DNA of 64,000 nt from Methanobrevibacter sp. GTDB taxonomy: Archaea; Methanobacteriota; Methanobacteria; Methanobacteriales; Methanobacteriaceae. Under the pieces are notes generated by a model, which had not been told where the DNA came from, ran no database searches, and saw only the letters and a program-made list of their open reading frames with translations. Numbering within the stretch: position 1 is the first letter of the stretch; every line of letters starts with the position of its first letter. This document shows positions 1-64,000 of this stretch, in pieces. Where the stretch lies: contig NZ_JAFYHP010000024.1 in NCBI RefSeq assembly GCF_017539065.1, forward strand, positions 1-64,000, in the 5' to 3' direction. Position numbers and translations under genes: made by a program.

Positions 1-150
1 GTATTTGTTTTTTGGTTATGCATAATAAAAACTTTTACTCCACCTATTTATTAAATTTAACTATTTTTAAGCAAAATTAAAAATTACAAACTAATTTTCA
101 TTAAAAAATTTCAAATCAACAAAGTTTTTGAAAGAGTCAAATTGAAACAT

Positions 151-160
151 TTAATATATA
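151..160 (+). promoter_or_regulatory. TATA box for hemC
   Basis: An AT-only element TTAATATATA lies about 75 bases before the hemC start. It is the best archaeal TATA candidate here and would put transcription start near 180-185, giving a leader of about 50 bases. This is sequence inspection only; the region is AT-rich and other boxes are possible. Confidence 0.45.
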
Positions 161-190
161 TTAATACAATAGTTAATAATGTAACAAAAT

Positions 191-210
191 TTATAGGCCA
201 TAACCTATAA
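191..210. promoter_or_regulatory. Inverted repeat in the hemC leader
   Basis: TTATAGG and CCTATAA form a perfect 7-bp inverted repeat around a 6-base centre. It lies between the presumed TATA box and the ribosome binding site GGAGAT (225-230). The position near transcription start would suit a repressor operator, but no regulator is known to me for it. A chance palindrome in AT-rich DNA is possible. Confidence 0.35.
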
Positions 211-235
211 AAAAATTTTAAATTGGAGATAATTA

Positions 236-1105
236 ATGATTGTTGGAACCCGTGGGAGTCAATTAGCTTTAGCCCAAACAAAACAAGTTTGCGCTGATTT
301 GTCTAAAATAACTGGCGAATCTATTGATGTTGAGATTATCAAGACAAAAGGAGATAAAATTACTACATCACAATTATATAACATGGATTCAAAAGGTCTT
401 TTTACAAAAGAATTAGATATTGCTCTTTTAGAAGAGGAAGTTGACTTCACAGTACACAGTTTTAAAGATTTGCCTACTGAATTAGATGAAGATTTAGAAG
501 TTGTTGCTGTTCCAAAACGTGAATCTCCAAATGAAGTGTTAATCTCAAAAAAAGACTGGAATGATCTGGGGCCAGGTTCTCGCCTTGGAACAAGCAGTCT
601 TAGAAGAGAAGCATTCTGTAATCTTTACAATAAAGAATTTGAACTCAGACCTATCAGAGGAAATATTGAAACTAGGATTCAAAAAGCTTTAGAAAGCGAT
701 TTAGATGCAACTATCATGGCACAGGCGGGCCTTAAAAGATTGAATCTGACAAAATATATTAAAAATGTATTTCCACTAGATTATATCACTCCCCCTGCTG
801 GTCAAGGTGCATTAGCTATAATTACAAGGCGCGACTCAGATAAAAAAGAGTTAATTTCTAAATTAAACGATTACATCTCAATGCAAGAAGTATTTGCAGA
901 GAAAAAAGTGCTTGAAGAGCTGGGCGTTGGTTGTCAATGGCCAATAGGCGCTATAGCACGTGTGAAAAATGATGAATTTAATATTTATTCAATATTATTA
1001 ACTAAAGAAGGAGAAATCCTTAAAGAACACACAGAAAAAGGATCTATAAAAAATGCGGTTGAACTTGGCGGCCGCATTGGAAGAATTTTTGAGGATTATG
1101 TTTAA
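236..1105 (+). CDS. hemC: Hydroxymethylbilane synthase (porphobilinogen deaminase)
   Basis: This cytoplasmic enzyme joins four porphobilinogen units into hydroxymethylbilane, the tetrapyrrole precursor that methanogens use for cobamides and coenzyme F430. The 289-residue protein opens with the family signature MIVGTRGSQLALAQT and carries the substrate-binding stretch TVHSFKDLPTE. The cofactor-attachment loop LGVGCQWPIGA near residue 230 contains the conserved Cys that holds the dipyrromethane cofactor. The ATG is preceded by GGAGAT. The length is slightly below the usual 300-310 residues, with a short C-terminal domain. The next gene starts 14 bases later, so co-transcription is likely. Confidence 0.96.
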   Translation: MIVGTRGSQLALAQTKQVCADLSKITGESIDVEIIKTKGDKITTSQLYNMDSKGLFTKELDIALLEEEVDFTVHSFKDLPTELDEDLEVVAVPKRESPNEVLISKKDWNDLGPGSRLGTSSLRREAFCNLYNKEFELRPIRGNIETRIQKALESDLDATIMAQAGLKRLNLTKYIKNVFPLDYITPPAGQGALAIITRRDSDKKELISKLNDYISMQEVFAEKKVLEELGVGCQWPIGAIARVKNDEFNIYSILLTKEGEILKEHTEKGSIKNAVELGGRIGRIFEDYV

Positions 1106-1119
1106 ACGGAGGAATTAGA

Positions 1120-2076
1120 TTGAAGAGTGTTAACGTAGGAGTAGTCGGTGTGGGAGCGATGGGTGAAAACCATGTTCGTGTTTACCACAAAATGGAAGAA
1201 GCAAATTTAGTCGCTGTAAGTGATGTAAGTGAAAGAGCACTTAAAAAAATCGAAAAGAAATACGGTGCTAAAGGTTTTACAGAATACAGTGAACTATTAG
1301 AAAACCCCGAAATTGAGGCGGTGAGTGTATGTGTACCAACCACATTCCACCATGCTGTTGTAATGGAAGCTATTAAACATGGAAAACATGTTCTAGTTGA
1401 AAAACCTATTGCATTTACAGTACAGGAAGCTGAAGAAATGATTGCTGCTGCTAAAGAAGCAGGCGTTCTACTTGCAACCGGACATGTTGAAAGATTTAAT
1501 CCTGCTGTTCAAAAAGCTAAGGAACTTATTGATGATGGAGTAATTGGAGATGTAGTATCTGCTTTTGCAAAAAGAGTAGGACCACTCCCACCAAGAATTA
1601 AAGATGTCGGTGTATCAATTGACTTGGCTATTCACGATTTAGATATAATGAATTACTTATTTGAAGAAGAAGTTACTCAAGTTTACGGTTCAATGAACTG
1701 TAGTTTCGATGACAGTGAATTTGAAGACCATGCAGAAATAATGGTTAACTTTGACAACGAATCTACAGGAATTGTTGAGGTAAATTGGTTGACTCCATAC
1801 AAACGTAGAGAATTGGAACTTACCGGTACTGCAGGAATCATATCTGTAGATTATATTAAACAGAGCATTGAAGTGTATGGTAAATTTGCCCAAGATATTC
1901 AAATTAAACACGAAGAACCGCTTAAAAGTGAATTAAGATCATTCTTAAATGCAGTGATGAATGGAGAAGAACCAGAAATTACTGGTGAAGATGGGCTTAA
2001 AGCTCTTAAAATGGTTATTGCTGCAAACAGATCCTCTAAAGAACATAAACCAATTAGTTTTGAAGAACTTAAGTAA
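1120..2076 (+). CDS. Gfo/Idh/MocA family NAD(P)-dependent oxidoreductase
   Basis: The 318-residue protein has an N-terminal Rossmann fold (VGVVGVGAMGENHVRVY) that binds NAD(P). The family EKP motif follows (HVLVEKPIAFT, near residue 93), and then the C-terminal substrate domain with the GHVERFNPA and DLAIHDLDIMNYL segments. Members oxidise or reduce sugars, inositols or related polyols; the substrate cannot be read from sequence. The start is TTG at 1120, set by an AGGAGG-like site at 1107-1112. It sits 14 bases after hemC and 9 before the gfcR-like gene, suggesting one transcript. No direct link to tetrapyrrole synthesis is evident. Confidence 0.9.
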   Translation: MKSVNVGVVGVGAMGENHVRVYHKMEEANLVAVSDVSERALKKIEKKYGAKGFTEYSELLENPEIEAVSVCVPTTFHHAVVMEAIKHGKHVLVEKPIAFTVQEAEEMIAAAKEAGVLLATGHVERFNPAVQKAKELIDDGVIGDVVSAFAKRVGPLPPRIKDVGVSIDLAIHDLDIMNYLFEEEVTQVYGSMNCSFDDSEFEDHAEIMVNFDNESTGIVEVNWLTPYKRRELELTGTAGIISVDYIKQSIEVYGKFAQDIQIKHEEPLKSELRSFLNAVMNGEEPEITGEDGLKALKMVIAANRSSKEHKPISFEELK

Positions 2077-2085
2077 GGTGATAAT

Positions 2086-2697
2086 GTGAAAGAAAAATTA
2101 ATAGCAAAAGCTCAAGAACTCAGACAACATGGATTTACCACTGGGGAAATTGCTGACGAATTGAATGTTAGTATGGATACTGCTAGATGGTTAACTCTTC
2201 AAAAAACAACTGAAGAGAAAACAGAAGCTCCAGTTGATTTTGCTATAAACTGGAAAAGCATTGGTGGAAACTCAACCCGTTTAAGTTATGTTTCAGGCGC
2301 TTTAAGTGATATGGCATTATCACATGGGGAAGCTGATACTGTAGTTGGTGTTGCAGTTAGTGGAGTTCCATTTGCAACAGTAATGGCCGATTTGATTGAA
2401 GATATGAGCGGAGAAGATACTTCCTTAGCTATTTTCCACCCTCATAAACATAGAAAAGATGCTGACGAAAGCAACGACGAAGGTACCATCAGTACCAACT
2501 TCGGAAGCGTTGAAGGAAAAAGAGTCGTGATTGTTGATGATGTAATCACAAGCGGAAAAACCGCAAAAGAAGTTATCCACACTGTAAAAGACCTTGGCGG
2601 AGAACCTACTTGTGTTACAGTATTAATCGACAAAGCAGGCCTTTCCGAAATCGAAGGCGTGCCTGTTGAATCTTTAATTAAAGTTAGTAGATTATAA
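2086..2697 (+). CDS. gfcR: GfcR-like regulator: HTH plus orotate phosphoribosyltransferase-like domain
   Basis: The first 45 residues look like a helix-turn-helix ([21 protein letters not shown]). The rest is a type I phosphoribosyltransferase fold with the PRPP-binding signature [16 protein letters not shown] near residues 145-160. This architecture is the archaeal PyrE-like family that includes GfcR, a sugar-catabolism regulator of haloarchaea. A regulatory role is therefore more likely than orotate conversion, although enzymatic activity is not excluded. The start is GTG, because the ATG two bases earlier runs straight into a stop; AAGGTGAT gives the ribosome site. The gene ends in a 20-bp palindrome that probably terminates the hemC operon. 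Confidence 0.85.
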
Positions 2698-2717
2698 TCT
2701 ACTACAATTTTTTCATT
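2685..2717 (+). terminator. Terminator of the hemC-gfcR unit
   Basis: TAGTAGATTA is followed directly by its exact complement, making a perfect 20-bp palindrome across the gfcR stop codon, and then CAATTTTTTC. A palindrome followed by a T-run fits transcription termination. Confidence 0.6.
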
Positions 2718-2790
2718 ATTTAAAACACCACCACACTAAAAAAAAATATTAATAACTTAATTGATACACTTTAAATACAGAGGTGAAAAA

Positions 2791-3162
2791 ATGTTCATTA
2801 CCATTCTGGCCTTTAAGAACTTGCATGGTGAAAAACCACTCAAATTAGACGCAATAGTCAAATTAGTCAAAGAACCTGACAACAAATATGATACAGAAGC
2901 GATAGCCTGCGAAGTAAGATATTTCGGAAAAATCGGTTATGTTGCAAACAGTACAAATACCGTGATAAAAGGCTGCATGAGTTCAGGCCGTGTTTTCGAT
3001 AAAATTGATGACGAATACTTTGCTAAAGTTAAATTCATAACCGACAATAATGCAATAGCCAAAATATTGTCTGCAGATGAATTCATTGAAGAAATTGAAA
3101 ATCCGGAAAGTGATGTTCACTATTTAAGTGAAAATCCATCAAAATTGGAAGCACCACATTAA
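2791..3162 (+). CDS. HIRAN-domain protein
   Basis: The 123-residue protein consists almost wholly of a HIRAN-like module. Its pattern is LKLDAIVKLVKEPDNKYDTEAIACEV, then GKIGYVANST, the basic/aromatic beta-barrel seen at the N-terminus of HLTF/Rad5 helicases, where it recognises DNA 3' ends. Stand-alone HIRAN proteins occur in many prokaryotes with unknown roles. The ATG at 2791 is chosen over an upstream in-frame TTG because AGAGGTGA lies just ahead of it. The ARPP-1 gene begins 29 bases after the stop on the same strand. The domain call is by pattern and should be checked by a profile search. Confidence 0.75.
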   Translation: MFITILAFKNLHGEKPLKLDAIVKLVKEPDNKYDTEAIACEVRYFGKIGYVANSTNTVIKGCMSSGRVFDKIDDEYFAKVKFITDNNAIAKILSADEFIEEIENPESDVHYLSENPSKLEAPH

Positions 3163-3191
3163 ACCACATTACGATTTAGAAGATGATATAA

Positions 3192-4121
3192 ATGATGACC
3201 CTTGGCAAGGATATTGAACTTTTAAAACCGCAAGTGCACGAAAACCTCGCAATAATCCCCCTAAAAACTGAAAAATCATATATTGACATAATGACCCTTA
3301 AGAAAGGTTTTGAATTGGGATTAGCTGAAGTTAAAGAATGTGACAATTCACAGGTAAACACATTAATCGTCAAAAATATGGCAGTTACACCATTAATCTT
3401 AATTGATGGTGAAGAAGTAGTTGGAGGAGACCAGAACCGTATAGTGAATGCAACTATCCTGATTGATGCAAAAAGTGAGATGAAGATACCTGTAAGCTGT
3501 ACTGAAAAGGGAAGATGGGGTTTTAAAAGCGAATTCAAGCAGTCAAATTATATTGCAAACTATAACACCAGAAGAGCGAAGGAATACGCTTCAAGAAAGC
3601 ATCATCATTTTCAAGACGTAATTTGGTCATCAATCAATGATTTGGAAATTGAAAATTCATTCGCATCACCTACAAGCGCAATGGAAGAAAGCTATGAAAA
3701 TCTAAAGATTGACCACAACAAGATTATAAGCGAATTTGATATTGTTCCGGGCCAAAATGGCGTTTTGATTATTGTAGACGGTGAAATCAAAGGTTTTGAA
3801 TTATTCCTAAACTCTGAAATCTACAAAGAGTTTCATGAAAAGATACTTAAAAGCTATTTGATCGACTCAAAAATAGAAAACAAGACATTTACAATAAATG
3901 TTGATGCTGCACAACTGGTGATTAACAATGCTCTTGCTTCAACATTTGAGGAAAAACAGAATCACGGTGTTGAAGAAGCATTTGAATTTGAAAATGATGA
4001 GGGTCTTGGAACACTTTATACCTACAAGGACCAAATTATTCACTTATCCTACTTTAAAAAGTTAGAAGATATTATTGAGGATGGAGTCATTGAAGATATC
4101 TCTTTAAAAACGGATATCTAG
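3192..4121 (+). CDS. ARPP-1 domain (DUF6569-type) protein
   Basis: The 309-residue soluble protein matches the ARPP-1 family. Its hallmarks here are the N-terminal VHENLAIIPL, LILIDGEEVVGGDQNRI near residues 70-90, and IPVSCTEKGRW near residue 105. The biochemical function of the family is unknown; it is named for association with ADP-ribosylglycohydrolase and rhodanese/phosphatase genes. Two adjacent ATGs (3192, 3195) are possible starts and no strong ribosome site is seen. The 3' end overlaps the convergent hsdM-like gene by 18 bases. Co-transcription with the HIRAN gene is plausible. Confidence 0.75.
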   Translation: MMTLGKDIELLKPQVHENLAIIPLKTEKSYIDIMTLKKGFELGLAEVKECDNSQVNTLIVKNMAVTPLILIDGEEVVGGDQNRIVNATILIDAKSEMKIPVSCTEKGRWGFKSEFKQSNYIANYNTRRAKEYASRKHHHFQDVIWSSINDLEIENSFASPTSAMEESYENLKIDHNKIISEFDIVPGQNGVLIIVDGEIKGFELFLNSEIYKEFHEKILKSYLIDSKIENKTFTINVDAAQLVINNALASTFEEKQNHGVEEAFEFENDEGLGTLYTYKDQIIHLSYFKKLEDIIEDGVIEDISLKTDI

Positions 4122-5777
4122 TTCATCCATCATCTTTTCTATTTTTAAATTTAAATCCCTGATGTTGGAATCAATGTCCTGTTTTTCCATAACCAATTCA
4201 TCAAGGGAAATGAATTCCCCTTCAAATGTGTCCACATAACGGGAAACTGAAAGATTAAAATTGTTATTTTTTATTTCATCAATGGAAATTAAATTGGAGA
4301 ATTTAGGCAATGACAATCTCCTTACAAAAGCATTCTCCATCTTTTCAATGGTTGTATCATCTAAAATGAGATTTTTTCTAAATAATCCCGGATAAACAAT
4401 ATCGCTTCTTTTTGTTTCATAGTCTGAAGACATGTCAATGAACAGAATATCCTTATTTACCCTGTTTTTCCTGAATACGATTACGACTTCCGGCCTTGAA
4501 CGGTTGATCTCATTCGGAATCCTAATAATCGTATCAATGTAATTTTTCTTCAATGTCAAGTATTTCCTAAGAATTTCAAGTGAATTCTTGAATAGGAAAT
4601 TTTCAGAAATGCTTATAGCCATTATTCCATCATCTTTTAGGGAATCAATCAGATTGAGCAAAAATAAAAATTCACTATCCCTAAGAATTTCATATTGTCC
4701 TTCAAAATCTATATTTAACTCATTTTCAACATCGATTTTATTGACAAGATTTTCCAAAGCACTGTTTAATTCACTGTCTAATTTGAATGAATCCCCATCA
4801 ATGCCGAAGTTATTCAGCAAAAGATTTTCCAATTCGCTGCGTTTGCTTCTTTTTGACATTTCCCTGCTTTGGTTGATATTTGAAGAATAGTAATTCTTAA
4901 TGGCTATCGGAATTCTGGATAGAATAACATCAAAAGATGCTCCATTAATGTCGACTGAATCAAGAGCATCCTCCTGTTTTAAAAATACGTTTTTAAATGA
5001 AAAGTTATTTATGAAAAATCTGACAATCGTATAAAGATAATTCAGCCTACTTATATCCTTGCCGTAGCAATAGCTTAAACCGTATTCTATTTCTTTACGC
5101 AATTTCATGATGGAGCTTCCATCTTTCATAAATGGATCGTAAGCACTTTCAATAGTTTGTTTTTCACTTAAAACCAGTTTAGACAATATTTGTGTGATGA
5201 ATTCCGGATTGGAACTGACATGGGCCAATCTGGATGCAGAAATTATATCAAATACATCACTAAACTCCAAATCCAATTCAAAAACGTCCAATTGGGAAAT
5301 TAAATATATGATTTCGCAAACATTTTTGGTAACTTCCTCATCATATTCATAAGTATCGATTTCATTGTCGATGGTTTTGAACAAATCATCAAAATATTTT
5401 AGATTATGATATTCTGAGCTGAATATTGAGTATTCTGGAAATATTTTTAAGAAATCCGGCAGAAATCCTGGTTTTAGGTAATTATTGTTAACAACCTCAT
5501 CAATGAAAGCTTCAGATCTTTTAATATAAAATCCGTATAATTTCAATGCATCGAAGGACACCCTTTCCTGATAAGCAGGATTCCTATAGGATTCATCGAT
5601 GGTTAACTCCTTATCCTTTAATTCAAGCAAGAGGAAGTCTTTTATGTTATCTGAGCAATATTTATATAAAAAAGTGTAAAGAACTATGTAGTCCATTTCA
5701 TCAGGAAGCTTGACCCCTCTGGATTTGGACATCAGTTGTTTTAAAATGGTGTAATTTGTTGATTTTTTATCTTTCAT
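4104..5777 (-). CDS. HsdM-like N6-adenine methylase homologue with degenerate catalytic motif
   Basis: The 557-residue protein follows the type I modification subunit plan. A helical N-terminal third is followed by a Rossmann-like region with a motif I remnant (YDPFMKDGSSI, residues 213-223, where active enzymes have DPxCGSGG). A late strand DGIMAISISENFLF and a coiled C-terminus complete it. The catalytic NPPF/Y motif should lie near residue 287; the sequence there is VILSRIPIAIKNYY, with no NPP. Adenine methylation is therefore unlikely. The gene follows the HsdS-like gene with an ATGA overlap, the reverse of the usual M-then-S order. No hsdR is in the window. It may be a DNA- or partner-binding pseudo-methylase. 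Confidence 0.72.
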   Translation of the reverse strand: MKDKKSTNYTILKQLMSKSRGVKLPDEMDYIVLYTFLYKYCSDNIKDFLLLELKDKELTIDESYRNPAYQERVSFDALKLYGFYIKRSEAFIDEVVNNNYLKPGFLPDFLKIFPEYSIFSSEYHNLKYFDDLFKTIDNEIDTYEYDEEVTKNVCEIIYLISQLDVFELDLEFSDVFDIISASRLAHVSSNPEFITQILSKLVLSEKQTIESAYDPFMKDGSSIMKLRKEIEYGLSYCYGKDISRLNYLYTIVRFFINNFSFKNVFLKQEDALDSVDINGASFDVILSRIPIAIKNYYSSNINQSREMSKRSKRSELENLLLNNFGIDGDSFKLDSELNSALENLVNKIDVENELNIDFEGQYEILRDSEFLFLLNLIDSLKDDGIMAISISENFLFKNSLEILRKYLTLKKNYIDTIIRIPNEINRSRPEVVIVFRKNRVNKDILFIDMSSDYETKRSDIVYPGLFRKNLILDDTTIEKMENAFVRRLSLPKFSNLISIDEIKNNNFNLSVSRYVDTFEGEFISLDELVMEKQDIDSNIRDLNLKIEKMMDELDIRF

Positions 5778-6337
5778 GGATTATCTCCCCACAAATCATT
5801 TAGAATTGCTTCTTTGAGGTGTCTGTCATATTCGACCTGGCGTTGGTCTTCGAATATTTTATCATTGATCGTGTTTAAAAGTTCCCCATATTTTATCTGT
5901 GTTTCCAAATCCGGAAGGATGAGTTGAAGCTGTTTTATTTCCTTAAGAGATGTATGAGGCAGCTTTCCACTACCTCCGAGTTCATGCAGTTGCTTTTTAA
6001 TATGAGCATTTGTTAGCAGATGTGCAATGAATTCCGGATCAAATCCCTTTTTGAGTCTTATTATTGCAATCCTGTCACTTATTATCAAGTCTTCATCTTT
6101 AACGCAAACAACATCATAAGGATATGTCATTTTCATTAACACATCATTTTTTCGTGTATAATACCTGTCTTTAAAGGTGCCATTCAGTTTCACTTCTTCA
6201 AAATCGGATAATATTCCATCTTTTTTAATGGATCTTTGCACAATTACCTTGAATTTTTCCCCATCCTCATCTAAGTAACGCCTATATGAGAGTCCGGAAA
6301 TGATTTCTGCTATATCATTTAATATTATTTTTTGCAT
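5774..6337 (-). CDS. HsdS-like single target-recognition protein (half S subunit)
   Basis: Type I specificity subunits normally have two target-recognition domains and about 400 residues. This 187-residue protein has one, ending in the family pattern GGSGKLPHTSLKEIKQLQLILPDLETQ followed by a helical spacer (residues 125-180). The N-terminus ILNDIAEIISGLSYRR is also typical of a recognition domain. Half S subunits can dimerise. Its stop overlaps the hsdM-like start by 4 bases (ATGA), so the two proteins are made from one message and probably interact. A weak GGGAT precedes the ATG. Confidence 0.82.
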   Translation of the reverse strand: MQKIILNDIAEIISGLSYRRYLDEDGEKFKVIVQRSIKKDGILSDFEEVKLNGTFKDRYYTRKNDVLMKMTYPYDVVCVKDEDLIISDRIAIIRLKKGFDPEFIAHLLTNAHIKKQLHELGGSGKLPHTSLKEIKQLQLILPDLETQIKYGELLNTINDKIFEDQRQVEYDRHLKEAILNDLWGDNP

Positions 6338-6382
6338 TTTTATCCCTTTGAAGAAAGTTTTTGTGATGGTGGTTGAATGAGC

Positions 6383-6411
6383 ATTAGTTTTGGTGGTGAG
6401 CCAAAACTAAT
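6383..6411 (-). terminator. Hairpin after the 114-residue gene
   Basis: ATTAGTTTTGG pairs perfectly with CCAAAACTAAT over 11 bp around a 7-base loop, beginning at the base after the stop codon of the 6412-6756 gene. A terminator or an mRNA-stabilising stem between that gene and the hsdS-like gene is the simplest reading. No long T-run follows. Confidence 0.5.
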
Positions 6412-6756
6412 CTATTGGTAGAGGCCTCCTACATCATCGAGCAGTGGTGTTTCATCAGGGATTTCTGATGGGTCGATTTTTTCTGCGGAAACTCCGCCAA
6501 TTACTCCTACGCTTTGAATATTATCTTTCAAAACCGCAGTTGAGGTGATTCCAGGACCTTGCGGTGATAATACGAATAAATCAAGGAATACTTCATCTTC
6601 ACCAACAATGAATGCCGGTTCGATTGCCTCTGACGCTTTTGTTTGAACTTTGATTAAGATATGTTTGGCTTCGTTTTCGCCTTCAATACCAATCTCTTTC
6701 CTTATTGTTTCATCTAAATGTTTTACTTTTTCGCTCCAATTAATTTTTGAGTTCAT
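6412..6756 (-). CDS. Conserved-looking hypothetical protein, 114 aa
   Basis: I do not recognise this family. It is a soluble acidic protein with alternating beta-rich and acidic segments. Notable parts are AKHILIKVQTKASEAIEPAFIVGEDEVFLDLFVLSP in the middle (residues about 30-66) and a Pro/Asp/Glu-rich tail. There is no signal peptide, membrane segment or cysteine cluster. GAGGTAATGAT precedes the ATG, and a TATA box about 120 bases upstream together with an inverted repeat at 6830-6850 supports expression as a separately regulated gene. Confidence 0.7.
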   Translation of the reverse strand: MNSKINWSEKVKHLDETIRKEIGIEGENEAKHILIKVQTKASEAIEPAFIVGEDEVFLDLFVLSPQGPGITSTAVLKDNIQSVGVIGGVSAEKIDPSEIPDETPLLDDVGGLYQ

Positions 6757-6829
6757 ATCATTACCTCGCTTATTTTTTTATTTTTCACCTTAAAATACAA
6801 TGGTGTGGCTTTAGTGTCAATGCATTTTT

Positions 6830-6850
6830 TAGAAAGTTATGCCCTTTCTA
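6830..6850 (-). promoter_or_regulatory. Candidate operator over the transcription start of the 114-aa gene
   Basis: TAGAAAG-N7-CTTTCTA is a perfect 7-bp inverted repeat. A minus-strand TATA box (TTTATATA, 6872-6879) would place transcription start near 6848, inside this repeat. That is where many archaeal repressors bind. The regulator is unknown. Confidence 0.4.
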
Positions 6851-6871
6851 ATAATACATTGAATTTCATAG

Positions 6872-6879
6872 TATATAAA
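6872..6879 (-). promoter_or_regulatory. TATA box of the 114-aa gene
   Basis: On the minus strand the sequence reads TTTATATA, matching the archaeal consensus, about 25 bases before the inverted repeat presumed to cover the start site. Confidence 0.5.
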
Positions 6880-7090
6880 CTTAACTATTTTAATTATATT
6901 TTTCAAAAAATTACAGTTTTCAACTGCAAAATAATATATATTTCAGGTTATATATAAAGGTTTTTGTATTTTTTAAAAAAATGCAAAAAAGTGAGTCCGT
7001 GCTTATGCACAAATATTAAAAAAAGGTTAAAGTTTAAGATTAAAAAAAGTATAGAAATTGTTGAATAAAAAATAGAATGAGAGGCAGAGA

Positions 7091-7654
7091 TTACGCCTCA
7101 TCTTTTTTCTTTTTATCTTTCTTGTCGACGATTACCATCTTTTGTTCTTCTTCGTCAACTTCCATTACAATTGGATCGGATTCTAATGCACCAGGGTCCT
7201 TTTCAATACATTCATTGATTTTAGATTGAATTGTTCCAATATCCTCTGTATCGATTAAGTCAATTATCTCTAATTGTTGTTGGAATCTTTCAATACCGTC
7301 GAGAGGAACATTTTCAACAAAAGGAATTGCCCCAGTAGCGCCGATGATTTTCTTTTTATCTGCGTCAGCACCGTGTTCATATAATGCCTGAATACTTTGA
7401 CCGGTGATGTGACCTTGCACTTCAGCACCAGCCAAAATCAAGAACCTAATATTTGGATTAGATATAATATTCGCTACAACTTTTTCAATACCTAAGTTTT
7501 CTGTTTTACATGGTCCTGCAATAGCTGCTCCAGATAATTCTGCTTCAATGTGAGAAGCAAGAGTAGTTACTGCAACTGGACTTTCTGGATCTCCTACAAT
7601 ATAGTCACCACTAATTACCGGCCAACCATCTGCAGGTGCTTTTTTATCAGCCAT
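7091..7654 (-). CDS. mtrA: Soluble stand-alone MtrA homologue (methyl-H4MPT:CoM methyltransferase subunit A)
   Basis: MtrA carries the corrinoid in the Na+-pumping methyltransferase of methanogenesis. This 187-residue protein keeps the corrinoid-binding domain ([21 protein letters not shown] at the start) and the cobalt-ligand region [13 protein letters not shown] with His82. It ends in a charged Asp/Lys-rich tail where the canonical ~240-residue subunit has a C-terminal transmembrane anchor. No other mtr gene is nearby. It is therefore a soluble MtrA paralogue, perhaps moving methyl groups in the cytoplasm or serving as a corrinoid carrier. AGGAGGAATC precedes the ATG. Confidence 0.88.
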
Positions 7655-7699
7655 GATTGATTCCTCCTATTGCATACTTGAATTTATTTATAAGAATAT

Positions 7700-8008
7700 T
7701 TAAATATTTTGAAAACTTTGGTAGTATAGTTCAGAAGGTTTCCCAATATATTCAAAGTCATCCTTGTTTTGCAAGTATTTTACACCGATAACTTTTTCAT
7801 CAGGGAATTTTGTAACAACACTCATTCCCTCATTAACATCAATTATGATTAGTTTAGTGTTTTCCTCACCAGCAGCTTCTATTTTTATGATATCATCATT
7901 TTGAAGAAGTTCCGCATCTTCAAATTCATTACTAATATCCGTTGAATACCAGTGCTGTGGCAATTTAACTCTTATATCCAAATCATCTAACAAATCTTTA
8001 ACATGCAT
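7700..8008 (-). CDS. Hypothetical protein, 102 aa
   Basis: This family is not one I recognise. The protein is small, acidic and soluble. It starts HVKDLLDDLDIRVKLPQHW and contains predicted strands KLIIIDVNEGMSVVTKF and DEKVIGVKYLQ. It lies 45 bases upstream of the mtrA-like gene on the same strand. A purine-rich AGAGAGGG stretch sits ahead of the ATG. Shared transcription with the mtrA-like gene is possible but an internal promoter cannot be excluded. No catalytic motif is visible. Confidence 0.6.
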   Translation of the reverse strand: MHVKDLLDDLDIRVKLPQHWYSTDISNEFEDAELLQNDDIIKIEAAGEENTKLIIIDVNEGMSVVTKFPDEKVIGVKYLQNKDDFEYIGKPSELYYQSFQNI

Positions 8009-8092
8009 TTTAATACCCTCTCTGATTTCTATATAGAAATTATATTTAAATAATTTATAAATATTTTGTAACTTTTCAAGGGTGTTAAGTAG

Positions 8093-8611
8093 CTAAACCA
8101 AGAAATGTATTTTGTTCTTGTCGATGTCGTCCAGCGTATGAGCATCAGGAATATCTTCAGAATGGCCTAAAGCCATTATTCCAACAATCCTATAATGGTC
8201 ATCGATTTTTAAAATATCTCTAACAATTTCCTCAGAATCCTTGCCGTTCTTACTTCTTAAATGGATTTGAACCCAACAACTTCCAAGACCCAACTCAGTT
8301 GCCATTAAATGCATGTAAGTTAGAGCAATTGAAGAATCTTCAATCCAAGTATCTGCAATCATAGTATCCCCAACGACAACTATTGCTTTATTAGCGCCCT
8401 TAATTAAATCCGCACCATGATCTTTAGATTTGGATAATTCTTCTAAAGTTTCTTCTCTTTCAACAACCATGAAGTTGCATGGTTTACGATTCATACTTGT
8501 CGGTGCGAGAAGTGCCGCTTGTAAAATTTTATCCAATTCCGATTTTGTAATCGGTTCATCACTAAATTTTCTTGTACTTCTTCTTTTAAGCATTACATCA
8601 ATAAGTTCCAT
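8093..8611 (-). CDS. Nitroreductase-family flavoprotein
   Basis: The 172-residue protein has the nitroreductase fold. It opens MELIDVMLKRRSTRKFSDEPI with the FMN-contacting RRSTRKF motif, followed by LLAPTSMNRKPCNFMVV (residues 33-49) and a C-terminal RIVGIMALGHSED. Members are FMN-dependent NAD(P)H oxidoreductases acting as dimers on quinones, nitro compounds or flavins. The physiological substrate in methanogens is unknown. It is monocistronic and separated from the next upstream gene by about 500 bases. The length is typical of the short subgroup. Confidence 0.88.
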   Translation of the reverse strand: MELIDVMLKRRSTRKFSDEPITKSELDKILQAALLAPTSMNRKPCNFMVVEREETLEELSKSKDHGADLIKGANKAIVVVGDTMIADTWIEDSSIALTYMHLMATELGLGSCWVQIHLRSKNGKDSEEIVRDILKIDDHYRIVGIMALGHSEDIPDAHTLDDIDKNKIHFLV

Positions 8612-9122
8612 AGCAATATTTTTAGAAAATAATGTAATTATATATTGTGATATACCATTGGCACAATTATTCTTTCAACATTGGCATTGCATTATAGAAA
8701 TTGAAAATCACGCATAATTAAATTAATAGAAATCAAATCAAACCCCATTTAATTAAATGTAATTTTAAAATACTTGAAAAAAATTATGTTTGAAAAAATA
8801 AATTAGTATATTGTTGCATTAATCAACAATCAATTGTTTAAAAAAAATCGAAGCTGCGGCAGAGCAACTTCGAAATGTTATTTTTCACGACTTGTTAATC
8901 AGTCACTTATTAATTATTACTTTCATAGTTTATAAATTAAATGGTTTAAAAAAAATCTCTTAAAATCTTTTTTGAAAAGTCCAAATTTAATGCAATAAAA
9001 TCCATATTTTAAAAAGCTTAAAATCAATGATAAAATCTAAATATTGATTTAATAGCATAATAGATACATTTAAAAACTATTAATAAAATATTAAGTAAAT
9101 ACAAACAGAATTGGTGAGAAAT
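8612..9122. other. Intergenic region, about 510 bp
   Basis: This divergent spacer between the nitroreductase gene (minus) and the first TPR gene (plus) is strongly AT-rich. It must contain both promoters. The only notable structure is the hairpin at 8848-8873. Short open frames here (for example on the plus strand across 8612-8717) have no supporting features. Confidence 0.6.
8848..8873. other. GC-rich hairpin in an AT-rich spacer
   Basis: TCGAAGCTGC and GCAACTTCGA pair over 10 bp with one mismatch around the loop GGCAGA. It is flanked by A8 on one side and a T-rich run on the other. It could terminate a short transcript in either direction or be part of a small RNA. It stands out because the surrounding 500 bases are almost free of G and C. 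Confidence 0.4.
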
Positions 9123-9413
9123 ATGCAATTTAAGAGCAATATTAATATGAAAGATATATCTCGCATGATAGAAATCGCAGAAATTTACAGTATTACTAAT
9201 CAAAAAGGAAAATATGAAGAATGCCTTAAAAATATCATTAAACTTTGTGACGAATCCCCTAAAAATGAAGACACACTACAAATTAAAATGCACTCATTAA
9301 CCTTATTAAATAAACCATATAAATCACTGGAAACGACAAATGAACTATTAAATTTAAACCCTTACAATATTCACGCATTACTTAATATTGCTGCATATTT
9401 AAGGAGTGATTAA
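9123..9413 (+). CDS. Small TPR-like helical protein
   Basis: The 96-residue all-helical protein resembles two to three tetratricopeptide units. Visible helices include ISRMIEIAEIYSITNQKGKYEECLKNIIKLC, and the end reads TTNELLNLNPYNIHALLNIAAYLRSD, with the TPR-like NPYNIHALLN turn. ATG 9123 is chosen because GGTGA precedes it; an upstream in-frame TTG at 9111 overlaps that site. The next TPR gene begins at the base after this stop, with the ribosome site AAGGAGTGAT inside this gene. The two are translationally coupled and may once have been one protein. Confidence 0.72.
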   Translation: MQFKSNINMKDISRMIEIAEIYSITNQKGKYEECLKNIIKLCDESPKNEDTLQIKMHSLTLLNKPYKSLETTNELLNLNPYNIHALLNIAAYLRSD

Positions 9414-10307
9414 ATGTTTAAAAAAGATTCCATTGAAATAATGCTAAAAAAGGCGAACAAACGTTTAGAAGAAAAAAATTATATTGAGGCCAAGAATATT
9501 TATTTAAAATGCCTTGCAATAGAACCCGATAATCTAAATGCCCTGAATAATTTAGCGCAATTATATGGTCTGCTTGGAGACGACATAAAAGCAAAAGGAT
9601 ATAATGAACTACTTTTAGAAGAATGCAACAAACAGTTACAACACCAGAAAAACAGGACTCTCCTAATGTTAAAAACAAATGCATTAATTTCCCTTAAAAG
9701 AAATGAAGAATTGAATGAAACATTAGATGAGCTACTAAAAATAGAACCAAAAAACATTATTGGGCTATTTCAAAAAGCGCATTACTTGGAAATAACTAAT
9801 CAGAACGAAAAGGCAATTGAATATCTTGATAGAATCTTAGATGATGACCCTTATAATATTGCGGGACTACTTTCAAAGGGAAGGAATCTTGTCAGATTAG
9901 ATGAATTTGAAAAAGCGGAAGACTGCTATAACCTAGTTTTAAAAATCGAAACAAAAAACATTACTGCAATCGGTTTAAAATCAGAAATGCTTAAAAAGAA
10001 ACATGACACAACAATAACCCCACATGATCTCATGCAGAAAGCCATTTATTGTTGGGAAATGAAAGATTTTGAAACATCGGCTGAATTTTTTAAAAAGGCA
10101 ATCAATTTAAATCCTAATTACGATGAAATATGGTTTGCCCAGGGAGAATTGTTCATTCGTATGGGAAAAATCACAAATGCAATCAACTCATTTGAGGAGG
10201 CTTTCAAGCTCAATCCCAATAGTGGAGGAATTGTAAAGCATGAAGAATTTTTTAAGTTACTTAATCGGATGAAATGGATTAATACAGTCCTCGGATATGA
10301 AAAATAG
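9414..10307 (+). CDS. Tetratricopeptide repeat protein
   Basis: The 297-residue protein is built from about seven TPR units. Clear examples are NYIEAKNIYLKCLAIEPDN, KAIEYLDRILDDDPYN, KAEDCYNLVLKIETKN, TSAEFFKKAINLNPNYDEIW and NAINSFEEAFKLNPNS. Each shows the A/G-x3-Y/F...P-N pattern of the superhelix. There is no signal peptide or membrane segment, so it is cytoplasmic. TPR proteins are protein-protein scaffolds; the partner is unknown. It directly follows the smaller TPR gene. Methanobrevibacter genomes tend to carry many such paralogues. Confidence 0.88.
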   Translation: MFKKDSIEIMLKKANKRLEEKNYIEAKNIYLKCLAIEPDNLNALNNLAQLYGLLGDDIKAKGYNELLLEECNKQLQHQKNRTLLMLKTNALISLKRNEELNETLDELLKIEPKNIIGLFQKAHYLEITNQNEKAIEYLDRILDDDPYNIAGLLSKGRNLVRLDEFEKAEDCYNLVLKIETKNITAIGLKSEMLKKKHDTTITPHDLMQKAIYCWEMKDFETSAEFFKKAINLNPNYDEIWFAQGELFIRMGKITNAINSFEEAFKLNPNSGGIVKHEEFFKLLNRMKWINTVLGYEK

Positions 10308-10330
10308 GGCATTATTTTTAATACATCAAA

Positions 10331-10729
10331 TTACAATTTAAAACCTGTTCCTACAAATTGTGCAACATCACGGCCGGTGTCATCGGATACATTAACAATT
10401 ACGATTGAAGATGTGCGGCCACTTTTACGACATGTTGCCTCTGCAATGAGTTTTTCTCCTTTAGGAGCAGACAAATAGTTTATACTTACCTGTTGGGCCA
10501 CAGTTAACTGATGAATCTGATTGGACAATACTGCAAAAGCAAAATCGGCCAATGTAAATATTACACCACCCATTACTCCTCCATAAGCATTCTTATGCTC
10601 ATCAGTTACTCTTAGTGAACAAATTGCCTTGTCCTCTGTCAAGTCATCTAATGTTATTCCTGCATTTACTGCAAATTTGTCTTTGTAGAAGAATTCTCTT
10701 GCGCTTTCAACTGTTTCATAATTTACCAT
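10331..10729 (-). CDS. PaaI-type hotdog thioesterase
   Basis: This 132-residue hotdog-fold protein has the PaaI/YdiI signature HKNAYGGVMGGVIFTLADFAFAVL (residues about 46-69), with the conserved G-G and Asp/Glu catalytic zone. The C-terminal beta strands SSIVIVNVSDDTGRDVAQFVGTGFKL follow. Such proteins hydrolyse acyl-CoA thioesters as tetramers; the acyl group is not deducible. It is convergent with the TPR gene, 23 bases apart. The ATG is clear but the ribosome binding site is weak. Confidence 0.85.
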   Translation of the reverse strand: MVNYETVESAREFFYKDKFAVNAGITLDDLTEDKAICSLRVTDEHKNAYGGVMGGVIFTLADFAFAVLSNQIHQLTVAQQVSINYLSAPKGEKLIAEATCRKSGRTSSIVIVNVSDDTGRDVAQFVGTGFKL

Positions 10730-10839
10730 AAGTACACCAGATAATTATTTATTTATTCATATTAATAAAATTGCAGATAGCAATTAATAAATATCTATTT
10801 CAACATATTTTTAACTACCAAAATACGGGAGGTAATTAA

Positions 10840-11307
10840 ATGAAATTAAATAAAGTATTTGTCGCACTAATAATTTTGATTTTTGTCTCAAGTATCGGAA
10901 TGGCAGTGGCGGAAGATGCTTCTGTTGCAGGTTATACATTCACAGTACCTGAAGGATACACAATATTAAATACTACTGATGATTCTGTAGTAATGCAAAT
11001 GGATGATAACAACGCAATTGTATTTTCAACCAACGTTGGAGATGACATAGAAGCTGCTAAAGAAACCTTCATATCACAAGGAAAAGAATTGATTGAAGAA
11101 AATGTTCAAGACTTAGATGGTTTAGAAGTTAATCTACAAGCTTTCTCCGTACCTGGAACTGACATTAATTCTTACAATTATATTGTATTATCCGACGACG
11201 GTAATATCTTAGTTACTGTTTCAAGTGATGATCCAAACTTTGATACTGATTTAAACTCTGAAGGCAACCCTGCTGCGGAAATCTTCAATAGTTTAGAAAT
11301 GGAATAG
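10840..11307 (+). CDS. Secreted or membrane-anchored hypothetical protein
   Basis: The 155-residue protein has a textbook signal peptide: KLNK basic start, hydrophobic core VFVALIILIFVSSIGMAV, then AVAED suggesting cleavage after Ala24. The mature part is acidic and beta-rich, including FTVPEGYTILNTTDDSVVMQ. GGGAGGTAATTAA precedes the ATG. I cannot assign a family. The mature domain lacks cysteines and no cell-wall anchor is seen, so it may be released or peripheral. A palindrome plus T-run terminates it. Confidence 0.78.
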   Translation: MKLNKVFVALIILIFVSSIGMAVAEDASVAGYTFTVPEGYTILNTTDDSVVMQMDDNNAIVFSTNVGDDIEAAKETFISQGKELIEENVQDLDGLEVNLQAFSVPGTDINSYNYIVLSDDGNILVTVSSDDPNFDTDLNSEGNPAAEIFNSLEME

Positions 11308-11333
11308 ATTTTAAATCTATTCTCCTTTTTTTT
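11303..11333 (+). terminator. Terminator of the secreted-protein gene
   Basis: AATAGATTT and AAATCTATT form a 9-bp palindromic stem around one base at the stop codon, followed by CTCC and an eight-base T-run. This is one of the clearest terminators in the window. Confidence 0.7.
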
Positions 11334-11379
11334 ATTTATTTACATAAGAATATTAATCTGAAATTTTAAAAGTAATTAT

Positions 11380-11859
11380 ATGACAGATTTAACTTTTAAA
11401 ATAGCTGAAAGACAGGATTCTCCTTTAATTTTAGAATATATTAAAAAACTTGCCGATTATGAGAAAAGATTAGATGAAGTTATCGCAACTGAAAGCGATA
11501 TTGAAAAGTGGGTTTTTGATGAAAAACAAGCAGAAGTAATATTTGCCTACTTAAATGATAAAGTAATCGGTTTTGCATTGTATTTTTTAAGTTTTTCAAC
11601 CTACATTGGAAATGTGAATATGCATTTGGAAGATCTTTTTATTGACCCCGAATATCGTGGCAAAGGTTATGGAAAAGCGCTTTTAAAAGAACTTGCAAAT
11701 ATTGTGCTTGATAGAGGTTACGGTCGCTTTGAATGGACCTGCCTTAGCTGGAACAAACCAAGCATTGACTTTTACTTATCAATTGGTGCCGAACAGAAAG
11801 ATTGGAACGTATTCCATTTCAAAGGTGATGCTTTGGAAAACTTCGTGAAAAATAAATAG
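11380..11859 (+). CDS. GNAT-family N-acetyltransferase
   Basis: The 159-residue protein shows the GNAT fold. Motif A, LEDLFIDPEYRGKGYGKALLKELANI (residues 86-111), contains the R/Q-x-x-G-x-G/A acetyl-CoA loop. The C-terminal FEWTCLSWNKPSIDFYLSIGAEQ is typical of the subgroup close to diamine/thialysine acetyltransferases (SSAT-like). The acceptor is unknown; a polyamine or amino-acid analogue is a reasonable inference. It is convergent with the MFS gene and shares a hairpin with it. Confidence 0.88.
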   Translation: MTDLTFKIAERQDSPLILEYIKKLADYEKRLDEVIATESDIEKWVFDEKQAEVIFAYLNDKVIGFALYFLSFSTYIGNVNMHLEDLFIDPEYRGKGYGKALLKELANIVLDRGYGRFEWTCLSWNKPSIDFYLSIGAEQKDWNVFHFKGDALENFVKNK

Positions 11860-11862
11860 AAA

Positions 11863-11881
11863 GGAATCAATGAATGATTCC
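11863..11881. terminator. Bidirectional hairpin between GNAT and MFS genes
   Basis: GGAATCA-N5-TGATTCC forms a 7-bp perfect stem just past both convergent stop codons. Its position suggests that it ends both transcripts. Confidence 0.45.
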
Positions 11882-11885
11882 CAAA

Positions 11886-13274
11886 TTATTCTCTTTTTGT
11901 ATTGAATTCGTCTTTTGAACGTACTCCCACAAGGGAAGCAAATATTGCAAGAACGCATGCAACAGTACAGATTAAACAAATTGTCTGTGATGCCTGAACA
12001 ATCATGCTTGCATATTGTGGAGCAAGTTTTAAACTGCCCATCACCCAAGCAAATATTAATGTTAAAAGGCCCAAACTCATTGTTTGACCGATTGTCCTCA
12101 TTGTTGCCTGTGAAGCGGATGCAGTCGGAGCATATTTTGGTGGAACTGAACTCATTATCGCATTCATATTCGGACTTGAGAACAATCCCATACCGATACC
12201 CTGCAAAACCATAGCCAATACAACAACATAAAGCGGTGTGTCTCCATTCAAGAATGTCAATATTGCCAATGCAACTGCAGCTATTGCCATACCTGTCGCC
12301 GCAAGCTTTTGTGGATGAATCCTATCTGACAGCTTACCTGCATTAGGCGCCATCACTGCCATTATGATTGGAGTGATAATCAATATTAAACCTGACATTT
12401 GGGCGTCCCAACCACGCACATACTGGAAATGGTAATTCAAAATTGTTGTAACCACCATAATTGCGATATAACTACATAATGCAGCTACATTGGATGATGT
12501 GAACTTACTGTTTTTAAATAGTTTCATGTTGAATACTGGAGAACTTTGTTTTAACTCATAAGCACCAAATATGCATAAAACAATTAATCCAAATACAGTT
12601 AAAATGATACCCTGAGTATTAACCAGTGATGTAAATCCATAAATGAATGTTAAAATACCTATTCCCCATAAGATTGAACCGACTTTATCAATTGGCTGAT
12701 CTTCATATGTTTTCCACTCTTGAGGTATTTTTAAAACCATTATTATGATACATAACACTAAAAACGGAATTACAAAATAAAATATTGATCTCCAGCCGAT
12801 ATTGTGGACTAAAAATCCGCAAATTACCGGTGACAGTGAGGTTGCAAGATATACTCCGGTTACGGTAAACCCTAAAGCTTTACCCCTATTTTTTGGAGGC
12901 ACAGCATGAACAACCATTGCCATGGCAGAAACGTTTAAAAACGCCATTCCTGCACCCTGCATCATTCTGAAAAATAAAAAGGACTCTGTTGAAAATGATA
13001 AACAAGCCCCAATTGATCCTATTAAGAATACTATTATACCTGCCAATAATGATTTTTTAACACCGAATTTTCCTGAAATTTGCCCAGCCGGAACAGTGAA
13101 CATCGCAACAACCAGGAATAATATTGTCGGCACCCAATTTTGGATGACGTTATTCATTCCAAAATCCTGCGCAATTGCTGGAACTCCTATAATTACACCA
13201 TTTGATAAAAACACTGCAAAAAATGAAGTTATAAATGATATAAATACTACATATGTTTCAAATTTTATCTCCAT
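11886..13274 (-). CDS. MFS drug transporter, 14-TM EmrB/QacA type
   Basis: The 462-residue integral membrane protein has about 14 hydrophobic segments. Diagnostic parts are an N-terminal VFISFITSFFAVFLSNGVIIGVPAIAQDFG and the motif A loop GQISGKFGVKKSLLAG between helices 2 and 3. Motif C-like PPKNRGKALGFTVTGVYLATSLSPVICGFL defines proton-driven drug antiporters. The start ATG at 13274 follows GGAGGG. The MarR gene ends 12 bases upstream, with an inverted-repeat operator beyond it. Regulated efflux of a toxic or signalling compound is the likely role; the substrate is unknown. Confidence 0.92.
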   Translation of the reverse strand: MEIKFETYVVFISFITSFFAVFLSNGVIIGVPAIAQDFGMNNVIQNWVPTILFLVVAMFTVPAGQISGKFGVKKSLLAGIIVFLIGSIGACLSFSTESFLFFRMMQGAGMAFLNVSAMAMVVHAVPPKNRGKALGFTVTGVYLATSLSPVICGFLVHNIGWRSIFYFVIPFLVLCIIIMVLKIPQEWKTYEDQPIDKVGSILWGIGILTFIYGFTSLVNTQGIILTVFGLIVLCIFGAYELKQSSPVFNMKLFKNSKFTSSNVAALCSYIAIMVVTTILNYHFQYVRGWDAQMSGLILIITPIIMAVMAPNAGKLSDRIHPQKLAATGMAIAAVALAILTFLNGDTPLYVVVLAMVLQGIGMGLFSSPNMNAIMSSVPPKYAPTASASQATMRTIGQTMSLGLLTLIFAWVMGSLKLAPQYASMIVQASQTICLICTVACVLAIFASLVGVRSKDEFNTKRE

Positions 13275-13285
13275 ATTTTCCCTCC

Positions 13286-13735
13286 TCAATTATCTTCAAT
13301 AAGTTTCATACCGTTAATAGCTATTTCCATTATTCTTCTTCTTAATTCTTCATCAGAATCTGTTATTCCTACCTCTTTTTCCCATTCTTTTGAAATTTGT
13401 CTGTATTTGGGAACCAGTTCACTTCCCTTTTCAGTTGTATTAATCATATACTTTCTACGATTTTCCGGATTTATTTCCCTTTCGATATAACCTAAATCCT
13501 CTAATTTCTTTAGTACTTTAGCGATATTGCCCTTGCTTTGGCTGAACATATTTACCAAGTCTTCCTGTGAACAATCAGGATTATCATAAATGAACATGAT
13601 ATATCGTACATCATGGCCCAGATTTAGATCATTGAATTTTGATTTAATGTATTTCTGTTGATTTAGGGATATATTATGAATCCATGCGATGAATGGAGAA
13701 TTTTTAGTTATTGCCTGAAAGCTTTCATTATCCAT
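13286..13735 (-). CDS. MarR-family transcriptional regulator
   Basis: This 149-residue winged-helix protein has the MarR order: N-terminal dimerisation helix and a recognition region CSQEDLVNMFSQSKGNIAKVLKKLEDLGYIERE (residues 55-87). The wing NPENRRKYMINTTEKG and a C-terminal dimer helix follow. MarR proteins usually repress their own operon and release DNA on ligand binding. It is the first gene of a two-gene unit with the MFS exporter. A 9-bp inverted repeat (13774-13795) directly upstream is the likely operator. Together this is a classic local efflux switch. Confidence 0.92.
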   Translation of the reverse strand: MDNESFQAITKNSPFIAWIHNISLNQQKYIKSKFNDLNLGHDVRYIMFIYDNPDCSQEDLVNMFSQSKGNIAKVLKKLEDLGYIEREINPENRRKYMINTTEKGSELVPKYRQISKEWEKEVGITDSDEELRRRIMEIAINGMKLIEDN

Positions 13736-13773
13736 TTTTTCACCTAATTAATAATATTAATATAACCATATAT

Positions 13774-13795
13774 AACTGTTTCTAATGAAACAGTT
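13774..13795 (-). promoter_or_regulatory. Probable MarR operator
   Basis: AACTGTTTC-TAAT-GAAACAGTT is a perfect 9-bp inverted repeat with a 4-base centre, 39 bases upstream of the marR start. It adjoins a minus-strand AT element (TATATATGG) that could be the TATA box. Size, symmetry and position fit a MarR dimer site. Confidence 0.65.
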
Positions 13796-13887
13796 TAAAA
13801 TGAAACAAAAAATTGCCAAAAAAATTCTAAATGTCATATATTTTTGTAAAATGTAAAAATTAAGCCAAAATCTACATTATTTATTAA

Positions 13888-13986
13888 TTCCATGGATTTG
13901 ACAAAATCAAAGACGCATTCATACTCATGGATGAAAAACCAAGAGACCTAATTAAACCAATTGTTTACATTGATGATTTAGATTAG
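13888..13986 (+). pseudogene. C-terminal remnant of a zinc-dependent alcohol dehydrogenase
   Basis: The last 32 codons of a longer gene remain in frame and end at TAG (13984-13986). They read FHGFDKIKDAFILMDEKP and then RDLIKPIVYIDDLD. This is the C-terminus of NADP-dependent secondary alcohol dehydrogenases (Clostridium-type, which end GFDHIEEALLLM...KPKDLIK). An in-frame stop (13885-13887) and non-homologous DNA lie upstream, and no start codon exists. The rest of the gene has been lost. It sits between two regulator cassettes, suggesting a deletion or insertion that removed the enzyme. Confidence 0.68.
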
Positions 13987-14063
13987 ATTTACAAATCTTT
14001 TCTAATCTTTTATTTTTTTTTTCACTATTTTTAGTTAACTTTATATAATTTGAAGTCCATAAT

Positions 14064-14089
14064 TTACCTAACGAACGGTAGGTAGGTAA
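14064..14089. promoter_or_regulatory. Probable TetR operator
   Basis: The 26-base element starts TTACCTA and ends TAGGTAA, with further matched positions inside (ACGAACGGTAGG centre), making an imperfect palindrome. It also contains a tandem GGTAGGTA. It abuts the tetR start codon, overlapping the ribosome site, so autorepression by the downstream TetR protein is the likely function. Confidence 0.68.
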
Positions 14090-14091
14090 TA

Positions 14092-14706
14092 ATGAATACT
14101 AAAGAAAAAATATTTGAAGTATCCCTGGATTTATTTTCAAAAAAAGGATATGATTCTGTCTCATTAAGAGAGATTGCAGAAGAGGTAGGGATACAAAAAA
14201 GTTCAATTTATAGTCACTATTCTTCAAAAGAATCAATATTAATGGACATATTTAATCAGTTCACCAACAGTTTTGAAATCGATGATGAGGAAATTCAGCT
14301 AAGCGAAGACAATCCCCTATTGGAAAACCCCGAATTATTCTATCATAAAGGATCCGAAGCAATAAAGAACATGCTATTTCAAGAGACAAACCTCAAGATT
14401 TGGAAATTGATTCTTATTCAAATGCACCATAATGAAACAATAAGGTTATTTTTCCAAAACGAGATACTGGTTAAACCATTAATATTCTGGGAAGGATTAT
14501 TCACAATTTTAAAGGAAAAAGGAATCATACTCCAAGACTCAAACCCCAAATTACTAGCAAAACAATATTACAGTTTCCCAATTTATTCTCTTTTAGAAAT
14601 GTGTGCAAAGTATGACGACATACCGCAAGAGGTCCTGGAAAACTTCTTTAGCGAAACCGAAGAACATGCAAAATTCCTTTTTGAAAGTGTGAAGGTGAAA
14701 TCATGA
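14092..14706 (+). CDS. TetR-family transcriptional regulator
   Basis: The 204-residue protein has the canonical N-terminal TetR helix-turn-helix: IFEVSLDLFSKKGYDSVSLREIAEEVGIQKSSIYSHYSSKESIL (residues 6-49). A divergent all-helical ligand domain follows. The inducer is unknown. A palindrome of the expected size lies immediately upstream. The stop overlaps the radical SAM start by 4 bases (ATGA), so the regulator controls and is co-translated with that enzyme. Confidence 0.93.
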   Translation: MNTKEKIFEVSLDLFSKKGYDSVSLREIAEEVGIQKSSIYSHYSSKESILMDIFNQFTNSFEIDDEEIQLSEDNPLLENPELFYHKGSEAIKNMLFQETNLKIWKLILIQMHHNETIRLFFQNEILVKPLIFWEGLFTILKEKGIILQDSNPKLLAKQYYSFPIYSLLEMCAKYDDIPQEVLENFFSETEEHAKFLFESVKVKS

Positions 14707-15794
14707 ATAGTGATTTCAATATTCAGGAATATCTGGCGGATGGAGTTGAATATATTGTAAAGGATGCGATTCGCGCATCAATTAGAAATCCCAAAGAAAT
14801 TTTATTTTTACATAAATTCTCTAAAAATACAAAAAAGGCTACTGAAATCAGACAAAAATATGATGAAAACGGGCAAAACATCCCGGTATTTTTAATTGCA
14901 AGCATTACAAGCAGCTGCAACCTACATTGCAGCGGATGTTACTCAAGATCCAATAATTCCTGCAGTGATGATGCTCCCATAAATCAGCTTTCGGATGAAG
15001 AATGGGAAGATGTTTTCAGGCAAGCAAAGGAAATGGGAATAAGCTTCATTGTTCTTGCAGGAGGAGAACCTATGATTAGGGATGACGTCATAGCTAAAGC
15101 CACCGAGTTTCCTGAAATTCTATTTCCAATATTCACAAATGGAACTATGATGAATGAAGATTATTTAAAGTTATTTGATGCCAACAGAAATATTGTTCCA
15201 ATCTTTTCCATTGAGGGAGATGAAGAGACTACCGATTCCAGAAGAGGCGAAGGAGTCTATAAACAATTGGTTGAATCAATGGAAGTGATGAAGAAAAACA
15301 ATATAATTTTCGGCGCTTCGCTCACTTTTACAAACAACAATATATACTCGCTCATTTCAAGGGAATTCATTGATAAACTCCATGATTTTGGATGCAAAGT
15401 GGTCTTTTTCATCGAATATGTTCCAGTCAATGGGGAAACTAAACGAATCGCTCCAAGCGATGAGAAAAGAGAATTATTATTAGATAATATTGAATGTCTG
15501 CGAAAAGAATATGAGGATATGCTATTCATGTCATTTCCAGGAGATGAAAAGACTTCCGGAGGTTGTTTGGCCGCAGGAAGAGGATTTTTCCACATCAATT
15601 CACATGGAGGGGCAGAACCTTGTCCCGCTTCACCTTATTCAGACATCAATGTTAAGGACACATCACTTCTTGAAGCATTAAATTCAAAACTGTTTAAATC
15701 ACTTAGAGAAGGAGATATTCTAATGGATGACCATGAAGGGGGCTGTGTCTTATTCGAACACCGTGAAGAAGTAGAAAAATTATTAGAAAATTAA
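14703..15794 (+). CDS. Radical SAM protein with SPASM-like C-terminus
   Basis: The 363-residue protein has the radical SAM cluster motif SCNLHCSGCYSR (CxxxCxxC, residues about 74-82). Next come the SAM-binding segment FIVLAGGEPMIRDD near residue 120 and VPIFSIEGDEETTDSRRG. C-terminal cysteines (GGCLAAGRG, GGAEPCPASPY, EGGCVLF) suggest an auxiliary iron-sulfur site of the SPASM/twitch class. SPASM enzymes often mature peptides or proteins, but no precursor peptide gene is evident next to it. Coupling to a TetR regulator suggests response to a small molecule. The substrate is unknown. Confidence 0.88.
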   Translation: MNSDFNIQEYLADGVEYIVKDAIRASIRNPKEILFLHKFSKNTKKATEIRQKYDENGQNIPVFLIASITSSCNLHCSGCYSRSNNSCSDDAPINQLSDEEWEDVFRQAKEMGISFIVLAGGEPMIRDDVIAKATEFPEILFPIFTNGTMMNEDYLKLFDANRNIVPIFSIEGDEETTDSRRGEGVYKQLVESMEVMKKNNIIFGASLTFTNNNIYSLISREFIDKLHDFGCKVVFFIEYVPVNGETKRIAPSDEKRELLLDNIECLRKEYEDMLFMSFPGDEKTSGGCLAAGRGFFHINSHGGAEPCPASPYSDINVKDTSLLEALNSKLFKSLREGDILMDDHEGGCVLFEHREEVEKLLEN

Positions 15795-15813
15795 CATTTT
15801 AAATAAAAAAAAG

Positions 15814-15842
15814 AAACAAGGAAATCTATACGATTCATTGTG
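15814..15842. repeat. Direct repeat copy A of the gdhA 3' end
   Basis: The first 23 bases (15814-15836, beginning AAACAAGGAAATCTATACGA) are identical to 16787-16809. With one mismatch the match extends to 29 bases. In copy B the sequence covers the gdhA stop codon and terminator hairpin. This second copy lies 973 bases away, at the end of the antitoxin-like remnant. Integration or duplication at the gdhA 3' end would explain it; terminator duplication is the alternative. Confidence 0.65.
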
Positions 15843-16065
15843 TCCTTTTTTCTAAATCGTTTAGCGAAACTTTACGTAAATCATCATAGTTACCTTTTTC
15901 GAATTTCTCAATTTGTTGGTTATAGTATTCAGCTTCTTCATTGGAAAATTCCTCATTTTTCAGATAATAATCTATCAGAAAACTGATGGTATAATCAAAT
16001 TTTTCCCCTTTCGAAGTTATTTCACATAGGCAGTCATAAACTTTGGGAAATTTTAATTTTTCTAC
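15835..16065 (-). pseudogene. Antitoxin-like remnant without a start codon
   Basis: An open frame of 76 codons ends at TGA (15835-15837). It includes KFPKVYDCLCEITSKGEKF, ISFLIDYYLKNEEFSNEEAE and the end YDDLRKVSLNDLEKRTQ. The helical body and the closing VSLNDLEKR pattern resemble RHH/RelB-type antitoxins, which end VSLDEVKKR. No ATG, GTG or TTG exists in frame; a stop precedes the first codon (GTA). An ATG with a ribosome-site-like lead exists in another frame just upstream, so a frameshift is possible. No partner toxin gene is recognisable nearby. Confidence 0.5.
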
Positions 16066-16121
16066 TTATCATCAATATCGCCTAAAAAATATGCTTAACA
16101 ATACGTTATAATTAACTTAAA

Positions 16122-16250
16122 TTAAACTAAAGATAATGCCAGCAAACATGCGCCAACCATAATATTTAAGTATTCCTTGTTCTTATATCCTAAAAAAATT
16201 ATTATTAAACATAAGATTATCTGAATTATTGTTAATATTAGTCTTACCAT
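16122..16250 (-). CDS. Small hydrophobic membrane protein, 42 aa
   Basis: The frame encodes two hydrophobic stretches, LILTIIQIILCLIIIFL and IMVGACLLALSLV, joined by a charged hinge GYKNKEYLN. That gives a predicted two-helix membrane miniprotein. A minus-strand TATA element (TATATAATA, 16294-16302) lies at a suitable distance upstream for a leader of about 18 bases. The ribosome site is weak (GTTGGTTAATTA), which lowers confidence. It is transcribed in line with the 29-residue ORF upstream and the remnant downstream. Confidence 0.45.
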   Translation of the reverse strand: MVRLILTIIQIILCLIIIFLGYKNKEYLNIMVGACLLALSLV

Positions 16251-16292
16251 TAATTAACCAACTCTATTAAGTTTTTTAATGAATGTAGGAAG

Positions 16293-16302
16293 TATTATAT
16301 AC
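16293..16302 (-). promoter_or_regulatory. TATA box for the 42-aa ORF
   Basis: The minus strand reads AGTATATAATAC around this position, about 45 bases before the ATG at 16250. This spacing implies a short leader, similar to the neighbouring 29-residue ORF. Confidence 0.4.
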
Positions 16303-16328
16303 TAATGAACTAGAAAAATATGAGTAGA

Positions 16329-16354
16329 TATTATGGGAAATTAATCCCATAATA
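16329..16354. terminator. Hairpin at the end of the 29-aa ORF
   Basis: TATTATGGGA-AATTAA-TCCCATAATA is a perfect 10-bp stem with a 6-base loop overlapping the stop codon of the 29-residue ORF. It would end that short transcript before the 42-residue ORF promoter. Confidence 0.6.
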
Positions 16355-16430
16355 CGCATTTCAGCAGTTCAATTAATGCAGTGATCAACATTAGGACTGC
16401 TGAGATGAACCTCATTTTTTCATCATCCAT
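16341..16430 (-). CDS. Single-span membrane microprotein, 29 aa
   Basis: The ORF reads MDDEKMRFISAVLMLITALI followed by ELLKCVLWD: an acidic start, one hydrophobic helix and a Cys/Trp-containing end. Expression signals are unusually complete: a TATA box (16472-16479) and a near-perfect AGGAGGTGATA ribosome site 9 bases before ATG. A perfect hairpin lies at the stop. The whole transcription unit is only about 120 bases. Size and topology resemble type I toxin peptides or small regulators of membrane complexes, but I recognise no family. Confidence 0.68.
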   Translation of the reverse strand: MDDEKMRFISAVLMLITALIELLKCVLWD

Positions 16431-16471
16431 TGTATTATCACCTCCTACGAGATACTCATTTATTTATCTTA

Positions 16472-16479
16472 GTATATAA
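16472..16479 (-). promoter_or_regulatory. TATA box for the 29-aa microprotein
   Basis: The minus strand reads CTTATATACT, a good archaeal TATA match, 42-49 bases before the ATG. Transcription would start near 16447, leaving a leader of about 16 bases that carries the strong ribosome site. Confidence 0.55.
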
Positions 16480-16770
16480 GTTTTAAGGAACATATGGCCT
16501 TTAAAAATTGTTTTCACTACGTAAAATTGCTTTGAAAAAAACATACTATTTAAATGTTTGCTTACATTAAAAAACAACACACAATATCAAAGATATTAAT
16601 CCCACTATTGAGTGAAAATTATACCCTCACAGAATATGGAAATAATATTTAAAACCAAAAAAATTAATTAATGAAAATAGTTTAAAACAATTAAGTCAAA
16701 ATTAAAACAACTAATTTTAAATTTATAAAACTAAAAATATCCAATATAATAAATAAAACTCAAATAACTT

Positions 16771-18190
<1,420 letters not shown>

Positions 18191-18378
18191 TTATTTACAT
18201 CTTCTCATATTTAACTATATTCAATTTTTAGTAAAAATTAGTCAAAATTATTCATAAAAATTAAGATAAATATTATACAAATTAAAAAAAATTCAGAATA
18301 AACTGATTAAATTTTTAAATCTTTTTAAATATTTTTCTACAATTGACAATAAAAATTATCTATACATAAACAAAAGTC

Positions 18379-18392
18379 GGAAAGCATATTCC
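18379..18392. promoter_or_regulatory. NrpR-type operator (GGAA-N6-TTCC)
   Basis: GGAAAGCATATTCC matches the operator form established for the nitrogen repressor NrpR in methanogens. It lies 246 bases from the gdhA start and 210 from the 79-residue gene. A TATA-like TTTATGTATA on the minus strand (about 18362-18371) adjoins it, which would allow control of gdhA. Confidence 0.6.
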
Positions 18393-18515
18393 ACCATAAA
18401 CTTTCCGAATGAAAAAAAATTTCAAATGTTCGGGCAAAACATGTTTTTCACTTCAAAATCCGAACAAATGAAATGAATAATAAAAAAAATTAAACAAAAT
18501 TATATACAAATTTAA

Positions 18516-18535
18516 AAAGCATATTCCTTTATATA
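18516..18535 (+). promoter_or_regulatory. TATA box with half operator for the 79-aa gene
   Basis: TTTATATA (18528-18535) is preceded directly by AAAGCATATTCC (18516-18527), identical over 12 bases to the core of the upstream operator. Only the TTCC half is intact. The distance to the ATG (67 bases) leaves a leader of about 40 bases. Confidence 0.5.
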
Positions 18536-18601
18536 CCATAATTTACAAATCAATATTTAAAATTGGGATGATTTTAATTTTTAATAAACAAAGTGATAAA
18601 A

Positions 18602-18841
18602 ATGATGATTAGTAAAAGTCAATATGAAACACTTAAGGAAAATTACTTAACAAAAAATAGAAGTATGCATTCACTATATATTGAACTAAACAAAGAAAAT
18701 ACTGTGCCAAAACAAATATTTTTTAGATTAATCAACCAAATCCGCCAAGAAGAAGGGTTAAATGAGTATTATACAAAAAAAGAAAAAAGAAAAAGTAATG
18801 TTATAACACATTTGGACAAATCGCCAAAATGCTATAACTAA
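18602..18841 (+). CDS. Small basic hypothetical protein, 79 aa
   Basis: The protein (79 residues, or 78 from the next ATG) is mostly helical and lysine-rich, including [42 protein letters not shown] and a KKEKRKS cluster. Tyr, Asn and basic residues suggest a nucleic-acid or protein binder, but no family is recognised. The ATG at 18602 is preferred over GTG 18593 because the GTGAT there serves as ribosome site. Its promoter carries part of the motif found upstream of gdhA. The stop overlaps the aRF1 stop by 4 bases in opposite orientation. Confidence 0.6.
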
Positions 18842-20082
18842 CGTTCAACATAATATCTGAGTATTGCACCTATTCCACCAAATGCTCTAAACAGCTGCAT
18901 ACCCTCTTCAGTTTCAGTAGAAATAAACTCAACATTCGTATTCATTTCTTCAGCTTTTTCTACAAATTCTTCTGCCAAATCAATAGAAGATTCTTCTTTC
19001 AAAATTTCATTACAATTTGGGCATCTTTCTCCCATATTGTCCGCTTCCGCTTGTGTTTTAACAGTGAATTCTTTTTGTGTTCCGCAACTAGGACAAGCAA
19101 AAGTCTTGCGCATGCTGGTTAAATCTTCAGATAAAAGCAGCACGTCAACGGCACCTATGATTAAGTTATTTCTAACTTCATCTTCACCATAGGAGTAAAG
19201 TCCCTTATCTTTTCTTAATTCTTGGATGAATCTTTGGACAAGTTTCTTTTCCTGAATTACATCAAGATTTGCCAATTCATCAGCAGATTTGGCAATGACT
19301 TCACGAATACCCTCTTCACCAGTGTAGGAAGTATCGACTATAGTCATGACCTTATCCTTCAATTCATATTGTAGATAATCTCCTTCGTAGAAATCCTTTT
19401 TGGTAAAACCAGGTCCCCCTATGATAATTCCTTTCAAATCATCTTTTAAAGGTAGAAATGCTTCATTCATATGTTCTCCAATACGTTTTAAGAACTGGTG
19501 AGCAAGATCTTCGATTACCCTGTCAAACCTTCTTTGAGATTGTCCCCCGGCTTTGTGCTTGCCTGGAACACCACTAGTCAAGTGACCAAGAATATTTTCT
19601 TTTTTACCTTTTAAAGTAGCATAAGTAGCTTCGTTTCTATCAATGACCGCTACACCATAAACATCATGCTCTTCAATCATATATTCTAAAGGTTCCAAGA
19701 AAAATTCATTATTACATTTATACCAATAAGTTGTAACCGGTTCAGGCGGTTCTATAATGTATTTTTCCATTTTTTCAGTGCCCGGACCACCTTTAGGAAT
19801 CATACCTACAAATAAAACTAAACCAGTTTCAGGAGGTTGTTTGTATAATTTAATACTCTCCAAAATTACAGCAATTGCAGATTGTACATTTTTTCTTGTT
19901 TGTTTACTCTTAATGTTAGCACTCTGACCCATTTCATCTCTCATGTGCTTACCAACATCACTTAATTGTTTGGTTGGTGGAATATAAACGGAAACAAGCT
20001 CAGTACCTCTGCCTCTTTTATTTGATAATTCTTTTAATGTCTTTTTAAATTCATATAATTCTTTTGATGATACGCCAGCCAT
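18838..20082 (-). CDS. prf1: Peptide chain release factor aRF1
   Basis: Archaeal release factor 1 recognises all three stop codons and triggers peptide release. The 414-residue protein has the three eRF1 domains: an N-terminal domain with stop-codon motif NIKS at residues 56-59, a middle domain with the catalytic GGQ ([13 protein letters not shown], near 180), and a C-terminal domain. That last domain includes a zinc-binding pair of CxxC motifs (FACPSCG, RCPNCNE). Length and domain order are normal. ATG follows a short GGGAT site. Confidence 0.97.
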
Positions 20083-20189
20083 GTTATCCCTATAATAATT
20101 AAATTAATATAATAGTAATAATTATATAAATACAAATATAAATAATTAATGAAAAAATGGCAAAAAATCTATAAATTAATGTGACTTTT

Positions 20190-21167
20190 ATGAAATGGAA
20201 AATTGGAAATGTCAAAATTGATAATCAAGTAGTCCTAGCACCAATGGCCGGAATAACAGATTCCGCATTTAGAAGAATAGCTAAATCAATGGGTTGCGGA
20301 TTACTATCAACAGAAATGGTGTCTGATAAGGCAATAATGTATGAAAACACCAGAACAAAAGAAATGCTTTACATGACTGAGTCTGAAAGACCCATTTCCC
20401 AACAAATATTCGGAGCAGAAGTAAAATCGTTTAAAATAGCTGCAAAATACATCTGTGAGAATATGAAACCTGACATTATTGATATTAATGTAGGGTGTCC
20501 CGTTCCAAAAGTTGCAGAAAGATCAAAGGCAGGAAGTGCACTTTTAAAAAATCCTCAAAAAATAGGTGAAATAGTAGAAGCGGTTGTTGATACCGTCAAT
20601 GTTCCAGTTACTGCCAAAATCAGAAGTGGATGGGACAATACTTGTATAAATGCATTAGAAGTTTCAGGAATTATTGAAGATGCAGGAGCATCAGCAATTA
20701 CTGTTCACCCACGAACAAGAGAACAAAGGTACGGTGAAAAGGCAGACTGGTCCATTATTAAGGATGTTAAAGATACATTATCAATACCTGTTATCGGTAA
20801 TGGAGACATTTTCACATGCTACGATGCAAAAAAAATGATTGATGAAACAAATTGTGATGCAATAATGCTTGGAAGAGGAGCAATCGGAAATCCCTGGTTA
20901 ATCAAGCAATGTATCGATTATTTGGATGAAGGCATTGAACCTGAAAAAGTAAGTTTAGATGAAAAAATTGAAATGATTAAAAAACATGCCGTGCTTCTTA
21001 GTGAATTGAGAAGTGAAAAGCCTGCAATGCATAAGATGAGAACCCATACCGCTTATTATCTTAAGGGCCAATGGAGAAGTGCAGAAATAAAGCCAAAAAT
21101 ATTTAAGATGAATACAAAAGAAGAGTTATTTAATCTACTTGACGAATATGTTGAATTAATCAGCTAA
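20190..21167 (+). CDS. dus: tRNA-dihydrouridine synthase
   Basis: This FMN enzyme reduces uridines in the tRNA D-loop. The 325-residue TIM-barrel protein has VVLAPMAGITDSAFRRIAKSMG at the FMN site. INVGCPVPKVAERSKAGSALLKN follows, with the catalytic Cys of the NxGCPxxKV motif near residue 96. SAITVHPRTREQRYGEKADW and VIGNGDIF complete the barrel, and a C-terminal helical tRNA-binding domain ends it. ATG 20190 is chosen because the in-frame GTG at 20181 lies within GTGA, which can act as ribosome site. The 3' end overlaps the convergent gene by 12 bases. It is closest to the DusB group. Confidence 0.92.
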   Translation: MKWKIGNVKIDNQVVLAPMAGITDSAFRRIAKSMGCGLLSTEMVSDKAIMYENTRTKEMLYMTESERPISQQIFGAEVKSFKIAAKYICENMKPDIIDINVGCPVPKVAERSKAGSALLKNPQKIGEIVEAVVDTVNVPVTAKIRSGWDNTCINALEVSGIIEDAGASAITVHPRTREQRYGEKADWSIIKDVKDTLSIPVIGNGDIFTCYDAKKMIDETNCDAIMLGRGAIGNPWLIKQCIDYLDEGIEPEKVSLDEKIEMIKKHAVLLSELRSEKPAMHKMRTHTAYYLKGQWRSAEIKPKIFKMNTKEELFNLLDEYVELIS

Positions 21168-22124
21168 CTTCAAATCTCCAAATCTTTCAAACAATTCCAA
21201 ATCGCCATCAGAAATTGTATTAATTTCAAGAAGATCCATTCCCGTAATTTCAATTACTTCACGTGCCATGTGCACATAAGTATCCGGATAATCATTATAC
21301 CCGAAAATGTGCCAGATAATATTCTTTTCAAAAACTATTTCCAAATACCAGTCGTAACCTTCCAAATCATCGGGGTCGCGTGTATTGGATTTATTGTGAT
21401 ATTCGTCAAAAATCCACATGTAAACATGATATCTCTCAAATAATTCCAAAATCAACTCCTTATCACTGGAAGTCAATTCTTTTTCAATATATCCTTCAAT
21501 TGTATTTTTCTCAAAATTGATTATCAAACGCGGATTAGGAAGTTCATAGGGATATGTTTGGTAATGTCCGAATTCAATGGTTTTTATTGATAATTTATCA
21601 TCACCGTAAATCCCATCTTTTCTAATGTCATAATATAAGGGAGTAGCTAATTGCTTTTGATAATTCAGGTGCAAAACATCAAAATCAAACAAATCTTTTA
21701 AAATTTCGCCAAATTTAATCCAATTGGAAGGGAAGTTATTTTTAAAACTGTATTCCTCATAATTATCAGTAGAATAAATAATAACATTACAGGAATAAAT
21801 CAGTTCTATTTTTTCAAAATAAGTAAAATCTTCAGAAACAAATCCCTCAAACAAGTTCAAATTATTAAAATCATCCAAAAATTCATCAATCTGCGAATCA
21901 GATAAATTATGGATTTCACTAGTCATTTTACATCTCAAATCAACCAGTATTTCAATCCATGAATCATCACAAAGCGAATGTTCTGTCAAAAACTTATCTC
22001 CACTGCCTCTCTCGGAAATCTTATAATAAGCATTTTTATTAACCAAATCGATTGTGAAACATTCATAGTGGCGATTGAGCCTTTTGAAATTGAATCTTTG
22101 GGTAATTTCGATTTTTTCAATCAT
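21156..22124 (-). CDS. Hypothetical protein, 322 aa
   Basis: I do not recognise the family. The protein is acidic, rich in aromatic residues, and without signal peptide or membrane spans. A central DIRKDGIYGDDKLSIKTIEFG and the end segment WYLEIVFEKNIIWHIFGYNDYPDTY suggest an alpha/beta binding domain. The spacing of WIEILVDLR and WYLEIVFEK hints at two related halves, which is unproven. No catalytic motif stands out. It is monocistronic and convergent with dus; the ATG has no strong ribosome site. Confidence 0.72.
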   Translation of the reverse strand: MIEKIEITQRFNFKRLNRHYECFTIDLVNKNAYYKISERGSGDKFLTEHSLCDDSWIEILVDLRCKMTSEIHNLSDSQIDEFLDDFNNLNLFEGFVSEDFTYFEKIELIYSCNVIIYSTDNYEEYSFKNNFPSNWIKFGEILKDLFDFDVLHLNYQKQLATPLYYDIRKDGIYGDDKLSIKTIEFGHYQTYPYELPNPRLIINFEKNTIEGYIEKELTSSDKELILELFERYHVYMWIFDEYHNKSNTRDPDDLEGYDWYLEIVFEKNIIWHIFGYNDYPDTYVHMAREVIEITGMDLLEINTISDGDLELFERFGDLKLAD

Positions 22125-22215
22125 TGATTATTCTATCTTAAGCAAGTTTAATATATTTAACTAAATTTAAAAACATTTAAGTAATTAAGTTCAATATAAT
22201 TAAGTAAGTGATAAT

Positions 22216-22734
22216 ATGATGAGAAGATGCCCACAATGCGGTACTACATCCGACGATATTTACGGCTTCTGCTACAAATGCGGACGGGAGTTTTCAAAAC
22301 CGAATCCTGGAGAACATGTTTGCCCCTTATGCGGATATCAAAATCCTGATGAAGCAGATTATTGTGTTAAATGTGGTACTCCATTAGTTTTTAAAAGCCA
22401 GTTTGAACAAACAACCACCAGTAGCTTTGGCCCTATAGTCATTGAAAAAACAATTGCCAAAAATACTGCCAAACCTGGAAAATACAAAACAAGCCAATGG
22501 CTGATAATATTCGGTTATATCTTCTCAATTCTTGGAGGCCTTTTGGGTTTAATCATTGCAATCTATTTATCCACTAGAAAAGATCCTAATGCCAAAAAAC
22601 ATGGACATATTCAATTAGCAATTTTCGGATTTTATATATTACTAATTTTGATTTTCTATTTTACTGGAAACATTCCGGCAGAAGCTATAACCCAATATAA
22701 ACAGATATTAGCGGGAAATTTTACCTCTATTTAA
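22216..22734 (+). CDS. Double zinc-ribbon membrane protein
   Basis: The 172-residue protein begins with two zinc ribbons: RRCPQCGTTSDDIYGFCYKCG (residues 3-23) and VCPLCGYQNPDEADYCVKCG (residues 35-54). After a linker, two hydrophobic helices (LIIFGYIFSILGGLLGLIIAIYL, then FGFYILLILIFYF) anchor it. Such zinc-ribbon/TM proteins are common and mostly uncharacterised in Methanobrevibacter. A membrane-linked adaptor is the likely role. GTGATA precedes the tandem ATGs. It overlaps rimI tail-to-tail by 27 bases. Confidence 0.8.
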   Translation: MMRRCPQCGTTSDDIYGFCYKCGREFSKPNPGEHVCPLCGYQNPDEADYCVKCGTPLVFKSQFEQTTTSSFGPIVIEKTIAKNTAKPGKYKTSQWLIIFGYIFSILGGLLGLIIAIYLSTRKDPNAKKHGHIQLAIFGFYILLILIFYFTGNIPAEAITQYKQILAGNFTSI

Positions 22735-23160
22735 AGGCAGATACATTACTAAAGCCCCATCCCCATTCTCATAATAACCCGGGACGGTCCTGTCAATTTT
22801 AAAATTAAATGTTTTGTAAAATTCGACAGCTTCAGTATTATTCTCATTCACTTCCAGATATATTGTGTCGATTCTTAAAAGGGACAGTATAGAAATAGCT
22901 TTTACTAAAAGTTGAGTGCCCGCCTTTAAACGGCGGTAATTCTTATCGACGGCGATGGAAATTATGTGACCCTGATTTTCATATTTAATCCAAAAAATCA
23001 CATATCCGATTACATAACCTTCTTCTTCAGCTACCAAAAAGCCAACACCCATTTCATATAACTGTTGGAACATGTTGATGCCATAGGATTGGCTAAAGGA
23101 CATGTTTTCTATTTCATAAACTCTTTTTAAATCATTTGGATTAAATTTCCTAATAATCAT
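22708..23160 (-). CDS. rimI: N-alpha-acetyltransferase, RimI-type
   Basis: The 150-residue GNAT enzyme resembles archaeal Ard1/RimI, which acetylates protein N-termini. Visible motifs are IRKFNPNDLKRVYEIENMSFS at the start, the acetyl-CoA loop VDKNYRRLKAGTQLLVKA (the usual RxxGxG/A appears as RRLKAG), and IYLEVNENNTEAVEFYKTFNF. ATG 23160 gives the typical MIIRKF start; the longer reading adds a hydrophobic stretch without ribosome site. The promoter region is shared with the divergent UPF0146 gene. Confidence 0.85.
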   Translation of the reverse strand: MIIRKFNPNDLKRVYEIENMSFSQSYGINMFQQLYEMGVGFLVAEEEGYVIGYVIFWIKYENQGHIISIAVDKNYRRLKAGTQLLVKAISILSLLRIDTIYLEVNENNTEAVEFYKTFNFKIDRTVPGYYENGDGALVMYLPLNRGKISR

Positions 23161-23230
23161 GTAAATTAATAATATAAAAAGCAATGTATTTAATAGTTTT
23201 GTTTGCGAATATTAAATTGAGGATAAAAAA

Positions 23231-23620
23231 ATGTGGGACGATTTTGCCGAGTATATTTTAAGTGAAGTTGGAGAAAATGAAGTTAAAATTGCAGAAATAG
23301 CTGTCGGCAAATTCGACAAAATAGCCGAATATTTAGCTTCAAAAGATAATATCACATTAATCAAAACAGATATCACTCCAAAAGATGAAACAGTACTAAA
23401 AGACGACATTACAAATCCAGATTTGGATTTGTACAAAGATATGGATATCCTTTACTCAATCAGACCTCCCAGTGAACTTCAACCGTATCTGGTGAAGCTG
23501 GCACTTGAAATAGGTTCGCAACTTATAATAAAACCCCTGACAAACGAAGATTTAAATACCGGCAAAGTTAAAATGAAATTAAAAAATTTTAAAAAAGCAA
23601 GTTTTTACACACTTAGGTGA
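23231..23620 (+). CDS. UPF0146 family protein
   Basis: This 129-residue archaeal protein has a Rossmann-like core (VKIAEIAVGKFDKIAEYLA near the start, LIKTDITPKD, MDILYSIRPPSELQPYLVKLA), matching UPF0146. The fold resembles SAM-dependent methyltransferases but lacks a clear catalytic region; the function is unknown. GAGGATAA precedes the ATG. It lies 4 bases upstream of the P-type ATPase gene, so the two are translationally linked, although no functional link is known. Confidence 0.82.
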   Translation: MWDDFAEYILSEVGENEVKIAEIAVGKFDKIAEYLASKDNITLIKTDITPKDETVLKDDITNPDLDLYKDMDILYSIRPPSELQPYLVKLALEIGSQLIIKPLTNEDLNTGKVKMKLKNFKKASFYTLR

Positions 23621-23624
23621 AGTA

Positions 23625-26054
23625 ATGGAAGATATTCTAAAGAAATTCAACACCCGAATCGAAGGACTTAACCAGGAAGAGGTTCTTGAAAGGCAAAAGG
23701 AGCATGGCCTAAACAAGATAGAAGAGAAAAAGCCGACTCCATTAATTAAACTATTCCTAATTCAATTTGTAGATATTCTCATAGGCCTTCTTTTGATAGC
23801 TGCAGTTGCAGCTTATGCCATTGGAGATGTTATTGATGCAGGAGTAATTCTGCTTGCGGTTTTGTTAAATGTCATTATGGGTTTTATTCAGGAATATCGT
23901 TCGCAAAAAGCGGTCGAAAGTCTTAAAAGTTTTATTGTGAAAACTACCATAGTCAGAAGAGAGAATATTGTAGAAAAAGTTAATGCCCAGGAGTTAACAA
24001 TTGGGGATATTGTACTGTTTGAAGAAGGAGAAAAGGTACCTGCAGACTTAGTGTTAATTGAAGTTAACAATTTAACCTGTGATGAATCAAATCTGACTGG
24101 GGAATCGGAAGCCGTAAGAAAGGAAATCGAAGATGAAGTTTATATGGATTCCAATATTCTTTCAGGACATGGTCTGGGTGTTGTAAAAAACATCGGAATG
24201 AAAACACAAATTGGCGAAATTGCAGAAATTGTCCAAGAAGAAGATGAAGATACTCCTTTAAAAACTAAAGTTGGAAAGCTTGGGAAGACATTGTCTTTGA
24301 TTGCAATTATAGTTTGTATTGCCATTTTTGTTTTAGAATTATTTAAAGGAGTCCCGCTTGTTGAAACATTTATGACTGCCGTTTCACTTGCGGTTGCAGC
24401 AATTCCTGAGGGATTGCCTGCTGTTCTAACATTAACACTTGCTTTAGGAATGTCTGAAATGGCAAAATCACAAGCAATCGTTAGGAAACTATTGTCTGTT
24501 GAAACTTTAGGATCATGTACAATAATATGCAGTGATAAAACAGGTACTTTAACTGAAAACAAAATGACAGTTGTTGATTCATATTATACTAATGAAGATA
24601 AAACACTTGAAATTGGAAAACTGTGCAATAATGCCAATATCCGTAATGGAGAAATAATAGGTGACCAGACTGATGGTGCGATTTTAAAATTCTGCCAAAA
24701 TCATGAAAACGACTTGAAAAGAGTTGGAGAAATTCCTCTTGACAGCAATCGTAAAATGATGACTACGATACATAGATTAGACAATGAAAATAATATTGTT
24801 TATACAAAAGGTGCTCCAGAAATAATTCTAGACAAATGCAAATACATAGATTATGATGGAACTATTGAAATAATCAATGCTGAAATCAAGGAAACGATAC
24901 TTAAAAAAATTGACGAAATGAGTGGGGATGCGTTAAGAGTCATAGGTTTTGCATACAAAGTTGAAGATGACGGACCAACTGAAGAAAATTTGACCTTTAC
25001 CGGAATGCTTGGATTGATGGACCCTCCAAAAAAAGATGCTAAAAAAGCCGTAAGCGATTGTATCAATGCCGGAATTAAAGTAAAAATGATTACCGGGGAC
25101 CATGAAAAAACAGCCCGTGCGATAGCTAAAGAGCTTGGAATACTTACAACCGGAAGGGTTATAACTGGAGATGAACTAGCTGAACTCACAACTGAAGAAT
25201 ACCTGTCAATAGCCGATGATATCCAAGTCTATGCAAGAGTAAAACCAACACAAAAAATGAGAATTGTCGAGGCGCTTAAAAGTTCCAACCACATTGTTGC
25301 AATGACCGGTGATGGAGTCAACGATGCTCCTGCACTCAAAAAGGCATCAATTGGAGTTGCAATGGGTGATGGAACTGATGTTGCAAAAGAATCAGCAGAC
25401 ATGATTCTGCAAAACAATGACTTTGCAACAATAGTGAGGGCAATAAAAGAAGGCCGTAAAATTTATGATAACATTAAAAGATTTGTTAAATTCCAAGTTT
25501 CAACAAACGTTGGTGCAATTTTAACAATTATCGGAACATCACTGCTTAGTTTACCACTGCCATTTAATCCAGTACAGCTTTTATGGTTAAACATCGTAAT
25601 GGATGGCCCTCCAGCACAAACATTAGGAATTGAAGGTGCAGAAAAAGACTTAATGCAACGTGAACCTGAAACCGGAGATATTTTAACAAGAAAAACACTG
25701 CTGGAAATATTAATTTCAGGAATTGTAATGGCAATAGGAACAATAGCCGTATTCAGTTACCAGTTAAGCATCAGTTCAACAGAAAGAAAGGCTATGACAG
25801 TCGCGTTTACACTGTTTGTAATGTATCAATTGTTTAATGCATATAACAGAAAGGCGAATTCTGATAAACCAAGCACCTATCTTTATTTAGCCATCATAAC
25901 GTCATTCATACTCCAAATACTAATTATATACTTGCCGCAATTGCAAATAATATTCAGAACAACAAATATTGGATTAATCGATTGGTTAATGATTATAGTT
26001 GTCGCATTTACAATTATCATTGCAGAAAAAATAATGAATAAAGTGATAACATGA
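23625..26054 (+). CDS. Cation-transporting P-type ATPase (Ca2+-type, P2)
   Basis: The 809-residue membrane pump has an N-terminal cation-ATPase domain, the actuator motif TGES (CDESNLTGESEAVRKE, near residue 155), the ion-site helix AAIPEGLPAVLTLTLALG and the phosphorylation site ICSDKTGTLTEN (Asp near residue 304). The hinge MTGDGVNDAPALKKA and four C-terminal helices follow. PEGL and the overall order match Ca2+/Mn2+ or Na+ pumps of the P2 class rather than heavy-metal P1B pumps. Ion specificity needs experiment. It is coupled to UPF0146 upstream and overlaps cobK by 4 bases. Confidence 0.93.
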   Translation: MEDILKKFNTRIEGLNQEEVLERQKEHGLNKIEEKKPTPLIKLFLIQFVDILIGLLLIAAVAAYAIGDVIDAGVILLAVLLNVIMGFIQEYRSQKAVESLKSFIVKTTIVRRENIVEKVNAQELTIGDIVLFEEGEKVPADLVLIEVNNLTCDESNLTGESEAVRKEIEDEVYMDSNILSGHGLGVVKNIGMKTQIGEIAEIVQEEDEDTPLKTKVGKLGKTLSLIAIIVCIAIFVLELFKGVPLVETFMTAVSLAVAAIPEGLPAVLTLTLALGMSEMAKSQAIVRKLLSVETLGSCTIICSDKTGTLTENKMTVVDSYYTNEDKTLEIGKLCNNANIRNGEIIGDQTDGAILKFCQNHENDLKRVGEIPLDSNRKMMTTIHRLDNENNIVYTKGAPEIILDKCKYIDYDGTIEIINAEIKETILKKIDEMSGDALRVIGFAYKVEDDGPTEENLTFTGMLGLMDPPKKDAKKAVSDCINAGIKVKMITGDHEKTARAIAKELGILTTGRVITGDELAELTTEEYLSIADDIQVYARVKPTQKMRIVEALKSSNHIVAMTGDGVNDAPALKKASIGVAMGDGTDVAKESADMILQNNDFATIVRAIKEGRKIYDNIKRFVKFQVSTNVGAILTIIGTSLLSLPLPFNPVQLLWLNIVMDGPPAQTLGIEGAEKDLMQREPETGDILTRKTLLEILISGIVMAIGTIAVFSYQLSISSTERKAMTVAFTLFVMYQLFNAYNRKANSDKPSTYLYLAIITSFILQILIIYLPQLQIIFRTTNIGLIDWLMIIVVAFTIIIAEKIMNKVIT

Positions 26055-26836
26055 AAATATTACTACTGGGAGGAACTAAAGACTCCACAAATATCATTGA
26101 ACATATAAAAAAGAATTATGATGCTTACATTCTGACAACCACCACAACTGAATATGGTGCAAAATTAGCTAAAGAAAGTGGGAGCGATGATGTAATAGCT
26201 CGTCCACTACTAAAAAATGAGATAATTGAGATAATTAAAAAAGAAAATTTCAATTTACTGATTGATGCAACACATCCTTTTGCAGAACACATTACAAAAA
26301 CAAGTGTCGGTATTGCTCATGAGCTAAAAATGCCCTATATTCGCTTTGAAAGACCTACCGCAAACCTTGAAAACATAGATACATCACACATCCATTATGT
26401 AAATTCATTCGATGAAGCCGGAAAATTAATAGCTGATGAATTTGTTGAAGGAAATATCCTACATTTTGCAGGAGCCAACACCATGGAGGATATCTTAAAA
26501 TATGTTAGCGTTGATCGATTCTATCCAAGGATTTTAAAAGTTGAAAGCTCCCTTGAAAAATGTGAAAAACTAGGCGTCGATCCATCACATATCATCCCAA
26601 TGAAAGGAGCTGCAAGTTTAGATGAAAACCTTGAGCTGATAGAAAAATATGGTGCCAGTGCAATGATTACAAAAGAAAGTGGCGAAATTGGCGGAGTAAT
26701 TGAAAAAATTGAAGCTGCAAATAAAAAAAATATAGCAGTTATAATGATTCAAAGACCAAAAATAGATGGTTTAAATAAAAATAATAGTGTATCTAATCTT
26801 GATGAATTAGATATTAAATTACAAAACTTTTTTTAA
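26051..26836 (+). CDS. cobK: Precorrin-6A / cobalt-precorrin-6A reductase
   Basis: CobK/CbiJ reduces the corrin macrocycle with NADPH during cobamide synthesis. The 261-residue protein starts MKILLLGGTKDSTNIIEHI, the typical dinucleotide-binding start of the family. It continues LLIDATHPFAEHITKTSVGIAHELKMPYIRFERP and ends with MITKESGEIGGVIEKIEAA, all family hallmarks. The ATG overlaps the ATPase stop (ATGA). It is a single cobamide gene here; cobS and cbiS lie about 28 kb away. Confidence 0.93.
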   Translation: MKILLLGGTKDSTNIIEHIKKNYDAYILTTTTTEYGAKLAKESGSDDVIARPLLKNEIIEIIKKENFNLLIDATHPFAEHITKTSVGIAHELKMPYIRFERPTANLENIDTSHIHYVNSFDEAGKLIADEFVEGNILHFAGANTMEDILKYVSVDRFYPRILKVESSLEKCEKLGVDPSHIIPMKGAASLDENLELIEKYGASAMITKESGEIGGVIEKIEAANKKNIAVIMIQRPKIDGLNKNNSVSNLDELDIKLQNFF

Positions 26837-26853
26837 AAAATAGATATTTATAA

Positions 26854-26937
26854 CGCCGAGACTGGGATTTGAACCCAGGCGAGGATGACCTCACAGGATT
26901 TCAAGTCCTGCGCCTTACCAGACTAGACTATCTCGGC
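26854..26937 (-). tRNA. tRNA-Ser (TGA)
   Basis: The minus strand folds as a class II tRNA. The acceptor GCCGAGA pairs with TCTCGGC and the discriminator is G. The anticodon stem GCAGGA/TCCTGT encloses loop CTTGAAA with anticodon TGA. A long variable arm (GAGGTCATCCTC) and T-loop GGTTCAAATCC follow. No CCA is encoded. It sits downstream of the rpsJ end of the str operon. Confidence 0.93.
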
Positions 26938-26972
26938 ATATGAAAAGGAATATTTAGAAGGATTCTAAATAT

Positions 26973-27281
26973 TTATCCTTTAAGTTCAATTTCAATACTT
27001 ACATTATCTGGAACATTAACTTTCATGACTTGTCTCATAGCACGTTCGTCAGCTCCAATACCGATTAAACGTTTGTGAATTCTGAGTTCCCATTTTTCCC
27101 AAGAAGCTTTACCTTCTCCATCTGGAGATTTTCTTGTTGGAACTACTAATTTTTTAGTAGGTAATGGAATAGGACCAGACAAGTCGACACCAGTTCTTTC
27201 AGCAATTTTTTTAAGTTGATCACATACATATGCTAATTTTTCTGGGTCTGTTCCAGTAAGCTTAATTCTTGCTTGATTCAT
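26973..27281 (-). CDS. rpsJ: 30S ribosomal protein S10 (uS10)
   Basis: The 102-residue protein starts [20 protein letters not shown] and contains the conserved [20 protein letters not shown] loop that reaches into the 30S head. It ends in VSIEIELKG, as in archaeal S10. A GGAGGAAAATAA site precedes the ATG. It is the last protein gene of the str operon, 67 bases after tuf, an arrangement widely conserved in archaea. Confidence 0.97.
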
Positions 27282-27348
27282 TTATTTTCCTCCAAAAAAA
27301 CAAAAAGAAAGAAAGTAAAAAATTACTTTCTAATTATTGTTTACAAAC

Positions 27349-28590
<1,242 letters not shown>

Positions 28591-28745
28591 TATATAACCT
28601 CTTTTAGTAATATTAACATACAATATTTTATAAGCTTAAATGATAGCTTAAATACCTTATATGTTTTTTAACATATAAATAAGTAATGTTTTTTTCATGA
28701 ATTTTAATAAAAATATAAAAAAATTAAAAATTTAAAATTTTAATT

Positions 28746-30944
28746 TTATAAATCACCTAAGTAGTGGCTTGCAGGGAATGGTTCTGCGGATAAGCCTTTT
28801 CTTTGTCTGATTTCTCTTACGATTTGATTTTGCATCTCACGTGGGAGAGGTTCAAATCCTGCAATTTCAGTAGACCATAAACATCTACCTTCAGCAGCTG
28901 ATCTGATATCTCCAGCGAAACCGAACATTTCAGCTACAGGTACTTTAGATTCAATTCTTGCCATGTCCCCTTCTTGACCCATGTTAACGATTTGACCTCT
29001 TCTGTTTTGGATTTCACGAGTACATGCACCCATGTAATCATTAGGAGTGTCAATAACTACTTTTTGCATTGGTTCGAGTAATGCAGGTTCAGCAAGCATC
29101 ATGGAACCTAAGATTGCGTTTCTGATAGCAGGCAATACTTGTGCAGGTCCTCTGTGAACTGCGTCTTCGTGAAGTTTTGCATCGTGGAGTTTGAATTTTA
29201 ATCCCATAGCGATTTCTTCACCTAAAGGACCGTTTTTCAAAGTATTTTCAAATCCTTCGAGTAACAATTCTTTAACTTCATCCAAGTATTGAATACCACG
29301 AGTCATGTTGAGGAATATGCTTCTGTTGTGAACAGCCCATACTCTTCTAGCTTCTTCTTTATCTAAACCGTATTCCATAAAGTCAGCAGCAGATTCTTTA
29401 CCTTTGACTCTACCTTCTTTAATGTCTCCTTCTTGGATAGCTGCATAAAGTTCAGGTTCAATAGGTTCAACAGTAATGTAGAATCTGTTGTGTTTGTTTG
29501 GAGATTTACCTTCAACTTGTGGAGATAATTGTCTTACGGTTTCCCTGTATACAACAATAGGTTCAGAAGTTGTAATGTCTACTCCTTTTTCACTAATTCT
29601 GTAACCGATAACTTCTAAGTGAAGCTCTCCCATACCGGATACTAAGTGTTCACCGGTTTCTTCGTTAATATCGATTTTAACGGTAGGGTCTTCTTTACCA
29701 GTTTGTCTTAATACTTCAATTAATTTTGGTAAATCTTTGGTATTTTTAGCTTCTACAGCTACAGTAACTACAGGTTCAGAAATATGTTCTAATCCTTCAA
29801 ACTCTTTAATTTTGTGATCAGGAGAACATAAGGTTTCACCAGCGATAGCTCCTTTTGCACCAGCAACATATACAATGTTACCAGCAGGAACCTTATCGGT
29901 ATTGACTCTTTCAGGACCGAAGTATACACCTACTTGTTGTACTCTGGATTTACCATGAGAACCTACAAGATATACTTCTGTACCTTTTTCGATAGCTCCT
30001 CCGTATACTCTACCAGTAGCGATTTCACCAGCGTGTTTATCTACAGATACGTTGGTAACCATTACAGCTAAAGGTCCGTCAGGAGAAGTATTGATCATAC
30101 CTTCACCAGCAGGAGAGTCAATGTCTCCATCCCAGATGTTAGGCACTCTGTATTCTTGTGCTACTTTAGGGGAAGGTAAGTGTTCTACTACCATACCTAA
30201 TAATACATCGGATAAAGGTACTTTTTTAGCTAATTCTTTTTCATTGTCAGCATTACAGTAATCGATAATATGTTTAAAATTAATTCCAGTTTCTTGCATG
30301 GTTGGAACATTGATAGCCCAATTGTGGTATGCAGAACCGAATGCTACACTACCATCAGTGAAATCTAATGCCCATTCATCTTTCTTGTCTTCAGGAGCCA
30401 TGTTTTTGATTAATTTGTTAGCTTCCATGAATATTTTGATGAATCTGTTTTGTAACTCTTCAGGTTCTAATTTTAACTCGTTGATTAACCTGTCAACTTT
30501 GTTGATGAACAATACAGGTTTTACGTTTTCTTTAAGTGCTTGTCTGAATACAGTTTCAGTTTGAGGCATGATACCTTCTACAGCACAAACTACAACTACT
30601 GCACCATCTACAGCTCTCATTGCACGAGTTACGTCCCCACCGAAGTCAACGTGACCAGGTGTATCGATTAAGTTAATTAAATATTCTTTTTCTTTGTAAT
30701 CGTGTACCATAGATACGTTAGCTGCATCAATAGTAATACCACGAGCTTGTTCTTGTTCGTCAAAATCTAAGAATCTTTGGTCACCAGCAAGTTCTTCGGA
30801 AATCATTCCTGCCCCTGCGAGGAGGTTATCAGATAAAGTGGTTTTACCGTGATCGATGTGAGCACAGATACCAATATTTCTGATTTGATCTGGTTCGTAC
30901 ATTAATTCTTTGATTTTTGCAATCATTTTGTCTCTTCTACTCAA
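28746..30944 (-). CDS. fusA: Translation elongation factor EF-2
   Basis: EF-2 drives ribosomal translocation by GTP hydrolysis. The 732-residue protein has [11 protein letters not shown] (G1), [12 protein letters not shown] (G3) and NKVDR (G4) in the first domain. Near the end, the diphthamide loop region [19 protein letters not shown] carries the modifiable His. The start is TTG at 30944 (MSRRDKM), with AGGTGG ahead; the in-frame ATG nine codons earlier on paper has no ribosome site. It is in the str operon between rpsG and tuf. Confidence 0.97.
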
Positions 30945-30975
30945 AATAACCACCTAAATAATAAATATTATACGA

Positions 30976-31536
30976 TTAGTGTGCTGCTTTAGCAACTCTT
31001 TCTTTCTCTTCAGCTTTTTGTAAAGCAAAACTTCTTGAATCTTCTTCAGAAGCAAGAATTAATTCTTCAGCTAAACATTCTGCAACAGATTTTCTGTTTT
31101 TGAATGAAGATTGTAAAGTACCTCTAGTTAAGAATCCTAATGAAAGGTCAACTCTTCTTTGTGGAGAAATGTCTACAGCAACTTGGTATCCAATACCACC
31201 GTATTTGATACGGGTAGTTTCTTCACGAGGTGCAGTATTTTCAACTGCGGTTACTAAAACTTGAACAGGATTCTTTTTAGTCCTTTGATTAATAATTTCT
31301 AAAGCATCTCTAACAATATTGTAAGCTTTATTTTTCTTACCTGAGTTGAGATGGGTTCTCATAATCTTATTCATTAATCTTTCAACAATTGACACTTTAG
31401 ATTTTGCGAATTGTCTTTTTACATGTCTACCAGAAGTATGTGGAACTAAAGTTTCGTCTAAGCATATGTATTTAACTAAACCTAAGTCCTCAACTTTTAC
31501 TTCATCGAGATCCCATTTATCAAATAATTTACTCAT
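30976..31536 (-). CDS. rpsG: 30S ribosomal protein S7 (uS7)
   Basis: The 186-residue protein shows archaeal S7 features: KSKVSIVERLMNKIMRTHLNSGKKNKAYNIVRDAL in the helical core, then the RNA-binding VQVLVTAVENTAPREETTRIKYGGIGYQVAVDISPQRR. ATG 31536 follows AAGGTGGTTATA; the upstream in-frame GTG is inside that ribosome site. It lies 13 bases after rpsL, as in most archaea. Confidence 0.97.
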   Translation of the reverse strand: MSKLFDKWDLDEVKVEDLGLVKYICLDETLVPHTSGRHVKRQFAKSKVSIVERLMNKIMRTHLNSGKKNKAYNIVRDALEIINQRTKKNPVQVLVTAVENTAPREETTRIKYGGIGYQVAVDISPQRRVDLSLGFLTRGTLQSSFKNRKSVAECLAEELILASEEDSRSFALQKAEEKERVAKAAH

Positions 31537-31549
31537 AAATATAACCACC

Positions 31550-31975
31550 TTATCTTACAGGTTTTTCTATTTTTCCACTTACCATTTCTGATAAAGCTAC
31601 GTTATTGACTTTGGAAACTTTCCAACGGACTCCCGGAATATCTCCCATGGATCTTCCAGATGGTCCACCGATTCCTTCAATCATTACTTCATCGTGTTCA
31701 TCGATAAATCCAATAGCTCCGTCACCTGGTGCGAAAGCAGTTAATTGTTTACCGTTTTTAATTAATTGAACACGTACACATTTACGAATAGCAGAGTTAG
31801 GTTGTTTTGCTTCTATCCCTACTTTCTCAATTACAATTCCTCTAGCTTGAGGAGCTCCTTCTAAAGGATCTGCTTTAACATCTAACCTTAAAGCTCTCCT
31901 TTTATAATCTACGTCTTTCCACTTAAAATTTTGTCTATTTCTTTTAAGTTTTTTTGCAGCAAAAAGTCCCGGCAT
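31550..31975 (-). CDS. rpsL: 30S ribosomal protein S12 (uS12)
   Basis: The 141-residue decoding-centre protein has the archaeal N-terminus [20 protein letters not shown]. The conserved [30 protein letters not shown] segment contains the Lys/Arg residues that contact 16S rRNA. GAGGAAAAAATT precedes the ATG. A spacer of nearly 400 bases upstream separates it from nusA and probably holds its own promoter. Confidence 0.97.
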
Positions 31976-32352
31976 AATTTTTTCCTCGAATTTTTTGTTA
32001 AAAATATATCTAAGAATCCACCGCTGCGATTTATACTATTGACTAATAGTACAATCTAAATTCTGAGATACAATCAGTAATAATAATTAATTAGATAAAA
32101 TACATTATCTAAAAGAAGATATCTTGAAATAATTATTAAAAACAATGACAAAAAGCACACATAGTCATGTTATAAAAAGTACAGATATCTTATGGTAATT
32201 TATATACTTACCCCTTTATAAAGGTATTTATTTTAAATATAAAATTAAGTAAAAATTCAAAATTTTGAATTTTTTATATTCTCTCTAAAATTATTTGAAA
32301 ACCAAAAAAATTAGTTTTAAAAAAAATAATAATTATTAAAATAGCTCGAAAG
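31976..32352. other. Spacer upstream of rpsL, 377 bp
   Basis: This gap separates the RNA polymerase genes from the translation genes of the block. Minus-strand TATA-like elements occur near 32190-32225 (for example CTTTATAAAGG). A small stem ACTATT-GACT-AATAGT (32035-32050) lies in the presumed rpsL leader. AGATATCT occurs twice (near 32118 and 32184). I see no gene. It probably holds the promoter and leader that set ribosomal gene expression. Confidence 0.55.
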
Positions 32353-32359
32353 CTATTTT
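32338..32359 (-). terminator. Hairpin at the nusA 3' end
   Basis: AAAATAGCT-CGAA-AGCTATTTT is a perfect 9-bp stem with a tetraloop overlapping the nusA stop codon, followed on the minus strand by AT-rich DNA. It probably ends the rpo transcript before rpsL. Confidence 0.6.
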
Positions 32360-32784
32360 AAAATAATATTACTAATATTATGTTGTCTATCAGCTAATAA
32401 TTTAGCTCTTTCAATATTGATTCCGTTTTTACCGATAGCAATACGTTTGTTGGTATTGTCTGCTGTAACAATAGCTATCTTTTCACCTGATTGCTTTTGA
32501 GATATTTTAACAGATTGTAATTTTGCAGGAGATAAACAATTTTTAATAAATTGGATTGGATCTTCATCTAACTCTACAATTTCAATACCTTTATCTACTG
32601 CTCTTTGAACTTTAGATACGGAACTTCCTCCTTTACCAATTGCAAGTCCCATGTCACCATTTTTTACAACAAATGTGACTTTTCCATGTTCATCATCGAT
32701 AATGCAATCTTTTACCATTGCTCCAGTCATATTTTCGAAAAGAGCTATGAATCTAATTTCATTTGCACTGAATTTAATAGACAC
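32353..32784 (-). CDS. nusA: NusA-like KH-domain transcription factor
   Basis: Archaeal NusA consists of the two KH domains only. The 143-residue protein has GxxG loops in MGLAIGKGGSSVSKVQRAV (KH1) and RIAIGKNGINIERAKLLA (KH2), which bind RNA. It starts with GTG (MSIKFSANEIRFIALFEN), after GAGGTAGAT. The order rpoA''-rpl30e-nusA-rpsL is the standard archaeal one. It lacks the bacterial N-terminal polymerase-binding and S1 domains, which is normal in archaea. Confidence 0.95.
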   Translation of the reverse strand: MSIKFSANEIRFIALFENMTGAMVKDCIIDDEHGKVTFVVKNGDMGLAIGKGGSSVSKVQRAVDKGIEIVELDEDPIQFIKNCLSPAKLQSVKISQKQSGEKIAIVTADNTNKRIAIGKNGINIERAKLLADRQHNISNIILK

Positions 32785-32790
32785 TTAAAT

Positions 32791-33090
32791 CTACCTCAAA
32801 TCGTCTAATATTGTAGAATCTCCTGGATCGTTTACGATTAATGTAGCAACAGTGAAAGGTTTACCACAAACAGAACCCAAATCTACACTAGTTCCATCAT
32901 ATACTAAGGATGGAATTTCGGAAAGATTTGCATAATATTCAACATCTTCAAGAATTTCTTTAGGAGCGTTACTAGCAACAACTACGAGTTGGCCTTTTCC
33001 TAATTTTAAAGATTGAATTGATTTTTCAGAGCCTAATATAACATCACCAGTGTCAACAGCAACTCTGATTCCTCTATCTACGTCCATCAT
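32791..33090 (-). CDS. rpl30e: 50S ribosomal protein L30e (eL30)
   Basis: The 99-residue protein belongs to the L7Ae/L30e RNA-binding fold. It contains VDTGDVILGSEKSIQSLKLGKGQLVVVASNAPKEILEDVEYYANLSEIPSLVYDGTSVDLGSVCGKPF, with the kink-turn-contacting loops. AGGAGGCTAG precedes tandem ATGs. It sits 8 bases after rpoA''. Its gene position within the rpo operon is typical of archaea. Confidence 0.95.
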   Translation of the reverse strand: MMDVDRGIRVAVDTGDVILGSEKSIQSLKLGKGQLVVVASNAPKEILEDVEYYANLSEIPSLVYDGTSVDLGSVCGKPFTVATLIVNDPGDSTILDDLR

Positions 33091-33098
33091 CTAGCCTC

Positions 33099-34322
33099 CT
33101 ATTTATTTTTATAATCCATTTTGACACCGACTGAACCGGTACCAAGAGGTATTGGTTGTCCAATAATAATATTTTCGATGATACCTGTTAAATCATCAAC
33201 TTCTCCACGGATACTTGCGTGAAGTAGATGTTTACCAGTTTCTTCAAAAGCTGCACGAGCTAAAACACTTGATTTTTCACCACTAATACCATGTCTTCCG
33301 ATTGATTTAACAATACCTTCAGAAGTCATAATATCCGCAACTAACATGATATGCCTTACATCAACACTAAGACCTTGTTCGGAAAGTGTATTTTGAGCTT
33401 CATTAATAATTGATTGACGAGCTGCTTCAATACCTAACACTTCACCAATTTCATGAATGTTGTTAGTGGTGGTCCTTACAGGGTCAATACCTTCCTTACT
33501 AAGAATTTCTTTAAGGTTTGATCCTTCAGTGTGAATAATCCATTCTTTTTGACCTTCAAATTCCGCTAATTCAAATGGCACATCATCACGACGGATAATA
33601 ACTTTACCAATATTTTTTATACCACTAATTTGTAAATCACGAACTTTATCAGCTAAAAGACGAAGTTCACGAATTTCAAATTTAGATTCGGATTTATCAG
33701 ATTTTGAAGAAGATATGATAATTTCATCACCATTAATGACCACTTTTTTGAAAGCTTTTTCAATTGCAGCATTAATTTCATCTCTATCAAGTCTTTTTTC
33801 TTCAATTTTTTTAGAATCTAAAACCGCTTCGACTTCCATAGTACCATAGTTTAAATTGAAATCTGAAAGAATGTCATTTATGGTACTTTTACCAATTTGG
33901 TTAGCTAAAATTCTAACAAATTCTTCGTCGTCGCGTCTTTCTTCATTGAAATAAATATCCATAGTTGGAGTAGCAATATCTTTTCTTGCGTCAACAATTT
34001 CAATAAGTCTTGGAAGACCTAATGTTACGTTTAACTCAGTTACCCCTGCATAGTGAAAAGTACGCATAGTCATCTGAGTACCAGGTTCACCTACAGATTG
34101 TGCAGCTACTGTTCCAACAGCCTCGCCAGCTTCAACGCGAGCTCGGTCATAGGCCTGTTTAAGTTTTCTGATGAGTTCTTTTAACTCATCATCAGTTAAA
34201 TCTTCATCAACATAAGCTTTAGCTAAATCTTTGATATAACTATCTGGAAACTCAATTTCAAGATTTTCAGTATCATTTAGTTCTACAATTGTATCTTTTA
34301 CCTTAAGTATAATATCATCCAT
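33099..34322 (-). CDS. rpoA2: DNA-directed RNA polymerase subunit A''
   Basis: The 407-residue subunit supplies the C-terminal part of the largest polymerase subunit. The trigger-loop region [21 protein letters not shown] is near residue 72. It ends in the cleft/jaw segment with [26 protein letters not shown] and [20 protein letters not shown] follows TAGGTGTAACT. It starts 8 bases after rpoA' stops; the split between A' and A'' is general in archaea. Confidence 0.97.
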
Positions 34323-34330
34323 AGTTACAC

Positions 34331-37300
34331 CTACTTACCTTCCTGAGTTAACTTTTCTTCCATTCTTATTTCATCTATAAGTTTACTTAAGTCAGCTGGT
34401 TTACCGAAGTCAGATTTAGCTGGATCTACTCCATCCTCTCCAAACATAGTTTGGATAACATTACCTTGATTATCAGTAACAAGTCCAGATGGTTTAACTT
34501 GTAAATCTTGTAGAGCGTTTACGAGTCTTCTTTGCATGTAACCGGATTGTGCGGTACGTATCGCTGTATCTACAAGACCTTCTCTTCCTCCCATTGCGTG
34601 GAAGAAGAATTCGATTGGGTCAAGACCTGATTTGTAACTTGAGTGTACAAATCCTTTCGCTTTTGCCCCTAACTCACCTTTTTTGAAGTGAGGTAATGTA
34701 CGGTTTAGGTATCCTCTTTCGATACGTCCACCCCTAACTGCTTGTTGTCCTACACAAGCAGTAATCTGAGTAAGGTTCAGCATGGATGCTCTTGCACCGG
34801 TACGTGCCATTACTACAGAGTGGTTTTCAACTGCCATTACATGGTCGTATGGGTCATCATCTGATTGTTTACCCATAGTTAGGTAGTTTTCAGCAATGCT
34901 ACCGGACATGTCCCTAGCTTCCCCGAGTACTTGCATGATTTTCATCTCTAAAGTCTCTTCAAGACTTCTGCCCGGTAAAGCTTGGAGATATCCTTCTTCG
35001 TAAGATTCTACAAGTTTATCTACTTCTGCCATTTTCTTATCTAAGTGCTCGTTAATACGGTCTTGAGCTTCTTGAGGAATTTCCTCATCGTTTAATGAAG
35101 TGGTGATTCCTGTTTTCATGATTCCGCAGATTGCTAAGTCAGTAGCTCTGTCTAAGAATTCTTTTGCTCTTCCTGGACCGTATTCCTTAACTATCTTATC
35201 TAAAATTTTACCTGAGAATGAACCGTAAGCGGATTCATCAATTACCCCTTGCTCAAGAATACCGTTCTTAATTACAACGGTTGCATCCTCTTGAGGGTAT
35301 ACCACAGGACATTTAGAAATTTCAGCAGTATAAGATAAGTTCAAATCATTTGGTAATAATAATGAGAACAATTCTTTACCAGTCCACATTGCACCTTCAT
35401 CTTTATAGATATATGATTTTTCAATATCTGCTGGGGCTTCCATACCTGGTTTTAAATCTAAATCAGTTTTTAAAACCCATTGCCCTCTTTTGAATTCAGG
35501 TAATTTCAAGTGGGATTTTCTGATAATTTGTAAAGCTTGTTCTTCTGTAAATTCAACCCCATCACGAGTTAATAAGTATGCTCCACTAATGTGGTCGTGA
35601 ATAGCACCAATAATTGGTCCTCCGAACCTTGGAGATAAGATATGTTCTTGTACACGCATTAATGATTTAGCTTCTGCTCTTGATTCGTCAGTTTGGAATA
35701 CGTGCATGTTCATTTCGTCCCCGTCGAAATCCGCATTGTATGGAGGGCAAACACATAAGTTTAATCTGAAAGTTTTATATGGTAAAACTCTTACTTCGTG
35801 TGCCATCATACTCATTCTGTGTAAGGAAGGTTGACGATTGAATAAAACCATGTCTCCATCTTTTAAGTGTCTTTCGACTATGAAACCTGGTTCTAATTGT
35901 TCTAATACTAATTCAATAGTTTCTTCATTACGTATTCTGATTTTTCTTCCATCTTTTCTGATTACATAGTTTGCACCAGGGTGAATATTGGAACCGTTTT
36001 TAATGTATTTCTTCATTTCTTCGATGTTCCATTCGTTTACATATACTGGTACGGTTACTTCTTTTGCAATCATTTCTGGAACTCCGACCTCATTAATACT
36101 GATGTTTGGGTCTGGAGAAATAACAGTACGTGCTGAGAAGTTTACACGTTTACCTGATAAATTGGATCTGAAACGTCCTTCCTTACCTTTAAGCCTTTGA
36201 GTTAATGTTTTCAATGGTCTTCCGGACCTGTGTCTTGCAGGTGGAACACCACTTGCTTCATTATCAAAGTAGGTTGTTACATGGTATTGTAATAATTCCC
36301 ATAAGTCTTCAACGATTAATTGAGGAGCTCCAGCTTCCATGTTTTCAAGTAATCTTTGATTAATACGTAAAATATCAACTAATTTGTGAGTTAAATCGTC
36401 TTCTGAACGTTCACCAGTGTCTAAAGTAATTGATGGTCTTACAGTTACTGGAGGTACTGGTAAAACAGTTAACACTAACCATTCTGGCCTTGCTACTTCA
36501 GGGTTAACACCTAAGACATATGAATCCTCATCAGTGATTCTTTCAAGTCTTTCACGAACTTCAGAAGCGGTTAATTTATAATCTCCTTGACGAATAGTAA
36601 CAGGTTTGTCTAATTTAATTGGTTCTTGAATTAATTTTTGAAGATATGCTTTGATGTAATTTCTAGTTTCGGTTCTTACTTGTCTAGCCTTATCTTCTTC
36701 AAGTGATTCCAGAATTTCATCAGGAATTAAATTAGCATCTTCAACAGATTCAATGTATTTGTTGAAATCTTTACTGTTTTCATCATTCTCTGAGATATTT
36801 AATTTTTTAAGAAGATTATCATCAAATTTGCCTAATGCTTTTTTATAAATGGAAATTGAATTTTCTACATCTTTAGACTCAGAAATCTCTTTTCTCAAAT
36901 CAGAAATGGTTGATTCAAAGTTAGTGAATGGACCCATATCTTCATCAGGGGATTCATCATCAAGAGTTGATTTGAATAACTTTTTGAGTCTTTTAAGAAT
37001 TCTGTCAAGTTCCTTGTTTAATTCGGAATTTTTTGATGAAATAATTTTGTTAAAGTTGAAAATATAATCGATGTCACTTTGAATTGCTTTTGATTCGACA
37101 TTTTCAAATGTGTTTTCAATATTATCTAATGAAGAGTTTTTCTTACAATGAGGACATAACATTTTAGCATCAATGTAAGTTCTAGGAGAATCTTCACCAG
37201 CTATATATGCATCTGTGAATAATTGTTTTGAAACACTAACTAGAATAGTTTCAATTCTTGAATAATCCAAATCATCGACACCGTCAGGGAAATAATCATT

Positions 37301-37777
37301 CCATACTTTTTTAACTATTTCCTCTTGCTTATCTTCTTTCATTTCCAAGTTTTTAGTAGCATTATACAATTCTTTTAAAATATTAGAAATGTTTTCTTTA
37401 CCATTTTTAGATTCGTTGATTTTAGTAGTGAACTTTTCAATTTGTTCATCAGTTAAAAGAACACGACCGCATTCATTACAAGTTGAACGTAAAATCTTGT
37501 GAATTACATCACCAAAACCAATGTGAATAACCGGCCTTGCAAGTTCAATACTACCGAAATGTCCTTGACAATCTCCACCTCTAAAACCACAAGTCCTACA
37601 GACTAAACTTGGATCAATAACTCCTAAACGAGGATCCATCAAACCTTTTTCAATAGGGAAACCATCATCCTCATATGTGTCAGGAGTTTCAACAGTTACA
37701 ACAGACATGTCACGAATATCTTCAGGAGACATTAGCCCAAAGTTGATTTGTTCAATTTTTTTAATAAATCCTTTCAA
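34331..37777 (-). CDS. rpoA1: DNA-directed RNA polymerase subunit A' with large insertion
   Basis: The subunit carries the catalytic Mg2+ loop [13 protein letters not shown] and the clamp zinc site [14 protein letters not shown] (near residues 60-73). A second CNECG/CPHC zinc ligand set lies near 100 and 208. At 1148 residues it is about 280 longer than usual archaeal A' (about 870). The excess lies between residues 113-200 and 212-386: charged, helix-rich sequence such as [20 protein letters not shown], placed before the conserved [13 protein letters not shown]. The frame is open throughout, so it is real protein. The start is TTG, with AAGGAG ahead. Confidence 0.95.
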
Positions 37778-37802
37778 TGTATTGGCTCCTTTAAAACTGT
37801 AA

Positions 37803-40166
37803 TTATGCTTTGTCTCCTAAAACTAATTTAGGGAAAATACATAAACTCTTAAGTTCGTCTAATAATAATTTAAATGCGTATGAAATTTCTACTGGATATG
37901 TTTCTACATCTCCACAGATTGGGCAGTATTTTTTATTTTTATTCTTATCATATACTGCTAACATTCCACAGTTTTCACAAACAATTGCATCATATTTGTC
38001 AGATTCGTCAAGAAGTCTTTCTTTTAAGGTTAATGCTGCACCATGTGCAATGAGACAATCTCTTTCCATTTCTCCGAATCTTAATCCACCTTCACGTGCT
38101 CTACCTTCGGTAGGTTGACGTGTAAGCACTTGTACTGGACCTCTTGAACGAGCATAAACTTTATCAGTAGTCATGTGATGTAATTTTTGGTAATAAGCAA
38201 CACCAACGAAAATTTCGGCATCGATTCTTTCACCTGTCACACCACTGTATAATGATTCACATCCTGCTGATTCGAATCCATTATCGATGAGTTGTTGTTT
38301 GATTTCGTCTTCAAGTGTTTGGTTAAATGGAGTTGCATCTACACGTTTTCCTTCAAGACAACCTGCTTTACCTGCAACCATTTCCAATACTTGACCAATA
38401 GACATCCTAGATGGAATAGCGTGAGGATTAACTATTAAATCAGGTACCACACCAAATTCTGTGAATGGAACATCTTCAGGAGATAATATTAAACCAACAA
38501 CCCCTTTCTGACCGTGTCTTGATGCGAATTTATCACCAAACTCAGGTTGTCTGGTATCTCTTACTCTGATTTTAGCTAATCTTGAACCTTCAACAGTTTC
38601 TGATAAAAGAACTGCGTCAACAATACCTTTTTCACCGTGTCTTACAGTTACTGAGGTTTCTCTTCTTTTATCTGCAATGGTTCCTAAGTTTTCTTCCAAG
38701 AATCTTGGTGGTGAAGTTTTACCTATTAACACATCTCCAGATTCAACATAGGATTCCGGATTGACAACACCGTCTTCATCCAAGTTTCTGTAAACTTCTT
38801 CAGACCTGTATCCTTTAACGTTTTTATCAGGAACTTCGAAGTTATCGGATAAACCACCGGCATACATTTTTTCTGATGTATCATAAGACCTAAAGAAAGA
38901 AGATCTGGCTAAACCTCTTTCAAGAGATCCTTTGTTGATAACCATTGCGTCTTCCATGTTGTATCCTTCATAAGACATTAATGCTACAACAAAGTTTTGA
39001 CCAGATGGTCTTAAGTCATAATTAGTTGAATCAATAATACGTGTTTTAACAATAGGGGTTTGAGGATGATGTAACAAGTGTGCCCTAGTATCAGTACGTA
39101 ATGCATAGTTAGAAACATATAATCCTAATGCTTGTTTTGTCATACCCGCTTCCATTGTGTTCCTTGGGGAAGAGTTATGGTCTGAGAATGGAATAATACC
39201 TGCACAGATACCAAGCATGGTTGCCGGATCGATTTCTAAGTGAGTGTGGTCTTCATTTAACTCAGCTAAGCTCATTGAAATGTATGAATTTTCTTCTTCT
39301 TCAGCATCTAAGTATTCAATGAGACCTTTTTCAATTAAATCATCCCATTTGAGTTTACCATTAGCAATTTTGTTTAAATGTTCTTCTTTTAAAAGAGGAA
39401 CTCCGTCTTTAACAATAATTAATGGTCTTCTAGCTCTACCAGGGTCATTGAATATATAAATTTCATTATTATCTTCATAATAAGTAATATTCATTTCATG
39501 AGAGATTTCGCCATTTCTTCTTTTTTCTCTCATTTCCTGAGTGAATTCAACTGGGTTTTCACAGTATCCTAAAAGTTCCCCATTAATGTAAATTTTAGTT
39601 TGATTAGGTTTTGGTTCAAATCTAACTGGTCTTTGAGGAACAACTTCTTCTTCAATAGGGACCGGTTCGATTTCGTCATCTTCAATTTCTTCTTCATCTT
39701 CATCTTCGGAAGTTTCTTCTTCAGGTTGTTCTTCAACAACTTCTTCCTCTTCTGAAACTTCTTCAACAGGAACTTCTTCAGCTTCTTCAACATCAGTTGG
39801 AGCAACTGCATCAACAATTTCCTCATCAGCAGCAGGTTCAACAACTTCTTCTTCACTGACTTCAACTGAAAACTCGAAGCCTTTGAAATCCTTTTTATAA
39901 GATTGCCATTTTTGTCTACGTTTATCTTTATTGAATCCTTTGAATATTGAATGGTCATTTCTCAATTCAGGATCTTCAAAATATGCTTCAATATGTTCTG
40001 CATGTTCATGAATTCTTTCTGCTAATTTATCATCATGACCAAAGTTTTCTTTCAATTCTTCAATTCTGCCGGCAACATCCTTAAATGGAACTATTGCATC
40101 AAAACCAAAGTAATGAAATGCTTTTCTCTCTTCAGTAGTAGGTTTTTTAATATTCTTTGACAACAT
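37803..40166 (-). CDS. rpoB1: DNA-directed RNA polymerase subunit B' with acidic N-terminal extension
   Basis: The C-terminal 600 residues are standard archaeal B': [49 protein letters not shown], the [14 protein letters not shown] active-site region and a C-terminal zinc site (CENCGM, YCPICGD). About 190 residues precede this. Residues 1-100 are helical and basic/aromatic. Residues 101-175 are almost entirely Glu, Asp and Val, with Pro. Usual B' is about 600 residues; this is 787. GGAGGTGAG lies one base before ATG, so the adjacent TTG (40163) may be the true start. Confidence 0.94.
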
Positions 40167-40177
40167 CTCACCTCCCT

Positions 40178-41722
40178 TTAAATCAACTCAACATCCATTC
40201 TTTCAATAACATCAATAATTTCTTGTTCATCAGAACCTTCTGAAATATTACATAATAAAGCTAAGTTCTTTACCAAACCACAGTTAGGTCCTTCTGGTGT
40301 TTCGTTTGGACAAATTTTTCCAAATTGAGTTGGGTGCAAATCTCTTGCTTCGAAGTGAGGTTGACTTCTTGTTAATGGAGATACAACACGTCTTAAGTGG
40401 GAAAGGGTTCCCATGTAACTTGTCCTATCTAAAAGTTGGCTTACACCAGCTCTTCCACCAACCCAGTTTCCGGTAGCGATTGCATGTTTGATGTTTTCAG
40501 TTAAAACATCACTACGAACTGCCTGTTTAATTGAAAGTTCTTTACCACGAGAAAGGCTTCTTTCAAGTTGATAACTCATATCTCTGGTTAAATTTGTAAA
40601 AGCAACTCTGAATAAATCTTCCATTAAATCTCCAGAAACTCTGAGTCTTTTGTTAGTGTAATGGTCCTTATCGTGAGGTTCTCTTTTTCCTTCGATAACT
40701 TCTAATAACATTTCAGTCATTTCAGCTAAGTAAATAGCTTTATCATAACATCTTTCTTCTTCAGTACCCATGTGAGGTAATAAATAACGGTTTACAACAT
40801 CACGAGCTCTTTTTAAACGATAATCATTAGGCATGTTTCTAGCTACTTTGTTACCAATGTATTTTACAGCTGCAAGTTGCAAGTATTCTCTTCTTTCCTC
40901 AAAGGTCATTCCATCCATTTCATTTTGGTCTAATTTCAATGCTTCGGAAGAGACTTGTAAATCATCCGCAATCATCATTTGGAAATTATTATCGTCAGAA
41001 ATTGCTGTAATAATTTCTTCATCTGTAGATAATCCAAGGGCTCTTAATAAGATAACTAATGGAATTTCACCAGGAAGGTAAGGGAATGAAATTCTTAAAA
41101 ATACACCATTTTTACGTGGTTTTTTATACTCTAAAGTAATTCTAGCTCTGAAACCACTTTTAATGGAAGTAACAACAGCTTTTGCATGTCTGTCTTCAGG
41201 TTTGTCAAGACGTTCAAGAATGATTTTGTTCGGAGCGATTTCTTCCATTGTAACAACTGCCCTTTCGGAACCGTTCACAATAAAGTATCCTCCTAAGTCT
41301 TGAGGGTCTTCATTCTTCTCAATCAATTCTTCAGCACTAAGACCATTGAGATGGCAAATGTCGGATTTGAGCATTACCGGCAATTCACCGATATATACTT
41401 CTTCCAATTCATTGTCTTCGCCTTCTTCATTTAAAGCCATTTCAAGATACATGTCTGCTGAATAATTTAAGTTTCTAAGTCTTGCTTCAGTTGGATCAAT
41501 TTCACTGCGTGAACCGTCAGCTTCCTTATTAGATGGCTTTTCAATACGTACTTTACCAGTTTTTAAAGTGTATTTACCATCTTCTAAAGTGATAGGCTCA
41601 GTAATATCAATGATATTCTGAATTCTATTATTCACAAAATCATTGTAGGATTTGATATGATGATCCACTAAATCATATTTATCAAAAAATGCATCAACTA
41701 ATTTCCAATTATTCTCTGTCAT
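40178..41722 (-). CDS. rpoB2: DNA-directed RNA polymerase subunit B''
   Basis: The 514-residue protein is the N-terminal half of the second-largest subunit: lobe and protrusion domains, with [22 protein letters not shown] (near residue 144), the conserved [25 protein letters not shown], and THPTQFG-like [22 protein letters not shown] at the end. The split B''/B' is characteristic of Methanobacteriales, Methanococcales and relatives. ATG follows GGAGGATATCC. It is 11 bases ahead of rpoB'. Confidence 0.97.
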
Positions 41723-41970
41723 GGATATCCTCCAGCATTACGTACGCTATAAAAATAATTAACTAAATAAAAATAAAATGTAATTAGGATTAACCTAATA
41801 TTAACTAAATTCATTTAATCATTATTCTTAATTTACTCATAACTATCTCCTATAGATAATTCCTCTCAAACTAAGTTCTAAATTTATTATAATGAATTTC
41901 TAAAAAAACAAAAAATACAGAAATTTTATAATATATTAAATTTCACACTCTAATATTATATTAAAAACAT

Positions 41971-42204
41971 TTAATCTTCTACAATCCTATAAGTTACAAA
42001 TTCCCCAGCAGTTTGACTTTCACGAGTTATTCTTAAGACATTACCAGGTTCAGCGCCTATAGCTTTAACAACCGGATCTTTAGATTTAATTTTGGGAAGA
42101 TTTTTAAAATCATAATCAACTTCACTAAATTCTTCTGAAATTTCTTCTTCAGTCATGATTTCATGCTTTGGTACAAGCATATGGTTTTGAATATCGATTT
42201 TCAA
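41971..42204 (-). CDS. rpoH: DNA-directed RNA polymerase subunit H
   Basis: The 77-residue subunit is homologous to the C-terminal domain of eukaryotic Rpb5. It has HMLVPKHEIMTEEEISEEF near the start, LPKIKSKDPVVKAIGAEPGNVLRITRES in the middle and VTYRIVED at the end, all conserved. It is the first protein gene of the rpo/str block, followed after a gap of about 250 AT-rich bases by rpoB''. GGAGGACAAAATTT precedes the ATG. Confidence 0.96.
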   Translation of the reverse strand: MKIDIQNHMLVPKHEIMTEEEISEEFSEVDYDFKNLPKIKSKDPVVKAIGAEPGNVLRITRESQTAGEFVTYRIVED

Positions 42205-42247
42205 ATTTTGTCCTCCAAATAAAAAAGTTAAAATATAAAATTAGAAA

Positions 42248-42321
<74 letters not shown>

Positions 42322-42350
42322 ATATGACTTAACTACTATTTTGATATGAG

Positions 42351-42422
42351 CGCCCTGGCCGGGATTTGAACCCGAGTCGCGGGCTCGACAGGCCCACATG
42401 ATAGCCCCTACACCACCAGGGC
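42351..42422 (-). tRNA. tRNA-Asp (GTC)
   Basis: Minus-strand cloverleaf: GCCCTGG pairs with CCAGGGC and the discriminator is G. The anticodon stem TGGGC/GCCCG encloses CTGTCGA (anticodon GTC). The T arm CGGGTTCAAATCCCG is present. CCA is not encoded. Confidence 0.94.
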
Positions 42423-42544
42423 ATATCGGTAAACAGTAATTATACACTATCAATTAATCTAATTTTCATCATATATAAATGTTATGGAAAAATCACTTAT
42501 TTTCGAAAAAATTGTATATGACTCCAAATAAATAAATTGAAAAA

Positions 42545-42618
<74 letters not shown>

Positions 42619-42623
42619 CAAAA

Positions 42624-42698
<75 letters not shown>

Positions 42699-42815
42699 AC
42701 ACACAAAATGCATGCAGATAACATACTAATAAAAGTATAATTCTACAACTATATAAACATTTCTATAATTCCTATAAAATAATAAAAAATCGAAAATTTT
42801 AATTATAGATAAAGA

Positions 42816-42889
<74 letters not shown>

Positions 42890-43006
42890 AGTATATCAAT
42901 ATTGTAGAACAATATAAATTATATTAAAAATCATTTAAATACTTTACTATAAAATGCAATTTTTTCATAAAAAATTTAAATAATAAAAAAATTATAATTA
43001 ATAATC

Positions 43007-43873
43007 ATGACAAATAATGAAGCTCTATTACTCGATAAAATAGATGACACTTTAAGAAACATAAAAGAAAAAAATGCATTAACCCACTGTATAACAAATT
43101 CAGTGACAATAAACGATTGTGCAAATGCGGTTCTTGCAATAGGTGGTTCCCCATTTATGGCGGAAGATGCTGAAGAACTTGAAGAAGTAGTGACAATAGC
43201 CGATGTGCTTGTCATCAATATTGGAAAATTAAGTAAAGACCAAATTGAATCCATGAAAATCAGCTGCGAAACTGCAAACAAAACAAATACTCCTATTGTT
43301 TTAGATCCTGTAGGTGTTGGAGTAACTGAACTCAGAAACAAAACAACACTGGACTTAATTGAAAATTATGATATCACAACAATAAGAGGAAACATAAGTG
43401 AAATTAAAGCAATTGCTAAATTAGTGGGCGTTTTAGATGAAAGCAATGTTGCAAAAGGCGTTGATGTTAATATTGATGATATAATTACCGAAGAAAACTT
43501 AAAAGCAAATGGAGATTTGATTTGCACACTTGCCAAAAAATTAAATACCGTAATTTTAGCCAGTGGCCCAATCGACATATTAAGTGACGGTACAACAACA
43601 GTGGCAATCAATAACGGAGATGATATGATGCCTTTAATCACAGGAAGTGGCTGTATGTTATCATCTATTGTTGGAAGCTGTGTTGGAGGGTCAAATCCAT
43701 TAGATGGCAGCCTTGTAGCAATTTTAGCAATGGACATAGCTGGTGAAAAAGCAAGAGCTAAAGTTGATGAAAGAGATGAAGGAACCGGTTCATTTAGAAC
43801 ATATTTAATTGATTATCTCTACAAAACCGATAGTGAAACTTTAATAAACGAATCAAACATTAAGATATTATGA
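43007..43873 (+). CDS. thiM: Hydroxyethylthiazole kinase
   Basis: ThiM phosphorylates 4-methyl-5-hydroxyethylthiazole, the salvage route to the thiazole half of thiamine. The 288-residue ribokinase-like protein has LTHCITNSVTINDCANAVLAIGGSPFMAEDAEE at the start and VLDPVGVGVTELR near residue 107. LITGSGCMLSSIVGSCVG near 210 carries the catalytic Cys/anion-hole region. It ends 4 bases inside thiE (ATGA). No ThiM-type riboswitch is visible upstream. It shares its promoter region with tRNA-Thr. Confidence 0.95.
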   Translation: MTNNEALLLDKIDDTLRNIKEKNALTHCITNSVTINDCANAVLAIGGSPFMAEDAEELEEVVTIADVLVINIGKLSKDQIESMKISCETANKTNTPIVLDPVGVGVTELRNKTTLDLIENYDITTIRGNISEIKAIAKLVGVLDESNVAKGVDVNIDDIITEENLKANGDLICTLAKKLNTVILASGPIDILSDGTTTVAINNGDDMMPLITGSGCMLSSIVGSCVGGSNPLDGSLVAILAMDIAGEKARAKVDERDEGTGSFRTYLIDYLYKTDSETLINESNIKIL

Positions 43874-44490
43874 AAAACTTAGATTTATCCCTCTACCTTG
43901 TCACAGATAAAAGTGATGATGTAGAAAAATTTTTAAAGACAATTGAAGAAGGAATTAAAGGTGGAGTCAGCGTAGTTCAAATTAGAGAAAAAACTGCAGA
44001 TACTCTTGACTTTTATAATTTAGCTTTAAAAGTCAAAAAAATAACTACAAAATATAACGTGCCTTTAATTATAAATGATAGAGTTGATGTTGCTCTTGCG
44101 ATTGATGCTGACGGCGTCCATGTTGGCCAATCCGACATGCCTTGTGATGTTACAAGAAAACTAGTCGGTCCTGACAAAATTGTAGGAGTCTCAGCCGCCA
44201 CAATAGATGAAGCAAAAAAAGCTGAAAAAGATGGTGCAGACTACATTGGGTCTGGAGCAATATTTCCAACCGCAACAAAAGATGATGCACCAAAAATAAC
44301 TAAAAAAGATTTGAAAGAAATTGTGGATTCTATTAATATTCCAGTAGTAGCTATTGGAGGAATAACACTAGAAAATGCTCATGAATTAAGTGATACTGGA
44401 ATCGCAGGACTGTCTGTTGTAAGTGCAATAATGAGCTCAGATAATCCTAAAAAATCTTCAGAAAAGTTATTAAATATATTTAATAACTAA
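43870..44490 (+). CDS. thiE: Thiamine-phosphate synthase
   Basis: ThiE joins the pyrimidine pyrophosphate with thiazole phosphate to make thiamine monophosphate. The 206-residue TIM barrel shows LYLVTDKSDD, VVQIREKTADT, PLIINDRVDVALAIDADGVHVGQSDMPC, DYIGSGAIFPTATKDDAP and VVAIGGITLENA, covering all phosphate and Mg2+ binding loops. It overlaps thiM by 4 bases. Its stop overlaps the pgk stop by 4 bases tail-to-tail. Confidence 0.96.
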   Translation: MKNLDLSLYLVTDKSDDVEKFLKTIEEGIKGGVSVVQIREKTADTLDFYNLALKVKKITTKYNVPLIINDRVDVALAIDADGVHVGQSDMPCDVTRKLVGPDKIVGVSAATIDEAKKAEKDGADYIGSGAIFPTATKDDAPKITKKDLKEIVDSINIPVVAIGGITLENAHELSDTGIAGLSVVSAIMSSDNPKKSSEKLLNIFNN

Positions 44491-45704
44491 CTTTTACTAT
44501 TTTTTAAAGCTTCTACTGCTGCTAATTTTTTACCTGCGAGCATACTAATACAAGCTCCGCCACCACTGCTTAAGTGACTCATATGCTCCTCTAAGCCAAG
44601 ACCGGCTGTAGCCGCAGCTATGTGTCCTCCACCAATTAATGTAAAACCTTCAGAGTTTGCCATAGCATTAATTAAATCTTCCGTACCCATTGCAAATTTA
44701 GGGTCTTCAAATACACCTGCAGGACCATTAGCAAAAATATATTTAGCATTTCTGATTTCTTGTGCATAAAGTGAAATAGTTTTTTCACCAATGTCAAAGA
44801 TAGCTTCATTAGGAATTTCATTGCTATCAATATCAACTCTTTTTCCATCAATTTCACAAGCCACATCAATAGGATACTTTACTTTATCACCAAATTTATC
44901 AATTAATTCTTTAGATCTGGCGACCATACTCTCATATCCTTTGCTAATAATGAAATCCTTGTTAACTTGACCAATATCAGCACCAGATGCCCATAACACA
45001 ATATTTCCAACAATACCTGTTGTTAAAACTGAATCTGCTGTTCCATTACTTAAAACATTCTCCATAACGTCAATAGAATCTTCAGGTTTCATTCCGCCAA
45101 GTAAAAACACACAAGGATGATTGACATTATCAAGTGCATCTTGAATTACGGTTAATTCTTTTTCCATTACTCTTCCGGCAGCAGAAGGAGTGTTAACCGT
45201 AAAACCGACTAATGATGCTTGAGACCTATGAGCTGCTGCAAATGCATCATTGACAAAATAATCAATTAATGGGGACAAATGTCTTACAAGTAGTGTTTTT
45301 GATTGTTCTAAAGGAGTTCTTGAAAGAGTTTCTTCAGAGAAAAATCTTGCATTTTCAAGTAAAAGAATTTCATGAGGCTTTAAAGATTTGATTGCATCTT
45401 TTGCAGCATTAGAAAATAATGAATCAATATACTTGACCCTTAAGTTTAGAATGTCTGATAGAGCATCAGCATGTTGAGACAATGTTGTGAAATCCTTTTT
45501 ACCCGGACGAGACTGGTGAGCAAGCAATACTACCTTTGCACCTTTATTTGACAACTCTTTAACTGTTTGAGCATGTAATTTTAATCTGGTATCATCTAAA
45601 ATGATTCCAGAACTCGGATCTACAGGAGCGTTAATATCAATTCTTACAAGAACGGTTTTACCTTCAACATCGAAATCATCGATTGTATTAAATTCTTTAA
45701 CCAT
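44487..45704 (-). CDS. pgk: Phosphoglycerate kinase
   Basis: Pgk interconverts 3-phosphoglycerate and 1,3-bisphosphoglycerate, used mainly for gluconeogenesis in methanogens. The 405-residue two-domain protein has TVLVRIDINAPVD at the N-terminus, LLAHQSRPGKKDF, NDAFAAAHRSQASLVGF, a central hinge GGMKPEDSI and the C-terminal nucleotide loop GPAGVFEDP with LIGGGHIAAATAGLG. The start ATG has GAGTGAG ahead. It follows tpiA by 9 bases on the same transcript. Confidence 0.96.
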   Translation of the reverse strand: MVKEFNTIDDFDVEGKTVLVRIDINAPVDPSSGIILDDTRLKLHAQTVKELSNKGAKVVLLAHQSRPGKKDFTTLSQHADALSDILNLRVKYIDSLFSNAAKDAIKSLKPHEILLLENARFFSEETLSRTPLEQSKTLLVRHLSPLIDYFVNDAFAAAHRSQASLVGFTVNTPSAAGRVMEKELTVIQDALDNVNHPCVFLLGGMKPEDSIDVMENVLSNGTADSVLTTGIVGNIVLWASGADIGQVNKDFIISKGYESMVARSKELIDKFGDKVKYPIDVACEIDGKRVDIDSNEIPNEAIFDIGEKTISLYAQEIRNAKYIFANGPAGVFEDPKFAMGTEDLINAMANSEGFTLIGGGHIAAATAGLGLEEHMSHLSSGGGACISMLAGKKLAAVEALKNSKS

Positions 45705-45713
45705 TTTCTCACT

Positions 45714-46382
45714 CTATAATTTACTTACTAAATCAAGTAAAGCATCTTTAGGGTTTTCAGCTTTGATAATTCCAGATGCAAGCAGTACTCCGTCTGCACC
45801 TAAATCCATAGCTGCTTTCATATCCTCACCAGTTGTAATACCTGCACCGCACAATACTTTGACATTTTTGTTGATTGCTTTAACTTCTTTAACAGTGTCT
45901 TCAACGACTTCAGGTTGTGCTTGTGATACTGGAATACCTGTACCTATAAGTTCAGGAGGTTCAACAGCTACTGCAACAGGATTTAAAGCTGCAATCGCTT
46001 TTGAAGTTTCTATATTATTAGTGCATACACATGATTCGATTTCATTTTCCTTACATAATTTTACTACTTCAGCAATATCTGCAAGTTTCATTCTGTTTTC
46101 AGAATGGTTTATTAAAGTTCCGCTAATTCCCGCTTCAATTAATGTATTAATCAAGTTGGAGCCGGTGTGTCCGCCGGGAGATATTGCATCAATGTGTTGA
46201 GCAAAGATAGGGATTGAAGTTTCTTCACTAATCCTATAAATGTCTGCCGCTTGAGGAGCTGCAACCATAGTAATTCCAGATTCGCTGGCAGCACTTTGTA
46301 AGTCATGTGCAAGTTCTAGAGCATTTAAACCACTTGATTCCAAATAAGTTTTATAGTTCAATATTACAATTGGAGTGTCCAT
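45714..46382 (-). CDS. tpiA: Triosephosphate isomerase
   Basis: TpiA interconverts dihydroxyacetone phosphate and glyceraldehyde 3-phosphate. The 222-residue protein is the short archaeal tetrameric type. The N-terminus VILNYKTYLE carries the catalytic Lys, HIDAISPGGHTGSNL contains the catalytic His-loop region, TLINHSENRM follows, VAVEPPELIGTG holds the catalytic Glu, and VLCGAGITTGEDMKAA ends the active site. It forms a two-gene unit with pgk. Confidence 0.96.
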   Translation of the reverse strand: MDTPIVILNYKTYLESSGLNALELAHDLQSAASESGITMVAAPQAADIYRISEETSIPIFAQHIDAISPGGHTGSNLINTLIEAGISGTLINHSENRMKLADIAEVVKLCKENEIESCVCTNNIETSKAIAALNPVAVAVEPPELIGTGIPVSQAQPEVVEDTVKEVKAINKNVKVLCGAGITTGEDMKAAMDLGADGVLLASGIIKAENPKDALLDLVSKL

Positions 46383-46523
46383 AATAATCCCACAATAACT
46401 TTTTGATTAAATATATATAAGACATTATTAAATAAATTTTTGATTATAAAATCCACTTTTTGATAAAATATCCTGCTGTGTAAAAATGTATATAGTATCA
46501 AAGTTAAAAATAAATCTGATTTT

Positions 46524-47441
46524 ATGTCATTCAATAAAAGCCAAATCGAAAAACTAGAAAAAAGCGGATATAGATTCGTCGGCAAACATGGTCATGCGGC
46601 TGTTAAAACCTGCCACTGGACTCGCCAGAGCATATCTGATAAAGGAGTATGTTATAAAGAAAAATTCTATGGTATTCAGTCCCACAGATGTCTTCAGATG
46701 TCTCCTGCTGTACCTAACTGCCAGCAGGAATGTGAGTTCTGCTGGAGGGATTTGACATACACACAGACCACTTGGGAAGATGAGGAATATGACGAACCTA
46801 AAGTCATAGTCGACGAGGCCATCAAAGCTCAGAATAACTTACTGTGCGGCTTTTATGGAAATGACAAGGCAAACAAAAAGAAACTGGAAGAGATGAAAAA
46901 CCCGAATAATGCAGCAATATCCCTTGCAGGAGAGCCTACTCTCTATCCGAAAATCGATGAGTTGATTGGTGAATTCAATCGCCGAGACTTTACAACATTT
47001 GTCGTTAGCAATGGGCAATGCGTCGACAGATTACGCAATCTAGAAAACGATCCATATCAACTATATCTTTCCTTGGATGCACCTGATGAGAAAATATTCA
47101 AGGATGTCTGCAGGCCTAGAATAAATGGGGCTTGGAGCAATTTAAATGAATCACTTGAAACATTAGCCAGTTTCGACTCACGTACATGTATACGAAATAC
47201 CTGCGTTAAAGGAAAGAATATGGAAAACCCTGAAGGTTATGCAAAATTAATAAAAAAAGCAGACCCAGATTACGTTGAAGTGAAAGCATATATGTGTGTT
47301 GGGTCATCCCGTGAAAGGTTAACTTTGGACAATATGCCTACTTTTGATGAAATTAAAGATTTCGCCACAAAAATTGGTGATGCATGTGGTAAAGAATTAG
47401 TAAATGAATCTGAAGTTAGTCGAGTTGTCCTGCTCGAATAA
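46524..47441 (+). CDS. taw1: tRNA 4-demethylwyosine synthase (Taw1/TYW1)
   Basis: Taw1 builds the tricyclic base of wyosine derivatives at G37 of tRNA-Phe from N1-methylguanosine and pyruvate. The 305-residue radical SAM enzyme has the cluster motif NCQQECEFCWRD (CxxxCxxC, residues about 65-75). A second cysteine set lies near the N-terminus (KTCHWTRQ, GVCYKEKFYG, SHRCLQMSPA). AAISLAGEPTLYPKIDEL and LYLSLDAPDEKIFKDVCRP follow. A TATA element (TGTATATAG, 46487-46495) close to the ATG and absence of a ribosome site suggest a leaderless message. Confidence 0.94.
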   Translation: MSFNKSQIEKLEKSGYRFVGKHGHAAVKTCHWTRQSISDKGVCYKEKFYGIQSHRCLQMSPAVPNCQQECEFCWRDLTYTQTTWEDEEYDEPKVIVDEAIKAQNNLLCGFYGNDKANKKKLEEMKNPNNAAISLAGEPTLYPKIDELIGEFNRRDFTTFVVSNGQCVDRLRNLENDPYQLYLSLDAPDEKIFKDVCRPRINGAWSNLNESLETLASFDSRTCIRNTCVKGKNMENPEGYAKLIKKADPDYVEVKAYMCVGSSRERLTLDNMPTFDEIKDFATKIGDACGKELVNESEVSRVVLLE

Positions 47442-47497
47442 GAACTTTCAGATGCATCTAACTCTTTAGTGTTAATTGAGTTTTTATATGGCAAAAG

Positions 47498-48616
47498 TTA
47501 TTTGCCTTCTGCTTTCAATTCTTCACAAAGTTGAACAGCTTTGAGAGCAGCCTTTTCCATTGAGGTTTCAAATGGAATTCCCGCTTCTTCTAAAAGTCTT
47601 TGACCCTCTTTTTCATTGGTACCAGTCAATCTAATAACGACAGGCACTTTACGGTCGACTTGTTCTAAAGCCTTGATTACTCCACGAGCGACATCGTCCG
47701 CTTTAGTAATACCTCCTAGAACGTTTAAGAATACCACTTTAACAGGATCATAGTTTAAAACTATGCTTAAGGCTTGTTTGATAATTTGTTCTGAAGCTCC
47801 ACCACCGATATCCAGGAATGTTGCCGGTTCTCCGCCATTTAGTTTAATCATGTCCATTGCAGTCAATGTTAAACCTGCACCATTACCAATAACAGCAATA
47901 TCTCCATCCAATTGAACAAAGTCCACTGCTTTCTTTTTATAATGGAGTTTGTCGACCAAATCCTGATGTCTGAACAATGAATCATTTTCAACAACCATTT
48001 TTGCATCAGCGGCAATTAATCCTTTTGGAGTTAAAACTAATGGGTTGATTTCAGCGGTGTCCGCATCGTATTTGATAAATACATTATATAACTTCCAAAT
48101 AATATCTCCCATTGGAGAAATTAGCTCGGATGGCACTTCCATCTTGCGTGCAACTTCACGTGCCTCATAAGGTAAAAATTCAAGTAAAGGATTTGGATAA
48201 TATTTGATAATCTTTTCAGGATTGGTTTTAGCCAAATTTTCAATTTCAATTCCGCCTTCTTTACTTGCAATAATGACAGGTCTTCTAGCGCCTCTGTCAA
48301 CAGAAACGGTTACAAAAAATTCATGCAAGATTTCTGCTTTTTCTTCAACTAATAAATGTTTTACTTTTTCACCTTTAATTTCCATTCCCAAAATTTCTTC
48401 AGAAACTTTTAATGCTTCACCAGGGTTGTCTGCGAATTTAACGCCTCCTGCCTTACCTCTTCCACCAGTCAAAACTTGTGCTTTGATAACAACAGGCACC
48501 CCCATCTCTGAAGAAATGGCCATTGCCTCTTCAGGATAATTTGCGACGTGACCTTCTAAAATTGGAATTCCTTCATCATGAAAAATTGTTTTCGCTACGT
48601 TTTCAAATAATCTCAT
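47498..48616 (-). CDS. sucC: Succinyl-CoA synthetase beta subunit
   Basis: SucC with SucD converts succinate to succinyl-CoA in the incomplete reductive TCA pathway. The 372-residue ATP-grasp protein begins MRLFENVAKTIFHDEGIPILEGHVA and has VVIKAQVLTGGRGKAGGVKFAD. It closes with DIGGGASEQIIKQAL, NVLGGITKADDVARGV and VVIRLTGTNEKEGQRLLEEAGI. It lies 8 bases after korC on the same strand, tying succinyl-CoA formation to 2-oxoglutarate synthesis. No sucD is in the window. Confidence 0.95.
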   Translation of the reverse strand: MRLFENVAKTIFHDEGIPILEGHVANYPEEAMAISSEMGVPVVIKAQVLTGGRGKAGGVKFADNPGEALKVSEEILGMEIKGEKVKHLLVEEKAEILHEFFVTVSVDRGARRPVIIASKEGGIEIENLAKTNPEKIIKYYPNPLLEFLPYEAREVARKMEVPSELISPMGDIIWKLYNVFIKYDADTAEINPLVLTPKGLIAADAKMVVENDSLFRHQDLVDKLHYKKKAVDFVQLDGDIAVIGNGAGLTLTAMDMIKLNGGEPATFLDIGGGASEQIIKQALSIVLNYDPVKVVFLNVLGGITKADDVARGVIKALEQVDRKVPVVIRLTGTNEKEGQRLLEEAGIPFETSMEKAALKAVQLCEELKAEGK

Positions 48617-48624
48617 ATTAACAC

Positions 48625-49173
48625 CTATTCAACTAAAGCATAACCCGCTTCGAAAGCAGAAATGTTCTTCTCTTCTGTTCCTTTAGGAACACTAGCTTCA
48701 ATAGCTTTCATTGCTGCTTCTTTGGATATTACTTCAGTAATTTTTGTGATAGCTCCGACCATAACAATATTCGCTACAATTTTGAGTCCAATTTCATCAG
48801 TAGCGGTTTTTGTTGCAGGAGCTTCATAAACCTTAATATTATGTTCATCAATAAAATCCCTTACATCTTCAACATCAGTTGTTCCCGGATCAACAATTAA
48901 AGTTCCCTCATCTTTTAAATCCACAATATATTTAATTAATGCCTCATTTGACATTGCAATTAAAATATCTGGACTTTGAACTTTAGGATAGTCAACTTTA
49001 GTGTCGCTAATAACAACTTCACATTTGGAAGCTCCTCCACGAGCTTCCGGACCATAAGATTGGGTTTGGACCGCTTCTTTTTCATCAAAAAGACTTGCAG
49101 CTTTACCTAATATAATTCCTGCAAGAATTATTCCTTGACCTCCAAATCCACAAATTCTAATTTCAGTTCTCAT
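48625..49173 (-). CDS. korC: 2-oxoglutarate:ferredoxin oxidoreductase gamma subunit
   Basis: The 182-residue gamma subunit has the family start RTEIRICGFGGQGIILAGIILGKAA and QTQSYGPEARGGASKCEVVIS. With KorA, KorB and KorD it makes 2-oxoglutarate from succinyl-CoA, CO2 and reduced ferredoxin. ATG 49173 is set by AGGTGGATAAT. It follows korB after 9 bases and precedes sucC. Confidence 0.94.
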   Translation of the reverse strand: MRTEIRICGFGGQGIILAGIILGKAASLFDEKEAVQTQSYGPEARGGASKCEVVISDTKVDYPKVQSPDILIAMSNEALIKYIVDLKDEGTLIVDPGTTDVEDVRDFIDEHNIKVYEAPATKTATDEIGLKIVANIVMVGAITKITEVISKEAAMKAIEASVPKGTEEKNISAFEAGYALVE

Positions 49174-49182
49174 ATTATCCAC

Positions 49183-50043
49183 CTACAATTCTGTTGAATA
49201 TGCAGAATTGATAAGAGTTTTCTTACCAGATTTTTCCACACTAATCTTTTCAAGGTTATTAGTAAATTCGTCTTTTGAAACATTGGCGAATTCACCAACT
49301 ACAATTTTGCCTTCAAGTTCTTTTGCGCTCATCCTATCTGCAGCAGATTTATATACAGAATTTGCTTTCATTACTGCAGCCATTGCAGTAGGAGTTCTAA
49401 GTTTATTTTTACGGCCATAATAAGTTGGACATTGTGTGGCAACTTCAATAAATGAAAATCCATCATTTTCTAGTCCGGCTTTAATAGACAATACTAAATT
49501 TTCCATTTGAACTGTTGACCATCTTGCAGAATAGCTTGCGCCTGCGGCCGCTGCAAGTTCAGCCAATTTAAATGGAGCATCCAGATTACCGTAAGGTGCA
49601 GTTGTTCCAAAACTGCCTTTAGGAGAAGTAGGACTGATTTGACCTCCAGTCATACCATAAATATTATTATTGATACATATTACAGTTAGATTAATGTTTC
49701 TTCTAGCTGCATGAATTAAATGATTACCTCCAATAGAAGCCGCATCCCCATCACCGGTAAATACTACCACATCCAAATCTTTATTGGCAGTTTTTAAACC
49801 AGTAGCAAAACTTAATGCCCTTCCATGAGTTGTATGAAGAGAATCGCATTTTAAATAACCTGGAATTCTTGAAGAACAACCAATTCCAGAAACCATTGCA
49901 ATATTCTCAAAATCCATATCCGCTTTTTCCATAGCTGCTAAAAATGCATTGATAATTGCACCGTTTCCGCAACCTGGACAGAAAATATGAGGCAATCTAT
50001 CTTCTCTTAAATATGGGAGAAATCTATTTTTATTTTCTGACAT
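49183..50043 (-). CDS. korB: 2-oxoglutarate:ferredoxin oxidoreductase beta subunit
   Basis: The 286-residue beta subunit binds thiamine diphosphate and a 4Fe-4S cluster. It has LPHIFCPGCGNGAIINAF, VSGIGCSSRIPGYLKCDSLHTTHGRALSFATG, the ThDP motif VVFTGDGDAASIGGNHLIHAARRN and CINNNIYGMTGGQISPTSP. ATG 50043 is selected by TTGGAGGAAAC. It starts one base before the korA stop ends, so translation is coupled. Confidence 0.95.
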   Translation of the reverse strand: MSENKNRFLPYLREDRLPHIFCPGCGNGAIINAFLAAMEKADMDFENIAMVSGIGCSSRIPGYLKCDSLHTTHGRALSFATGLKTANKDLDVVVFTGDGDAASIGGNHLIHAARRNINLTVICINNNIYGMTGGQISPTSPKGSFGTTAPYGNLDAPFKLAELAAAAGASYSARWSTVQMENLVLSIKAGLENDGFSFIEVATQCPTYYGRKNKLRTPTAMAAVMKANSVYKSAADRMSAKELEGKIVVGEFANVSKDEFTNNLEKISVEKSGKKTLINSAYSTEL

Positions 50044-50044
50044 T

Positions 50045-51175
50045 TTAGTTTCCTCCAATCTTGTTAATTTCATCTAAAATTTCATCAGGAGTTGGCAATA
50101 ATCCTCCAATTACTCCCATCAAATGAACATTAGTATCCTTTTTAAGAACACGGTCAACTTCATAATACATTTGACCTAAATTCATCTCTACAACAAGCAC
50201 ATCACTGGCATTCTTAGTAATTTCCTTTAATTGTTCATCAGGGAATGGCCATGGAGTATCGATTTTAACATAACCTATTTTTTGATTATTTTCTCTTGCC
50301 TTATTCACAGCTTCAACAGCAGATCTGACCGGAGCTCCATAAGAAACAATGATAATGTCTGCGTCTTCACAATTTTCAGACCTTACAGAGCATATTTTAT
50401 CTTTATTATTTAAAACCTTGTCACAAATCCTTTTAACAAGCTTATGATGAGTTTCAGGAGTGTTTGTATCAGGATAACCCCTTTCATCATGAGTTAGACC
50501 AGTTACATGAATATTAAACCCATCACCAAATGCCGGCATCGGAGTTGTTCCGTTTTCAATATTTTCAAATGGCAAATAATCATCGGTTTTTTCAGGCCTT
50601 TTTCTTGCAACAATTTCAATATCATCGTCAATTACGATTTTTTCTCTCATATGTCCAATAACTTCATCTGCCATAACCAAAACAGGAACTCTGTATTCTT
50701 CTGACAAATTAAATGCCTTTATTGTGAAATCGAAAAATTCCTGAACGCTTGATGGAGATAATGCAATTGGCTCATAATCCCCGTGAGATCCCCAACGTGC
50801 TTGCATCATATCTGATTGTGAAGCCATTGTTGGCTGAGCTGTTGAAGGAGAACCTCTTTGAACATCGACAATGACAATTGGAGTTTCTGTCATGAATGCA
50901 TAACCAATATTTTCTTGCATCAATGAAATGCCCGGACCGGAAGTTGCTGTCATTGATTTGGTTCCTCCCCAAGAACCGCCAATAATAGCTCCAGCAGATG
51001 CAATTTCATCTTCCATTTGAACAAATGAACCTCCAACTTTTGGTAATTCACGAGCTAAAGTTTCTGCAACTTCTGTAGATGGAGTGATAGGATAACCGGC
51101 AAAGAACCTGCAACCTGCAGCTATTGCCCCTTTAGCACATGCTTCATTTCCTTGAATAAATAATTCTTCAGCCAT
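50045..51175 (-). CDS. korA: 2-oxoglutarate:ferredoxin oxidoreductase alpha subunit
   Basis: The 376-residue alpha subunit holds the 2-oxoacid-binding pyrimidine domain: FIQGNEACAKGAIAAGCRFFAGYPITPSTEVAE, FVQMEDEIASAGAIIGGSWGG and TATSGPGISLMQENIGYAFMTETPIVIVDVQRGSPSTAQPT. ATG 51175 follows TAGGTGTATAAA. The subunit separation (A, B, C, D genes) is the archaeal four-subunit arrangement. Confidence 0.95.
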   Translation of the reverse strand: MAEELFIQGNEACAKGAIAAGCRFFAGYPITPSTEVAETLARELPKVGGSFVQMEDEIASAGAIIGGSWGGTKSMTATSGPGISLMQENIGYAFMTETPIVIVDVQRGSPSTAQPTMASQSDMMQARWGSHGDYEPIALSPSSVQEFFDFTIKAFNLSEEYRVPVLVMADEVIGHMREKIVIDDDIEIVARKRPEKTDDYLPFENIENGTTPMPAFGDGFNIHVTGLTHDERGYPDTNTPETHHKLVKRICDKVLNNKDKICSVRSENCEDADIIIVSYGAPVRSAVEAVNKARENNQKIGYVKIDTPWPFPDEQLKEITKNASDVLVVEMNLGQMYYEVDRVLKKDTNVHLMGVIGGLLPTPDEILDEINKIGGN

Positions 51176-51184
51176 TTTATACAC

Positions 51185-51445
51185 CTACTTTTTATGCCTT
51201 GTGAATAACGGATTAAAGTTAACATCTTCATTCATCCACCAATTTTCTGGTAAATCAACTGTAATTGCTTGGTCTGGACATGCAACTTCACAAGTACCGC
51301 ATTTTGTACACCTTTCTTCAAATTTTACAAAGGGTAATTGGACTCCTTTTTTATTTACATCAGGAGATATTGCATATACATTCTTATAACACATGAATAA
51401 GCAAAGATGACATCCTTTACACAAATTTTCATCAATAATAATCAA
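51185..51445 (-). CDS. korD: 2-oxoglutarate:ferredoxin oxidoreductase delta subunit (ferredoxin)
   Basis: The 86-residue protein is a two-cluster ferredoxin with CKGCHLCLFMCYKN (residues about 9-19) and CTKCGTCEVACPDQA (near 46-57), each CxxCxxC plus a distal Cys for a 4Fe-4S cluster. It passes electrons into the Kor complex. The start is TTG at 51445, with GAGGAGA ahead. It leads the kor-suc transcript, 9 bases before korA. Confidence 0.93.
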   Translation of the reverse strand: MIIIDENLCKGCHLCLFMCYKNVYAISPDVNKKGVQLPFVKFEERCTKCGTCEVACPDQAITVDLPENWWMNEDVNFNPLFTRHKK

Positions 51446-51579
51446 TTTAAAATCTCCTCATATATTTATAATGAATAAATATAGAACATGACATATGTAT
51501 GTTAATAAACATTTAAATATCTTATGAAAAATCATGACAAATTAAAAAATTTATTAAAAATTAAAATAAAATAATTATT

Positions 51580-52071
51580 ATGAAAGATTTAACTACTCCA
51601 ATTAGTGATGATGAAATCGCTGCCCTCAAAGTTGGCGACCAAATCACTATTTCTGGAACAATCTATACCGGCCGTGACGCGGCACTTCCACAGCTTGTTG
51701 AATTGATTAAAAAAGATAAAGTCCCTATTGATTTGGAAGGAGCAGTCATAATGCACACCGCATTCAGTGATGCGGGAATTGCACCGACAACAAGCAGTAA
51801 AGTGGAAATAGAATCATCAATTGGACCATTAAGCAAGGCAGGTGTTAAAATTCACATTGGAAAGGGAAGGTTGAGTGATGCAACTGTCGATGCACTGGCT
51901 CAAAACAATTCTATTTTTGTAATAACTCCTCCAGTTGCGGCATTGCTTACAAGTAAAGTTTGTGAAAAAAAATGCGTTTTGTTTAAAAATGAGGGCATGG
52001 AAGCCATGTATGAACTGAAAGTAAAAGGTATTCCTGGAATTGTAGCAGTCCAGGATAAAAAAAGAATTTAA
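51580..52071 (+). CDS. fumB: Fumarate hydratase beta subunit (class I)
   Basis: The 163-residue protein is the C-terminal domain of two-subunit iron-sulfur fumarase. It starts LTTPISDDEIAALKVGDQITISGTIYTGRDAALPQL, then AVIMHTAFSDAGIAPTTSSK and MHIGKG-like KIHIGKGRLSD. It ends AMYELKVKGIPGIVAVQD. It hydrates fumarate to malate (or the reverse) with the alpha subunit, whose gene is not here. A tartrate dehydratase role is less likely. It is divergent from korD, sharing a 134-base promoter region. Confidence 0.92.
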   Translation: MKDLTTPISDDEIAALKVGDQITISGTIYTGRDAALPQLVELIKKDKVPIDLEGAVIMHTAFSDAGIAPTTSSKVEIESSIGPLSKAGVKIHIGKGRLSDATVDALAQNNSIFVITPPVAALLTSKVCEKKCVLFKNEGMEAMYELKVKGIPGIVAVQDKKRI

Positions 52072-52079
52072 GAGAAGAC

Positions 52080-52814
52080 TTATTCTTCGTCTTCTTCATC
52101 TTCGGTTTCTTCTTTTTTCTCGAAAGCATCTACGAAATTAACTTTGGTAATTTCATCGATGTTGTCCCAAATGTCTTTAGCGATTCTGAATCTTGCGAAG
52201 GTAATGTCCATGTAAGATTGTTGATCGAATTTGGACATTTCATCTAATTTGATGTTTGCAACGCCGTCTTCGATGTCGATTTCGGTTTTATCAATGTCGA
52301 CATTAGGATTGGAGTAGTGTAACTCAATCATACTTTTGATTTTTTCTTCTTCATCTTGAATGATTTCAGTTACTTCAACATCATAAACTAAGTCTTTTCC
52401 TGCTAATTCATGGTTGAAATCAACTTTTACCCTTCCACCGTTAACAGTTAAGATTTTACCTGTTGCTCCTTCAGATTGGATTTTCATACCTGGGAATGGA
52501 GTCATGCCTTGTTTTTTGAATTCTTTCATAGGCACTAATTGAATTAAAGAAGGATTTCTAGGACCGAAAGCATTTTCGGAATCCACTTCAATAGTTTTTT
52601 TGTCTCCTTCTTCTAATCCGATGATTGCTTCTTCGATAGCAGGCAATAAGTGGTTTCCTCCTACAACGATAGGGATTGGTTTGTAGGTTTTCTTTTCTTC
52701 AAAAATTCCTGCTTCTTGTGCAACTTCATCATAAGTAGTATCAAATACGTCTTCAGTTTCTTTTATTTTACCAGTAAAGTTTACTCTAACAAAATCTCCG
52801 TTATCTATAGCCAT
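52080..52814 (-). CDS. FKBP-type peptidyl-prolyl isomerase, long archaeal type
   Basis: The 244-residue protein has an FKBP domain interrupted by an insert-in-flap domain, as in SlyD and archaeal FKBP26-type proteins. Parts seen are [48 protein letters not shown], the IF domain [16 protein letters not shown] and [25 protein letters not shown]-terminal helical extension ends in an acidic [13 protein letters not shown]-like tail. It catalyses proline isomerisation and acts as a chaperone. TAGGAGCGAATATT precedes the ATG. Confidence 0.93.
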
Positions 52815-53015
52815 AATATTCGCTCCTAATAATTTTGATTAAATAATTTGTTAATAAATATAACATTAATTAATATGATAATCAATAGTTAATAAAGTTT
52901 TGTTTAAAAATAATCTGATGCAACATTTTTATGAAAAGTGAAAAAATTAAAAAAAATTACTTATCAAATGCTCTCACTAAAAACCTAATATTTATAATAA
53001 ATATAATTATATTTC

Positions 53016-54110
53016 ATGCAAAGAAGAGGAGCAGTTAATTTACCCCTTCATGGAGGCCATCCTCCAAGATGGCTGTTTTCAAGAATGGTTAAATTATCAG
53101 GGGCGTTGACTTCAGTAATCATTGAAGAATACAGTTTGGAAGAGTTTTTAAATCGTATCTCTAATCCTTACTGGTTTCAAGCGTTTTCCTGTGTTTTGGG
53201 ATTTGATTGGCATTCCTCAGGAACAACCACAACAACATTAGGCGCCTTAAGGGAATCATTGTCTCCCGAAGAGCATGGTATTTATGTAGCTGGAGGAAAA
53301 GGTGCAAAATCAAGAAGAACACCACTAAGCATTGAACACGCAGGGGAATTGTTCAATCTGAAAACAAAAACAACTGAAAAGTTAGTTGAAACAAGCAAAT
53401 TATCCGCCAAAATTGATAATTCATGCATTCAGGATGGATACACTCTATACCAACATAACTTCTTTGTTACGGAAAAAGGAGATTGGGCTGTTGTCCAACA
53501 AGGTTTAAACACTGAAAACAAGTATGCCCGCCGATACCATTGGTTGGGCAGTGAAGTTGATAAACTGTTAAATGATCCACATAGCGGAATATCATGTGAT
53601 TCAAAAACCCCCAATACCCTAAACATGTCTTCAAAAGACAGTACAGAAGCTCAAAAAATAAGTGTCGATTTAATTAATGATAATCCAAATCATTTAAGAC
53701 AATATTTTAAAAGAAAAGATAACCAAATGCTTTTAGAAGACTTTTCAATGCCCGCTCATCACCCAGTTCTGGACATGGACATTTCCGATAAGGAATTTGA
53801 AGTGCTGACCAAGGCATGGGAAATACAGCCTGAAAACTATGAAGAATTAATTTTATTAAAGGGAATCGGGCCTAAAAAAATAAGGGCTCTTGCATTAATC
53901 TCCGATTTGGTTTATGGTGAACCTGCAAGTTGGAAAGACCCTGTAAAATATAGCTTTACACATGGCGGAAAAGACGGTTTTCCATATCCTGTTGATAAAG
54001 AGGTATATGACAATTCGATTCAAACAATGCGCGATGCGATTGATCAGGCAAGAATAAAAAAAGATGAAAAGTTAAAAGCCATCAAAAGGCTGGATGACTT
54101 CATTTCCTAG
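53016..54110 (+). CDS. DUF763 domain protein
   Basis: The 364-residue protein matches DUF763: RRGAVNLPLHGGHPPRWLFSRMVKLSGA at the start, then FQAFSCVLGFDWHSSGTTTTTLGALRESLSP and GGKGAKSRRTPLSIEH. NFFVTEKGDWAVVQQGLN follows. The family, shared by archaea and some bacteria, has a predicted helix-hairpin-helix-like end (EELILLKGIGPKKIRALALISD), suggesting nucleic-acid binding. The function is unknown. There is no ribosome site and a TATA element is close, so a leaderless message is likely. It overlaps trm56 by 4 bases. Confidence 0.88.
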   Translation: MQRRGAVNLPLHGGHPPRWLFSRMVKLSGALTSVIIEEYSLEEFLNRISNPYWFQAFSCVLGFDWHSSGTTTTTLGALRESLSPEEHGIYVAGGKGAKSRRTPLSIEHAGELFNLKTKTTEKLVETSKLSAKIDNSCIQDGYTLYQHNFFVTEKGDWAVVQQGLNTENKYARRYHWLGSEVDKLLNDPHSGISCDSKTPNTLNMSSKDSTEAQKISVDLINDNPNHLRQYFKRKDNQMLLEDFSMPAHHPVLDMDISDKEFEVLTKAWEIQPENYEELILLKGIGPKKIRALALISDLVYGEPASWKDPVKYSFTHGGKDGFPYPVDKEVYDNSIQTMRDAIDQARIKKDEKLKAIKRLDDFIS

Positions 54111-54646
54111 CGATTCTCATCATGAATGTTAACTGTTTTACCATGTGCGGTCGGAATAACCTCAAGCACTGGATTTTCAAATTCCAAATCAAACTCCTTG
54201 CCGTCCATCAACAAGTGCTGGAATACGGCAAGTGAAGATACTTCTGAGTGGGGTTGTGTTGTTACTGATACATTCCAATCAGCAGCCTTATAGACTTTAC
54301 CAGGAACTTTAGAACCTCCGACAATAATTAAAATATCTGATCCATCATCTCGGATTTCTGGTGCTGTTTCATGGGCTTGTGTACCATACATTGTCAAATG
54401 CACTACTTTACCCCCATCTGCTTTCCACTTGTTAATGACACCCATGTAACTTTCAGCGTATTCAATTTCAAAATTTCCACCAAATCTTGAAGCAGTGTCT
54501 CTCACATTTTCCATTAAACGATTATCACGTTCTCCGGCCAAGTATATTTTGCTTGCTCCAAATGCGCGTGCGGTTAAGCATACATGAGTTGTAATACGAG
54601 TATCTCTTTTTAATCTATGGTCTAATCTTAAAACATTAACATTCAT
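54107..54646 (-). CDS. trm56: tRNA (cytidine-56-2'-O)-methyltransferase
   Basis: aTrm56 methylates the ribose of C56 in the T loop of archaeal tRNAs. The 179-residue SPOUT enzyme starts MNVNVLRLDHRLKRDTRITTHVCLTARAFGASKI, the family signature. It has the SAM knot region ILIIVGGSKVPGKVYKAADWNVSVTTQPHSEVSSLAVF. Length is normal. A TATA box (TTTATATA, near 54675-54682) lies about 30-35 bases before the ATG, so the message has little or no leader. Confidence 0.95.
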   Translation of the reverse strand: MNVNVLRLDHRLKRDTRITTHVCLTARAFGASKIYLAGERDNRLMENVRDTASRFGGNFEIEYAESYMGVINKWKADGGKVVHLTMYGTQAHETAPEIRDDGSDILIIVGGSKVPGKVYKAADWNVSVTTQPHSEVSSLAVFQHLLMDGKEFDLEFENPVLEVIPTAHGKTVNIHDENR

Positions 54647-54686
54647 ACTAATCAGTTAATTATTATCCTTAAAAATATATAAATTT

Positions 54687-54804
54687 GATGAGAAAAACCA
54701 CTTTTTCTTTAGTGGAGGCAAACATGCGGTAATGTAAATGATTTTATTTTATACTGAAAACTAAATATTAAGAAAAACACATCTAAACAGTGGTAAATCT
54801 CATC
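54687..54804. other. Long-range inverted repeat between cobS and trm56
   Basis: GATGAGA-AAA-ACCAC (54687-54701) is complementary to GTGGT-AAA-TCTCATC (54790-54804): 7 and 5 bp arms flanking a symmetric internal loop. They enclose about 88 bases that include CCAC/GTGG. Such pairing suggests a folded RNA or a paired binding site. No open frame covers it. It lies upstream of the trm56 TATA box and downstream of cobS. Confidence 0.35.
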
Positions 54805-54882
54805 ACTACTAGATTAAACCACTTATTATTTAAACTAATGTATAAAACAACTTCAATATTGATTTTAAATTGTTAAATTTAG

Positions 54883-55665
54883 TTAAATGAAAAATAACGC
54901 AACTGCCATGAACAATAATGAGAATAAACGTCCTACCTCATTACTCATACCTAAAACATCCCCATTGGCAAGGACAAAATTGCGCCTTGCAATAGTTGCT
55001 ATTAAAATTCCAGATACAATGGCGCCCAAAACTCCACAAATGCCGACCAATCCTCCTATAAGATATGCAATCATTGCAATGATTACAGTTGAAGCGAAAT
55101 AATTGGCAGGATTAGTTTCTTTTATAAAGTAACTTCCAATTCCAGGAGTTAAAGGTTTTGATAACAGTGCAGTAGTAAGCAATGATGTTTTTGCAGTCAT
55201 TTCACAAATAATAATGCCCATTATAAAATGATAATCAAGAATATTGTAAAATCCGGCAATTGTTAGGCTTGCAACTATAAACAGTGTTGCCATACCTCCT
55301 GCGCCGACGGATGAGTCTTTCATGACCATAATCTTTCTTTCAGGCTCTCCATGAACCATCACCCCATCGGCCATGTCCATTACTCCATCCAAGTGATTGT
55401 AACCTGTTATTATCATTAAGAATGCATAGACGATAGTTGCTGTGAAAAATGAATTTAAATGCAGAATCTCTAATGAAATATAACCACAAAGTGCTGCTAA
55501 AATTCCAACAAAAATGTGTAAAAACGGCCACACCCAAGTTAATTTAGTCATATACTCAATTGAAGTGTATACCTTAATTGGCAAGATTGTTGAAAATGTC
55601 AAAAGTCCTAAAATTGATTTTATTGGGGAAAACTCCTCATCTTCAAAATAGTTATCTTCTTCCAT
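54883..55665 (-). CDS. cobS: Adenosylcobinamide-GDP ribazoletransferase
   Basis: CobS joins adenosylcobinamide-GDP with alpha-ribazole (or its phosphate) in the membrane, the last assembly step of cobamides. The 260-residue protein has about seven hydrophobic helices. The signature VYAFLMIITGYNHLDGVMDMADGVMVHGEPERKIMVMKDSSVGAGGMATLF contains the catalytic Asp residues and D-x-x-x-D Mg2+ ligands. It starts 2 bases after the cbiS stop, whose last codons provide its ribosome site (GAGGAAT). Confidence 0.94.
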   Translation of the reverse strand: MEEDNYFEDEEFSPIKSILGLLTFSTILPIKVYTSIEYMTKLTWVWPFLHIFVGILAALCGYISLEILHLNSFFTATIVYAFLMIITGYNHLDGVMDMADGVMVHGEPERKIMVMKDSSVGAGGMATLFIVASLTIAGFYNILDYHFIMGIIICEMTAKTSLLTTALLSKPLTPGIGSYFIKETNPANYFASTVIIAMIAYLIGGLVGICGVLGAIVSGILIATIARRNFVLANGDVLGMSNEVGRLFSLLFMAVALFFI

Positions 55666-55667
55666 AA

Positions 55668-56744
55668 TTATTCCTCAAATATCTTAGACATGCATCCTGC
55701 AATCAAACCGGCGAAAATATCATCAAGCATTGGAGGCAATCCATAAATTATTCCCGGTTTTGCTTCATCATATCTTTTAAAATTAAATGCGGCTTTGGTT
55801 CCTGCGATTTGGTTTGAAATAGCTAATCCCAATACTTCATCAGTGTAGAGATGAGCAGGGTCATCACTAACATCCACTTCGCGTATTCTATTACATGTCA
55901 AGTCTTGCTCTGTTCTCATTGCAGCCACCAGGAGTGAAATGACATTGATGTCAGTTAGGGATTTTAGAATTTGTGCCTTCATTTTGTCTTTTAGCTCTTC
56001 GGTTACTTCAACACCCTCAACAAGCTCCATTCCGGCATCAACCAAATCTCCAATTTGTATTCCTTCAGCAACAAAGTAATCAAGAATACCGAATGTCAAG
56101 CTAAGCTTTTCAAATGCATCTTCCAAACTAATTTCAATAGCTTCTGAAATTCTTATTTTAAAATCATCAAAATCAATATCATCATATTCCGCATTGTTGA
56201 TGTCTAAAGATTCCTCGCCACTTTCAGGAACATTACCCAAAACAGCTAAAAAATCATCAGTATTTAAAATATTTTGAATATGTAGCGGCAAAGCCATATT
56301 GGCCAATACTTTAGATTTGACACTAGTAATTAATTTAAATAATCTGAGCAAATCTTTTGGGGAAATTACTTTATCAATGTAAATCACATGACTTAAATTG
56401 ATTCTGGCATCACCAAATCCTTTAGGGGAATTTGCAACTTGCAAATGTTCTGTGAAATCTTCAACAACGACATCATTTGCCATGAATGTAAAAATAGTTA
56501 AATCATCATAAGTATTTGAAAAATAATCTAGAGATTCTGTTGCCTGTGCAATATATGAACCTTTCAGCCTGTTAAAAACCTCCGCTTTTTTTGCTGTGGC
56601 TTTAAAATCATTTTTAGCCTTTACAATATTAACATTTTCAACAATGTCGATTCCATCACTTACAGTAAAATCACTGAATGCTAAAAAATGATTTGGATTA
56701 TTTATGCAAATCCCATAATCTTTTTTGATGACATTGAATTTCAT
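55668..56744 (-). CDS. cbiS: Bifunctional adenosylcobinamide amidohydrolase / alpha-ribazole phosphatase (CbiS-like)
   Basis: The 358-residue protein appears to be the CbiS fusion. The first ~180 residues correspond to CbiZ (adenosylcobinamide amidohydrolase, corrinoid salvage). The last ~150 residues are a PgpA/YutG-like CobZ phosphatase domain with [29 protein letters not shown] and [27 protein letters not shown]. An acidic linker lies at residues 180-200. The C-terminal call is firm; the N-terminal half is divergent and its activity is inferred. Coupling with cobS, the next enzyme, supports a cobamide role. Confidence 0.8.
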
Positions 56745-56808
56745 GTGATAATATATATTAATTATTTAATTTAAAGTTATATTATACTAGTAAAAAGGAC
56801 TTATCATT

Positions 56809-57978
56809 ATGACAATAATTATTGATCCACAAGGTAGTGGAATAGCCGGAAATATGCTAATTGGCGCATTTGTTGATTTGGGTGCAGATGCTGACAGATT
56901 AAAAGAAGTAATGGAAGCATCAGCCAAAGAATTTGGAGAAGTCAATGTAGAATTCAATAAAACCAAGAAACATGGAATAGAATCAACATTTTGTAATGTT
57001 GAAATGCTGGAAAACAACCCCCCAATCAACTTTAAAGATTTCATCTTAAAAATTGAAGAATTAAAATTGGATGGCAATATAAAAGCCACTTCAATCAACA
57101 TATTCAAAAGGATAGCTGAAGCTGAAGCTAAAGTTCATGGAAAAAAATTAGAGGAAGTTCATTTTCATGAAGTTGGGGCCAGCGATGCGGTAGCTGATGT
57201 GATAGGTTCTGTTTATGCCTACTTCAGTTTAGGTTATGACAATCAAAAAACAATTGGCCTTCCAATATCTGTCGGAGGAGGAAGGGTTGAGACCTCCCAT
57301 GGAACAATTCCTGTTCCTGTGCCTGCAACTGTTGAGATTTTAAAAGAGGCAAATATGATTGGAGGACCTGTTGATAGTGAACTTGCAACCCCTACTGGAT
57401 GTGCGATTTATATGGAATTGTGTGATGAAATAAAAGAGTTCATTCCAATGATAAAGGCTAAAAAAGTAGGTTATGGCGCGGGTAAAAGAGACTTTGACCA
57501 CCCGAATGTCTTAAGAATAATTGAAAGTTCGGATATCTGTGAAAGTGACGAAATAGATGTTATTGAAACAAATATTGACCATTTGACCGGTGAGGAAATC
57601 GGTTATCTGTTTGATGTCCTACTCGATGCGGGTGCAAGGGACATATCCATTACACCCATAATAATGAAGAAAAACCGCCAAGGCAGTCTTTTAAAAGTCA
57701 TTTCAAAAAAAGACAAAAGGGATGTCATTTTAGACACTATTTTTAAAGAAACCGGCAGTTTAGGCATCAGGATTGCCCCAAACATCCACAGAGGAATCTC
57801 TAAAAAGGAATTTGAAAAGAAAACATTCAATATTAATGGCAAGGATTACGAAGTAACATTCAAAATAGGTTATGTTAACGGCGAAATCATATCCAAAAGG
57901 CCGGAATATGAAGATTTAAAAAGAATTGCTCAGGATAGCGGACTTCCTTTAAAAGAAGTTAAAGAGTTGATCCTATGA
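56809..57978 (+). CDS. larC: LarC-like nickel insertion protein
   Basis: LarC inserts nickel into the pyridinium-derived pincer cofactor of lactate racemase-type enzymes. The 389-residue protein has IIDPQGSGIAGNMLIGAFVDLGAD at the N-terminus, FHEVGASDAVADVIGSVYAY and PISVGGGRVETSHGTIPVPVPATVEIL. In the C-terminal half it has ETNIDHLTGEEIGYLFDVLLDAGARDISITPIIMKKNRQGSLLKVI. It is a full-length single protein, without the frameshift some bacteria use. It overlaps queC by 4 bases. No larA, larB or larE is in the window. Confidence 0.93.
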   Translation: MTIIIDPQGSGIAGNMLIGAFVDLGADADRLKEVMEASAKEFGEVNVEFNKTKKHGIESTFCNVEMLENNPPINFKDFILKIEELKLDGNIKATSINIFKRIAEAEAKVHGKKLEEVHFHEVGASDAVADVIGSVYAYFSLGYDNQKTIGLPISVGGGRVETSHGTIPVPVPATVEILKEANMIGGPVDSELATPTGCAIYMELCDEIKEFIPMIKAKKVGYGAGKRDFDHPNVLRIIESSDICESDEIDVIETNIDHLTGEEIGYLFDVLLDAGARDISITPIIMKKNRQGSLLKVISKKDKRDVILDTIFKETGSLGIRIAPNIHRGISKKEFEKKTFNINGKDYEVTFKIGYVNGEIISKRPEYEDLKRIAQDSGLPLKEVKELIL

Positions 57979-58637
57979 AAAAAGCCATTTCCGTTCTTTC
58001 AGGAGGCCTTGACTGTACTGTTGCAACATCAGTATATGACAAAGACTATGAAATTCATGCGATAACATTTAATTATGGTCAAAAAGCATTTGAACAGGAA
58101 TTAAATGCTTCTAAAAATATCTGCAAAAAAATGGGTTGGACCCATGAAGTGATTGACCTTCCATGGCTTGCAGAAATAAGCGATTCCAGCCTTAACACTG
58201 ATGATGAGATTCCTGTAATCAGTGAAGAGGACTTGGACAATTTAGACAAAAGCAGTGAAACTGCAAGCAATGTTTGGGTTCCTGCCAGAAATACTGTTTT
58301 TACATCAATTGCGCTTTCATATGCTGAAAGTATTGATGCTGAGATAATAATTGTCGGTTGGAACGGTGAGGAGGGCACTACCTTTCCGGACAATTCAAAA
58401 GAATATTTAAATGAATTTAATGATTTAATTGCTGTAGGTTCACCTGAAAAAATAAGAATTGAAGCACCATGTATTGATTTAAACAAAGAGGAGATTGTTG
58501 AATTAGGTGTTGAAATTGGTGCTCCAATTGATTTGAGTTATTCTTGCTATAAAGGAGAGGCTGAACCCTGCGGTGTTTGCGAAAGTTGTATGAGGCGGAA
58601 ACGAGCATTTAAAAAAATGGGAATGAAATATGATTAA
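57975..58637 (+). CDS. queC: 7-cyano-7-deazaguanine (preQ0) synthase
   Basis: QueC makes preQ0 from 7-carboxy-7-deazaguanine; archaea use preQ0 for archaeosine in tRNA. The 220-residue protein has the PP-loop VLSGGLDCTVATS (a Cys replaces the common Ser, seen in some homologues). TFNYGQKAFEQELNASK, WVPARNTVFTSIALSYAE and the C-terminal zinc site SCYKGEAEPCGVCESCMRRKRAF complete it. The start overlaps larC (ATGA), a linkage without known biochemical reason. The stop overlaps the vWA gene stop. Confidence 0.95.
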   Translation: MKKAISVLSGGLDCTVATSVYDKDYEIHAITFNYGQKAFEQELNASKNICKKMGWTHEVIDLPWLAEISDSSLNTDDEIPVISEEDLDNLDKSSETASNVWVPARNTVFTSIALSYAESIDAEIIIVGWNGEEGTTFPDNSKEYLNEFNDLIAVGSPEKIRIEAPCIDLNKEEIVELGVEIGAPIDLSYSCYKGEAEPCGVCESCMRRKRAFKKMGMKYD

Positions 58638-59248
58638 TCATCATATTTTCTAAGACGTTTATTCCAGCCGGACTCTTCTAGATTGCAGTTGGATCTCAAA
58701 TGATCAGTGGCATCTGAAACAGATGTGAAGACATCTTCGAATCCTTCTTTTGTTTTTCTATAATTGGCTATACGAGACTTTTTAATTCCAATGTGTCCTG
58801 CTTCGGAGTATGAATCAATATCTGCTCCGATGTAGATGAATTCCCAATTGTGATTAGCGATTAAACTTCTAATTTGTTCTTTTGAAAATTCGCGAGAAGA
58901 ATTTTCCATTCCGTCAGTCATTATGACAAATAGGACTTTGTTATCAATTTCTTTGTCAAGAGTGTTGATTGTTTTTCCTATTGCGTCTAAAAGCGCAGTG
59001 CATCCTCTTACCCAGTATTCCTCTCCTGTGAGTTTAGATACTTCATTAATTGGTTTTCTTTTGTATAACACTTCGTATTGGTCATCGAAAAGGATTGTGG
59101 TTACATGAGTGTTTAGGTTTTTGTCTTTTTCTCTTTGAATGAATGAGTTAAATCCTCCGATGGTATCCTCTTCTGAACCGCCCATTGATCCACTGCGGTC
59201 CATTACAAATATCAAATCCAAATTTTCACTTGATGGTGTCTCTTTCAT
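58634..59248 (-). CDS. von Willebrand factor A domain protein
   Basis: The 204-residue protein is essentially a single vWA domain with the metal-ion-dependent adhesion site LIFVMDRSGSMGG (DxSxS), then GCTALLDAI (the MIDAS threonine) and VLFVIMTDGMENSSREF. It has no signal peptide, so it is cytoplasmic. It lies in the group often encoded near stress or tellurite-resistance type genes, but no partner is evident here. ATG 59248 follows GGAAGTGA; the longer reading crosses the promoter. Confidence 0.86.
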   Translation of the reverse strand: MKETPSSENLDLIFVMDRSGSMGGSEEDTIGGFNSFIQREKDKNLNTHVTTILFDDQYEVLYKRKPINEVSKLTGEEYWVRGCTALLDAIGKTINTLDKEIDNKVLFVIMTDGMENSSREFSKEQIRSLIANHNWEFIYIGADIDSYSEAGHIGIKKSRIANYRKTKEGFEDVFTSVSDATDHLRSNCNLEESGWNKRLRKYDD

Positions 59249-59364
59249 TCTTTCACTTCCTGTTAATTTTATGTTTATAAGTTGTGTATAACTTACACAC
59301 AATATATTAACATCTAATAGTATTTAAAGGTTTTGGTGATGTGGAAAAAATAATGAAAAAGAAG

Positions 59365-59616
59365 TTATTTAATTTGGTCAAGGATTTCTAAACCTTCATC
59401 AGACAATCTATAAAGACGTCCTTTTCTCATGTTGGGATTTAGGCATTCAACAACATTTTTTTCTTTTAAATCTCTTAAAACATTTGATATATGGCTTTGT
59501 AAAATACCGCTATCCCTGGCAATCTCCTTAGGAATTTTTACATCCTCCCCAATTGCCTTTAAAGCACGAGATCTGTAACTTGATTTATTAATATATTTAA
59601 CTAAATCATCATCCAT
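59365..59616 (-). CDS. Winged-helix transcriptional regulator, 83 aa
   Basis: The 83-residue protein is a single winged helix-turn-helix: SYRSRALKAIGEDVKIPKEIARDSGILQSHISNVLRDLKEKNVVECLNPNMRKGRLYRLSDEGLEILDQI. It resembles ArsR/MarR-type archaeal regulators. GGGGGATAATAT gives its ribosome site. It starts 12 bases after the M48 protease gene and probably regulates it; no operator was identified. Confidence 0.86.
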   Translation of the reverse strand: MDDDLVKYINKSSYRSRALKAIGEDVKIPKEIARDSGILQSHISNVLRDLKEKNVVECLNPNMRKGRLYRLSDEGLEILDQIK

Positions 59617-59628
59617 ATATTATCCCCC

Positions 59629-60630
59629 TTAAATTTTATTGCCACAGTTCATGCAGAATGCATCTCCCTTATTAATGGCGGCACCGCATTTGCTGCATTT
59701 TAGCTCCCCTTCAAATTTAGCTCCGCAATTCCTGCAGAATTGATCTTCGCTTGACATAGGCGCACCGCATTGCTGACAGTGCTTAATATTGTCTGCTGTT
59801 TCAGGTCCATCTTTAGGTTTTGAAGTCTTTCCTATAACCGGTTGAGAATAGAAATCAGTTTGATTTTCTATTTCAATAATCAAATCATTCATGGCAGCAA
59901 TTCTTTTTGAATCTGCAGGGTGTGTTGAGAAAAAATCATGTTCATTCGAATTTTTAGCAGACATTGCCTCCCAAAACGCTGGAATATGAGAAATATCATA
60001 ACCTGCCCAATGAATTATCATCATGCCTAATCTGTCGGCTTCAAGTTCTTGATCCCTTCCCCATGGATTAATTAGTAAAAACTGAGACCCTGCACTTGCA
60101 ACATTGGTGGCCGCTCTTGTTAAAGACCCAAGCGCTCCAAGGCCAAATAAGTCCATAGCAATACTGCCAACCCATGCGGCGGAAGTTAGAGCATTTTGAG
60201 CATTTTGAGCACTAATTCTTGTTCTTGCATGATCAAGAAGTGCGTGAGCCATTTCATGACCTAAAATAAATGCAATTTTTTCTTCAGTGTTAGCAACTGA
60301 TAAAATACCTGAAAACATTACAATTTTGCCTCCAGGCATACAAAAAGCATTTACAGTATTATCAGCAACTAAATGAACATCCCAATCATAATAATTTTCA
60401 ACATAATCGAGCCTGCCAATCTTAGACAAATAATTTTCAACAGCCTGAATTAATTTAATAGCCACATTTCTAACTATTTGTCCATTTTGAGTATTATCTA
60501 AGAGTTGTACTCGATTAATCAATGCATAATATTCATTATATGATTGTTGAAGAAACTTATCGTCGTTTACCATATCAAAATGTGATTTTCCAGTAAATGG
60601 ATTTACGCCACTTCTATCATTTTTTGCCAT
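59629..60630 (-). CDS. M48-family zinc metalloprotease with C-terminal zinc ribbons
   Basis: The 333-residue protein has the HExxH active site in KIAFILGHEMAHALLDHARTR and the distant glutamate segment GRDQELEADRLGMMIIHWAGY, the M48 (HtpX/Ste24-like) arrangement. Two zinc ribbons follow: HCQQCGAPMSSEDQFCRNCGAKF and LKCSKCGAAINKGDAFCMNCGNKI. Only a weak hydrophobic stretch (SAAWVGSIAMDLFGLGALGSL) is seen, so it may be soluble or peripheral. ATG 60630 is used; the longer reading lacks a ribosome site. A role in protein quality control is inferred. Confidence 0.88.
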   Translation of the reverse strand: MAKNDRSGVNPFTGKSHFDMVNDDKFLQQSYNEYYALINRVQLLDNTQNGQIVRNVAIKLIQAVENYLSKIGRLDYVENYYDWDVHLVADNTVNAFCMPGGKIVMFSGILSVANTEEKIAFILGHEMAHALLDHARTRISAQNAQNALTSAAWVGSIAMDLFGLGALGSLTRAATNVASAGSQFLLINPWGRDQELEADRLGMMIIHWAGYDISHIPAFWEAMSAKNSNEHDFFSTHPADSKRIAAMNDLIIEIENQTDFYSQPVIGKTSKPKDGPETADNIKHCQQCGAPMSSEDQFCRNCGAKFEGELKCSKCGAAINKGDAFCMNCGNKI

Positions 60631-60719
60631 ACTATATTTTATTAACACTTTGTGTATAAAAACTTTTTTAATATAATGATTAAATACCATTATAATAATA
60701 ACAAATAATGGTGATAATT

Positions 60720-60905
60720 ATGATGCACAAGATTTGTCCTAGATGTGGTTCTAGAAACGTTGACTGGATTATTCCGCAAAATTGGTCCCAATGTGTCTGC
60801 AAGGATTGCGATTACACAGGACCTATCATTGAAGGAAACGATGAACTAGCTGAAGAAATCCGTGAATGTTATCTGGAATCCTTAAAACACTCCAAAAAAG
60901 AATAA
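60720..60905 (+). CDS. Small zinc-ribbon protein, 61 aa
   Basis: The protein has one zinc ribbon, KICPRCGSRNVDWIIPQNWSQCVCKDCDYTGP, followed by an acidic helical tail (IIEGNDELAEEIRECYLESLKH). It resembles small archaeal transcription- or translation-associated ribbons of unknown role. ATG 60720 is used, with GGTGAT ahead (60710-60715); the adjacent ATG (60723) is an alternative, and an earlier in-frame ATG at 60708 overlaps the ribosome site. It is 13 bases upstream of the DUF2207-like gene. Confidence 0.82.
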   Translation: MMHKICPRCGSRNVDWIIPQNWSQCVCKDCDYTGPIIEGNDELAEEIRECYLESLKHSKKE

Positions 60906-60918
60906 TGCGAGGTTTAAA

Positions 60919-61710
60919 ATGCCTGATGGAAATATTAGAAATCCCCCAAGCAATGATGCATACCCCATTGTTTCAACATTATTCGTTAACAAAAGGTTTA
61001 ACAAACATGAAATTCTCATAAATTCCCTATCACTTACAATATTAGATTTAATTAAAAAAGACCAGATTAAATGTGAAATCAATTGGGAAAAATCACACAG
61101 TGTGGGAAAAAAACTAACCGAAACCGATTTAGAAGTTATGAAAAACATTACCCTTAGAATTGCCAATAAAGGGGAATTAAAAACATCTGAATTCTTAGTA
61201 ATTAAACTTTTAAAAGCAATGAATAAAAATAAGAAATTCAACTTAAAAGATATGTTAAAGCAAAGTAAAAATTCCGCAATAGCAAATAAATTTGGAGAAG
61301 GCTTCATGGAATTTAAAACTGCTATTGAAAATGAAAATGACTATACATCTAAAGATTACAAAGACATTTTAGTAAACGGCAAATTCACTAGAGAAGGAAA
61401 AGAACTTCAAAAAGAATGGGGCAATTTCCAAAAATACCTAAAGTCACAAGATTTAACCGAAAAATATCCTCCCGAATCCATTGAAGAAAACTCTTCACAA
61501 ATAATTTATGGAGCTTGTTTTAACATGGAAAAGGATGTTCTGAAATTAAGAGAAAATAACTCCATATTATGTGATTTTATTGATAAAGACGGGTACAAAT
61601 TACTTAATATAATCTTCAATAATGCCTTATCTCACGTTAGTGAAAAACACAAAGGCAATGGAATATTCTATGGCGTAAATGATAAATACACAATTCCTGG
61701 CGGAGTATGA
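60919..61710 (+). CDS. DUF2207 C-terminal-like cytoplasmic protein
   Basis: The 263-residue protein resembles the cytoplasmic C-terminal region of DUF2207 membrane proteins, which end in helical segments of the form EW-x-FKKYL...PP-E. Here it is ELQKEWGNFQKYLKSQDLTEKYPPESIEENSSQIIYGACFNMEK. The family's N-terminal signal peptide, extracellular domain and transmembrane helix are absent. Residues 1-120 are helical and charged (NKRFNKHEILINSLSLTILDLIKKDQIK). GCGAGGTTTAAA precedes the ATG. The assignment is tentative and the function unknown. Confidence 0.6.
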   Translation: MPDGNIRNPPSNDAYPIVSTLFVNKRFNKHEILINSLSLTILDLIKKDQIKCEINWEKSHSVGKKLTETDLEVMKNITLRIANKGELKTSEFLVIKLLKAMNKNKKFNLKDMLKQSKNSAIANKFGEGFMEFKTAIENENDYTSKDYKDILVNGKFTREGKELQKEWGNFQKYLKSQDLTEKYPPESIEENSSQIIYGACFNMEKDVLKLRENNSILCDFIDKDGYKLLNIIFNNALSHVSEKHKGNGIFYGVNDKYTIPGGV

Positions 61711-61720
61711 GAAATATTCC

Positions 61721-61742
61721 AGATAGAGTTCAAACTCTATCT
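61721..61742 (+). terminator. Terminator of the zinc-ribbon / DUF2207-like unit
   Basis: AGATAGAGTT-CA-AACTCTATCT is a perfect 10-bp stem located 10 bases after the stop codon, followed by TCCTCTTTAATT. Confidence 0.6.
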
Positions 61743-61943
61743 TCCTCTTTAATTAATGTATATTTTATTTAACTTTTTGATTTTAGTAGATCATTCTTAT
61801 TTTTAATTAATATTAAATTTTTTTACTTGATAAACATTTAACGTGTGCAAATAACTATTTTTACAAAAATTACATGAAAACAAGTGAAAAATAAAGAAAA
61901 GGCAATGTTAATTCATTTTATATTTTTTGTTATATTCAAAACA

Positions 61944-61951
61944 TTTATATA
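61944..61951 (+). promoter_or_regulatory. TATA box of glnA
   Basis: TTTATATA matches the archaeal consensus exactly. Transcription would start near 61970-61976, at the left edge of the NrpR-type palindrome, leaving a leader of about 115 bases. Confidence 0.65.
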
Positions 61952-61970
61952 TCAATAATAATAAATTATT

Positions 61971-61996
61971 AGTCGGAAGGAACATTCCTTCCGACT
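61971..61996. promoter_or_regulatory. Double NrpR-type operator of glnA
   Basis: AGTCGGAAGGAA-CA-TTCCTTCCGACT is a perfect 12-bp inverted repeat. It contains two overlapping GGAA-N6-TTCC motifs (61975-61988 and 61979-61992), the operator type of the nitrogen repressor NrpR. It lies at the predicted transcription start, where binding would block polymerase. Regulation of glnA by NrpR is established in Methanococcus. Confidence 0.78.
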
Positions 61997-62090
61997 ATGT
62001 ATTTTACTAAATTCATTTAGTCAAAATGGTTTTCCAATTTACACATTATTCAACTAAATGGATAATATACACAAAAAATGATGTGAGAAA

Positions 62091-63428
62091 ATGTCAGAAA
62101 AAGATAAAAAATTAGACCAAATAATAAAAACTATCGAAGAAAACGATATAAAATTTTTGAAATTAGAACTCTCAGATATACATGGATTGCCAAAAAGTAT
62201 GGCAGTACCGCTTAAAAAAGCGGACGACGTTGAGGACATAGTAAATGATGGATTATTATTTGACGGATCCTCAATAGCTGGATTAGCTTCAATTAATGAT
62301 AGTGATTTGCTTGCAAAACCAGATATCGACACCTTCTCAACAATCCCATGGAGACCTGAAGTAAAAGGTACTAGTAGATTTATATGTGATATTTTCACTA
62401 CAGAAGGAAAACCATATGACGGAGATCCAAGGGGAATACTTAAAAAATCCCTTGAATTAGCAGAAAAAAGAGGATACCAATTTAATATGGGTCCTGAACC
62501 AGAATTTTTCATTATAACAAAAGATGAAGATGGAAATTACATCCCTGCAGATGAAGCTGAATACTTTGATGTAGAACCTTTAGATCAAGGAACTGATATT
62601 AGAAGGGAAATCGTATTAGGTTTAGAAAAATTAGATTTCAATGTTGAAGTAAGTCACCACGAAGTAGCAGCAGGACAACACGAAGTTGATTTTAAATATG
62701 CAGATGCTTTAAAAACTGCTGACGCTGTTATAACATTTAAAGAAGCTGTTAAAGCATTAGTTAATAAATTAGGTTTTAAAGCAACATTCATGCCAAAACC
62801 ATTCTTAGGAATTAACGGTAGTGGAATGCACTGTAATCAAAGTTTATTCAAAGATGGAAAAAATATTTTCTATGACCCTGATACTGAAAATCAAATATCA
62901 CAAGAAGCTTTATACTTCATTGGAGGATTATTAAAACATGCTCCAGCTTTATCAGCAATTTTATCCCCAACTGTTAACTCTTATAAACGTTTAGTACCAG
63001 GTTACGAAGCACCATGTTACATTGCTTACGGTTTTAAAAACAGATCAACATTATTAAGAATTCCTGCATCTCGTGGATTAGGTACAAGAATTGAATGTAG
63101 GTCAGCTGACCCTTCATGTAACCCATACTTAGCATTTGCAGTATTACTTGAAGCAGGTTTAGACGGTATGGATAATAAAATCGACCCTGGTGAACCAACT
63201 GAAGAAAACCTATTCGCACTTTCTGAAGAAGAAATCGAGGCAAGGGGAATCGGTAATTTACCAACAAGTTTATGGGAAGCATACCATTCATTAGAGCAAG
63301 ACGATGTTGTTAAAAATGCTCTTGGAGAAAAAGTATTTAATCAATTCTACAGCATCAAAAGAGCTGAATGGGATGCTTATAGAGTACAAGTATTCGATTA
63401 CGAAAGAGATGAATACTTAAATGTGTAG
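62091..63428 (+). CDS. glnA: Glutamine synthetase, type I
   Basis: GlnA makes glutamine from glutamate, ammonia and ATP. The 445-residue protein is the GSI-alpha size class. It has [17 protein letters not shown] at the N-terminus, [16 protein letters not shown] (metal ligands), [43 protein letters not shown], the Asn/Pro nucleotide loop [17 protein letters not shown] and [19 protein letters not shown]. No adenylylation Tyr segment is expected in this class. TGATGTGAG serves as ribosome site. A palindrome upstream suggests NrpR control. Confidence 0.97.
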
Positions 63429-63449
63429 ATTATTCCTTTATTGAATATT

Positions 63450-63481
63450 ATTGGTGGTCAAATAAAATTTCGGCCACCAAT
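63450..63481 (+). terminator. Terminator of glnA
   Basis: ATTGGTGG pairs with CCACCAAT over 8 bp around a 16-base AT-rich loop, 22 bases after the glnA stop codon. No long T-run follows, so the call is moderate. Confidence 0.5.
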
Positions 63482-63590
63482 TAATCTTAAATGTATGGAG
63501 GTTTTGAAAATTAAAAAAATGAAGTCAAAACGTGATGAATATATGTATATTGAAGTTAAATATTTTTTGAAATTTTAGAATTAACATTTA

Positions 63591-63720
63591 AGGGCATATG
63601 GTGTAATTTTAGAATTATTAGTACTTATTAAAGGCATATAATAAGTTTAGAATCAATTTTTATGATTATTATTTTAAGGCATGTGGTAATTTAGAATTAT
63701 TAGATTTATAAGGCATATGA
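63591..63720. repeat. Degenerate AAGGCATATG repeats
   Basis: Four copies start at 63591 (AGGGCATATGGTG), 63631 (AAGGCATATAATA), 63676 (AAGGCATGTGGTA) and 63710 (AAGGCATATGATG), spaced 34-45 bases. Copies 1 and 3 also share TTTAGAATTATTAG downstream, and copy 2 has TTTAGAAT. The spacing and sequence are too variable for a CRISPR array. A regulator binding array or decayed tandem duplication upstream of the amidotransferase is likely. Confidence 0.6.
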
Positions 63721-63841
63721 TGAGATAAAACTAAAGATATCAGATTTAAAATAAGATCAACTTAATTTATTGATTATAATTTGTTTTGAATTAACTTGAA
63801 AATACGTGTATTCACCGATTATTTTATTTGGAGGAGAAAAA

Positions 63842-64000
63842 ATGTGTGGAATAGCAGGTGTAATATACAAAGATAAAAAAACTCACCTTGTAGGAAAAGC
63901 ATTAACATCAATGTTAGAATCCCTACAACACAGAGGACCGGATTCAGCAGGTTATGCAATCTACGGTAGTTTAGATTTTCCTAAAAATCATTATCAATTA
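63842..64000 (+). CDS. Class II glutamine amidotransferase, N-terminal part (probable glutamate synthase domain)
   Basis: The window ends 53 codons into this gene. The N-terminus MCGIAGVIYKDKKTH has the catalytic Cys that becomes the N-terminal nucleophile, and LQHRGPDSAGYAIYG is the glutamine-binding signature. Candidates are the archaeal separate amidotransferase subunit of glutamate synthase, PurF or asparagine synthetase. The position just after glnA favours glutamate synthase. GGAGGAG precedes the ATG. The 3' part lies beyond the window. Confidence 0.8.
   Translation, partial: MCGIAGVIYKDKKTHLVGKALTSMLESLQHRGPDSAGYAIYGSLDFPKNHYQL

Follow-up and report, generated by a model that had tools for sequence, protein, structure and literature searches.

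A conserved S-M gene pair of Methanobrevibacter related to type I methyltransferases and lacking their catalytic motif

Introduction

In type 1½ methyltransferases such as M.AhdI, M.BsaBI and M.PshAI, M and an S with a single target-recognition domain (TRD) are encoded by separate genes, a build associated with a predicted 2M+2S assembly and a palindromic bipartite target; M.AhdI has been described as 2M+2S (PMC3874165). The half-size S subunits of type IC systems likewise pair together and read interrupted palindromes (PMC3874165). An engineered M½S recognises ACCN5GGT, and a likeness between half-S dimers and the BmrR repressor has been pointed out (PMC6158711). The catalytic motif of gamma-class/type 1½ methyltransferases is NPP(Y/F/W) (PMC3874165), while NPPF/NPPY are given for the m6A and m4C subunits of type I systems (PMC9613975).

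Here we describe a gene pair of Methanobrevibacter, S-M, which shares the separate M and single-TRD S of type 1½ systems and for whose predicted build the half-S homodimers of EcoR124I and EcoDXXI deletions and of NgoAV set a precedent (PMC3874165). It differs from type 1½ and half-S systems in having no catalytic NPP(F/Y) anywhere in the family, no cognate restriction gene and the gene order S-M.

Results

The window, a 64,000-nucleotide stretch of a Methanobrevibacter contig, was the subject of an earlier note that described a 187-residue single-domain S and a 557-residue HsdM-like M with reading frames overlapping as ATGA. Coordinates (Table 1) and Pfam matches agree with this description. 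S scores 41.7 bits against Methylase_S (cut-off 22) in a single stretch, and M scores 94 bits against N6_Mtase (cut-off 20.4), with its best N6_Mtase stretch covering profile positions 160-307 only, after motif IV. Among proteins of known structure, M is related to 3LKD and EcoR124I M (PDB 7BST), with homology spanning both of its halves, and S, more weakly, to T. tengcongensis HsdS. With S and M as separate genes, a single TRD in S and homology of both to type I S and M, the pair is, as judged from sequence, built like a type 1½ methyltransferase, yet does not carry the catalytic motif of that class. A low-confidence model of S places helices at residues 144-163 and 168-183. The stretch of M that follows motif IV is longer than its HsdM counterpart according to hhalign gaps and moderately conserved among M orthologues by entropy. 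The C-terminal signature of M contains RYVDTF, which is common to HsdM, and ranks among the best-conserved parts of the orthologues.

Table 1 Features of the S-M locus (positions in the window).
Feature	Positions	Strand	Basis
M, catalytically degenerate HsdM homologue, 557 aa	4104..5777	-	N6_Mtase match, alignments to HsdM
S, half-size HsdS homologue, 187 aa; one TRD and C-terminal helices	5774..6337	-	
C-terminal helices of S, aa 144-183, at the position of the HsdS helical pairing region	5789..5908	-	profile match to HsdS
Degenerate motif I of M, DPFMKDGSS, aa 214-222, at the SAM-binding position	5112..5138	-	alignment, orthologue variation
Replaced catalytic motif IV of M, SRIP, aa 287-290; orthologue consensus S[RK][IL]P	4908..4919	-	
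Region following motif IV in M, aa 297-365	4683..4889	-	hhalign gaps, entropy
C-terminal signature of M, NLSVSRYVDTFEGEF, aa 508-522	4212..4256	-	alignment, entropy
Inverted repeat in the S-M leader, TAGTTTTGG-N7-CCAAAACTA	6385..6409	-	conserved

Full-length M was found in 19 of 61 related genomes searched, all of them Methanobrevibacter, and strong S matches are confined to the same 19. S and M thus occur together in 19 of 37 Methanobrevibacter genomes and are missing from many others. Named matches in a public genome collection were all Methanobrevibacter as well. When 152 genomes of the phylum were searched with a profile, 40 full-length M orthologues scored 545-992 bits, all from Methanobrevibacter; ordinary HsdM proteins came next, at 143 bits or less. 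The M orthologues form one clade (support 100/100), and the stem between this clade and HsdM measures 2.2 changes per column.

In all 30 loci examined, S-M lies in the same gene block. On one side are HemC, a Gfo/Idh-type dehydrogenase, a gene resembling phosphoribosyltransferases and often HIRAN-like and ARPP-1 genes; in convergent orientation to these follow M, S, a 114-aa gene and one resembling MtrA. HemC, Gfo/Idh, GfcR and MtrA were named by reading the sequences, not by family searches. The order is broken only where a contig ends and, in one subclade, by an inserted gene of 130 aa. Pairwise, M and S distances follow those of the flanking housekeeping genes (Mantel r 0.79 for M and 0.73 for S, matched by 0 of 2000 permutations), with M evolving about 7 times as fast as these neighbours by distance slope. 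On these distances and gene orders, S-M is inherited vertically at one chromosomal place. Because two genomes (L047 and L048) carry the same block with S-M cleanly missing, the pair behaves as one dispensable unit. In the window, the ARPP-1 gene (PF20208; 3192-4121) converges on M with an 18-nt 3' overlap, and the HIRAN-like gene (2761-3162) lies next to it; the L048 homologue of the latter scores just below the PF08797 cut-off.

In every one of 253 pairs, S is the better conserved of the two proteins, with a median identity of 66% versus 45% for M. The active type I loci of Methanobrevibacter resemble S-M in placing a half-S directly before an EcoR124I-like HsdM, both subunits being detectably homologous to those of S-M, yet show the reverse: in the few active loci on which the contrast rests, M is 68-91% and half-S 24-36% identical, one close pair of half-S at 77% being the exception. 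The half-S of active loci therefore diverges faster than M, whereas in S-M it is S that forms the slower part. Of all the observations, this reversal hints most strongly at a complex retained for a single DNA sequence, although high conservation of S could instead reflect protein contacts.

Active loci run R, half-S, M (NPPF), full S (L049, L051, L050), and S-M has neither R, nor NPPF, nor a full S. This arrangement explains why S stands before M and suggests the ancestor of the pair. The S-then-M order to which the earlier note drew attention is therefore real but not peculiar to this locus. The half-S between hsdR and hsdM (L049 8721-9275; L051 1605-2159), which in L049 is additional to a full hsdS, is possibly an accessory specificity subunit.

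S-M might still have a defensive or antiviral function without catalysis, binding incoming DNA at its site and either blocking it or recruiting an unlinked effector. An origin in type I restriction, a patchy presence within Methanobrevibacter, a fast-evolving M and the frequent adjacency of ARPP-1 and HIRAN-like genes are all in keeping with such a system. However, these two neighbours are absent from many S-M loci, no close relative was found in the viral contigs, phages or plasmids searched, and both the vertical inheritance at one housekeeping locus and a recognition subunit that is frozen instead of diversifying make this role unlikely. The same two observations sit poorly with the decoy and defence functions that had been proposed from the window.

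Catalytic function of M was assessed by alignment. SRIP of M aligns with ANPPF of HsdM both by MAFFT and by profile-profile comparison (hhalign probability 100), and RIPIAIK of M stands opposite NPPYSVK of EcoR124I M. SRIP thus occupies the place of NPPY in a protein otherwise homologous to EcoR124I M and 3LKD across both halves, and motif I is altered as well, reading DPFMKDGSS where active HsdM proteins of Methanobrevibacter have DPTCGSGS. Both readings had been made from the window and are borne out here. Among 41 distinct M orthologues, the column of the catalytic Asn holds Lys (21), Arg (17), Glu (2) or His (1), and NPP(Y/F/W) occurs in none. The first Pro is replaced by Ile, Leu, Val or Phe, the second is kept in 40 of the 41, and D283, S287 and P290 are near-invariant; the replacement motif, FDxIxS[RK][IL]P, is better conserved than the remainder of M. 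Motif I retains Y[DN]PF with an altered glycine pattern; its loop varies, with an entropy (1.43) near the whole-protein average. Loss of the catalytic residues before the sampled Methanobrevibacter species diverged is well supported by this distribution, as is the suggestion that M has no working modification catalysis. Annotation as HsdM/HsdS at this locus need not mean DNA methylation.

It could be argued that the pair still catalyses a reaction, either methylation by an unconventional active site or some other conversion of DNA or RNA, with Lys/Arg taking over from the catalytic Asn. Conservation of the replaced motif (mean entropy 0.87 bits versus 1.55 for the whole protein) and of DPF in motif I is in line with this. 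We consider it improbable: catalysis in this class of enzymes is ascribed to NPP(Y/F/W) (PMC3874165), the Asn position here holds Lys, Arg, Glu or His, and the glycine pattern of motif I is lost and its loop variable.

The absence of hsdR noted for the window extends to the whole assembly (1.84 Mb, 93.7% complete), in which HSDR_N has no match; no hsdR is annotated among the neighbours in the 30 syntenic blocks either. The 187-aa S is the sole Methylase_S protein of the assembly, leaving no two-domain HsdS, and canonical HsdM was not detected in this genome. The only other N6_Mtase match belongs to an Eco57I-type protein of 1188 aa, a type IIG-like restriction-modification protein on another contig (L055 1462-5025). 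Membership of the MADS defence system was also considered and rejected: the mad2 and mad5 models match the pair less well than do those of type I M and S, and the scanned neighbours include no other recognisable mad gene. Modulation of a resident type I system through mixed complexes with active HsdM, HsdS or HsdR would be compatible with the half-S genes that precede M in active loci and with the HsdM match present in 5 of the 19 S-M genomes. The other 14, including that of the window, have no canonical HsdM match and the latter genome has no recognisable hsdR, and this explanation has little to recommend it.

None of 40 genomic M copies contains an internal stop. For near pairs, Nei-Gojobori counting puts dN/dS at about 0.04-0.10 in M and 0.03-0.14 in S. 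These ratios are rough, as most pairs approach saturation at synonymous sites; in the closest pair, dS values of 0.88 and 0.54 correspond to dN/dS of 0.065 and 0.077. Neither disrupted frames in the 40 copies nor relaxed selection in the near pairs was thus seen, and purifying selection on a pair that is not decaying is well supported. The earlier note had argued against simple decay and proposed comparison with other Methanobacteriales, naming intact NPPF in close relatives alongside decay in others as the contrary outcome. That outcome was sought and not found (41 of 41 without Asn, 0 of 40 with stops); the relatives instead combine S-M pairing and uninterrupted frames with a conserved, altered motif IV and low dN/dS. 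A decaying leftover of a restriction system, as the missing catalytic motif and R, the patchy distribution and the fast evolution of M might suggest, is very hard to reconcile with intact frames in every copy, dN/dS well under 1, continued pairing of S and M and conservation of the altered motif.

Discussion

We hypothesize that S-M is a maintained, non-catalytic remnant of a type 1½-like methyltransferase, domesticated once and binding one fixed site as a regulator or architectural factor, and assign this reading a probability of roughly 0.6. The methyltransferase in question would have been type IC-like (EcoR124I-like), with the build of type 1½ enzymes, and domesticated a single time, in an ancestor of part of Methanobrevibacter. 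By homology to half-S and type 1½ systems, the products should form a complex and bind without methylating: two half-S subunits would pair via their helices, each carrying one M, and the resulting 2M+2S complex would recognise one fixed, probably palindromic, interrupted DNA sequence. S-M would then most likely serve regulation or DNA architecture, binding specific sites and occupying or bending them. Such a role is the most economical reading and would fit better than a decoy or mobile defence. Weighing against it are the fast evolution of M, the dispensability of the pair and the lack of an operator-like site shared by all subclades. More tentatively, the methyltransferase may have been turned once into a non-enzymatic site-specific regulator or nucleoid protein of gut methanogens whose recognition sequence is constant across the genus.

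AlphaFold2 models built from 10-row alignments have mean pLDDT values of 52.6 for M and 60.1 for S, too weak for judging assembly or occlusion of the pocket. A fold search with the low-confidence S model, and hence of weak weight, pointed to Esub1 (PDB 8VSQ, 8VSR) and HsdS structures. Esub1 is a half-S-sized protein whose structure was solved with Prx; a full-text literature search returned no paper on it. METTL14-type pseudo-methyltransferases have kept a methyltransferase fold and lost catalysis, the protein being retained plausibly for nucleic-acid binding. METTL14, however, pairs with an active enzyme, and no active partner is visible for M, so the comparison is an analogy only. As a non-enzymatic regulator or nucleoid protein, S-M would be a naturally occurring "dead methylase", comparable with catalytically dead Cas9. 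No report of a catalytically dead HsdM-HsdS pair was found in the full-text literature searched, a body that excludes most subscription journals. If our reading is right, a defence enzyme can shed both restriction and modification and survive for sequence recognition alone, and S-M would be a site-specific DNA-binding complex of gut methanogens that is amenable to testing.

Between the 114-aa gene and S, the leader reads TAGTTTTGG-CTCACCA-CCAAAACTA followed by AATGCTCATTCAACCACCA (window 6367-6409, minus strand). The repeat arms covary between subclades (4 or 5 T/A), with a z-score of -2.6 as RNA, and neither of the two loci lacking S-M shows the repeat. Its reading as an operator of the S-M complex was not adopted: the spacer changes from 7 to 9 nt (L008), the repeat is absent from other subclades whose S stays conserved, and an RNA hairpin is equally possible. 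Rfam gave nothing above the gathering score in this region, and a search for an operator-like site shared by all subclades found none.

Two small genes accompany this part of the locus. The 114-aa gene (window 6412-6756) is present in all 19 S-M genomes and in only two others of the 61 searched. The extra gene of about 130 aa lies directly before S and is confined to one subclade (L089, L090, L091, L092, L093, L041).
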